From IMG/VR virus record IMGVR_UViG_3300009154_002812, positions 1 to 30,410 of that record: a stretch of DNA of 30,410 nucleotides; one strand, 5' to 3'. Of the stretch, positions 1-30,410 are shown one piece after another. This DNA comes from a virus. Each line of letters starts with the position of its first letter. The first letter of the stretch is position 1. The notes below the pieces were generated by a model that saw nothing but the letters and a program-made list of their open reading frames with translations, was not told the DNA's origin and made no database searches. The position numbers were made by a program, and so were the translations under genes.

Positions 1-53
1 AACCTACAATAGCAGAGTCAAAGTCTGTTGTGTTACCACTACACTACCCGGGA
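1..53 (-). tRNA. trnQ: tRNA-Gln(TTG), 3' part outside the window
   Basis: The complement begins with a 5' acceptor strand at 53-47, followed by TA at positions 8-9, a D-arm with a GTGT/ACAC stem, and an anticodon arm whose seven-base loop CTTTGAC reads TTG (glutamine). One anticodon-stem pair (A27/C43) does not match. The variable loop is just reached at the window edge, so the T-arm and 3' acceptor strand are not visible. It is the last visible member of a minus-strand tRNA array and lies 7 nt after tRNA-Ile. Confidence 0.8.
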
Positions 54-60
54 ATAAATT

Positions 61-137
61 TGGTAGCCTCACCCTGACTCGAACAGGGGACCTTCCGCTT
101 ATCAAGCGGATGCTCTAACCAACTGAGCTATGAGGCT
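61..137 (-). tRNA. trnI: tRNA-Ile(GAT)
   Basis: A full cloverleaf is visible: acceptor AGCCTCA/TGAGGCT, TA at positions 8-9, D-arm GCTC/GAGC, anticodon arm TCCGC/GCGGA with loop TTGATAA (anticodon GAT), a TTCGAGT T-loop, and an encoded CCA end at 63-61. It is canonical in every arm. It sits 8 nt from tRNA-Met in the same direction, consistent with one processed precursor. Confidence 0.97.
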
Positions 138-145
138 AAACTGTT

Positions 146-220
146 TGGTGGATGTAAGTAGATTTGAACTACTGACCTATTCCGTATGAAGGAATTGCAC
201 TACCGCTGTGCTATACATCC
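146..220 (-). tRNA. trnM: tRNA-Met(CAT), elongator type or tRNA-Ile2
   Basis: Acceptor GGATGTA/TACATCC is fully paired, the anticodon stem ATTCC/GGAAT closes the loop TTCATAC (anticodon CAT), the T-loop is TTCAAAT, and CCA is encoded. The G1-C72 pair argues against an initiator tRNA, which has a mismatch there. CAT can also belong to the lysidine-modified tRNA-Ile2, and sequence alone does not decide this. It is separated from tRNA-His by only 2 nt. Confidence 0.95.
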
Positions 221-222
221 AT

Positions 223-298
223 TGGGGTGAAGGACGAGACTTGAACTCGCAACAACTGGAATCACAATCCAGGGCTCTACCATTGAGCTACCGACACC
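223..298 (-). tRNA. trnH: tRNA-His(GTG) with a mismatched acceptor stem
   Basis: The anticodon stem CTGGA/TCCAG closes the loop TTGTGAT (GTG, histidine). The extra 5' G (G-1) facing C73, typical of tRNA-His, is present, and CCA is encoded. Acceptor strands GTGTCGG and CCTTCAC leave two adjacent mismatches in the middle of the stem (U4/U69 and C5/U68), while the pairs on both sides are G-C. The other arms are intact, so it is probably still a tRNA, but the stem is unusual. Confidence 0.9.
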
Positions 299-304
299 AT
301 ATGT

Positions 305-391
305 TGGAGGAAGATAACAGAATCGAACTGTCACCGTGTAAACAGTGGGACGGTTTTCAAGACCGTGTCCGCGCCATGCAGCCTATCTTCC
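305..391 (-). tRNA. trnS: tRNA-Ser(TGA), class II with long variable arm
   Basis: Acceptor GGAAGAT/ATCTTCC is fully paired. The anticodon stem ACGGT/ACCGT closes the loop CTTGAAA (TGA, serine), a long variable arm follows as expected for serine, the T-loop is TTCGATT, and CCA is encoded. The discriminator base is U, whereas bacterial tRNA-Ser normally has G73. The 61-residue ORF upstream ends 2 nt before the 5' end, so the two may share a transcript. Confidence 0.95.
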
Positions 392-393
392 TA

Positions 394-579
394 TTATGCT
401 TTTTTATCTACTTGATGATTACTATGTGTAGGTTCTAATTTACCTACTTTATCATATAGATACTGTACAACTTCTAAGTATTGTTTATTAGTTGCAGGAT
501 CTTGTAATGTTTTATAAACTGTTGTACGATATTGATGATTGGTAATATCGTTTACCGCTGATATAGTTTGAATTATCAT
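394..579 (-). CDS. hypothetical protein, 61 residues
   Basis: The open frame from the ATG at 579 encodes a hydrophilic 61-residue protein with no membrane segment or motif I recognise. A GTG further upstream at 618 would add 13 hydrophobic residues, but it would overlap the divergent gene that starts at 608, so the ATG is preferred. No clear Shine-Dalgarno sequence precedes it. The stop lies 2 nt from the 5' end of tRNA-Ser. The 28-nt gap to the divergent gene is almost pure A/T and contains the palindrome TATTTATTAATAAATA. The coding character is plausible but unsupported by any family. Confidence 0.5.
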   Translation of the reverse strand: MIIQTISAVNDITNHQYRTTVYKTLQDPATNKQYLEVVQYLYDKVGKLEPTHSNHQVDKKA

Positions 580-607
580 AATGTATGTATTTATTAATAA
601 ATACAGT

Positions 608-1159
608 ATGATACTCACAACAACTCCAATTAAGCAACATACTCAGTTAGTACATTTAGATATGCCATACACATATGAAGAAGTTTTAAATGAGCTAAAC
701 ACATATGAGTTTAATGAAATTCATCCTTATCGTTATAATTCTGCAATAACCACCAAAATTCTTAGTGAAATAAGACAACTAATAGTTGACTACTCTTTTA
801 TAGATAAATTTTATGAAATAAAAGATTTTCAAAAGTTGTGGAATAATGTATCTAAGGAAGAACTTAAAAAAAAATGTAAGTTCGATTGTTCTTTACATCT
901 TGATAAACCTAAATTTTCTCTTACACCCCACCTTGATAGTAGACAAATTGTAATAGTTGGGATGATTTTCTTGAACCCAGTGAATGATATTAAACAAAAC
1001 TCTGTACTATATGATACAGAAAATATGCTGAATCCACAATATGTACCTTCATCATTTGGAGAAGGATGGGTTATGGCTAATGCACATAACACATGGCACT
1101 CAGGTGGAAACTCATCTGACTATGATAGATATAGTATATTGTTCACCTATACCATATAG
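608..1159 (+). CDS. Fe(II)/2-oxoglutarate-dependent oxygenase-like protein
   Basis: The 183-residue product has the facial triad of Fe(II)/2OG oxygenases: H108-x-D110 (TPHLDSR), a distal H164 (NTWHSGG), and R174 ten residues later (DRYSILF), the usual 2-oxoglutarate-anchoring position. The N-terminal hundred residues are mostly helical and unassigned. This is the only plus-strand protein gene I support in the window. It is divergent from the 394-579 ORF and sits between two tRNA groups. The ATG at 608 was preferred over the ATG at 581; neither has a clear ribosome binding site, and an AATAAATA motif lies at 596-603. It is distinct from the oxygenases of the 2483-12903 operon but uses the same fold. 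The substrate is unknown. Confidence 0.72.
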   Translation: MILTTTPIKQHTQLVHLDMPYTYEEVLNELNTYEFNEIHPYRYNSAITTKILSEIRQLIVDYSFIDKFYEIKDFQKLWNNVSKEELKKKCKFDCSLHLDKPKFSLTPHLDSRQIVIVGMIFLNPVNDIKQNSVLYDTENMLNPQYVPSSFGEGWVMANAHNTWHSGGNSSDYDRYSILFTYTI

Positions 1160-1179
1160 ATATTTATACTATCATGATT

Positions 1180-1256
1180 ACAATGTAAATTGGATTTGAA
1201 CCAACATTTCCAGGACAAGACGCCGGGTTTCCTAGCTATTTAGAAGATTACATTGT
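1180..1256 (-). ncRNA. tRNA-like element, degenerate, no CCA
   Basis: The complement folds like a tRNA: a 9-bp terminal helix ACAATGTAA/TTACATTGT, a D-arm-like TTCT/GGAA stem, a T-arm GTTGG/CCAAT with a canonical TTCAAAT loop, and a four-base variable loop. The anticodon arm is poor. It has either a 7-base loop reading CTT with one C/C mismatch, or an 8-base loop with one C/T mismatch. No CCA is encoded, unlike every complete tRNA in the array, and the D-loop lacks the GG pair. It may be a decayed tRNA or a structured processing element. Confidence 0.5.
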
Positions 1257-1266
1257 TACCATATAG

Positions 1267-1334
1267 AAACACACTGGCTTGCAAGACTCCTACTAACCTT
1301 TCGATAGATGTCGCAGTTAGTATTCAATGTGTTT
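1267..1334 (-). ncRNA. Structured element of nested inverted repeats
   Basis: Three nested pairings are visible: an outer AAACACA (1267-1273) with TGTGTTT (1328-1334), an inner TACTAAC (1291-1297) with GTTAGTA (1316-1322), and a small CGA/TCG (1302-1304/1311-1313). The segment 1277-1284 holds the palindrome CTTGCAAG. There is no T-loop consensus and no canonical anticodon arm, so it is not a normal tRNA. It lies between the tRNA-like element and tRNA-Lys and has no ORF. The strand is inferred from its neighbours. Confidence 0.4.
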
Positions 1335-1339
1335 TTATA

Positions 1340-1413
1340 TGGTAGGGGTGTTCGGGAACGATCCGAATTTTACCGGTTAAAAGCCGGTTACTTCACCTTA
1401 AAGTTTCACCCCC
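1340..1413 (-). tRNA. trnK: tRNA-Lys(TTT), non-canonical core
   Basis: Acceptor GGGGGTG/CACCCCT (first pair G-U), D-arm ACTT/AAGT with a TAAGGTG loop, anticodon arm ACCGG/CCGGT with loop CTTTTAA (TTT, lysine), T-stem TTCGG/CCGAA and an encoded CCA are all present. Two nearly universal positions differ: position 8 is A instead of U, and the T-loop is ATCGTTC, so 54/58 would be A/U instead of U/A. It is the close paralogue of the neighbouring tRNA-Lys(CTT), 3 nt away. Confidence 0.88.
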
Positions 1414-1416
1414 ATA

Positions 1417-1490
1417 TGGTCCCACACCACGGTAACGATCCGTGTTTTACCGGTTAAGAGCCGGTTACATCACCTTAATGTTTGTGAGGG
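1417..1490 (-). tRNA. trnK: tRNA-Lys(CTT), non-canonical core
   Basis: The anticodon arm is identical to the TTT paralogue except for base 34: ACCGG-CTCTTAA-CCGGT, anticodon CTT. The D-arm is ACAT/ATGT and the T-stem CACGG/CCGTG, both with compensatory changes relative to the neighbour. Acceptor CCCTCAC/GTGTGGG has one U/U mismatch, and CCA is encoded. Like its paralogue it has A at position 8 and an ATCGTTA T-loop. Paired changes in several stems suggest both copies are maintained. Confidence 0.87.
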
Positions 1491-1525
1491 ATGGATTCGT
1501 AAATATTTTCTTTTACGTGCCATCC
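1489..1525. other. Imperfect hairpin at the 5' side of tRNA-Lys(CTT)
   Basis: GGATGG (1489-1494) pairs with CCATCC (1520-1525), and inside it CGTAAA (1498-1503) pairs with TTTACG (1512-1517). The outer arm overlaps the first two bases of the tRNA gene, so it could influence 5' processing. No T-tract follows on either strand, so a terminator is unlikely. Confidence 0.4.
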
Positions 1526-1552
1526 AGGACCATACGGGGGTCTAAGATGACA

Positions 1553-1576
1553 CTATCGTTTACCTGAACGTTTCAT
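1553..1576 (-). CDS. Seven-codon ORF with a strong ribosome binding site (uncertain)
   Basis: The complement has AAAAGGAGAACGAC directly before an ATG, one of the best Shine-Dalgarno sites in the window, yet the frame MKRSGKR stops at a TAG after seven codons. Beyond the TAG the same frame stays open for 25 more codons to a TAA at 1475, entering tRNA-Lys(CTT). It could be a leader peptide, a ribosome-loading site, or the remnant of a broken small gene. I have no family support for it. Confidence 0.25.
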   Translation of the reverse strand: MKRSGKR

Positions 1577-1597
1577 GTCGTTCTCCTTTTAAAAATT

Positions 1598-1676
1598 TGG
1601 TACCCTGCCCCGGAGTCGAACCGAGAAAACTCTTCCTTTTGAGAGAAGCGACTTTGCCAAATTTGTCTAGCAGGGC
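1598..1676 (-). tRNA. trnL: tRNA-Leu(CAA) with a short variable loop
   Basis: Acceptor GCCCTGC/GCAGGGT, TA at positions 8-9, anticodon stem CTTCT/GGAAG closing the loop CTCAAAA (CAA, leucine), T-stem CTCGG/CCGGG with a TTCGACT loop, and an encoded CCA are visible. The D-stem is weak (GAC/GTC). The variable region is only about six bases (AGTTTT), whereas bacterial tRNA-Leu is class II with a long variable arm. The decoding assignment rests on the anticodon; charging by LeuRS is less certain. Confidence 0.85.
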
Positions 1677-1683
1677 ATATGTT

Positions 1684-1760
1684 TGGTGCGACCGGAGAGA
1701 TTCGAACTCCCGACTCCTAAGTTCGTAGCCTAGTACTCTATCCAACTGAGTTACGGTCGC
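1684..1760 (-). tRNA. trnR: tRNA-Arg(ACG)
   Basis: This is a canonical cloverleaf: acceptor GCGACCG/CGGTCGC, D-arm ACTC/GAGT, anticodon stem CTAGG/CTTAG closing the loop CTACGAA (ACG, arginine), T-loop TTCGAAT, and an encoded CCA. An ACG anticodon normally needs A34-to-inosine editing by the host TadA enzyme. Its two 5'-terminal bases are also the last bases of a long inverted repeat at 1759-1835. Confidence 0.97.
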
Positions 1761-1835
1761 ATTCTATAACACACTGAATGCCTTTTCCTTGCGTCAGGGG
1801 TAAGGGGCAGTGTTCGTCAATGTATTATAGAATGC
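1759..1835 (-). ncRNA. Long imperfect hairpin upstream of tRNA-Arg
   Basis: GCATTCTATAA (1759-1769) pairs with TTATAGAATGC (1825-1835). Inside, ACACTG (1771-1776) pairs with CAGTGT (1808-1813), and CCTTTTCC pairs with GGGGTAAGG apart from one mismatch and G-U pairs. The result is one extended stem of roughly 75 nt whose base touches the 5' end of tRNA-Arg. No ORF of note lies in it. It could be a processing signal or a small RNA. The strand is inferred from the tRNAs. Confidence 0.45.
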
Positions 1836-1849
1836 CGTGTATTGCTACA

Positions 1850-1938
1850 CAACATGATAGGGTTGATACCCTATCCAGTAGTCTTACTAACATGTTGTCT
1901 CCATGTTTTCATGTATACTGTCCGCCCATTCTATACAT
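1850..1938. other. Series of hairpins in a non-coding stretch
   Basis: A perfect hairpin GATAGGGT-TGAT-ACCCTATC occupies 1856-1875. It sits inside a wider CAACATG (1850-1856) / CATGTTG (1891-1897) repeat. A second hairpin, ATGTATA (1911-1917) with TATACAT (1932-1938), follows. A third, GTCTATCAG/CTGATAGAC, spans about 1978-2012 and overlaps the end of the 48-residue ORF. The stretch 1836-1981 contains no convincing gene. Confidence 0.45.
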
Positions 1939-1981
1939 TTTGCGCTGTATTACGGCTCTCGTTGCCTATTCACGCTGTCTA

Positions 1982-2128
1982 TCAGTTTACCTTATACAGG
2001 ATCTGATAGACCTTTGCACGTTGTAACTTGTTAGCTATCAACTGTGCTAGTTGTTCCTTTGTCAAAACATGATTGCTAAACCAATCACGCTTTGTTTCAG
2101 AAGTTTTGTATTGTATCTCTTTATCCAT
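1982..2128 (-). CDS. Small hypothetical protein, 48 residues
   Basis: The ATG at 2128 opens a 48-residue frame (begins MDKEIQYKTSETKRDW, ends KVYQILYKVN) with the amphipathic, Lys/Gln-rich composition of a small helical phage protein. AGAGAGGA precedes the start by about ten bases. I do not recognise a family. A near-perfect sigma70 promoter straddles the start codon, so the ORF would be translated from readthrough of the upstream unit or from an internal start. The stop lies in a hairpin arm. Confidence 0.5.
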   Translation of the reverse strand: MDKEIQYKTSETKRDWFSNHVLTKEQLAQLIANKLQRAKVYQILYKVN

Positions 2129-2138
2129 TTATTGTCAA
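2103..2138 (-). promoter_or_regulatory. sigma70-type promoter P2
   Basis: On the complement, TTGACA (2138-2133) is followed after exactly 17 bases by TACAAT (2115-2110): a perfect -35 and a 5/6 -10 box. Transcription would start near 2103 and run toward the tRNA array. It begins 12 nt beyond the terminator at 2150-2186, an arrangement that would restart transcription for the tRNAs. Confidence 0.7.
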
Positions 2139-2149
2139 ATCCTCTCTGT

Positions 2150-2186
2150 ACAAAACAAAAAACCTGAGAGTCTTGCGATTCCCAGG
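2150..2186 (-). terminator. Rho-independent terminator
   Basis: The complement reads CCTGGGAATC-GCAA-GACTCTCAGG (2186-2163), a ten-position stem with one mismatch and one G-U pair closed by a GCAA tetraloop, followed directly by TTTTTTGTTTTG. It ends the transcript started at about 2425, after roughly 275 nt. Confidence 0.85.
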
Positions 2187-2218
2187 GTCTTGATAAATTT
2201 AGTTATAATGTTAACTTG

Positions 2219-2356
2219 TTACCTAGTCCCCGGGCTTCTCTCTTGGTTATCATTTGAGCCGCGAATACTTGTTGGATATGCTGGTACAAAGGATACACTG
2301 GCTATCGTTAGCCACTGTCCGGTATGTTTCAGCATGTTACAAGTTTTATTCATCAT
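2219..2356 (-). CDS. Small ORF inside a promoter-terminator unit, 45 residues
   Basis: The two consecutive ATG codons at 2356/2353 open a 45-codon frame (begins MMNKTCNMLKHTGQW, ends SPGTR) that stops 33 nt before the terminator. The Shine-Dalgarno match is weak. A hairpin (TGGCTA-ACGA-TAGCCA on the complement) lies inside the frame. I recognise no family. It is the longest frame of a discrete transcript bounded by promoter P1 and the terminator, so it is either a small phage peptide gene or part of a structured RNA. Confidence 0.35.
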   Translation of the reverse strand: MMNKTCNMLKHTGQWLTIASVSFVPAYPTSIRGSNDNQERSPGTR

Positions 2357-2366
2357 AGTCTTTTAT

Positions 2367-2399
2367 TTAGTCCTGGTTGTAAATTAGTGTAATTAACAT
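2367..2399 (-). CDS. Ten-codon leader-like ORF (uncertain)
   Basis: The first ATG on the P1 transcript that opens a frame lies about 25 nt after the predicted start and encodes MLITLIYNQD before a TAA. AAAAAAGGTG lies upstream as a possible ribosome binding site. The stop is 10 nt before the start of the 45-residue ORF, so it could couple to it. It may be fortuitous. Confidence 0.25.
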   Translation of the reverse strand: MLITLIYNQD

Positions 2400-2423
2400 A
2401 TGTTTTTACACCTTTTTTCAATT

Positions 2424-2460
2424 CATGCTGAAGTATAGCATAGATTGGAATTAATGTCAA
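2424..2460 (-). promoter_or_regulatory. sigma70-type promoter P1
   Basis: On the complement, TTGACA (2460-2455) is followed by a 17-base spacer and TATACT (2437-2432): a perfect -35 and a 5/6 -10 box. The predicted start is near 2425. It lies just downstream of the last gene of the PP-loop operon and 22 bp from a duplicated palindrome. It would be read by the host RNA polymerase. Confidence 0.8.
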
Positions 2461-2482
2461 CTTCTTTTTTAGGCGGTTTACC

Positions 2483-2508
2483 CTAAACGTTTAGACCTAA
2501 ACGTTTAG
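2483..2508. repeat. Two copies of the 12-bp palindrome CTAAACGTTTAG
   Basis: Perfect copies lie at 2483-2494 and 2497-2508, separated by two bases (14-bp period), so they could also pair as one hairpin. They encode the last residues and stop of the 310-residue PP-loop protein and lie 22 bp upstream of the -35 box of P1. AAACGTTT cores are typical of LacI-family operators, so a regulatory role is possible, but this is inference. Confidence 0.6.
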
Positions 2509-3415
2509 AGATGTGTCTTTGCACCCTGGCATCAGTGTTTTTATAGAAAGAAATCAATTCTTGTATTGGTATTATGATATGATGTTTGTCATATCTAACT
2601 TTATTAAGCAATGAATCGTTTTCTATCCAATCTATTTTTTCAAATCCTGTCAATTTTGGAAAGTATAATAATTCATCTCTCCAATACTTAGCCAAGAAGA
2701 AAGGTTTAACATAATACTCGTATCTTAGCACGTGGGGTATTTTTTTATGTTCTTGATTAGCTGCCTTTTCCATAATCAACCCGTTATCTTCAAAATATTC
2801 CCAACTGTGCAGGAACTGTTCAACTAGAGGATCTGATATGCAACTAAGCCACAACTCACTGGTGTCACCAAATATTACAATTTTACCTGATCGGTTTTCT
2901 ATAGCAGTCAATGCTCTATGTCTGGATACGTCAGGATCAAACCAACCATAATAAACATAATGTAATTTTTTTCTAAGCAACAACCATGGGGTTGACATAC
3001 ATTGCACTATATCATAATCATTTGGTAATTCTTTAACAAATAAATGTTGTAATGCGTGGTTAGGATGAACATCTGTTTGTTGCGCTATGTGTTCTATTTC
3101 TTCTCTTCGGGTATTTGGATTAATGTTGATTACGTTAGTCTTAAAACCATACTTTTTTTCTAAAAGTTTTACATTTTCGTATTCAGTTTCATTATAGCCG
3201 TCGACTCGTAGAAATGAGCATTCTACTGGAATGTCTTGAGTCTTTAGACTATGAAGTACTAATTGACTATCTAATCCACTACTTAAACAAAGCATCAATT
3301 TATCAGACGCAATTTCTCTAGCACGCCTGTCAAATTCTTCTCTATAGTTACCAATTTTTCTATTACTACTAGTGATATCTATATAGAACTTATAATCGTC
3401 AAATCCATATATCAT
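2483..3415 (-). CDS. PP-loop ATPase, asparagine-synthetase/QueC-like (copy 1)
   Basis: The 310-residue product carries the ATP-pyrophosphatase loop SSGLDS at residues 45-50, a following Rossmann-like region with the E-x-x-N...YGF pattern near residues 78-92, and an SGK...FGD-TSELW segment near residue 180. Such PP-loop enzymes adenylate a carboxylate or carbonyl carbon so that a nitrogen or sulfur nucleophile can attack. The N-terminal glutaminase domain of AsnB is absent, so ammonia or an amine must come from elsewhere. The start follows the upstream stop by 1 nt without a clear Shine-Dalgarno, suggesting translational coupling. It is the last gene of the 12903-2483 operon. The C-terminal codons coincide with two 12-bp palindromes. 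The loop resembles those of the 5913-7364 and 12031-12903 products. Confidence 0.75.
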   Translation of the reverse strand: MIYGFDDYKFYIDITSSNRKIGNYREEFDRRAREIASDKLMLCLSSGLDSQLVLHSLKTQDIPVECSFLRVDGYNETEYENVKLLEKKYGFKTNVININPNTRREEIEHIAQQTDVHPNHALQHLFVKELPNDYDIVQCMSTPWLLLRKKLHYVYYGWFDPDVSRHRALTAIENRSGKIVIFGDTSELWLSCISDPLVEQFLHSWEYFEDNGLIMEKAANQEHKKIPHVLRYEYYVKPFFLAKYWRDELLYFPKLTGFEKIDWIENDSLLNKVRYDKHHIIIPIQELISFYKNTDARVQRHISKRLGLNV

Positions 3416-3416
3416 A

Positions 3417-4154
3417 TCAAATTAAATTAAAGTGTTCGGTAATACCTGCTTTTTGAGCCCATTCTTTAGTAAACATTCCGTCTACTCTAAGACTCCATGC
3501 AGTGTATTGGGGATGACCGATACTAGAGTGAATGTTGTTCGTATTAAACACGCAGGCTTTAGCATTAGAGTAATGCACTTCATTTGTATCAGGATCTAAC
3601 AATCTTAGTTGTTTTGGAATTTTACCAGTTAACCAAATAAAAGGATCGTTTTTTTTTACCGTACTATCTGCAGGATAGTCTCTGTGATATGCGGTAGTTT
3701 GTCCAGGTTCGTTTATCCAAAAAATTACTCTACCATATGTGCTGAAACAATTTTGTGAATCTATCCAATCAAATAAAAATTTAAATTGGTCATCAAAAGA
3801 AAAAAGTGATGTAAATTCTCTTAGGTGTTTTGCCGAATATGTTGCCGGGTATCCTATATTTCCCCTTAGTACAAAATTAGTACCCAATGTAGCAGTGCCC
3901 AATAATTTGGCATAAATCCCTGCTTCTTTAAGTGTCATCTTATCGTGTAAGGAAGATTTTAATATTTGATCACGTTTTGCATAAACTGATACAGTGTTTT
4001 GGTCAAATAATGTATTTTGCGAGGTACCGGATGGAGAAAAATGTTGATGGTTTTTTGATAATGTATAACATATTTTATCGTTTATAGCATCAAATGACGC
4101 CATATCCAAATAACTTTCTAAGTTATAGAATATCTGATTGTTGATTAATTTCAT
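3417..4154 (-). CDS. Fe(II)/2-oxoglutarate-dependent oxygenase-like protein
   Basis: The 245-residue product has H157-x-D159 (TAYHRDYP), a distal H209 (NTNNIHSS) and R223 (AWSLRVDG), the complete iron and 2-oxoglutarate ligand set of the cupin-fold oxygenases. The NEPGQTTAYHRD segment resembles the aspartyl/asparaginyl hydroxylase-like branch. Such enzymes hydroxylate, desaturate or cyclise unactivated C-H bonds. The gene follows the ABM-like gene by 14 nt and precedes the PP-loop gene by 1 nt. It is one of three such oxygenases in the operon. The substrate is not predictable. Confidence 0.75.
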   Translation of the reverse strand: MKLINNQIFYNLESYLDMASFDAINDKICYTLSKNHQHFSPSGTSQNTLFDQNTVSVYAKRDQILKSSLHDKMTLKEAGIYAKLLGTATLGTNFVLRGNIGYPATYSAKHLREFTSLFSFDDQFKFLFDWIDSQNCFSTYGRVIFWINEPGQTTAYHRDYPADSTVKKNDPFIWLTGKIPKQLRLLDPDTNEVHYSNAKACVFNTNNIHSSIGHPQYTAWSLRVDGMFTKEWAQKAGITEHFNLI

Positions 4155-4168
4155 TTACTATTATTTAC

Positions 4169-4465
4169 TTAAACTTGTTCTTGCCAGAAAAAAAGTATAT
4201 CATGCTTGGAATTGTATTGTGCTCTAGCACGCCAATTTGGTACTAAGACAGGGTCATCTCTAAATGGTTCCCAATCAGCTTTGCTTGTCCATGTAGCATT
4301 GATTGTTTGAACATATTTATCCTCGCTAATAGTGGTTAAATATTCCTCAATTGCCCCGGTATTTTTATAGGTTGTGTTAATGTGTTCCTGTATTTCTTCG
4401 GGAAACTGCCAAAAAGGTATTGTTTTATCTGACCTAAAAGATGTTATTGTATATTTAAAACTCAT
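4169..4465 (-). CDS. Small conserved-type protein, dimeric alpha/beta barrel-like
   Basis: The 98-residue product has the pattern of ABM/ferredoxin-like dimeric alpha/beta barrels: a helix with EEYLTTISED, a beta strand QTINATW and the segment SKADWEPFRDDPVL near residues 61-74. Family members include small monooxygenases and stress proteins, but I see no specific catalytic signature. AGGAG lies 10 bases before the ATG, and a GATAAATA motif at 4485-4492 (overlapping the upstream stop) may be a late promoter. It sits inside the modification-type operon between a PP-loop ATPase and a 2OG oxygenase. Confidence 0.6.
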   Translation of the reverse strand: MSFKYTITSFRSDKTIPFWQFPEEIQEHINTTYKNTGAIEEYLTTISEDKYVQTINATWTSKADWEPFRDDPVLVPNWRARAQYNSKHDILFFWQEQV

Positions 4466-4490
4466 ACTTATGTGCTCCTATCTGTATTTA

Positions 4491-5672
4491 TCATATAGCT
4501 ATTATATTAGGTGGTAAACTATTTTCAATCTTTCCTATCAGGTACTGGTGTCTAAAAGTAACTAATGCATCTGGAACTCCCGCTTGGGTAAAGTATACAT
4601 ATTTTGGTATAGTCTTTACTAGATGCTGAATTCCTCGTTTCCAAATTTCTCTCTCATTTGAGAATAAAGCTGATTTACGAAACCAATTATCAAACTCAGT
4701 ATTCCACCAAGCAGTAGCTTTGTCCGTCTGAAACCAAGTGTTATCCCAAGTAGTATATATTATATTACGCAACCATTTTTCGTGATATTTTCGGCGAGTA
4801 TACATAGAAGTGTTGATCCAAAATCGCTGTTTACCTGGATTTTTTTCTAACCATCGTTTAATAACATGTGCCTGTTTACACATGATATCTGTCGCATCCT
4901 TACTCCAGTAAAACAATTCAGTTGTTACATTTGTATAGTCTCTATTAAAATCGTTTATTGTAGTAATATTAGCAGTGGCGTCGTTAAAAAACAAATAAAA
5001 ACTAGTGTTATCAATGTTGGATATAAATGTTTTTGGTTTATCTACTCCTACAATAATAGCAACTTTCAAGTTTTTATCAAATTGTTTTTTCATATTTCCA
5101 AAATGAAAGTAGTTGTATCTAAATAATTGACCAACTGACAAATGATCATTTTTATGTAGGACCCAATCACCATCGGTACTTGTATTCAACTCACTCAAAA
5201 CATTATTACTCACATCTAATACAGTAATTTTGGTTTTAGGTAATTTTTCAGAAATATATTTTAACCGCGGAATTGCTTGTAATTCATGTTCGGCTGAAAA
5301 GTTCCAACTTTCTTTAAACTCTGTGTCTAATACAGTTGATTTTTTGGTAATTTCGCTTATATGATTAGTTACAATTTCATCAATATGCAAACCCTGTCTG
5401 ATGAAACTTTCTAATATGTTGTTTGTATCGGAACCCCCGCTATAACTTAAAATAATATAATCATATTTTTCTCTAAGTTGTCGTGTTCTTTTATCGTATA
5501 ATTGGTCTAAACTCTCAGATGGTTCAATATGCCATAGGTATTTTGAAAACGTATCTTGATTAAACATCCATTCAATGGGTTTATCTACTGTAGTGCTATA
5601 GATACAAGCATCAATTTTTGATCCAAAATCAATGCCGTTGCAACGGTAGTAACTAAGATCCGTGTTAAGCAT
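4491..5672 (-). CDS. PP-loop ATPase-like protein (copy 2, divergent)
   Basis: The 393-residue product contains SYSGGSDTNN with the PP-loop SGGSDT at residues 78-83, preceded by a hydrophobic strand (YIILSY), the geometry of N-type ATP pyrophosphatases. The rest is unlike the other three copies: a long middle region and a tryptophan-rich C-terminal half (about residues 290-350). It overlaps the upstream DUF2061 gene by 8 nt. It presumably activates a different substrate. The distance from AsnB and QueC is large, so the function is open. Confidence 0.68.
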   Translation of the reverse strand: MLNTDLSYYRCNGIDFGSKIDACIYSTTVDKPIEWMFNQDTFSKYLWHIEPSESLDQLYDKRTRQLREKYDYIILSYSGGSDTNNILESFIRQGLHIDEIVTNHISEITKKSTVLDTEFKESWNFSAEHELQAIPRLKYISEKLPKTKITVLDVSNNVLSELNTSTDGDWVLHKNDHLSVGQLFRYNYFHFGNMKKQFDKNLKVAIIVGVDKPKTFISNIDNTSFYLFFNDATANITTINDFNRDYTNVTTELFYWSKDATDIMCKQAHVIKRWLEKNPGKQRFWINTSMYTRRKYHEKWLRNIIYTTWDNTWFQTDKATAWWNTEFDNWFRKSALFSNEREIWKRGIQHLVKTIPKYVYFTQAGVPDALVTFRHQYLIGKIENSLPPNIIAI

Positions 5673-5916
5673 CTATTTTTCCCACATCAGTAATATCTTT
5701 TCCCCAGCCGGAGCGATTCCAAACCCGTTCGTGGAAGAAATATAAAGTGCTATTAACTATAGTAGTAAGGCTAGCTAATCCTAAACCAAATACTATACTA
5801 CCCGTAGTGTAATAACCAATAATAAAATATTGAAAAATAATTAACAGTCTCCAACTAATCATTTTTGCTAATGAGCGTGGTATCTTTTCTTGAAATTTTG
5901 ATTTTAAACTATTCAT
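5665..5916 (-). CDS. DUF2061-family membrane protein
   Basis: The 83-residue product matches the DUF2061 pattern as I know it: an R-S-L-A-K...SWR motif at about residues 14-23, two hydrophobic segments (about 24-40 and 43-60) around a T-T-G turn, and a conserved C-terminal FHERVWNRSGWG. DUF2061 proteins are small integral membrane proteins of unknown function that often sit beside sulfate-activation or sulfonation genes, which fits the sulfotransferase-like gene upstream. It overlaps its neighbours by 4 nt (upstream) and 8 nt (downstream). Confidence 0.85.
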   Translation of the reverse strand: MNSLKSKFQEKIPRSLAKMISWRLLIIFQYFIIGYYTTGSIVFGLGLASLTTIVNSTLYFFHERVWNRSGWGKDITDVGKIDA

Positions 5917-7364
5917 GTTATATCCTTATTAATGTAATCAATAGGTCGGGATACTAAAGAATAATTATTTAATACCTCGTAGCCTATTTTTGGACCGGCA
6001 TGTTCAGTCATTTGTTTATTGGTGTGTAATATAGTAGAATAAACCGTTTTTCGATTTTGTGACTTTGCAATTATATCAACACATGCATGTAATTGCTTAT
6101 GTATGCCATGTCCTCTATGCTGATTGTTTACATATGCCAATCTAATAAACAGAGAGTCTAGATATGATGCACTATGATAAAATATACCTGCAATAATTTC
6201 AGTTCCTTTTTTGAGTAACACACCACCATCTATTGAATGCGGCTGTGGTCTATTTAAATAATCTGCTGTATCCGTTTGGTATAATTGAAACATTTTTTCA
6301 TATTCAGCAACTAGCATAGGATTAGAATGACTATACAATACAAAGTCATAATCTAAATATTTTTCGCTAGGGGCTATACTTACATTGGGTTCTTCAATTA
6401 CTTTATCGGTATTTTCTTTAAATTCTGCGTTCATCGAAACAAATCTAGCATCCTCACCGTACATCCATTCGCTATAATCTTTATATGTGGATCTAGAATT
6501 TTCTAAAAAGTCTACAAGATCCCAGTAGGGCACTGATACTTTTGTTTCCTTAATCATACAGGAATCTTTGAACCAGCTAGGATATGTTTCGTATCCGCTT
6601 AATTTACCATACCATAATATATCATTTTTAAAATGTCTGGCCTTCATCATACCTTTGCCGTAGTAATTCCAATAATTGCCGGGCTTTAAAATAGAACCAT
6701 AAGAGAAAGACAATTTATTTTCATGGTAATATTGAATTGAGTTACAAAATGATTTTACAAAATCATCAGTATAATAACTTGCAATTGATTCCGGGCTATA
6801 TGGGAAATCAATAACTTTTCTACTCTTGCCCATCATTCTAAAACGCTGTTGCATTGTTTCAAAATAATTACAGTATATCGACATTTTAGCTGTGTTACTA
6901 CCAATAATCTCAGGATCGTTTGCACCTTGAGTAATGATAGGGTAATCTCCGTCTAGTTGTTGGCTAAGCCACTCAAACGGATAATGAAACATGGAGAATG
7001 GGTGCTCTGTTTTACTACGTTCTATCCATTTCTCTTTATGTTCATCTAAGTTAATATCAACGATTCTAACTTTAAATCCAAAGAATTTTTCACATTCACG
7101 GACATGTGCTAATTCAACATCACTATGACCGACTGAGTTTAAAAAAACATATTCAGCATCTACACCCATATCTAAAAATGTTCTAGCTATGACTTGACTA
7201 TCGACACCCGAGCTAAACAACACATATACTTGCCCATATGTGTTCTTAATCTGCACAGCATCATTATTTGCTTCAGTTCGGAAATCAGAAAAATTTCTAT
7301 CCGGAGCTTGATATCGGACAATACATTGTTGTCCTTCTAATCTATATTCTAACCCTTGTTTCAT
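5913..7364 (-). CDS. PP-loop ATPase fused to a GNAT acetyltransferase (copy 3)
   Basis: The 483-residue product has two modules. The N-terminal part carries the PP-loop SSGVDS at residues 51-56, a C-E-K-F-F-G-F-K segment near 121-128, and TQGANDPE near 145-152, like the other PP-loop copies. The C-terminal part (about 335-480) is a GNAT fold with the acyl-CoA pyrophosphate-binding motif Q415-x-R417-G-H-G420-I. The fusion implies that the product of the ATP-dependent step is acylated, or that both domains act on one scaffold. The start is 8 nt from the sulfotransferase-like stop. A TATAAATA sequence at 7370-7377 overlaps that stop and is probably fortuitous. Confidence 0.8.
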   Translation of the reverse strand: MKQGLEYRLEGQQCIVRYQAPDRNFSDFRTEANNDAVQIKNTYGQVYVLFSSGVDSQVIARTFLDMGVDAEYVFLNSVGHSDVELAHVRECEKFFGFKVRIVDINLDEHKEKWIERSKTEHPFSMFHYPFEWLSQQLDGDYPIITQGANDPEIIGSNTAKMSIYCNYFETMQQRFRMMGKSRKVIDFPYSPESIASYYTDDFVKSFCNSIQYYHENKLSFSYGSILKPGNYWNYYGKGMMKARHFKNDILWYGKLSGYETYPSWFKDSCMIKETKVSVPYWDLVDFLENSRSTYKDYSEWMYGEDARFVSMNAEFKENTDKVIEEPNVSIAPSEKYLDYDFVLYSHSNPMLVAEYEKMFQLYQTDTADYLNRPQPHSIDGGVLLKKGTEIIAGIFYHSASYLDSLFIRLAYVNNQHRGHGIHKQLHACVDIIAKSQNRKTVYSTILHTNKQMTEHAGPKIGYEVLNNYSLVSRPIDYINKDIT

Positions 7365-7372
7365 AGCTATAT

Positions 7373-8041
7373 TTATATGTATTCCGGTGGTGCTAAAATC
7401 TTCTTTAAATACCCAGTAACTTCATTTATATTTTCAATTGTTACTACATCTTTTGCATTTTGAATAACATACTTAGTGCTAGGTTTCCACCAATTATTTT
7501 TTGGTAAAGTTAACATATCCTCATAACAAATCTCTAAAGGATTAAATCTATTTGTTACCATTTCTGTGTTTTTATCACATTGGTCTAATATATACAATGC
7601 ATCGTCAATCAATGCGTTAGTTACCCTTATACTTTTTTTGTTTATTGTATTATGTAATTCTAATGTATTAAGTGCTATTAATAAACTCCAAAATGTATCT
7701 CGTTTGTTTTTTCTTTTTAAAAGAATATATTGTAAATCTTTCTTTTCAAAAAAGTCACATATAGGTTCAGTAAGTAAATGCAGGTGCGTTTTTACTGATA
7801 TTGCTTTATGTTTTTCTAAAAACATGTCAAATAAATCAAATCGATAATCTAAATCATTAGCCGCAGTGGTTGAATAATTATATTGTATTCCTGTATCTAA
7901 ATTTACACTTTTTATACCACAATACATAGTAAACAATTCACTTAAATTAAATTGAGGTAAGCTATCTTGTATCCAAGTGCTACCGCTTCTGGGATGGCTT
8001 AAGATAACAATTGGTCGTGTTATGTCAATAGTAAATGCCAT
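7373..8041 (-). CDS. Sulfotransferase-like protein
   Basis: The 222-residue product begins with a strand (PIVILSH) followed by PRSGSTW at residues 17-23, the 5'-phosphosulfate-binding loop of PAPS-dependent sulfotransferases. The ICYEDML segment in the C-terminal third matches the conserved tyrosine-glutamate-aspartate block seen in many members. It would transfer a sulfuryl group from PAPS to a hydroxyl or amine. No PAPS-synthesis gene lies in the window, so PAPS would come from the host. It overlaps the upstream oxygenase gene by 22 nt. The assignment to the superfamily is good; activity on PAPS is inferred. Confidence 0.75.
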   Translation of the reverse strand: MAFTIDITRPIVILSHPRSGSTWIQDSLPQFNLSELFTMYCGIKSVNLDTGIQYNYSTTAANDLDYRFDLFDMFLEKHKAISVKTHLHLLTEPICDFFEKKDLQYILLKRKNKRDTFWSLLIALNTLELHNTINKKSIRVTNALIDDALYILDQCDKNTEMVTNRFNPLEICYEDMLTLPKNNWWKPSTKYVIQNAKDVVTIENINEVTGYLKKILAPPEYI

Positions 8042-8598
8042 GGGTCTTTTATAAATCTAAAACTAATTGTAATACGAACTTCATTTGTGTCATTGCTAAT
8101 AGCATGCGGAACAGTGTTATTCATAAGTGTTGGATTATTTAAAACATACCTATCAATTTCTTTCAACTTGGATTCTGCATAAAATATATAAGATCCTTCA
8201 GATGGATCAGGAAGAGGTATATACTGTTTTGGACCGCTTAGATATTCATAAAATATCACCGGTGTTTCATTATAGTTTTGTATTCCAAAATTTAAACTTA
8301 AACAACCTGAAGTATCACCTGATTCGGCCGGTGGTTCTATATTTCTATCTACATGAGCATCTCTTTCTCCTGCCCCGGGATGTACAACTATATAACAAAC
8401 CTTTTTTAAGTTGTCATTTAATTGTATTGATGTAAGATAGTTAACTGCGCTAGTGCAATTTGCAAAAAACTTGAGTAAGTCTACACTCCATAAACCTGTT
8501 GGTTTGCCCTCACAATAAGGTAGAATAAAATCTGTTAATTCTTTATGTATTTCTTTCAGATTTGGTATATCTAATTGCTTATACGTGATGTAGGTCAT
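8020..8598 (-). CDS. Fe(II)/2-oxoglutarate-dependent oxygenase-like protein
   Basis: The 192-residue product shows H82-x-D84 (DAHVDRN), a distal H165 (TVPHAISND) and R175 (EVRITISFRF), the full facial triad plus 2-oxoglutarate arginine. The HPGAGERDAH stretch leading into the first ligands is typical of the family. It overlaps the next oxygenase gene upstream by 4 nt and the sulfotransferase-like gene downstream by 22 nt, so the three are probably translationally coupled. The substrate is unknown. Confidence 0.75.
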   Translation of the reverse strand: MTYITYKQLDIPNLKEIHKELTDFILPYCEGKPTGLWSVDLLKFFANCTSAVNYLTSIQLNDNLKKVCYIVVHPGAGERDAHVDRNIEPPAESGDTSGCLSLNFGIQNYNETPVIFYEYLSGPKQYIPLPDPSEGSYIFYAESKLKEIDRYVLNNPTLMNNTVPHAISNDTNEVRITISFRFIKDPWHLLLT

Positions 8599-9296
8599 TT
8601 TATTAAATGCTGTATATCTTCAGTGCCGTTAATAGAAATCATAAACGTATATCTGTCGTGTTTACTAAAATTTATTACAGCGTGTTTAAAGCCAGTATTT
8701 AAAAAATATGCATTACCCGGAATAAATGTAACGCACTCAACATTATTTTTAACCCAGAATAGATTAACACATTCACTATCCGCAAATATAGGAATTATAA
8801 TACGTACTGCGTAGCTAGGATCATAGTCAATATGTGGTGAAATACTTGTGCCTGCACCTAATTTAACTAAACGAATTCTAGTAGGTTTGCCTTTAAACTT
8901 TTCAATTATTTTGTCAAATATAGGTGCATATCTATTATAGGTATCATTTTTTACAGTATATGTTGATTCATTCAATACACTATTTTCATCAACCACCAAA
9001 GATTGTTTGTATCGGTATCCACTAGTATGTAATGTATCATGTATTACTTCGCATTCATCTATTGTAATAAGCTTATTTTCATTTATGCTATCAGTTAAAC
9101 CAATTTGAAAAAAGTTGTCGTAAACTGATTTAGCTAATTCATGGTGTACACCGCACAACCCTTTATTAACTTCTAATACTGATTTAAATTCATTATTCAG
9201 TTCAACTATACATTTTTCTAATTCGGATAATAACAATCCATCTAAACACAAATGGTCTATTACACTATAAGTAGGTAATCGATATTTTAACTTCAT
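8595..9296 (-). CDS. Fe(II)/2OG oxygenase, aspartyl/asparaginyl beta-hydroxylase-like
   Basis: The 233-residue product contains the pattern LGAGTSISPHIDYD with H155-x-D157, then GNAYFLNTGFKHAV with H205, and DRYTFMISI with R215. This spacing and the cupin-like LNTGFKHAVIN block resemble aspartyl/asparaginyl beta-hydroxylase-like enzymes. The N-terminal 120 residues are not assigned. It overlaps the desaturase gene by 4 nt (ATGA) and the following oxygenase gene by 4 nt. It hydroxylates an unknown substrate; a protein or an amino-acid-derived metabolite are both possible. Confidence 0.78.
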   Translation of the reverse strand: MKLKYRLPTYSVIDHLCLDGLLLSELEKCIVELNNEFKSVLEVNKGLCGVHHELAKSVYDNFFQIGLTDSINENKLITIDECEVIHDTLHTSGYRYKQSLVVDENSVLNESTYTVKNDTYNRYAPIFDKIIEKFKGKPTRIRLVKLGAGTSISPHIDYDPSYAVRIIIPIFADSECVNLFWVKNNVECVTFIPGNAYFLNTGFKHAVINFSKHDRYTFMISINGTEDIQHLIK

Positions 9297-10000
9297 TTGA
9301 TGCTCAATAACTTATGAAAATGGCCGCCCCAATCAGCCCAGTGTCTAAAAGAGGGGTTAGCTGGCTGGTCGTGATGATTCTTGTGCCATCCTTCGCCTCC
9401 ATTTAAAAAACCTAATAGGGTTACATTAGCTGGTCCATTTTTATCATGGCAAAACACATTTACTAAACTTCCACCCATCCACATTAATATAGCAGGTACT
9501 ACAAGAATCATCCAATAATATTGAAACGGTAATAATATCAAACCTATGATATGAAGTGAATGTAATACTTGAAAATAGTATTTGTGTTGAAAGACATACA
9601 ACGGCTTTCTAAGTAAGTCTGGAACATATTTGATAATGTCTTTATCATTATTTGACATTTGCCAATATGACCTAAATCGACCCATTACAATTGGGCTGTG
9701 TGGATCTTTTTCTGTATCACTATATCTGTGATGTTTTCTATGTACGCCTGCCCAAGCAATTGCAGATGATGTTGCACCCAACCACGATAACATTAATAAT
9801 ATTTTTTCAGCTAGTGGATGTATTGAATTTTTGTGTGATACAGTCCTATGAAATAACATGGTCCCGCACAACCCCACGTATACTATTTGTGATAATATAA
9901 GTGTGGGGACAGTTACATACCATGGGAATAAAAATAATCCCACTATAAATAAAATATGCAAGTATACTTGCGTTGTAATGAGTTTTTGTTTGTAGGTCAT
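9293..10000 (-). CDS. Fatty-acid desaturase, acyl-CoA (delta-9) type
   Basis: The 235-residue membrane protein has all three histidine boxes of the desaturase family: H51-RTVS-H56, H87-RK-H90-H91, and H206-KN-H209-H210, with hydrophobic segments at about 10-45, 62-80 and 150-183. These ligands hold the di-iron centre that inserts a double bond in an acyl chain. It resembles compact bacterial and phage delta-9-type desaturases. In this operon it could modify host membrane lipids or an acyl group of the operon's product. The start follows the GNAT stop by 12 nt. Confidence 0.88.
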   Translation of the reverse strand: MTYKQKLITTQVYLHILFIVGLFLFPWYVTVPTLILSQIVYVGLCGTMLFHRTVSHKNSIHPLAEKILLMLSWLGATSSAIAWAGVHRKHHRYSDTEKDPHSPIVMGRFRSYWQMSNNDKDIIKYVPDLLRKPLYVFQHKYYFQVLHSLHIIGLILLPFQYYWMILVVPAILMWMGGSLVNVFCHDKNGPANVTLLGFLNGGEGWHKNHHDQPANPSFRHWADWGGHFHKLLSIK

Positions 10001-10012
10001 ATTATTATTTAT

Positions 10013-10543
10013 TCACAGCTTCATAGTTAGTAACCATTGTTCAACTCCGTTAAACATTACCGGTTCATTAGATGCAACAAAAGTGTGATTAGGGAAAGCT
10101 TTAGGTAAAAGATATCTTTGATTTAAAACAAACAATGTGTAATTATAATCATTAAACGAAATAATAACGCTATCACAATTTAAATTTTTGGCTCTTTCAA
10201 TTTGATATGTAGTATTATACATGTGAGTATAAGATTTGACACCTAATCCTTTATGTCTGTTGTCAGCATTAGAGAACCCACGAAATACTGCTTGATACAC
10301 TTTGTTACCTTCAAACTCTCTAATCATTCCACCTGTTGCCGTCCAAAATTTATCATTTACATATAATAATTGATATGTATCAATTTTCTCATCTCTAATT
10401 AAACTTAATAAACTCCATGGATGAAGAGTGCTATAGTTTTCAGGTATATTTTCCCCAAATTTTTCAATTAACGCCAACTTCAATTTTATAGTAAACTCAC
10501 TTTTATTTTCTTTGGTGAGTGTAACCATTTCTACCTTATCCAT
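10013..10543 (-). CDS. GNAT-family N-acetyltransferase-like protein
   Basis: The 176-residue product shows the GNAT core: a beta strand FWTATGGMI, a strand YQAVFRGFSN, and the acyl-CoA loop NRHKGLG near residues 97-103 followed by a helix. The SVIISFNDYNYTLFVLNQRY segment matches the strand-turn-helix after it. The gene lies 1 nt after the radical SAM stop. The substrate is unknown; small molecule, peptide and sugar acceptors all occur in this family. Confidence 0.68.
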   Translation of the reverse strand: MDKVEMVTLTKENKSEFTIKLKLALIEKFGENIPENYSTLHPWSLLSLIRDEKIDTYQLLYVNDKFWTATGGMIREFEGNKVYQAVFRGFSNADNRHKGLGVKSYTHMYNTTYQIERAKNLNCDSVIISFNDYNYTLFVLNQRYLLPKAFPNHTFVASNEPVMFNGVEQWLLTMKL

Positions 10544-10544
10544 A

Positions 10545-12041
10545 TTAAAATTTCAAATTAGTATGCTTCTTCAATAATTCTATTGCCCTAGCTCTTTCAA
10601 ACGAAGGACCAACATCAAATATTTTTAATTGATTAACTGTTTTATTTTCTATGTCATCATCTGAAATACCCATATGCCACGCAGTTGGTAATATCCAACC
10701 ACCGGCTCGTCTTTTTATATTAGATATATTATTTAAGGTAATTCCCAATTTATGAGCGGCTGGCATATCTATGAATTCATTTTTCCAATGTATGAAGTGA
10801 CCCGGAGCTCCGGGAATTACGGGTATTTTATTTACAACCTCATATCCAAATTTTTCAGGATTATTATCTATTTCACTTGCACCTTTACCATATTTGTCAA
10901 TATACATACCGAGGCCACTGAAGTGCCAACTAACACAAAATTCATCTTGATTTTTTATCATGTATGTTAGTGTTTTGTATTGATTATCAACCGTGTCATG
11001 TGGTAATCCTACAATGAAACTAGCTTCTAGTTTTACATTAGTACGTTGTCTGAACAGTTTAACTGCGTCTGCAACTCTGTCAAAATCCATGCCCTTCTTT
11101 ACAGCTTTTCTAGATTCGTTGTTCATACTTTCCATACCCAAAAACCCACCTGACACACCTAACGCTTTCATTTTGTCAATCATTTCAGGTTTAGTTGCCA
11201 GTAGTTCAGGCTTAAGATATGACATAAATTTAAAATCCGGTAACTTAGCCATATCAATTGCTCTATGTAATCTATCTAGTTTTTCCATGCTATCATTAAA
11301 GGTGTCATCCATTAAAATATATCGTGTTGTACCAAACTGCTCATAATTGCGTCTTAATTCTCTTGCTAAACTTTCAGGTGTTCTTTGATAGCTATCATAA
11401 TCTTTTGCCCCTTGAAAAGGATGACTGCAAAACGAACATCTAAATATACATCCACGTGCTACTTCTAATGGCACAGGTTGATAAGATAAAAAATTATCTT
11501 CTACATCAAGTACAGTTTCAATTTCATCCGGATTCATAATTTTATGATTGATATCACTCTGTACTACTTTCTTACCATTATCAGTATCTACAAAATATTT
11601 TAATCCATGATTTGGTTTGCCACTGAATAAGTCTAATAGTTTAGTATAAGATATATCACTAAAACCCACTAGAACCCAGTCACAATTTCTATATACAATT
11701 TGAGAACCCTTGACCCATGGACCACCTGGTCCACCGCATACAAATTTTACATGAGGGTATTTAACACGCAAGTCGTTAAAAAACTTATCATTAATCCAAT
11801 TAATATCAGATTTTTGATATCCATCTAACCACGCAATACTAAAACCCAACATCAATGTTTTTTCGGTTACTACACTGTCTAACAATGTTGTTAATTCATC
11901 CCAAGACATTGAAGGTGCTGTATCTATAACAAAAGTTTCATAACCATATTTTCTTCCTTCTGTTCTTAATCTATAACCGGCTAATATCCTACCACCAATC
12001 AAATGTCTATTACCGCCTATAAAAATTGCATCATATTCCAT
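10545..12041 (-). CDS. Radical SAM enzyme with an N-terminal B12-binding-like domain
   Basis: The 498-residue product has C198-x3-C202-x2-C205 in the segment ARGCIFRCSFCSH, which binds the 4Fe-4S cluster that cleaves SAM. Residues 1-150 form a Rossmann-type domain like the cobalamin-binding domain of the B12-radical SAM family, but I do not find the DxHxxG base-off histidine motif; a GGNRHLIGG stretch sits near the start instead. The middle segment FLGMESMN (about 300) matches a conserved SAM-barrel strand. Such enzymes do methyl transfer, ring formation or oxidation. It overlaps the upstream PP-loop gene by 11 nt. IscU, encoded upstream, could help build its cluster. Confidence 0.85.
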   Translation of the reverse strand: MEYDAIFIGGNRHLIGGRILAGYRLRTEGRKYGYETFVIDTAPSMSWDELTTLLDSVVTEKTLMLGFSIAWLDGYQKSDINWINDKFFNDLRVKYPHVKFVCGGPGGPWVKGSQIVYRNCDWVLVGFSDISYTKLLDLFSGKPNHGLKYFVDTDNGKKVVQSDINHKIMNPDEIETVLDVEDNFLSYQPVPLEVARGCIFRCSFCSHPFQGAKDYDSYQRTPESLARELRRNYEQFGTTRYILMDDTFNDSMEKLDRLHRAIDMAKLPDFKFMSYLKPELLATKPEMIDKMKALGVSGGFLGMESMNNESRKAVKKGMDFDRVADAVKLFRQRTNVKLEASFIVGLPHDTVDNQYKTLTYMIKNQDEFCVSWHFSGLGMYIDKYGKGASEIDNNPEKFGYEVVNKIPVIPGAPGHFIHWKNEFIDMPAAHKLGITLNNISNIKRRAGGWILPTAWHMGISDDDIENKTVNQLKIFDVGPSFERARAIELLKKHTNLKF

Positions 12042-12903
12042 AACTATTATTTTTTTCTATTAATTTAAAATATTCATGGTTGCTGGAGCCCCACCATTTT
12101 TCTTTCCAACTATTAACTAATTGGATATCGGGGTGATTGAATATAGGACTTTGTTCTACTATTTCATACCCGTGTTTCTTACTACGTTGTTCTAACTTAA
12201 ATTTATTTTGATTATTGTATACATGTACTTTACTTGAATAAGAACCCGTTTTACCAGGTATAATATTATTTATTAATTGTTGCATTGTCGGGTCTGTCAA
12301 AAACGCAAAAAACTGTTCGGAAGTATAACTTAAAAAGAAAGGAGTCCCGTATATGTTGTTGTTTTTAAAGAATTCAAATTGAGTGTAAACCGGTTCTATT
12401 TCATCCACATACCATTTGCCATCAGTATGTAATAGTAAATGAGGATTAGAATCACCTGTAATTACAGTGCCGTCGATCTGAGTAGTAAGCCACAAATTAC
12501 TAGGAAGCTGATATGCGGCTATTTTATATTCTGTTGCAATTTTTAAAAATTCACCCGATTCAACAAACTTGTCATAGTCTAAATCAATAACAACAGGTGT
12601 AATACTATTTTCATCACAATACTTAAATGCATATTGAGTTTCATGGTGATTATATTGTGTACGCATAATTACTGGAGTAATTGGCATACCCAAAGATTTA
12701 AATACAGCTAATGCATATTCACTATCAAGTCCACCGCTATAACACAAAAACAAGTTACCTTGCTTTTGTGACCATACTATTTCTGCTACATTAACTGTTT
12801 CTTCATAATAGGAACTAATGGGTCTAACAGGACTGCTTATTTCAACATTCCATGTAGACCCATTGCCACTACTTTGTAAGTAGTTAGAATAAAGTAACTT
12901 CAT
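12031..12903 (-). CDS. PP-loop ATPase, asparagine-synthetase/QueC-like (copy 4)
   Basis: The 290-residue product has LFLCYSGGLDSE with the PP-loop SGGLDS at residues 56-61, followed by an HHETQYAFKYCDENSITP segment that parallels the other copies, and TGDSNPHLL near 148-156. Its loop is the closest of the four to that of AsnB. There is no glutaminase domain. The start is 5 nt after the ahpD stop and the end overlaps the radical SAM gene by 11 nt, making it the first gene of the modification operon. Transcription may continue from the ahpC promoter at about 14018. Confidence 0.75.
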   Translation of the reverse strand: MKLLYSNYLQSSGNGSTWNVEISSPVRPISSYYEETVNVAEIVWSQKQGNLFLCYSGGLDSEYALAVFKSLGMPITPVIMRTQYNHHETQYAFKYCDENSITPVVIDLDYDKFVESGEFLKIATEYKIAAYQLPSNLWLTTQIDGTVITGDSNPHLLLHTDGKWYVDEIEPVYTQFEFFKNNNIYGTPFFLSYTSEQFFAFLTDPTMQQLINNIIPGKTGSYSSKVHVYNNQNKFKLEQRSKKHGYEIVEQSPIFNHPDIQLVNSWKEKWWGSSNHEYFKLIEKNNSYGI

Positions 12904-12908
12904 TAGTG

Positions 12909-13454
12909 TTACGGTGCTACTTTACCAATCGCTGTAACAACTGCGGCAATACGACCCACTGCCATCAATTCTTGCGTAGTCATGCCTTCAGCCTTTAGAG
13001 TGTTATAGTGTGCTTTAACACAGAAATGACATTTACCAACAATACTTGCGGCTAATGAATACATTTCGAATTTCTTCTTAGATACACCACCGTGAGTAGC
13101 ATACGCATTCATACGTAATCCTGCAGGTAAACCCTTCATGCCTTCATCACCTGCCATTTCAACGAATGGATACCATATATTGTTTTGACCCATGAGACTT
13201 GCGGCTGACTTTGCGGCTTCACGTTCTTCTGCACCCATTAGTGGCCCGTTCATTTGAATTTCAAATGCTAGTTCACCGTTTCCTGATGCAATAGCGGCTG
13301 CTAATGCACAAGCATGTGCATCAATCAAATCTAGACCACTGCGATTAATAACCGCATCTAAATTCAACTTAATGTCTTTAGAATGATCTGGTATAGATTC
13401 TTTTATGTTTGCAACCCAGTCGCCTCCGATTGTGATTGGATTGATTTCATTCAT
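12909..13454 (-). CDS. ahpD: AhpD-like alkylhydroperoxidase (carboxymuconolactone decarboxylase family)
   Basis: The 181-residue helical protein carries GKCHFCVKAHYNTLKAEG near residues 140-157: the redox-active C-x-x-C followed by H, the active site of AhpD. AhpD reduces the peroxiredoxin AhpC and has weak peroxidase activity itself. The gene overlaps ahpC by 4 nt (ATGA), so the two are translated together. The protein looks very like bacterial AhpD, so this is probably a host-derived auxiliary gene. Confidence 0.88.
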   Translation of the reverse strand: MNEINPITIGGDWVANIKESIPDHSKDIKLNLDAVINRSGLDLIDAHACALAAAIASGNGELAFEIQMNGPLMGAEEREAAKSAASLMGQNNIWYPFVEMAGDEGMKGLPAGLRMNAYATHGGVSKKKFEMYSLAASIVGKCHFCVKAHYNTLKAEGMTTQELMAVGRIAAVVTAIGKVAP

Positions 13455-13990
13455 AGCGTTGCGCCACCGATAGCACGATTACATGGGCATAGTTCGCCAG
13501 TTTGTAATGCGTCTAATACACGCAATGTTTCTTCTGGGCTACGACCAACGTCTAAGTTGTTAACTGTGATGTGTTGGATAACATTTTGCGGATCAACAAT
13601 GAATGTTGCACGTAGTGCCGCACCTGCCGGAGCATAGAATACTCCTAACTGATTAATCAAGCTACGCTCATCACGTGCTGTGTCAGCAAATTGATTATGA
13701 CTAATTTTTGCTAAGTCTGGGTGTGCTTTTTGCCATGCTACTTTACAGAACTCGTTATCTGTTGAACCTGTTAACAATACTGCGTCTCGGTCAGCAAAAT
13801 CACTTGCTAGCTTATCAAATGCTACGATTTCTGTAGGGCATACAAAAGTAAAATCTTTTGGATAGTAAACGATAATTTTCCATTTACCTGTAAAACTTTC
13901 TTCTGTAATTGGGAAGAATGCATCTTCCGATTGTCCTGGTTTAACACCTGTTAATACAAATGCTGTTAATTTATCACCGACTGTTTTCAT
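13451..13990 (-). CDS. ahpC: Peroxiredoxin AhpC, typical 2-Cys
   Basis: The 179-residue product contains the peroxidatic site DFTFVCPTE near residues 47-55 and the resolving cysteine in a C-terminal GELCPCN, so it is a typical 2-Cys peroxiredoxin. It reduces hydrogen peroxide, alkyl peroxides and peroxynitrite, with electrons from AhpD next door. An AAGGAG site lies 6-7 bases before the ATG. The 70-nt upstream gap holds an extended -10 promoter overlapping a palindrome, and a TATAAATA late-promoter motif. Peroxiredoxin genes are rarely carried by phages, so this looks acquired. Confidence 0.93.
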   Translation of the reverse strand: MKTVGDKLTAFVLTGVKPGQSEDAFFPITEESFTGKWKIIVYYPKDFTFVCPTEIVAFDKLASDFADRDAVLLTGSTDNEFCKVAWQKAHPDLAKISHNQFADTARDERSLINQLGVFYAPAGAALRATFIVDPQNVIQHITVNNLDVGRSPEETLRVLDALQTGELCPCNRAIGGATL

Positions 13991-14015
13991 AATTTCTCCT
14001 TGTGTGTAGTCTGTA

Positions 14016-14044
14016 TGAGTATAACATACTCAGCATTATTTATA
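14016..14044 (-). promoter_or_regulatory. Promoter region of ahpC with palindrome
   Basis: The complement reads TG-T-TATACT, an extended -10 box at 14026-14018, with only a weak -35 (TTGTAT at 18 bp). The -10 box is embedded in a perfect 7-bp inverted repeat TGAGTAT-GTT-ATACTCA (14016-14032), a good operator candidate. A TATAAATA motif on the complement (14044-14037) is a T4-type late-promoter match. The actual factor is unknown. Confidence 0.55.
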
Positions 14045-14060
14045 CAAGAAAAAGGGTGAA

Positions 14061-14360
14061 TTAATCTTCTGCTGGGATTAAACCATTACTATGTTTGTCT
14101 GATGTTTTTTCAACATCTTGGAATAGACGTTTTTCTTGCTGTGTTAATTCATTAAATGTCTTGCGAGGATTACCGCACATCAGACAACCGGGTTGACCGC
14201 AATCCATAGCATGGTGTTTTGCTAAACGATGTGGCTCTTTGATTGTTTTGTCGTAAAAGCCTAAACCATGCTGTTTAGCAATACGAACTTGTCTTGCGAC
14301 TGCTATATCATTTTTATGACGGCGGCGACTGTTTATAAATTTTGCGATTTCGTTGCTCAT
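14061..14360 (-). CDS. Small Cys-rich protein with CG-x-C-x2-CGNPRK motif
   Basis: The 99-residue, basic protein has an RRRHKN segment near the N-terminus and C-G-Q-P-G-C-L-M-C-G-N-P-R-K near residues 54-67, a likely zinc site. I recall small proteins with a similar CxxCxNPR end-motif in phages and bacteria, function unknown. A near-consensus sigma70 promoter ends only about six bases before its ATG, so the message may be leaderless. There is no membrane segment. Confidence 0.7.
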   Translation of the reverse strand: MSNEIAKFINSRRRHKNDIAVARQVRIAKQHGLGFYDKTIKEPHRLAKHHAMDCGQPGCLMCGNPRKTFNELTQQEKRLFQDVEKTSDKHSNGLIPAED

Positions 14361-14395
14361 ACTAATATTTTATCAGATATCTATAAATTTGTCAA
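14361..14395 (-). promoter_or_regulatory. sigma70-type promoter with extended -10
   Basis: On the complement, TTGACA (14395-14390), a 17-base spacer and TAAAAT (14372-14367) are preceded by TG-A, giving an extended -10. The predicted start falls at or within a base or two of the ATG at 14360. The -35 and spacer overlap the end of the 14373-15041 gene. Confidence 0.65.
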
Positions 14396-15041
14396 TACAG
14401 TATTGAGTTTTATTTCTCCAATGTATCAATGATTCACGTGAGAAATTATTTGTATCAATCTCTGTAAATATACTTATCTTAGATATCAATTCTTCAACAT
14501 TTCCTTTAAACAACTCTTTCCAAGAGATGAATAACACATTAGGCATGTTTTCTATTTTGGTAAATTTTGATTTCCAAGATATAGCCCCATGTTTAATAGT
14601 TCTCGGGGTTTGTTTCATAAAATTATGTTTTATTGGATCATATGTATCTACTACAAACTTACCATAAAACACTGTTGCGATTTCTGAAATATCATCCAAA
14701 TCATAAGTTATTCGTATAGACCTTTTAAAATTATCATTAATTAAATTTATATCGGTAATGTGTGAAGGTGTATAATATGGTTTTTCTGCGGTATCTCGCA
14801 ATAGTCCTGATAATATAAAATTTATTTTTTCAATATCAGGGTCTGGTATTCCGGCTGGATGACCAGATATATCTCTCAAATTATGCTGATGTGCATTCCC
14901 ATGTTCACTGAGTTTAATTACAGTTTTTATATTTCTTTTTGCACTTATTATAAAATGACATAAAAAATTCCCACCAGTACCTGCCATATACGTAATAGGA
15001 ATTATATCTTCATTGGGAAGCATGTCTTTGTTTATAATCAT
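14373..15041 (-). CDS. P-loop/sulfotransferase-like protein (tentative)
   Basis: The 222-residue product begins with a strand and glycine-rich loop PITYMAGTGGNFLC at residues 16-29, compatible with the 5'-phosphosulfate-binding loop of sulfotransferases or another nucleotide-binding loop. The rest is unassigned. A NMPNVLFISWKELF stretch near residue 165 resembles the strand-helix region of sulfotransferases. It overlaps iscU by 32 nt in another frame, so the start at 15041 lies well inside iscU, an unusually long overlap. Confidence in a real gene is good, in the function low. Confidence 0.6.
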   Translation of the reverse strand: MIINKDMLPNEDIIPITYMAGTGGNFLCHFIISAKRNIKTVIKLSEHGNAHQHNLRDISGHPAGIPDPDIEKINFILSGLLRDTAEKPYYTPSHITDINLINDNFKRSIRITYDLDDISEIATVFYGKFVVDTYDPIKHNFMKQTPRTIKHGAISWKSKFTKIENMPNVLFISWKELFKGNVEELISKISIFTEIDTNNFSRESLIHWRNKTQYCIDKFIDI

Positions 15042-15399
15042 TTACTGCGGCTTTGATGGCGTCTTCCGCAAGGATTGAGCAATGGATTTTGACTGGGGGG
15101 AGTGCAAGTTCTTCTGCGATTTGAGAGTTTCGGAGCTTGGCAGCTTCGTCAAGTGTTTTACCTTTGACCCACTCAGTGACAAGACTTGAGCTAGCAATAG
15201 CCGACCCGCACCCATATGTTTTAAATTTGGCATCTGTTATTAATCCTGTTAATTTATCTACTTTAATTTGCAACTTCATTACATCCCCGCATGCAGGGGC
15301 ACCAACCATACCTGTACCTACATCGTTATCGTCTTTTGCAAAACTCCCGACGTTTCTTGGATTTTCGTAGTGGTCTATTACAGCGGTTGAGTAAGCCAT
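15010..15399 (-). CDS. iscU: Iron-sulfur cluster scaffold IscU
   Basis: The 129-residue product is a full-length, bacterial-type IscU. It has VGAPACGDV (first cysteine and the stabilising Asp), FKTYGCGSAIASSS (second cysteine), and LPPVKIHCSILAEDAI (HscA-binding LPPVK plus third cysteine). It assembles 2Fe-2S and 4Fe-4S clusters, needing IscS and HscA/HscB from the host. Around 15045-15200 the DNA is visibly richer in G+C than its neighbours, and the protein is close to proteobacterial IscU in wording, both pointing to recent acquisition. AAGGA precedes the start. It may feed the radical SAM enzyme or offset peroxide damage. Confidence 0.95.
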   Translation of the reverse strand: MAYSTAVIDHYENPRNVGSFAKDDNDVGTGMVGAPACGDVMKLQIKVDKLTGLITDAKFKTYGCGSAIASSSLVTEWVKGKTLDEAAKLRNSQIAEELALPPVKIHCSILAEDAIKAAVNDYKQRHASQ

Positions 15400-15402
15400 A
15401 TA

Positions 15403-15519
15403 TTAATCCTTTTTGAACATAGTGAAGATTTTTGCTTGTATGTTCTTTGCAAACTGCGGTTGAGGGAAATTCCAACCAATAAAAGCACCTAGTGCTAACC
15501 AAAATAATGTTTCTAACAT
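15403..15519 (-). CDS. Small membrane protein, 38 residues
   Basis: The ATG at 15519 opens a 38-codon frame beginning MLETLFWLALGAFIGWNFP, one hydrophobic helix followed by a basic amphipathic tail ending in MFKKD. AAGGAG lies about eight bases before the start, so translation is well supported. A CATAAATA motif (15544-15551) sits at a suitable distance for a late promoter. It resembles single-pass small phage membrane proteins; the function is unknown. The stop is 3 nt before iscU. Confidence 0.75.
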   Translation of the reverse strand: MLETLFWLALGAFIGWNFPQPQFAKNIQAKIFTMFKKD

Positions 15520-15546
15520 ATTATATACTCCTTGTGTATGATGTAT

Positions 15547-16113
15547 TTATGCAATTGATTCTTCATCGTCTAATACAATCCAACCCAATTTCAACAAATC
15601 TTCTCGTATCTCATCAGTTACCATACCTTCACCTACATACGCTTTGTTTTGCATATACATTTCTTGCTGTTTAGTGGTTAGTTTTTGAAATTCATCATCA
15701 TCTAATTCTTTTGCATTTCTGATACCACTACAATACCAGTCAATATAGTCGCCTTTTTCTTGCATATCAGCAACAATACCGCCGGCGTGTCTCCAACTGC
15801 AACTCCAGCGTTTTTCAGTTAATATAGGCCATACATCATTTTTAGTAAAGTCTCGGTTACACATTGCGGCATACAAGTTTTGTGCATACACAGCATCACC
15901 TTTAACTTTATCAACAATCCATTGAGTACTACGCAAATCATACTCCATGTTATCTTTTTGCCAATTAGGATCTACTATGTTTTCTTCATCCTGTTCACGC
16001 CAAGATTTATACATATCAATGTAGTCAGGATTGGGCTCTTTGCCTTCTTCTTCACAGCGTTTAACATACCCTTCTTTTTGAAAGGTATGTCGTTCTGGGC
16101 TACTACTTATCAT
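15547..16113 (-). CDS. Phage protein of unknown function, 188 residues
   Basis: The acidic product contains W-S-C-S-W-R-H-A-G-G-I-V-A-D-M near residues 108-122, followed by D-Y-I-D-W-Y-C-S-G. The two cysteines plus H could bind a metal. I recall similar proteins in marine and freshwater T4-like phages without known function. It overlaps the preceding gene by 11 nt. The stop coincides with a CATAAATA motif. Confidence 0.7.
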   Translation of the reverse strand: MISSSPERHTFQKEGYVKRCEEEGKEPNPDYIDMYKSWREQDEENIVDPNWQKDNMEYDLRSTQWIVDKVKGDAVYAQNLYAAMCNRDFTKNDVWPILTEKRWSCSWRHAGGIVADMQEKGDYIDWYCSGIRNAKELDDDEFQKLTTKQQEMYMQNKAYVGEGMVTDEIREDLLKLGWIVLDDEESIA

Positions 16114-16579
16114 CTTCTACCTCTATCCATGTGTGGTCACCTAACCATTTAACTTTGCAAATATACTCATAGTCTACTGGCTTGCTAGTAGACCAATCAT
16201 AGGGTCCATTAATACTCAATCTAGTAAACTGTTTACGTGTGTCAAACAATAACCAATATACATTACCATTCGATAATTGAAAATCGTATTTGGCTGCATG
16301 TACCATATCAGTTAAATCAAGTCTATGTTTAATCTGATCTGCTTGTTTTTGCAACACAGTAACTAATTCCATAATTCTATCATACTCTTGCTTGGCATGC
16401 AACCGTGCAACATTAAGCATAATGTCTTTATATTTCTCTACCGGTACTAGATCAAATTTAGGGCCACTACTTTCAGTAGCATATGGAGTAACATTACGGT
16501 TAAAAAAAGGAATAAGTGAACCGGTTGAAGTAGAGTCATAACTACTGACACCATTTGCTGAATTAGGTTTATCACTCAT
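16103..16579 (-). CDS. DUF2452-like phage protein, 158 residues
   Basis: The middle of the product (about residues 38-95) reads GPKFDLVPVEKYKDIML, then a helical ARLHAKQEYDRIMELV...LQKQADQI, matching my memory of the DUF2452 pattern of small helical proteins, and then VHAAKYDF. A C-terminal beta-rich part follows (NGNVYWLLF). Function unknown. It begins 6 nt after the endolysin stop without a clear Shine-Dalgarno. Confidence 0.6.
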   Translation of the reverse strand: MSDKPNSANGVSSYDSTSTGSLIPFFNRNVTPYATESSGPKFDLVPVEKYKDIMLNVARLHAKQEYDRIMELVTVLQKQADQIKHRLDLTDMVHAAKYDFQLSNGNVYWLLFDTRKQFTRLSINGPYDWSTSKPVDYEYICKVKWLGDHTWIEVEDDK

Positions 16580-16585
16580 AAGTTA

Positions 16586-17209
16586 TTATATCTTATCTTC
16601 ATTTGCTACAACAGTCTTTTGGGTGTTCTTTGATTTTATCTGTTTGCTATAAAAAATATGATTACCAATTTTAGCCACTTGTTTATAAGGCCATAAAGGA
16701 TCTACCTGCAAATTATGAAAGAATAATGTAGATTTTGGAACTACATCTTCATATGCATCGTAAGCCATTACATCATATGCAATGGCTTTTGCTTGTACAT
16801 AACCAAGATTGTTTTTATTTGGTTCACCTTTGTTTTCACATACCCAACTAAACTGGCATATTTTAGCTTTGTACATATCACCATATTCATTTTCTTTTTC
16901 AATATAAGTTGCTTGATATATAACATTGCATGGGGTAGAACCAAACCCATGACGAATGCGATTCATTACTACTCTGGCTATTGCGGCTTGTCCATTTAAT
17001 GATTCCCCATTTGATTCATAGAAAATGTTTTTTGCCATACAGGCTAGTTGTTTTGGATCTACTGCTTTTGCTACTCTAGCTACTTCAGCGACAGGCTCAG
17101 GTGTACTATTAAATAAGAAATATCTTTCTTCAGTATTAGTAAGAAATAAACCAACTACTAGTACTAGTAAGCCGGTGAGTACTCTTAAAAATTTAATTTT
17201 ATCGCTCAT
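16586..17209 (-). CDS. SleB-type cell-wall hydrolase (endolysin) with membrane anchor
   Basis: The 207-residue product has an N-terminal hydrophobic helix (about residues 7-24) and then a Hydrolase_2/SleB domain: CMAKNIFYESNGESLNGQAAIARVVMNR near residues 57-84 with the YES-x-GE catalytic block, and a VIYQ...KICQFSW section. SleB enzymes cleave the glycan strand of peptidoglycan (lytic transglycosylase). The anchor and periplasmic domain suit a signal-arrest-release endolysin. AAGGAAG precedes the ATG at 17209; upstream methionine starts have no such site. No holin gene is obvious here. Confidence 0.87.
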   Translation of the reverse strand: MSDKIKFLRVLTGLLVLVVGLFLTNTEERYFLFNSTPEPVAEVARVAKAVDPKQLACMAKNIFYESNGESLNGQAAIARVVMNRIRHGFGSTPCNVIYQATYIEKENEYGDMYKAKICQFSWVCENKGEPNKNNLGYVQAKAIAYDVMAYDAYEDVVPKSTLFFHNLQVDPLWPYKQVAKIGNHIFYSKQIKSKNTQKTVVANEDKI

Positions 17210-17226
17210 AAGAAACTTCCTTTTGT

Positions 17227-19203
17227 TTATGCAAGAAGCCAGCAATCACAGTTGCAACGGATAACCTCTTCAATTGCTTGATTAACAGTGTAAGTACTTG
17301 GCATTAATGTTGATGATGTATACCATGAATTTAAGTTAGGCGATATTAAGTTAGAATACGGTGATCCTGCAAATGAGCCCGGTTCTGCTGGATCACCAAT
17401 ATCAATAGGTTGACCTGGTACTTGTCCTCCAAAAATAGGATTAGTTATTATATATTCTCCGGTACCAACATTTATACTGCCTCCTGGTTGAGGCTTTATA
17501 TCTACTCTATTACGAATTGTAACAGGTGTAGATGGTGTTGTGGTATTAGGAATAAACGGTGTTACTGGCCCAGCAGTAATAGCACCACTAGGGATATTTG
17601 GGTTAGCCAATCCAGTTGGTAATGTTCCGTTTGCTATTAATACTTTTTGCTGGTCATATGGTAATTTGTCAAGTATATTGTTATCTAACGAAACGCCGAT
17701 TGCTGACAAGCGATCTTGGTTACGATTCTCTCTCATCATACCAACAATACTCTGTCCACCTATTGTGTCCCAATTAGTAATGTTTTCTATTGTTTGAGCA
17801 TACATGTGTGGTTCAGTATTTTTTCCATATTGCGGTACAGAATCAACAAATGTGTAAATTGTTGTTGGGTATAATGATAAAAAATTCTGTCTAGGATTAT
17901 CTAATGGTGGACGCAATCCTTCTTGTCTAGCACGTTGTTCAATAGTTAATTGAAAACCAGTAGAGTTCCAGTAGTCATTTAACTTCTGACAATCTGCTTT
18001 GTTGTTGATATTAATAGAATCAATTTCTGCATTTGCTTGACCGATATAACCTGATATAGGAGTGTTCATACCCGGGCTAGCGCCGCCTGCTGGCCAAAAC
18101 CAAGTTCCCTGACTGACAATTCTTTTATAAGAGATTGAAAACCCGGGAGTGTTCTGTCCATCAGTAGAAAAATCACCATTGGCCTGTACAGGTAACATTT
18201 GAATAGGAGGTGATTCAATTGTGATGATTTCTTCTGGCATGTTAGCACGAACCCAACCATCATCTTTAGGTGGATAGTGAGGCGGGGTAGTCACTGGATA
18301 TATTGTCACAGCCCAATTATCTTGTACAGTGTGTGCCCATAAATAAGACCCACCAAAATTATCACTAGTTGATACTCTACCAAACATACCGGGAATCTCG
18401 TTATCATCTCTACCCACGTTTGATACAGAAGTTGCACCTACATTGTTAGGGACAATAGTAACGATAGGATTAGGTGCAGTACCGCGTCCATAACCGCCAC
18501 CAACTACATCTAATTGGAAAGTAATTCTATAGTACCAATCATATTCTTCAGCCGAACCCGGGTCTACCCAGTATACCGGTGAGTCTGTCGGGGGATATGT
18601 ATATTCGACCGGATCATATTTAGGGCTTTCAGGATCCGGGTCATAATTTGGATTAGCTGGATTAGCACCCGGCGTTGGTGGTACATATGGTTTAGTAATT
18701 ACATACCAATATGGTTGTGCGATACCCATTTTAGCTCGTTGTTCTGTTACTGCAAGATATGTTTCATGGTATATGTTGAATAACTTGCGTGTTGCTAATT
18801 GTTTTAGCTTGTTATATATACCTTCAAGACCACATTCAGGTAATAGAGGGCCTAAATATGAGCGCCCATTGTAGGGTAATCCACTCATGCAACCAAAAAA
18901 GTCACTCATTGTATAAGACCCTTGTGGGCCACTTCCCAATGCAATCTTTGGTCTACCGGCAGTGCGTAGCGGTAAATTAGTAGGAACTAAATTAGTGCTA
19001 TTACTATTAGTATTCAATCCTACCATTGTTTCAATATTAGTCACAACTTGTGCAAACTTTTCAATTGATACTTCTTGTATGTTTTGAATCTGTTGCATTG
19101 TTGCGCTAAATGCTCCGGCACCTACGGCAATTTCAGGAGGCAGTATACCTGATAGATATGAACCATATCCTTTTGCTGGTTGTTGTATTTGTATGGTTGC
19201 CAT
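17227..19203 (-). CDS. Large virion structural protein, proline-rich linkers
   Basis: The 658-residue product has an N-terminal region with GILPPEIAVGAGAFSATMQQIQ, a GCMSGLPYNGRSYLGP segment near 104-119, and a proline-rich linker near 170-210, followed by beta-rich sequence. Such low-complexity, Gly/Pro/Asn-rich proteins following a PAAR gene are typical of baseplate or tail-associated virion proteins. There is no specific domain match. It lies 26 nt after the 771-residue gene in the same order. Confidence 0.6.
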   Translation of the reverse strand: MATIQIQQPAKGYGSYLSGILPPEIAVGAGAFSATMQQIQNIQEVSIEKFAQVVTNIETMVGLNTNSNSTNLVPTNLPLRTAGRPKIALGSGPQGSYTMSDFFGCMSGLPYNGRSYLGPLLPECGLEGIYNKLKQLATRKLFNIYHETYLAVTEQRAKMGIAQPYWYVITKPYVPPTPGANPANPNYDPDPESPKYDPVEYTYPPTDSPVYWVDPGSAEEYDWYYRITFQLDVVGGGYGRGTAPNPIVTIVPNNVGATSVSNVGRDDNEIPGMFGRVSTSDNFGGSYLWAHTVQDNWAVTIYPVTTPPHYPPKDDGWVRANMPEEIITIESPPIQMLPVQANGDFSTDGQNTPGFSISYKRIVSQGTWFWPAGGASPGMNTPISGYIGQANAEIDSININNKADCQKLNDYWNSTGFQLTIEQRARQEGLRPPLDNPRQNFLSLYPTTIYTFVDSVPQYGKNTEPHMYAQTIENITNWDTIGGQSIVGMMRENRNQDRLSAIGVSLDNNILDKLPYDQQKVLIANGTLPTGLANPNIPSGAITAGPVTPFIPNTTTPSTPVTIRNRVDIKPQPGGSINVGTGEYIITNPIFGGQVPGQPIDIGDPAEPGSFAGSPYSNLISPNLNSWYTSSTLMPSTYTVNQAIEEVIRCNCDCWLLA

Positions 19204-19229
19204 ATTATTTTATTCGATTATTGAAAGTA

Positions 19230-21545
19230 TCATACACTTTGCCGCCCCGGTGTAATTGCAGTTTGCGTAATATTATTTAATTCGGCTGAGGCATTGGCCG
19301 TAGCTGATGCAGATTGTATAATATCTCTGATAGGCGGGGTACCTATTGGAGTTTGTGTTCCAATTTGAGCTAATATAGCAGTGCTAGTTAAGTTGGGATT
19401 GATTGATCCATTAACATATATTGGATAATAAACTTTACTATTGGGATATGTTACTACAGGCTCTTCGGGTGGAGGGGGTTCAATGATGATAACGTCACCG
19501 GCTGGACCCCATGTAATAGTTTTATTACTAATGGTTACAGACCAGGGTGAAGCCCCAGAATTTTTAGACACATGTCCAATTACGATTCCAGATTTTTTGG
19601 GGTCATAGTAAATATTGTAATCATATATCAATATTTGGTCATATATTACGGTTGTCCCTTGCATAATCTTGTACCCGGTAAAGCTCTTACCTGACGCTGA
19701 TATTTCACTTATTACAGTAAATTTATATTCAACCCCATCAAGCAACACAGGATTAGCACCGTTGGTATTAGCCAATAATGTATTTCCATAATAATTGACA
19801 CCGTTTGGTTGCACAGCAACTCCAGCCCAAAATGATTCAATTTGTGTAGATGGATATACTGGGTTGGGGGCAAAAGGTACATTAGGTGGTAATGGTGGAA
19901 CTGTGGGAGTTGGCGCTTGACTCACATTATTAATAATCATACCTTGCCCTTGTATATAACCTTGAGCGATTGCGGCATTATTACAACGAACTACCACTGC
20001 AAAATGTCCAGTAGGATTTTGAGCAAAATAACTATTAGATTTAAATGTGAACTCAAATGTACATCTACCAGAACCAATGTTGTAATTATTAGTAGTTGTA
20101 GATGTTAACTCATAGTAATCATTTGGTGGACTAGTATTAGTATATACCCATGGTGTTGCGTCAATAGTAACGCCAAGAGGGGAAGCTGGTGCGGGAGGTA
20201 ACGGGGTAGGTGGTATTACAGTTGTGGATGGGGCGGCCATGTTATAAACAGGAACAGTTAATGTATCATAACTATTTGGAAACATTTTCTTTGGGTTCAA
20301 TAAGTCAGCCAGTGATGATAATCCTGCTGTCTTACAGTTTAATGGAACTAACACTTCAGCTAATGTTTCTCCTACTGTAATATAGTAAGCGGCATATAAT
20401 TTGCGTTCTTGGTCTTGAGTTGGTTGTGATATATTTGATATGATTTCTCCCAGTACATCAACCGGGATACCGGCCGATATAATTGCTAAACTTAAATTCT
20501 TAGTTAACGCATTATATTTCACTAATGTTTTTAATAAGTTTGACGGTAAACCATAGGTAGCAATAGTAGATAAATCAATTGCTTTGCCCAATGTTATCAA
20601 GTCTTGACCAAATGCTTTTGTTGCTAAACTTATATTAGTAATATCTGCTGATATTAGGTCATTCATATTACTAAATGTTCCACTTAAAAAGTCTTTACTA
20701 TTATCTACACTAAGAATAGCATTATTAGAATAACCAATGAAGCCATAAGCACTTTGCCATTGTTGTAGGAAATCTCGGTAACCTGCAGGATTAAGACTGT
20801 TACCTTGCTCTAATGTAGAATTGTAGTTAAACTCCATCCACGCCTGTAATGGAAGTAATCTTAAATATGCCCATTGAGTTGCCGGATTAGGATCGGGTCC
20901 TTCTAAGTTATTTTTATAAGTTGATCCGCCCCATCCTTTAGTATCACCTAAACTAAATGTTCCAGTGCCAAATCTACCAATTAATTCTTCCCAAGTATAG
21001 ACTAAAGCTTTGGCATTACCTAACCCCGGCACTTGATTATCAATAACAAATGTGCCCGGAGTTGTTGCTTTACCATATGATGCAGTAGAAAATACTCTGA
21101 ATTTACCAGCAGTTCCACTTTCAACTAGCCAATTGCCATTATACCCATCGGGAGTAGCACCGTTGATTCTCACATATGACCCGGATGTTAGTGCAAATGA
21201 TTGATTATATTTTACATCAAAATAAAATTGTTCTGTACCTAAAACTACCCCAGAAGTAATACTAGTGATAGGAATAGCCCTAGTACCACCACCTATACTA
21301 ATTAAGTTGTTATAAACTGAGGTATATGGTATACCATCTGCGTTGCCATAGTATCCTTCATGTATAGCATGTGTAATGACACGCAACACGGTTTCTTGTA
21401 CTACTCTACCAAAAGTATAGCTAGGAAAGTTGTGTGATGTTCCCATCCATGAAACAAATTTAGGGTTTATTTGTAAACCCTGTACATTTAACAGTGCATT
21501 GAGGCTATTAACCCCTAATGGACTTTGCTTTCCTGTATCGCTCAT
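19230..21545 (-). CDS. Large virion protein with concanavalin-A-like region
   Basis: The 771-residue product starts with a short N-terminal part (GVNSLNALLNVQGLQINP), a helical middle (about 260-400), and from about residue 470 a beta-rich region with TFEFTFKSNSYFA, FAVVVRCNN and SGIVIGHVSKNSG strands, which reads like a concanavalin-A/LamG-type jelly roll. A proline-rich linker (PPTPLPPAPASP) separates it. The gene overlaps the PAAR gene by 4 nt, so it probably makes a tail or baseplate protein, possibly with glycan-binding ability. No family certain. Confidence 0.6.
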   Translation of the reverse strand: MSDTGKQSPLGVNSLNALLNVQGLQINPKFVSWMGTSHNFPSYTFGRVVQETVLRVITHAIHEGYYGNADGIPYTSVYNNLISIGGGTRAIPITSITSGVVLGTEQFYFDVKYNQSFALTSGSYVRINGATPDGYNGNWLVESGTAGKFRVFSTASYGKATTPGTFVIDNQVPGLGNAKALVYTWEELIGRFGTGTFSLGDTKGWGGSTYKNNLEGPDPNPATQWAYLRLLPLQAWMEFNYNSTLEQGNSLNPAGYRDFLQQWQSAYGFIGYSNNAILSVDNSKDFLSGTFSNMNDLISADITNISLATKAFGQDLITLGKAIDLSTIATYGLPSNLLKTLVKYNALTKNLSLAIISAGIPVDVLGEIISNISQPTQDQERKLYAAYYITVGETLAEVLVPLNCKTAGLSSLADLLNPKKMFPNSYDTLTVPVYNMAAPSTTVIPPTPLPPAPASPLGVTIDATPWVYTNTSPPNDYYELTSTTTNNYNIGSGRCTFEFTFKSNSYFAQNPTGHFAVVVRCNNAAIAQGYIQGQGMIINNVSQAPTPTVPPLPPNVPFAPNPVYPSTQIESFWAGVAVQPNGVNYYGNTLLANTNGANPVLLDGVEYKFTVISEISASGKSFTGYKIMQGTTVIYDQILIYDYNIYYDPKKSGIVIGHVSKNSGASPWSVTISNKTITWGPAGDVIIIEPPPPEEPVVTYPNSKVYYPIYVNGSINPNLTSTAILAQIGTQTPIGTPPIRDIIQSASATANASAELNNITQTAITPGRQSV

Positions 21546-21814
21546 GGGACATACACATCAGGACTACCTTGTGCCATATGATGACCACAACTATTACCTG
21601 ACCCTACTCTAGCTACTGCTATACCGTCGGCGTATACACTAGGGCTAGCATCTGTTATTGTAGCACTATTATGAGGGCCTTTAAAAGGATTATGTGGGCT
21701 AATCTTGCTGCCTTGCTGTGCTACTAATATTCCATTAGCAAAGACTGTGCTGGCACCTGCAATGATTGCACCCTTCATCTCATTTGTATCACCTATGCGG
21801 CATATTTGTGGCAT
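21542..21814 (-). CDS. PAAR-domain spike-tip protein
   Basis: The 90-residue product shows the repeated PAAR pattern: ICRIGDTNEMKG...AGASTVFANGILVAQQG and ASPSVYADGIAVARVGSG, with histidines and cysteine (SCGHH) that can hold the metal. PAAR proteins form the sharp tip of phage tail and type VI secretion spikes. The gene starts 3 nt after the Sm-like gene and overlaps the 771-residue virion gene by 4 nt. Confidence 0.9.
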   Translation of the reverse strand: MPQICRIGDTNEMKGAIIAGASTVFANGILVAQQGSKISPHNPFKGPHNSATITDASPSVYADGIAVARVGSGNSCGHHMAQGSPDVYVP

Positions 21815-21817
21815 TAA

Positions 21818-22123
21818 TTATCCTAATACAATTTTTTTATCTGGTACTTTGATACCAGTCGTTGCTTCTAAATACTTCATTTTGATACTATCATCAGTTT
21901 CAGCATAGAGAGCAATACTAGTAGTATTTAGCTTAAATTCACCCTTTGGATTTGCGGTAAATACGCTAGGGATCATTTGCATACCCTGTTGAGTAGGAGC
22001 GATAGAGACCGGCTCTTCAATTTGAATAAACTCACTACCTGCTTGAATTACTTTTGCTATAAGTTCTTCTCCTGAGTTGAGTTTAAATGTATATACTGTA
22101 TTTGGATGTATTGCTATTTGCAT
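21818..22123 (-). CDS. Small phage protein with Sm-like beta pattern
   Basis: The 101-residue product begins with strands and the sequence YTFKLNSGEELIAKVIQAGSEFI near residues 11-33, the Sm1-like alternation of an LSm-type barrel. Similar proteins are common in T4-like environmental phages with unknown function. It shares one base with the glutaredoxin stop (TAATG), indicating coupling. Confidence 0.6.
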   Translation of the reverse strand: MQIAIHPNTVYTFKLNSGEELIAKVIQAGSEFIQIEEPVSIAPTQQGMQMIPSVFTANPKGEFKLNTTSIALYAETDDSIKMKYLEATTGIKVPDKKIVLG

Positions 22124-22353
22124 TAATTACTTTCTGTTAATTTTTGTTTAAGTTCAGTGAAACCACCGATTAGTACGCCATCTAAAATGATTTGTGGTAC
22201 TGTACGTGCTGACGGGATTGCTTCAAGCAATTCTTCTTTGGTAAATCCATCTCCAATCTTACGTTCTTCGAATGCTATACCTTTACTTGTTAATAGTGCC
22301 TTTGCTTGATCGCAATAGGGACAATGATATTTACTCCATACGATTGCTGTCAT
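22123..22353 (-). CDS. Glutaredoxin (ribonucleotide reductase reductant)
   Basis: The 76-residue product has the dithiol active site C11-P-Y-C14 in WSKYHCPYCDQAK, the TVPQI cis-proline segment near residue 52, and IGGFTEL at the C-terminal end. It reduces the C-terminal cysteine pair of NrdA. It lies in the same direction after nrdA and nrdB. AAGAGA precedes the start. Confidence 0.92.
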   Translation of the reverse strand: MTAIVWSKYHCPYCDQAKALLTSKGIAFEERKIGDGFTKEELLEAIPSARTVPQIILDGVLIGGFTELKQKLTESN

Positions 22354-22364
22354 TTTGTTCTCTT

Positions 22365-23255
22365 TTATTTTGTAGTTACTTGAATATTACTTACACTCCA
22401 ATATGAGCTACTGTTATTACATAATGCTCCCCAACCGCAACTACCATTCCACCATGGTGCAGAGCCTGGACCAGTTGGACTGTAACCTTGCCAGAATGAA
22501 ATAACAGGCCAATAGCCATTCTTCATTGTGGTTACTAAATCATTCATGTCAACTGTGCCACTACCTTGCGCCCCGGTTCCATCATTTGTGTCATATACTA
22601 CAACACTTGTAGAACCTTGTTGATAAGTCACTATCATTCTAGGTGTATCGTATGTGATAGTTGTAACCATGTCAAACGGCTTACTCATATCAATACTAGT
22701 TATATCATGCAACCCATTAGTTGGATCATTTTTCATATTAGCACTAGTAAAGCAACTGTTGTTCAGTGCGGTGCTGGCATATGAATATTCATACCGCTGT
22801 GGTGCTGAACTACCCCCGGCACCTAAATGTAGTGTAGTTTGAAACAACTTGTTACCGTTTGTTTCCATAAAATCAAGTTCTCTACAGTTCCATTGGGTAT
22901 TGTTTCCGCCTGCGTCACAATAATTGTTTCCAATTGGTTGCACTGACGGGTTATTTGGATTCTGTATCAAGTAGATACTAGCGTTAACATAGTTGTTTGA
23001 CAACTTGCTTAAATCAACAGTGGCTCTGAACTCAGTGATGTTGGTATAGCTTTGTGTTGAAACAATTCTGCCGGCTTGACATTGAGTATTTGATCCAAAT
23101 GTCACAGAGTTCCCACTGATAGTAGGTGCACCACCTGATGTGCAATTTGCTGTGTAATCTAATACAAATGCAGGCGCAATTGATTTGGGGGCGTCTGTTG
23201 TCTTTGAGCATGCCGATAGAAATACTAAACTTAATATAACTAATAATTTTTTCAT
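22365..23255 (-). CDS. Secreted lipoprotein with glycosidase-like signature
   Basis: The 296-residue product has a type II signal peptide: MKK, a hydrophobic stretch, then LSAC with Cys16 as lipidation site. The mature part is Ser/Asn-rich and contains C-R-E-L-D-F-M-E-T-N-G, which resembles the catalytic E-x-D-x-x-E strand of clan-B (GH16/GH7) glycoside hydrolases, and paired cysteines near the C-terminus (SCGWGALC). The ATG at 23255 has AAAAGGA before it. A lipoprotein of this kind could act at the outer membrane during infection; enzymatic activity is inferred. Confidence 0.7.
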   Translation of the reverse strand: MKKLLVILSLVFLSACSKTTDAPKSIAPAFVLDYTANCTSGGAPTISGNSVTFGSNTQCQAGRIVSTQSYTNITEFRATVDLSKLSNNYVNASIYLIQNPNNPSVQPIGNNYCDAGGNNTQWNCRELDFMETNGNKLFQTTLHLGAGGSSAPQRYEYSYASTALNNSCFTSANMKNDPTNGLHDITSIDMSKPFDMVTTITYDTPRMIVTYQQGSTSVVVYDTNDGTGAQGSGTVDMNDLVTTMKNGYWPVISFWQGYSPTGPGSAPWWNGSCGWGALCNNSSSYWSVSNIQVTTK

Positions 23256-23265
23256 ATTTTTCCTT

Positions 23266-24366
23266 TTAAATATTTGGTAACTCGTCATAGTCTAATGATT
23301 CTCCCATTACACCAATGACATAATTTGTGCTTTCTGTTTCTTGTAATGCAGATTGCTTTTTACTTGTATCGCTATGTTTATTGAACCAAGGAATAGGTGT
23401 TGTTTTAGGAGCACTGGATTGATATTTAATACCAATTTCCTTCAAGGCAGAAACAGCCGTGTAATCAACAAAGTCTTTCAATACAGTTGCATTCAATCCA
23501 ATGACTGGGCCCATCTTAAACAAATAGTCTGCCCAATCTTTTTCTTCACGAATAACATCCATATAAAGTTGATAGACTTCATTTTCACATTCAGATTTAA
23601 CTTGTGCAAAACGACTATCTTCTTTAACTACTTGGTTAATAAGGTAGGCAGTCCAGCCTTTATGGAGAAGCTCATCTTGGAGAATTAAACTGATAATATT
23701 GCCATTACCAATAAAGATTTTGTTCTCAACCATTGCTAACGATGTAGCGAATGATACCATAAAGCGGAATGCTTCCAATGCGTAACTGGCATGTAATGCC
23801 ATATAAATTGCCTTGATATGTTCTTTTTCAGTAACTAGTTCACCTAGTTGTTTGCGGCAATTGACTACATGCAATGCCTCATAATAGTCACCTACACTGC
23901 TTGCCATATCTACGATCTCTTTAGTGTCATGTATAGTAGCGAACACATCCTTGGGAACGTTGTAGATATTACGAATAATGTGACTGTACGATTTACTATG
24001 AATGTTTGTTTCAAAGAATGTCCAGTTGTAGACCAATGCTTCTAATTCTGGCAAACTGATTACCGGCATAAAGATTTGACTTGGGCCACGACCTTGTAAA
24101 CTGTCTAGTGCTGTTTGTCTTAGCAAGTTACTAGTAAAAATATGCTTGACTGCATCGCTGGCATCTTTGAAGTCGTTGCTGTCTTTGGTAAGACTAATCT
24201 CTTCCGGTTGCCAGAAGAAACCACGTGCAGTAGCTTCAAAGTCTGCAATTTTCTTGTACTTGACTTCTTCAAAGCGTTGAATAGTAACTGGACCTGCTGG
24301 GTCTAGAAACATCTTACGATTGAGATAATCTGTTTTTGTATTTAGGTTATATTGTTGTTTACTCAT
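23266..24366 (-). CDS. nrdB: Ribonucleoside-diphosphate reductase beta subunit (class Ia)
   Basis: The 366-residue product keeps the class Ia di-iron pattern: D65, E119, H123 and the radical tyrosine Y127 in FETNIHSKSY, then EAFRF and DELLHKG for the second iron. Relative to E. coli (E115/H118) there is one extra residue between the first glutamate and histidine, still on the same helix face. It forms the tyrosyl radical for NrdA. An SGNH-like gene separates it from nrdA. Confidence 0.95.
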   Translation of the reverse strand: MSKQQYNLNTKTDYLNRKMFLDPAGPVTIQRFEEVKYKKIADFEATARGFFWQPEEISLTKDSNDFKDASDAVKHIFTSNLLRQTALDSLQGRGPSQIFMPVISLPELEALVYNWTFFETNIHSKSYSHIIRNIYNVPKDVFATIHDTKEIVDMASSVGDYYEALHVVNCRKQLGELVTEKEHIKAIYMALHASYALEAFRFMVSFATSLAMVENKIFIGNGNIISLILQDELLHKGWTAYLINQVVKEDSRFAQVKSECENEVYQLYMDVIREEKDWADYLFKMGPVIGLNATVLKDFVDYTAVSALKEIGIKYQSSAPKTTPIPWFNKHSDTSKKQSALQETESTNYVIGVMGESLDYDELPNI

Positions 24367-24372
24367 TTTAAT

Positions 24373-25191
24373 TTACTTTTTGTTATAATAATATTCTATA
24401 GGATGCTCATGCACTATTTTAGGATAATTCCAATTCCACTCATTTGTTATTAATTTATTAAAAACAATTTCAGATACAACTGTGTTCATTTCTAGTGTGA
24501 AATGACATCCCATTACTTCTGGCTTTTCTATGTAGTTTTCACTTTCAGCATATTTTAATCCAAACGTAGACCATTGATACTCAACTAAATCACTTAGTCC
24601 TATATTTATATAAGGAGCCGATTGCTTGAAACAAGGGATTATTATTGTTTTTGGCGCTTTTTTTAGAATATCATCAACCATAAGTTGCTGGGCCATTGAT
24701 AGGAATTTATCATCTTTAATCATGTGCCAAGTGGTTAGATCATAAACCATTCGTATTTCACTGTTAGTTAGCTTATATGATTGTTTTATAGACTCTAATT
24801 GCTTAATACTAGATGCTTGGTATGTTGGATTTGGGGCAACAGTTGGTAATAATACTTTTTGAGTATATCTATTTGGATCTGTGACTAAAACTATATTAAT
24901 ATCATAGTTTTGATAATTATTCATAAAAGTATTGTACGCAAAGAGAAATGGTGTTCCACCAGCACAAAAATTATCTATACTTTTTAATTGTAATCTAATA
25001 GCTAGCCGTGTTGGCCACCAATCACCTATATTTGCAACAACAAATTCATTCTCTTTTGGTAATGGTGGTCCATCGCCGAAGCTGTCACCGTATATTGCCA
25101 TACGTAAGTTGCTGTTAGGATTTATGTCAACAACATACCGACCTTCGGGCCACTCACCACCGGTTCTATATGTGATACTTTGATATTCCAT
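24373..25191 (-). CDS. SGNH/GDSL-hydrolase-like protein
   Basis: The 272-residue product begins with a strand and GDSFGDG at residues 35-41, the block I nucleophile motif of SGNH hydrolases (Ser37). FCAGGTPF near residue 75 could supply the block II glycine. The block V D-x-x-H is not clear; GCHFT near residue 230 is the best histidine. Such enzymes deacetylate or deacylate glycans and lipids. It lies between nrdA and nrdB, 2 and 6 nt from them, an unusual place for such a gene. Confidence 0.6.
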   Translation of the reverse strand: MEYQSITYRTGGEWPEGRYVVDINPNSNLRMAIYGDSFGDGPPLPKENEFVVANIGDWWPTRLAIRLQLKSIDNFCAGGTPFLFAYNTFMNNYQNYDINIVLVTDPNRYTQKVLLPTVAPNPTYQASSIKQLESIKQSYKLTNSEIRMVYDLTTWHMIKDDKFLSMAQQLMVDDILKKAPKTIIIPCFKQSAPYINIGLSDLVEYQWSTFGLKYAESENYIEKPEVMGCHFTLEMNTVVSEIVFNKLITNEWNWNYPKIVHEHPIEYYYNKK

Positions 25192-25193
25192 AT

Positions 25194-27512
25194 TTATAAT
25201 TTACACGCTTCGCAATCTTCTTCATCCATATCATTAAAGCCAGTGGGCAAATCTAATACAGTTTCATCTTGACTCTTACTACCTTGTTTGTTAATCAAGC
25301 TATAGTAGAAAGTCTTTAAGCCCCAGTAGTGACTTTGCATCAAGTTCTTAGCAATTAATGTTGTTGGAACTTTTCTGTCAACAAAGTGAGCCGGGTTATA
25401 GAATGTGTTTGTACTGATTGACTGGTCAACATAAGCCGCAATCACCGCCGCTGTTTTTAGATAACCATCACAATCTTTTTGATCCCACATCATTTGATAT
25501 TTGTTTTTCAATTTGTGATATTCGGGAACAACTTGAACAAAGCTACCTGCTTTACTTTCTTTAACACTGATTAAACTCATTGGCATTTCAATGCCATTGG
25601 TACTGTTAATAACTATACTACTTGATTCTACAGGAGCTACAGCCATTTGTGTAGCATTACGAACACCATGTTCTTTCATATTTGTACGTAATGTTTCCCA
25701 ATCTAATTCTGGTGTAAAATTTGTCAACTCATTAACACCATTGGCACGTAGTTCCCAAGGGAATGTCCCTTGACCATATCGTGTTTGATCACTACCCTGG
25801 CACTTACCTCGTTCTTTGGCAAGTTCAACTGACGCTTCGGTTAAGTAGTATGCTTGGTGTTCTGACCATGTCTTAACCTCTTGTAGTGCATCTCGTTCCC
25901 CATACTTTAAACTACGCTTTGCATGCCAGTATGCTAAGTTAGTGACACCGATACCCAATGGGCGAATCTCGTCATTGCTTAGTTTACTTTGAATGCTTAG
26001 AAAGTCTTGATAGTCCAATATATTATTGAGGCTACGGTGTAGAATACGACAAGCACGGCGCATATCTTCAGGATTGCGGAACGCACCCCAATTAATAGAT
26101 CCAAGCGTACATAAAGCGATACGACCGTCACTATCATCAAGACGTTTAAAAGATTTAGTAGGAAGAAGAATCTCACAGCATAAGTTACTCTGGTAAATTG
26201 TATGATACTCAGGGTCAAATGGTCCTTGTTTCATAACATTGTCAATGAATACTAGATAGATGCGTCCAGTGTCTGTTCGTTCTTTAAGAATTCCACCTTT
26301 AAACACATCTTCTGCATTCATTGTTTTCTTGCGTAGGTCGTTACGCTTTTCGTATTTTATGTACAATTCTTCAAATAGTTCTGTGTTTTGATAAAATGCT
26401 TCATACAAATCAGGTACTTCATTAGGATCAAAGAATGTTATGTCTTCTTTGTTTTTGAATCGTCTCCAGAAGAAAGCACTAAGCACAACCCCATAATCCA
26501 TATGACGGACTCGGGTTTCTTCGGTTCCTTGGTTGTTCTTAAGGACAATAAGATCATCAAACTGATGATGCCAGATAGGATAAAAAACAGTAGCACTTGC
26601 ATTACGAATACCTCCTTGACTGCAACTACGCAGGTCGCCAAACCACTTCTTCAAGAAAGGTATCATACCTGTGTGCATAATCTCACCACCGCGGATGGGA
26701 CTACCTAATGGGCGTAGTCTTCCAATCTCTAACCCAATGCCCGCACGTTTGCTGGCATACTTTGCCATCATTTCCCCACTGGCGAAAATACTGTCCAAAT
26801 CATCATCCGAACGAATAAGTACACAACTACTAAACTGCTTAGTAGGCGTACCAAGCCCTGCCAATACTGGCGTGGCCAGCGTAAATAATCCATCACTCGC
26901 GGCATTGTAATATTCCTTTATGTAACGCATACGTGCGCTATTAGGTTCTTCCTTGTGAAAAACCGTAGCGGCTGCAACCATGTATCTAACTTGTGGTGTT
27001 TCATATATTTGTTTTGTACTACGATTCTTAACTAAGTACTTTTCAATTAATTGTTCAATGGCGGCATAAGAATATTGTTCATCTTTAGAATGATCCAGAA
27101 TGTCATTCATCTTGTTCCAATCTTCTTCACTATACCATTCTAATAATTCATTTGTGTAAAGCCCAGTATCCACATTCTTTTTAACAATCTCGTATAAATG
27201 AGGTACAGTATAACTTCCATATACATCTTTTCTTAACATACTCAATCGTTGCTTACCTGCTACATATTGATAATTGGTGTGACCTACATCTGGATTTTGT
27301 TCTACATCAATTAAGTCTACAATAGCACGTAATGTTATTTCATCAATTTGATGTGTAGTGATACCATCATAAAAGTGCAATTGCGATTTAATCTCTACCA
27401 TTGAGGGGCTTACATCTGCTATTCCTGTACATACTTTTGCTACTTGCGCTTGCCATTTTTCTAGCGTGAGAGGCTCTTTTACCCCAGATCGCTTGATGAC
27501 GTTTATTATCAT
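25194..27512 (-). CDS. nrdA: Ribonucleoside-diphosphate reductase alpha subunit (class Ia)
   Basis: The 772-residue product has an N-terminal ATP-cone, the substrate-reducing cysteines C230 (FSSCVLI) and C468 (CTLGSIN), the radical C445 in NLCCEI with E447, the radical-transfer tyrosines in KTFYYS, and the C-terminal CEACKL pair that glutaredoxin reduces. It converts ribonucleotides to deoxyribonucleotides for phage DNA synthesis. It overlaps the upstream small gene by 4 nt. Confidence 0.97.
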   Translation of the reverse strand: MIINVIKRSGVKEPLTLEKWQAQVAKVCTGIADVSPSMVEIKSQLHFYDGITTHQIDEITLRAIVDLIDVEQNPDVGHTNYQYVAGKQRLSMLRKDVYGSYTVPHLYEIVKKNVDTGLYTNELLEWYSEEDWNKMNDILDHSKDEQYSYAAIEQLIEKYLVKNRSTKQIYETPQVRYMVAAATVFHKEEPNSARMRYIKEYYNAASDGLFTLATPVLAGLGTPTKQFSSCVLIRSDDDLDSIFASGEMMAKYASKRAGIGLEIGRLRPLGSPIRGGEIMHTGMIPFLKKWFGDLRSCSQGGIRNASATVFYPIWHHQFDDLIVLKNNQGTEETRVRHMDYGVVLSAFFWRRFKNKEDITFFDPNEVPDLYEAFYQNTELFEELYIKYEKRNDLRKKTMNAEDVFKGGILKERTDTGRIYLVFIDNVMKQGPFDPEYHTIYQSNLCCEILLPTKSFKRLDDSDGRIALCTLGSINWGAFRNPEDMRRACRILHRSLNNILDYQDFLSIQSKLSNDEIRPLGIGVTNLAYWHAKRSLKYGERDALQEVKTWSEHQAYYLTEASVELAKERGKCQGSDQTRYGQGTFPWELRANGVNELTNFTPELDWETLRTNMKEHGVRNATQMAVAPVESSSIVINSTNGIEMPMSLISVKESKAGSFVQVVPEYHKLKNKYQMMWDQKDCDGYLKTAAVIAAYVDQSISTNTFYNPAHFVDRKVPTTLIAKNLMQSHYWGLKTFYYSLINKQGSKSQDETVLDLPTGFNDMDEEDCEACKL

Positions 27513-27952
27513 GTTTTACCTATCTTCTCTATTATTTTTGTTATATCTAATTTTTGTACTACCGTAAATTCTGCTAGACTATTACTTATGACCGTATTGG
27601 GCCAGTAATTCAGTATATATTTTGCGTTGTCAACTAGGACTAGTACCACATCTTCACCTATATTATTCTTTGCTAAAACCAATTCTATGTTGATTATACC
27701 TATCAACAATAGAGTATAACACATTCCTAATGCTCTTGCAACCTCACAGTAGGTATTTTCGGACAAAAGTACCCAGGGATCAGGCCAGGCGTCCATATCA
27801 TATGGGTGTAGATGATGGGTAATCAATGGTGCATGTTGCCACCATTCATCTATGGTTATACACTGTTGTTCTATGGGTAAACTAGTTACGGACGTCCGTA
27901 ATTGAAACCAATCTTGAAGCCTTGCTTCATACGATGATTGAAAGATATTCAT
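27509..27952 (-). CDS. Conserved-type phage protein, 147 residues
   Basis: The product carries a W-W-Q-H-A-P...HHLHPYDMDAWPDPW stretch near residues 37-61 and a hydrophobic helix (ALGMCYTLLLIGI). I recall related proteins upstream of nrdA or near structural genes in T4-like environmental phages, function unknown. The start codon lies at the 3' edge of a strong hairpin (27950-27987), and no Shine-Dalgarno is visible. It overlaps nrdA by 4 nt. Confidence 0.75.
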   Translation of the reverse strand: MNIFQSSYEARLQDWFQLRTSVTSLPIEQQCITIDEWWQHAPLITHHLHPYDMDAWPDPWVLLSENTYCEVARALGMCYTLLLIGIINIELVLAKNNIGEDVVLVLVDNAKYILNYWPNTVISNSLAEFTVVQKLDITKIIEKIGKT

Positions 27953-27987
27953 ACATCACTACTTATCATTTCTAAGTAGTGTGTATG
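27950..27987 (-). promoter_or_regulatory. Strong hairpin enclosing a start codon
   Basis: On the complement, CATACACACTACTTA (27987-27973) pairs with TAAGTAGTG-A-TGTATG (27965-27950), 15 bp with a single bulge and a seven-base loop. The final ATG is the start of the 27509-27952 gene, so it would be hidden in the stem. The downstream bases are AATATCTTTC, not a T-tract, so it is a translation-control or processing element rather than a clear terminator. Confidence 0.55.
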
Positions 27988-27999
27988 AATTTGATATAG

Positions 28000-30410
28000 T
28001 TAAGCGTAAGTTGCTTGAAAACGTGAACCAGTTGTTAATACAAAGTTACCAGTCACGTTACCAGCATTAGTATTTGCACCAGTTGTCAATTGCATGTTAT
28101 TAGCACTGATTACTGCGGCGTTAGCTAATGTTACGTTACCTGCTGTTACATTACCCGTTGCGCTTAATGTAGTATAGAAACCACCAGTTGCACCAATGTT
28201 ACCAACGTTAGCATTACCTGATACTGAAACAGTTGTTAATGTACCAACTGAAGTAATATTACCTTGAGCCGCAGTTGTTACAGTACCTGCTGTAGTAGCA
28301 CTAGTTGCAGTACCTGCTGTTGCAACTGATAAGTTAGCAACTTGAGTAGTTGAGGTAACAACTAATGGTGCAGTACCTGTTGCAACAGTACTAATGTATT
28401 GACCAGTAATGTTTGCTGTTGTACCAGTGTGATTAGTAGCACTAATATTACCAGCAGTAATATTACCAGAAACACTCAATGATGCTAGTGTTCCAACCGC
28501 TGTCAAGCTAGACGTAACTACTGTAGCACTTAACGCAGTACCAACAATGTTAGCGGCTTGAACACTTGAGATACCATTAGCGTTACCAGTAATAACACCT
28601 GTATTAGCTGTCAATGCGACTGCTGTGATAGTACCATTAACACCTAAACCAGTCAATGTACCAACTGATGTAATATTACCTTGAGCCGCTGTTGTTACTG
28701 TACCTGCTGTAGTAGCACTTGTAGCCGCACCTGATAATGCACCTGTGAATGTCGTTGCAGATACATTACCTGCAGTTACGTTACCAGAAACACTTAAACT
28801 TGTTAATGTACCGAGTGAAGTGATGTTTGGCTGTGCGTTAGTTGTTATTGTACCAGTGAATGTGTTAGCACTAATATTATTAGCCCCGGAAATATTACCA
28901 CCTGTACCACTTGATACAATATTACCAATTGTTGCATTACCACTTACACTAAATGTACCATTAATGTTTGCTCCGGTACCGGTTACTACAACAACGTTAG
29001 CGTTACCCACTGCACTAATGTTAACATTGCCGTTAGCTGATGGAACGCTTACGTTACTGTTACCATTAGATATACTTGATGTAGACAATCCAGTCAATGC
29101 TGAACCATTACCAATGAAGAAGTTAGCAGTAACGTTACCGGTAGCACTTACGATGCCACCTGTAATAATGTTACCTGCATTTAAGTTACCAGTGGCAGTT
29201 ATTAAACCACCTGTACCAATGTTACCAATGTTTGCATTACCTGATACTGAAACACTTGTTAATGTACCAACTGAAGTAATGTTAGGTTGTGCCGCAGTTG
29301 TTACTGTGGCTGCTGAACCAGTTGCACTACCAGTTAATGCACCTGTAAATGTTGTAGCAGATACATTACCTGCTGAAATATTACCTGTTACTGCTAACGA
29401 TGTCAGTGTACCAACACTAGTAATATTAGGTTGTGCCGCAGTTGTTACTGTACCCGCTGTAGTAGCACTTGTGGCCGCACCACTTAGTGCACCAACAAAT
29501 GTTGTAGCAGTAATAGACGCATTACCCAAGTTCGCACTAATGCTTGTATTAATTACCGCAGATGAATTCCCATTTGCAGATGAAGTAGAGAATGTAGGGT
29601 ATGCAGTTGTTGAGGTAGATGTATTTTGTAACAATGCAGATGCATTAGTTGCACTTGTTGCCGTACCAGTTAATGCACCTGTGAATGTCGTAGCACTTAC
29701 ATTACCTGCCGCAATGTTACCTGATACTGATAAACTAGTTAATGTACCAACTGAAGTAATTTGTGATTGAGCGGCATTGACACTGAATGCTGTTCCAGTT
29801 AATGTTAAACCTGTTCCTGCTGTATAACTACCTGCACCAGAGAATTGTGCCCAAGTAATAGCCGTAGTACCTAATGTACCACCTGCATTTGATGTACATA
29901 CCCAACCAGTATCTGATTGTGTAGTACCACCTTCAACGAATACATATGCACCTGGAACCTCTGCCCAAGAATCCATATCTGTTGTTCTTGTCCAAGCACC
30001 TGCGGCACATAGATATAGTCCGTTATTCTGATCCAATGTTTGGTTCTTAACCAATACTCTGTTACCGGCCACTAAAACAACACCATCAACTGTTTGTGTC
30101 CCTGATAAAGTAATATTAACTGTAGTTGCGGCTACAACACTAGCTTTAGTATCAAGACCTTGTGCTACTGTATCTACATATGCTTTAGTTGCCGCATCTG
30201 TATCAGCAGACGGTGTTGCAAGGCTTGTAATGTTAAAGTTATTCATATTAACATTACCACTGAAACTACCTGTTCCAGTTGCAACTAAGGCTGCTGTACC
30301 CAAATTACCTACGTTAGCATTACCACCTGCACTTAGTGTGCCGGCGGTTGCTAAGTTACCTGCTGTTGCAGTACCGGTTACACTTAATGAAGCTAGTGTG
30401 CCAGTACTTG
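28000..30410 (-). CDS. Tail-fibre protein, repetitive, N-terminus outside the window
   Basis: The frame is open to the window edge, giving more than 800 visible residues. An early segment (about 30-170 from the first visible TTG at 30303) reads ITSLATPSADTDAATKAYVD and then AATTVNITLSGTQTVDGV...NRVLVKNQTL...NNGLYLCAAGAWTR, a module I recognise from phage tail fibres. The rest is a degenerate repeat of ITSVGTLTSLSVSGN and TTFTGALTGAATSATTAGTV units about 50 residues long. It has the low-complexity Thr/Ser/Ala/Asn composition of a long shaft. Its C-terminus (FVLTTGSRFQATYA) shows no chaperone domain. It ends 47 nt before the next gene. Confidence 0.85.
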   Translation of the reverse strand, partial: STGTLASLSVTGTATAGNLATAGTLSAGGNANVGNLGTAALVATGTGSFSGNVNMNNFNITSLATPSADTDAATKAYVDTVAQGLDTKASVVAATTVNITLSGTQTVDGVVLVAGNRVLVKNQTLDQNNGLYLCAAGAWTRTTDMDSWAEVPGAYVFVEGGTTQSDTGWVCTSNAGGTLGTTAITWAQFSGAGSYTAGTGLTLTGTAFSVNAAQSQITSVGTLTSLSVSGNIAAGNVSATTFTGALTGTATSATNASALLQNTSTSTTAYPTFSTSSANGNSSAVINTSISANLGNASITATTFVGALSGAATSATTAGTVTTAAQPNITSVGTLTSLAVTGNISAGNVSATTFTGALTGSATGSAATVTTAAQPNITSVGTLTSVSVSGNANIGNIGTGGLITATGNLNAGNIITGGIVSATGNVTANFFIGNGSALTGLSTSSISNGNSNVSVPSANGNVNISAVGNANVVVVTGTGANINGTFSVSGNATIGNIVSSGTGGNISGANNISANTFTGTITTNAQPNITSLGTLTSLSVSGNVTAGNVSATTFTGALSGAATSATTAGTVTTAAQGNITSVGTLTGLGVNGTITAVALTANTGVITGNANGISSVQAANIVGTALSATVVTSSLTAVGTLASLSVSGNITAGNISATNHTGTTANITGQYISTVATGTAPLVVTSTTQVANLSVATAGTATSATTAGTVTTAAQGNITSVGTLTTVSVSGNANVGNIGATGGFYTTLSATGNVTAGNVTLANAAVISANNMQLTTGANTNAGNVTGNFVLTTGSRFQATYA

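Follow-up and report, generated by a model that had tools for sequence, protein, structure and literature searches.

The 30,410-nucleotide stretch of viral DNA analysed here (the window) harbors an operon that is regarded, at roughly even odds (about 0.5), as the local form of a modular biosynthesis pathway conserved among phages, which would operate in a thiotemplate-like manner and yield a desaturated, hydroxylated acyl amide. The existence of a shared pathway is likely; its chemistry, product and role we infer. A more far-reaching version is put forward tentatively: uncultivated T4-like jumbo phages may possess a natural-product pathway of their own that diversifies fast and in which the place of the acyl-AMP ligase, in a carrier-loading or amide-forming function, is taken by an asparagine-synthetase-type enzyme without glutaminase; a lineage-specific unsaturated acyl amide would serve during infection as a signal, a weapon or a host-control molecule. 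If true, jumbo phages would go beyond borrowing single host metabolic genes and carry a conserved modular biosynthetic pathway, equipped in some of them with a carrier protein of its own, ligases for activation and tailoring enzymes. Such a pathway would be a source of new chemistry and raises the question of why phages need a specialised metabolite. To our knowledge, a dedicated pathway for unsaturated amide compounds is not expected in phages; the candidate described here resides in giant freshwater phages.

Phage source of the operon

A 524-kb contig of a T4-like jumbo phage contains a region that matches the window. A gp23-type major capsid protein is encoded in 10/10 records (206-525 kb) reached by PP-loop or radical SAM matches, a set that includes the window-matching 524-kb record and one record (G015) with a partial match. 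The window itself carries eight tRNA genes, as well as genes labelled NrdA-like, NrdB-like and tail-fibre-like from reading the sequence. On the grounds of these genes and of gp23 in the 524-kb record, host contamination was rejected. Proteobacteria are the likelier hosts.

Organization and transcription of the operon

The operon is real and comprises 13 genes on the minus strand (2483-12903), with all open reading frames in place and intergenic gaps of -22 to +25 nt. The earlier note had described a twelve-gene, one-strand operon with gaps ranging from overlaps to 25 nt; location, strand and gaps were right, and the count was not, its title giving twelve genes and its own list 13. The transcription unit probably starts two genes earlier, at AhpC-AhpD (12909-13990), because the gaps downstream of AhpC stay small (-4 and 5 nt). 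The candidate first gene encodes an AhpC-like peroxiredoxin (13451-13990, minus strand; Pfam AhpC-TSA, 1.1e-20) and overlaps by 4 nt with the gene of an AhpD/CMD-family protein (12909-13454, minus strand; Pfam CMD, 1.8e-14), which lies 5 nt upstream of the first PP-loop gene, PPL4. From AhpC to the last gene, PPL1, the gaps are -4, 5, -11, 1, 12, -4, -4, -22, 8, -4, -8, 25, 14 and 1 nt.

Inside the operon, the minus strand has five terminator-like sites, all consensus matches only, which would argue against a single transcript. The scanned region holds 15 such consensus matches versus 6.9 in shuffles, and none was found in it at the operon end. Promoter-like sites are not above chance (73 vs 78.2), and TATAAATA, which we take to be the T4 late-promoter octamer, occurs in six copies, equal to the chance expectation, one of them upstream of AhpC. 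The 11 operon genes that were comparable (one orthologue each; DUF2061 and PPL2 left out) show apparent purifying selection, with dN/dS of 0.066-0.236, values that are rough because dS often exceeds 1.

The PP-loop ligases

Four PP-loop proteins had been proposed from the sequence, and all four carry the motif S[GS]GxD[ST] and form one paralogous family according to an iterated HMM. PPL4 (12031-12903, minus strand; SGGLDS at residue 56) is a core gene and predicted to be a stand-alone asparagine-synthetase-type ligase without glutaminase. PPL3-GNAT (5913-7364, minus strand; SSGVDS) joins a PP-loop ligase to a C-terminal acetyltransferase-like domain (PHROG acetyltransferase, 1.1e-3, residues 384-451). 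PPL2 (4491-5672, minus strand; SGGSDT) is a long ligase, characterized by its family membership and its neighbours, and PPL1 (2483-3415, minus strand; SSGLDS), also a family member, is the last gene of the run. S56, G58 and D60 are invariant across 38 aligned family members. No glutaminase domain was matched by Pfam at E<=1 in the four proteins; their motif starts at residues 45-78, and therefore there is no room for an N-terminal Ntn glutaminase domain.

The AlphaFold (AF2) model of PPL4 (290 residues, pLDDT 92) superimposes by VIA-align on human ASNS with a Z of 14.8 (rmsd 4.0, 251 residues aligned), followed by AsnB (13.8), beta-lactam synthetase (13.5) and carbapenam synthetase (12.7). These alignments span 241-252 residues in 11 rows, at a sequence identity of 7-12%. 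Among the sulfur- or ammonia-adding PP-loop enzymes, LarE reaches 10.7 and NadE 10.4. Foldseek alone puts enzymes of this sulfur-/ammonia-adding kind and an NMN synthetase first. For a PPL4-type relative, the best NCBIfam model is asparagine synthase (6.8e-4, far below cut-off); otherwise, the PP-loop proteins resemble the ThiI, QueC, LarE and MnmA profiles, in most cases with scores under the cut-off, and one phage paralogue (L011:17229-18149) passes the Pfam QueC cut-off (25.2 bits vs 22). The general statement that PP-loop ATPases adenylate carbonyl groups can thus be narrowed for PPL4, whose predicted fold is closest to asparagine and beta-lactam synthetases. Amide formation by the ligases is unproven, because LarE and NadE share the fold, the Foldseek order differs and one paralogue passes QueC.

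Further genes of the operon

Several other labels of the earlier note held. The accessory radical SAM protein (10545-12041, minus strand; CIFRCSFC) is matched by Pfam Radical_SAM at 5.5e-18; its best NCBIfam models are of the B12-type/PhpK radical SAM kind (1.1e-20, far below cut-off), and Pfam found no B12-binding domain in it. GNAT1, a core acyltransferase (10013-10543, minus strand), has no Pfam match of its own and was assigned by hhalign homology (96.8%, E 2.6e-10) to family c14, a member of which matches Pfam Acetyltransf_1 (7.3e-5). The core membrane di-iron fatty-acid desaturase (9293-10000, minus strand) is supported by Pfam FA_desaturase (7.3e-9) and by the His boxes HRTVSH, HRKHH and HKNHH, and the accessory small membrane protein DUF2061 (5665-5916, minus strand) by Pfam at 7.2e-15.

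Other labels need qualification. Among the three proposed 2OG/Fe(II) oxygenases, 2OGa (8595-9296, minus strand; HID...H) is supported as an Asp/Asn hydroxylase type by Pfam Asp_Arg_Hydrox (1.3e-5). The probable oxygenases 2OGb (8020-8598, minus strand; HVD...H) and 2OGc (3417-4154, minus strand; HRD...H) have no Pfam match and were reached, besides by their motif, from 2OGa by an iterated HMM at 4.4e-5 and 7.4e-5, weak evidence from a drift-prone procedure. The sulfotransferase-like P-loop protein ST (7373-8041, minus strand) gives a Pfam Sulfotransfer_1 signal below cut-off (0.0068; orthologue 2.1e-4, likewise below). The 98-aa protein at 4169-4465 (minus strand) was called ABM-like, a label without Pfam support here and without profile support in the three members tested; its family recurs near PPL2-type genes in neighbour counts. 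An AMP-binding domain (fatty acyl-AMP ligase, ANL family) was not matched by Pfam among the 13 genes at E<=1.

A conserved core in other phages

IMG/VR scans revealed a widespread core consisting of a PP-loop ligase, a GNAT and a membrane desaturase, often with an ACP, and the order GNAT1, ACP, PPL4-type ligase, GNAT2, desaturase was read in the loci of two scans. In GNAT2-seeded, dereplicated loci, the ligase is immediately upstream in 42/42 and a desaturase within three genes in 41/42, with any 2OG oxygenase in 33/42 and an ACP in 15/42. Ligase-seeded, dereplicated loci have GNAT2 immediately downstream in 52/53, a desaturase in 51/53 and an ACP in 21/53; an ACP within three genes was thus undetected in 32/53 ligase-seeded and 27/42 GNAT2-seeded core operons. 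Dereplication was done at 95%, the two sets have many contigs in common, and the counts are valid for those subfamilies, because the seed alignments were built from members with core neighbours. The seed gene was not found in 4/78 ligase-seeded and 1/53 GNAT2-seeded loci, and contig-edge representatives were dropped (6/59 and 1/43, respectively). In three of the scans, the best 80 of 364, of 489 (radical SAM) and of 82 relatives were retained. Loci are often near-duplicates, and these are included in the radical SAM, PPL2-neighbour and desaturase-copy counts.

Clustering was also seen in nine jumbo records: of their 17 desaturase genes, 13 have a PP-loop match at a distance of at most 8 kb (2.0 expected; 0/20,000 permutations). 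These records belong to ten chosen for a PP-loop or radical SAM match; the tenth (G018), with neither PP-loop nor desaturase, stands outside the permutation. Desaturases often occur in several diverged copies per locus (median identity 32%, near-duplicate loci included). In one phage, GNAT and ACP are fused, with Pfam matches for both PP-binding and GNAT domains, and on two contigs (L016 and L018) ACP, AcpS, FabZ and ketosynthase genes are found near PPL4 relatives. P450, Rieske enzymes and a fatty-acid hydroxylase (Pfam 3.6e-12) are among the accessory oxidising enzymes swapped between phages. The GNAT2 label rests on a predicted model, because GNAT2 (family c44) gave no hhalign alignment with the GNAT1 families; the model of relatives adopts a GNAT fold (Z 14.8), with CoA-dependent acetyltransferases as structural neighbours among the matches listed.

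Around this core, the locus varies. The radical SAM gene is in the window's position in 2/8 close contigs, DUF2061 was seen at the locus, among the first loci, in the 524-kb relative of the window alone, and in two relatives (L002 and L003) PPL1, PPL2, the ABM-labelled gene and 2OGc are absent, replaced or diverged. ST and extra PP-loop genes vary as well. The radical SAM family is common without PP-loops nearby, a PP-loop being present in 16/80 loci seeded with it (best 80 of 489 relatives). One inseparable pathway of all 13 genes is rejected on account of this variation of the radical SAM, ST, DUF2061, PPL1 and PPL2 genes between relatives. The recurrence in many phages to which the earlier note had looked is hence found for the ligase-GNAT-desaturase core, in many cases with ACP and 2OG oxygenases, and not for a fixed set of 13 genes.

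Beyond these loci, tblastn of PPL2, PPL3 and PPL4, three of the four window PP-loop proteins, found no relative in 50,697 phage records. Phage records likewise gave no match to GNAT2 or to a PPL4-type relative, and remote matches only to the radical SAM protein and GNAT1. The ketosynthase was matched in 29 phage records (identity 20-29% among 20 matches listed) and its gene alone is therefore not special; a TctC-type protein was matched in two. No match to the PPL4-type relative was found in plasmids. A scan of genome contigs with PPL3 gave one weak match, in Algibacter, and a search for the PPL4-type ligase in 395 genomes of that phylum, run without a positive control, had no match at 1e-8. 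Literature searches of open-access papers did not turn up a description of the gene set, and none of the searches made here matched it as a phage system; the enzyme folds are known, and the bacterial comparison covered mostly Bacteroidota genomes.

Proposed pathway

The proposed route would begin with the glutaminase-less asparagine-synthetase-type ligase, which would adenylate a carboxylic acid with ATP and join it to a nucleophile, either a carrier thiol or an amine. An ACP would carry the acyl chain; where phages encode one it would be their own, and the window's phage would take it from the host. The membrane desaturase would then introduce unsaturation, and the chain would be decorated by 2OG oxygenases, radical SAM and sulfotransferase-like enzymes or, in other phages, by P450, Rieske enzymes and fatty-acid hydroxylase. 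GNAT enzymes would pass the acyl group to an amine, forming the acyl amide, and additional PP-loop ligases would make additional amide bonds. The predicted product is a small acyl amide, both unsaturated and hydroxylated, that would be synthesised in the course of infection. The carrier and transfer steps rest on other phages, because no ACP was found among the 13 window genes, in the 524-kb relative or in a 352-kb relative, and GNAT2 is absent from the window. Use of acyl-ACP by the GNATs is suggested by the fusion and by gene adjacency in relatives, both suggestive only; the structural neighbours listed for GNAT2, being CoA-dependent acetyltransferases, count against it, and the desaturase may instead act on a phospholipid or acyl-CoA. 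Of the products previously guessed at, an amide metabolite or lipid is favoured by ACP, AcpS, FabZ and ketosynthase in relatives; a surface glycan is unsupported, since 0/13 genes match a glycan-enzyme family in Pfam.

Alternative explanations

A remodelling of host membrane lipids or lipid A is rather unlikely. Desaturase and oxygenases would modify existing acyl lipids, and ligases and GNATs their head groups, altering fluidity or blocking other phages with no free metabolite involved. Membrane desaturases, the fatty-acid hydroxylase of relatives and the window's DUF2061 membrane protein fit this explanation, and cyanophages are known to carry lipid desaturases. However, the carrier proteins, the GNAT-ACP fusion and the ketosynthase/FabZ set of relatives point to acyl-thioester intermediates, and we know of no asparagine-synthetase-type ligases acting as lipid head-group enzymes.

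Alternatively, unrelated auxiliary genes without a common pathway could have accreted at an insertion hot spot. The locus is variable, with radical SAM, ST, DUF2061 and extra PP-loop genes coming and going, and the radical SAM family is common elsewhere (best 80 of 489 relatives). Yet the core order is kept in 42/42 and 52/53 dereplicated loci, one core gene pair is fused, and PP-loop and desaturase genes cluster far above chance. Accretion is thereby weakened for the core and, as an account of the whole, improbable; for radical SAM, ST, DUF2061 and 2OGc it is possible.

The neighbours of PPL2-type genes could indicate nutrient scavenging, in which host carboxylates would be taken up with the help of Bug/TctC binding proteins and amidated by these ligases. 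A Bug/TctC gene lies at most two genes away on the same strand in 42/78 PPL2-seeded loci and directly downstream of 31/110 PPL2-type genes (near-duplicates included in both), and adjacent pairs co-diverge (r 0.70 vs a permuted maximum of 0.27, n=30). This mirror-tree agreement may mean joint inheritance only, no Bug gene was found by Pfam in the window's operon, and desaturases and ACP are left unexplained, making scavenging quite improbable. Modification of tRNA or phage DNA by PP-loop ATPases acting like QueC, TilS, ThiI or TtuA with radical SAM and GNAT partners is highly improbable and rejected as first choice: the ThiI/QueC/LarE/MnmA similarities, the QueC-passing paralogue and the eight tRNA genes speak for it, but the VIA-align match is longer and higher to ASNS and beta-lactam synthetases than to thiolases, and the genes conserved alongside, for a membrane desaturase, GNATs and ACP, are of the lipid type.

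Comparison with known systems

The acyl-amide pathway proposed here can be set beside several known systems. With the synthetase domain of asparagine, beta-lactam and carbapenam synthetases, PPL4 shares the PP-loop SGGxDS motif and, as judged from its model, the fold; unlike in them, no glutaminase domain was found, and the phages have numerous paralogues of the ligase, with desaturases, GNATs and ACP as neighbours. The JamABC terminal-alkyne cassette and the bacterial polyyne core (FAAL, desaturases, ACP, thioesterase and rubredoxin) place an ATP-dependent activating enzyme beside an ACP and a membrane desaturase (PMC4356899, PMC9098870). The phage core has this arrangement in common with both, and its overall scheme of activation, tethering, desaturation and release is similar to that of JamABC. 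Unlike in these two systems, the activating enzyme is a PP-loop protein and not an acyl-AMP ligase, GNATs replace the thioesterase, the ACP is optional in phages and absent from the window, and the location is in phages.

The GNAT fold is also that of FeeM. N-acyl amino acid synthases of this kind use acyl-ACP (PMC8762209), and FeeM with its ACP would parallel the coupling of a GNAT enzyme to acyl-ACP that is predicted for the phages from fusion and adjacency in relatives. The phage system has an extra PP-loop ligase and oxidising enzymes. FeeM-type synthase models of Pfam or NCBIfam did not match the GNATs tested, and a FeeM or LuxI entry was not among the 50 matches listed for the GNAT2 model, which alone proves nothing.

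Phage-borne membrane desaturases are likewise represented by the lipid desaturases of cyanophages, whereas here they belong to a ligase-GNAT operon that is conserved, and a locus often holds several diverged copies of them. Specialised metabolism on phages, finally, is familiar from temperate phages carrying biosynthetic clusters for bacteriocins and RiPPs; here the carriers are T4-like jumbo phages with gp23.

The phage and its operon

Within loci L001 and L004 of a 524,565-base IMG/VR contig, every window protein encoded there is identical. The 30,410-base window, a virus record, is thus probably part of the same phage or of one almost identical to it. All ten large records (206-525 kb) identified through PP-loop or radical SAM (rSAM) hits, this contig included, match the T4-type gp23 capsid family, one of them partially. 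On this contig the locus occurs twice together with its flanks, at 104-147 kb and, in diverged form, at 405-436 kb (L185 and L186), yet there is a single gp23 match. The contig may be a chimera of two related phages or contain a real segmental duplication.

The operon encompasses 13 minus-strand genes (2483-12903) separated by -22 to +25 nt. Upstream, the run is extended by AhpD and AhpC (gaps of 5 and -4 nt), and the adjoining AhpC, AhpD and IscU genes occupy 12909-15399. dN/dS amounts to 0.066-0.236 for the 11 of 13 genes comparable with an orthologue. With terminator-like sites in its interior, the operon may comprise more than one transcript. Based on motifs or weak profile scores, the labels of two 2OG/Fe(II) oxygenases (2OGb and 2OGc), the sulfotransferase-like protein and the 98-aa ABM protein are putative. 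In some relatives, AhpC-AhpD is replaced by a 154-155-aa protein, rubrerythrin-like by reading. The octamer TATAAATA lies in the gap upstream of AhpC (14037-14044, minus strand); its total in the window equals chance expectation. Another possible 2OG oxygenase is encoded at 581-1159 on the plus strand, opposite to the operon, and is 96% identical in contig L028.

PP-loop proteins and the asparagine-synthetase-like fold of PPL4

Iterated HMM searches placed all four PP-loop proteins of the window (PPL1-PPL4) in one family with 39 members within the first 19 loci; S56, G58 and D60 are invariant across 38 aligned members. The AlphaFold2 model of PPL4, the core ligase (12031..12903, minus strand), reached a mean pLDDT of 92.3. 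Its top structural match in VIA-align was human asparagine synthetase (Z 14.8, rmsd 4.0, 251 residues), followed by AsnB (Z 13.8), beta-lactam synthetase (13.5) and carbapenam synthetase (12.7), with lower values for LarE (10.7), the hydroxyamidotransferase TsnB9 (10.5), NAD synthetase (10.4) and the nitrile synthetase ArtA (9.0). By Foldseek alone, the leading hits were an NMN synthetase, LarE and an enzyme of the MnmA type, with low TM-scores. In a viral model library, the best matches were unnamed proteins from uncultured Caudovirales phages, with one annotated as asparagine synthase. A glutaminase match was absent from all four window proteins in a Pfam search, and the Pfam QueC cut-off was passed by one paralogue of another phage. 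One phage contig harbors seven PP-loop paralogues in ~10 kb (L020:933-10882), two of them followed by a TctC-type gene.

By tblastn, which misses distant relatives, no match was obtained for PPL2, PPL3, PPL4, a PPL4-type relative or GNAT2 (a second GNAT family, present in relatives only) in 50,697 phage records, nor for the PPL4-type relative in 72,556 plasmids. Bacterial genomes were sampled sparsely in this analysis, so that a bacterial source is conceivable.

A stable core in modular loci

Nine contigs with the window's locus were found using rSAM, PPL3 or PPL4. The order PPL4-(rSAM)-GNAT1-desaturase-2OGa, GNAT1 being the core acyltransferase, is kept in eight (L001, L002, L003, L011-L013, L014, L015) and also in a more distant contig (L089); the ninth stops inside the rSAM gene. 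Among the genes preceding this order are IscU plus, depending on the contig, AhpC-AhpD or a 155-aa protein that is rubrerythrin-like by reading. Other genes are swapped: rSAM separates PPL4 and GNAT1 in two of the eight, GNAT1 directly follows PPL4 in the 352-kb relative (L003), a gene that is sulfotransferase-like by reading (Pfam 0.035) takes the place of DUF2061 and PPL2 there, and in L002 PPL2 is represented by a relative with 26% identity, after which a TctC-type binding protein is encoded. The core is therefore stable and the rest modular among close relatives.

The wider family was surveyed from the best 80 of 364 PPL2 relatives and the best 80 of 489 rSAM relatives. The 78 PPL2-seeded loci (not dereplicated) contained Bug/TctC periplasmic binding proteins (51), desaturases (44), the 'ABM' family (44), rSAM (23), P450 (12), Rieske proteins (11) and acyl carrier proteins (ACP; 10). 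PP-loop genes occurred in 16 and desaturases in 21 of the 80 rSAM-seeded loci, so rSAM is tied to PP-loops only loosely. Among further neighbour families, Pfam confirmed, for one or two members each, P450 (2.8e-17), Rieske proteins, a fatty-acid hydroxylase (3.6e-12), a nitronate-monooxygenase-type protein and a TRAP receptor. The P450 (L028:3187-4323) shows a heme-binding Cys motif by reading, and the TRAP dicarboxylate receptor (DctP, 5.1e-40; L064:17407-18354) belongs to a cluster with members in 9 loci; both are on phage contigs. PPL2-type and Bug/TctC genes are paired in L002, L014, L015, L020, L046, L093 and others, in some cases without further tailoring genes in the vicinity. Where the two are adjacent, they diverge together (r 0.70, n 30); a crude signal-peptide test was passed by 29/30 Bug proteins, but also by 9/30 PPL2-type proteins.

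The core operon with ACP and GNAT2

Tracing ACP genes revealed the order GNAT1-ACP-PPL4-type ligase-GNAT2-desaturase. Two scans, with seeds picked from core-bearing loci and many contigs in common, yielded 78 loci for the ligase and 53 for GNAT2. After 95% dereplication and removal of edge cases, the ligase lies directly upstream of GNAT2 in 42/42 GNAT2-seeded loci; 41 of these loci have a desaturase on the same strand ≤3 genes away, 33 a 2OG-type gene and 15 an ACP. Conversely, GNAT2 directly follows the ligase in 52/53 ligase-seeded loci (desaturase 51, ACP 21). GNAT2, lacking a convincing match in the Pfam search, is modeled with a GNAT fold (pLDDT 86.8, Z 14.8).

GNAT1 and ACP form one gene in contig 3300017917_002237 (L122:6782-7549; Pfam PP-binding 1.8e-4, Acetyltransf_7 1.1e-3), and an AcpS-like gene, detected with an HMM made in this analysis, lies inside the operon of 3300032327_000996 (L256 and L300). 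ACP, AcpS, FabZ and ketosynthase genes surround a PPL4 relative in the phage contigs L016 (7180-13531; Pfam-confirmed) and L018, with two ACP genes; by reading, the ketosynthase of L016 contains a C-H-H triad. In nine jumbo records, 13/17 desaturase genes lie ≤8 kb from a PP-loop match; random placement predicts 2.0, and 13 was never reached in 20,000 trials. Two or more desaturases occur in 34/184 loci (not dereplicated; median within-locus identity 32%), and several diverged desaturases per locus would fit successive desaturation.

The window harbors the ligase, a desaturase, 2OG oxygenases and a GNAT1 homologous to the ACP-linked family, without ACP and GNAT2. ACP was found neither in the 524-kb nor in the 352-kb record; a carrier, if the window's phage uses one, would be the host's.

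Comparison with known pathways

Every datum of the analysis is sequence-based. Gene content, gene order, fold and selection are observations, and we infer substrate, tethering, amide formation, product and role. In JamABC, JamA uses ATP to activate an acid and transfers it to the ACP JamC, after which the membrane desaturase JamB acts on it (PMC4356899); the bacterial polyyne core consists of FAAL-2xFAD-ACP-FAD-H/TE-Rd (PMC9098870); and long-chain acyl-ACP is the substrate of N-acyl amino acid synthases (PMC8762209). The proposed ligase-carrier-desaturase logic of the phage set parallels that of JamABC (PMC4356899) and of the polyyne core (PMC9098870); the phage set differs in using an asparagine-synthetase-type enzyme together with GNATs.
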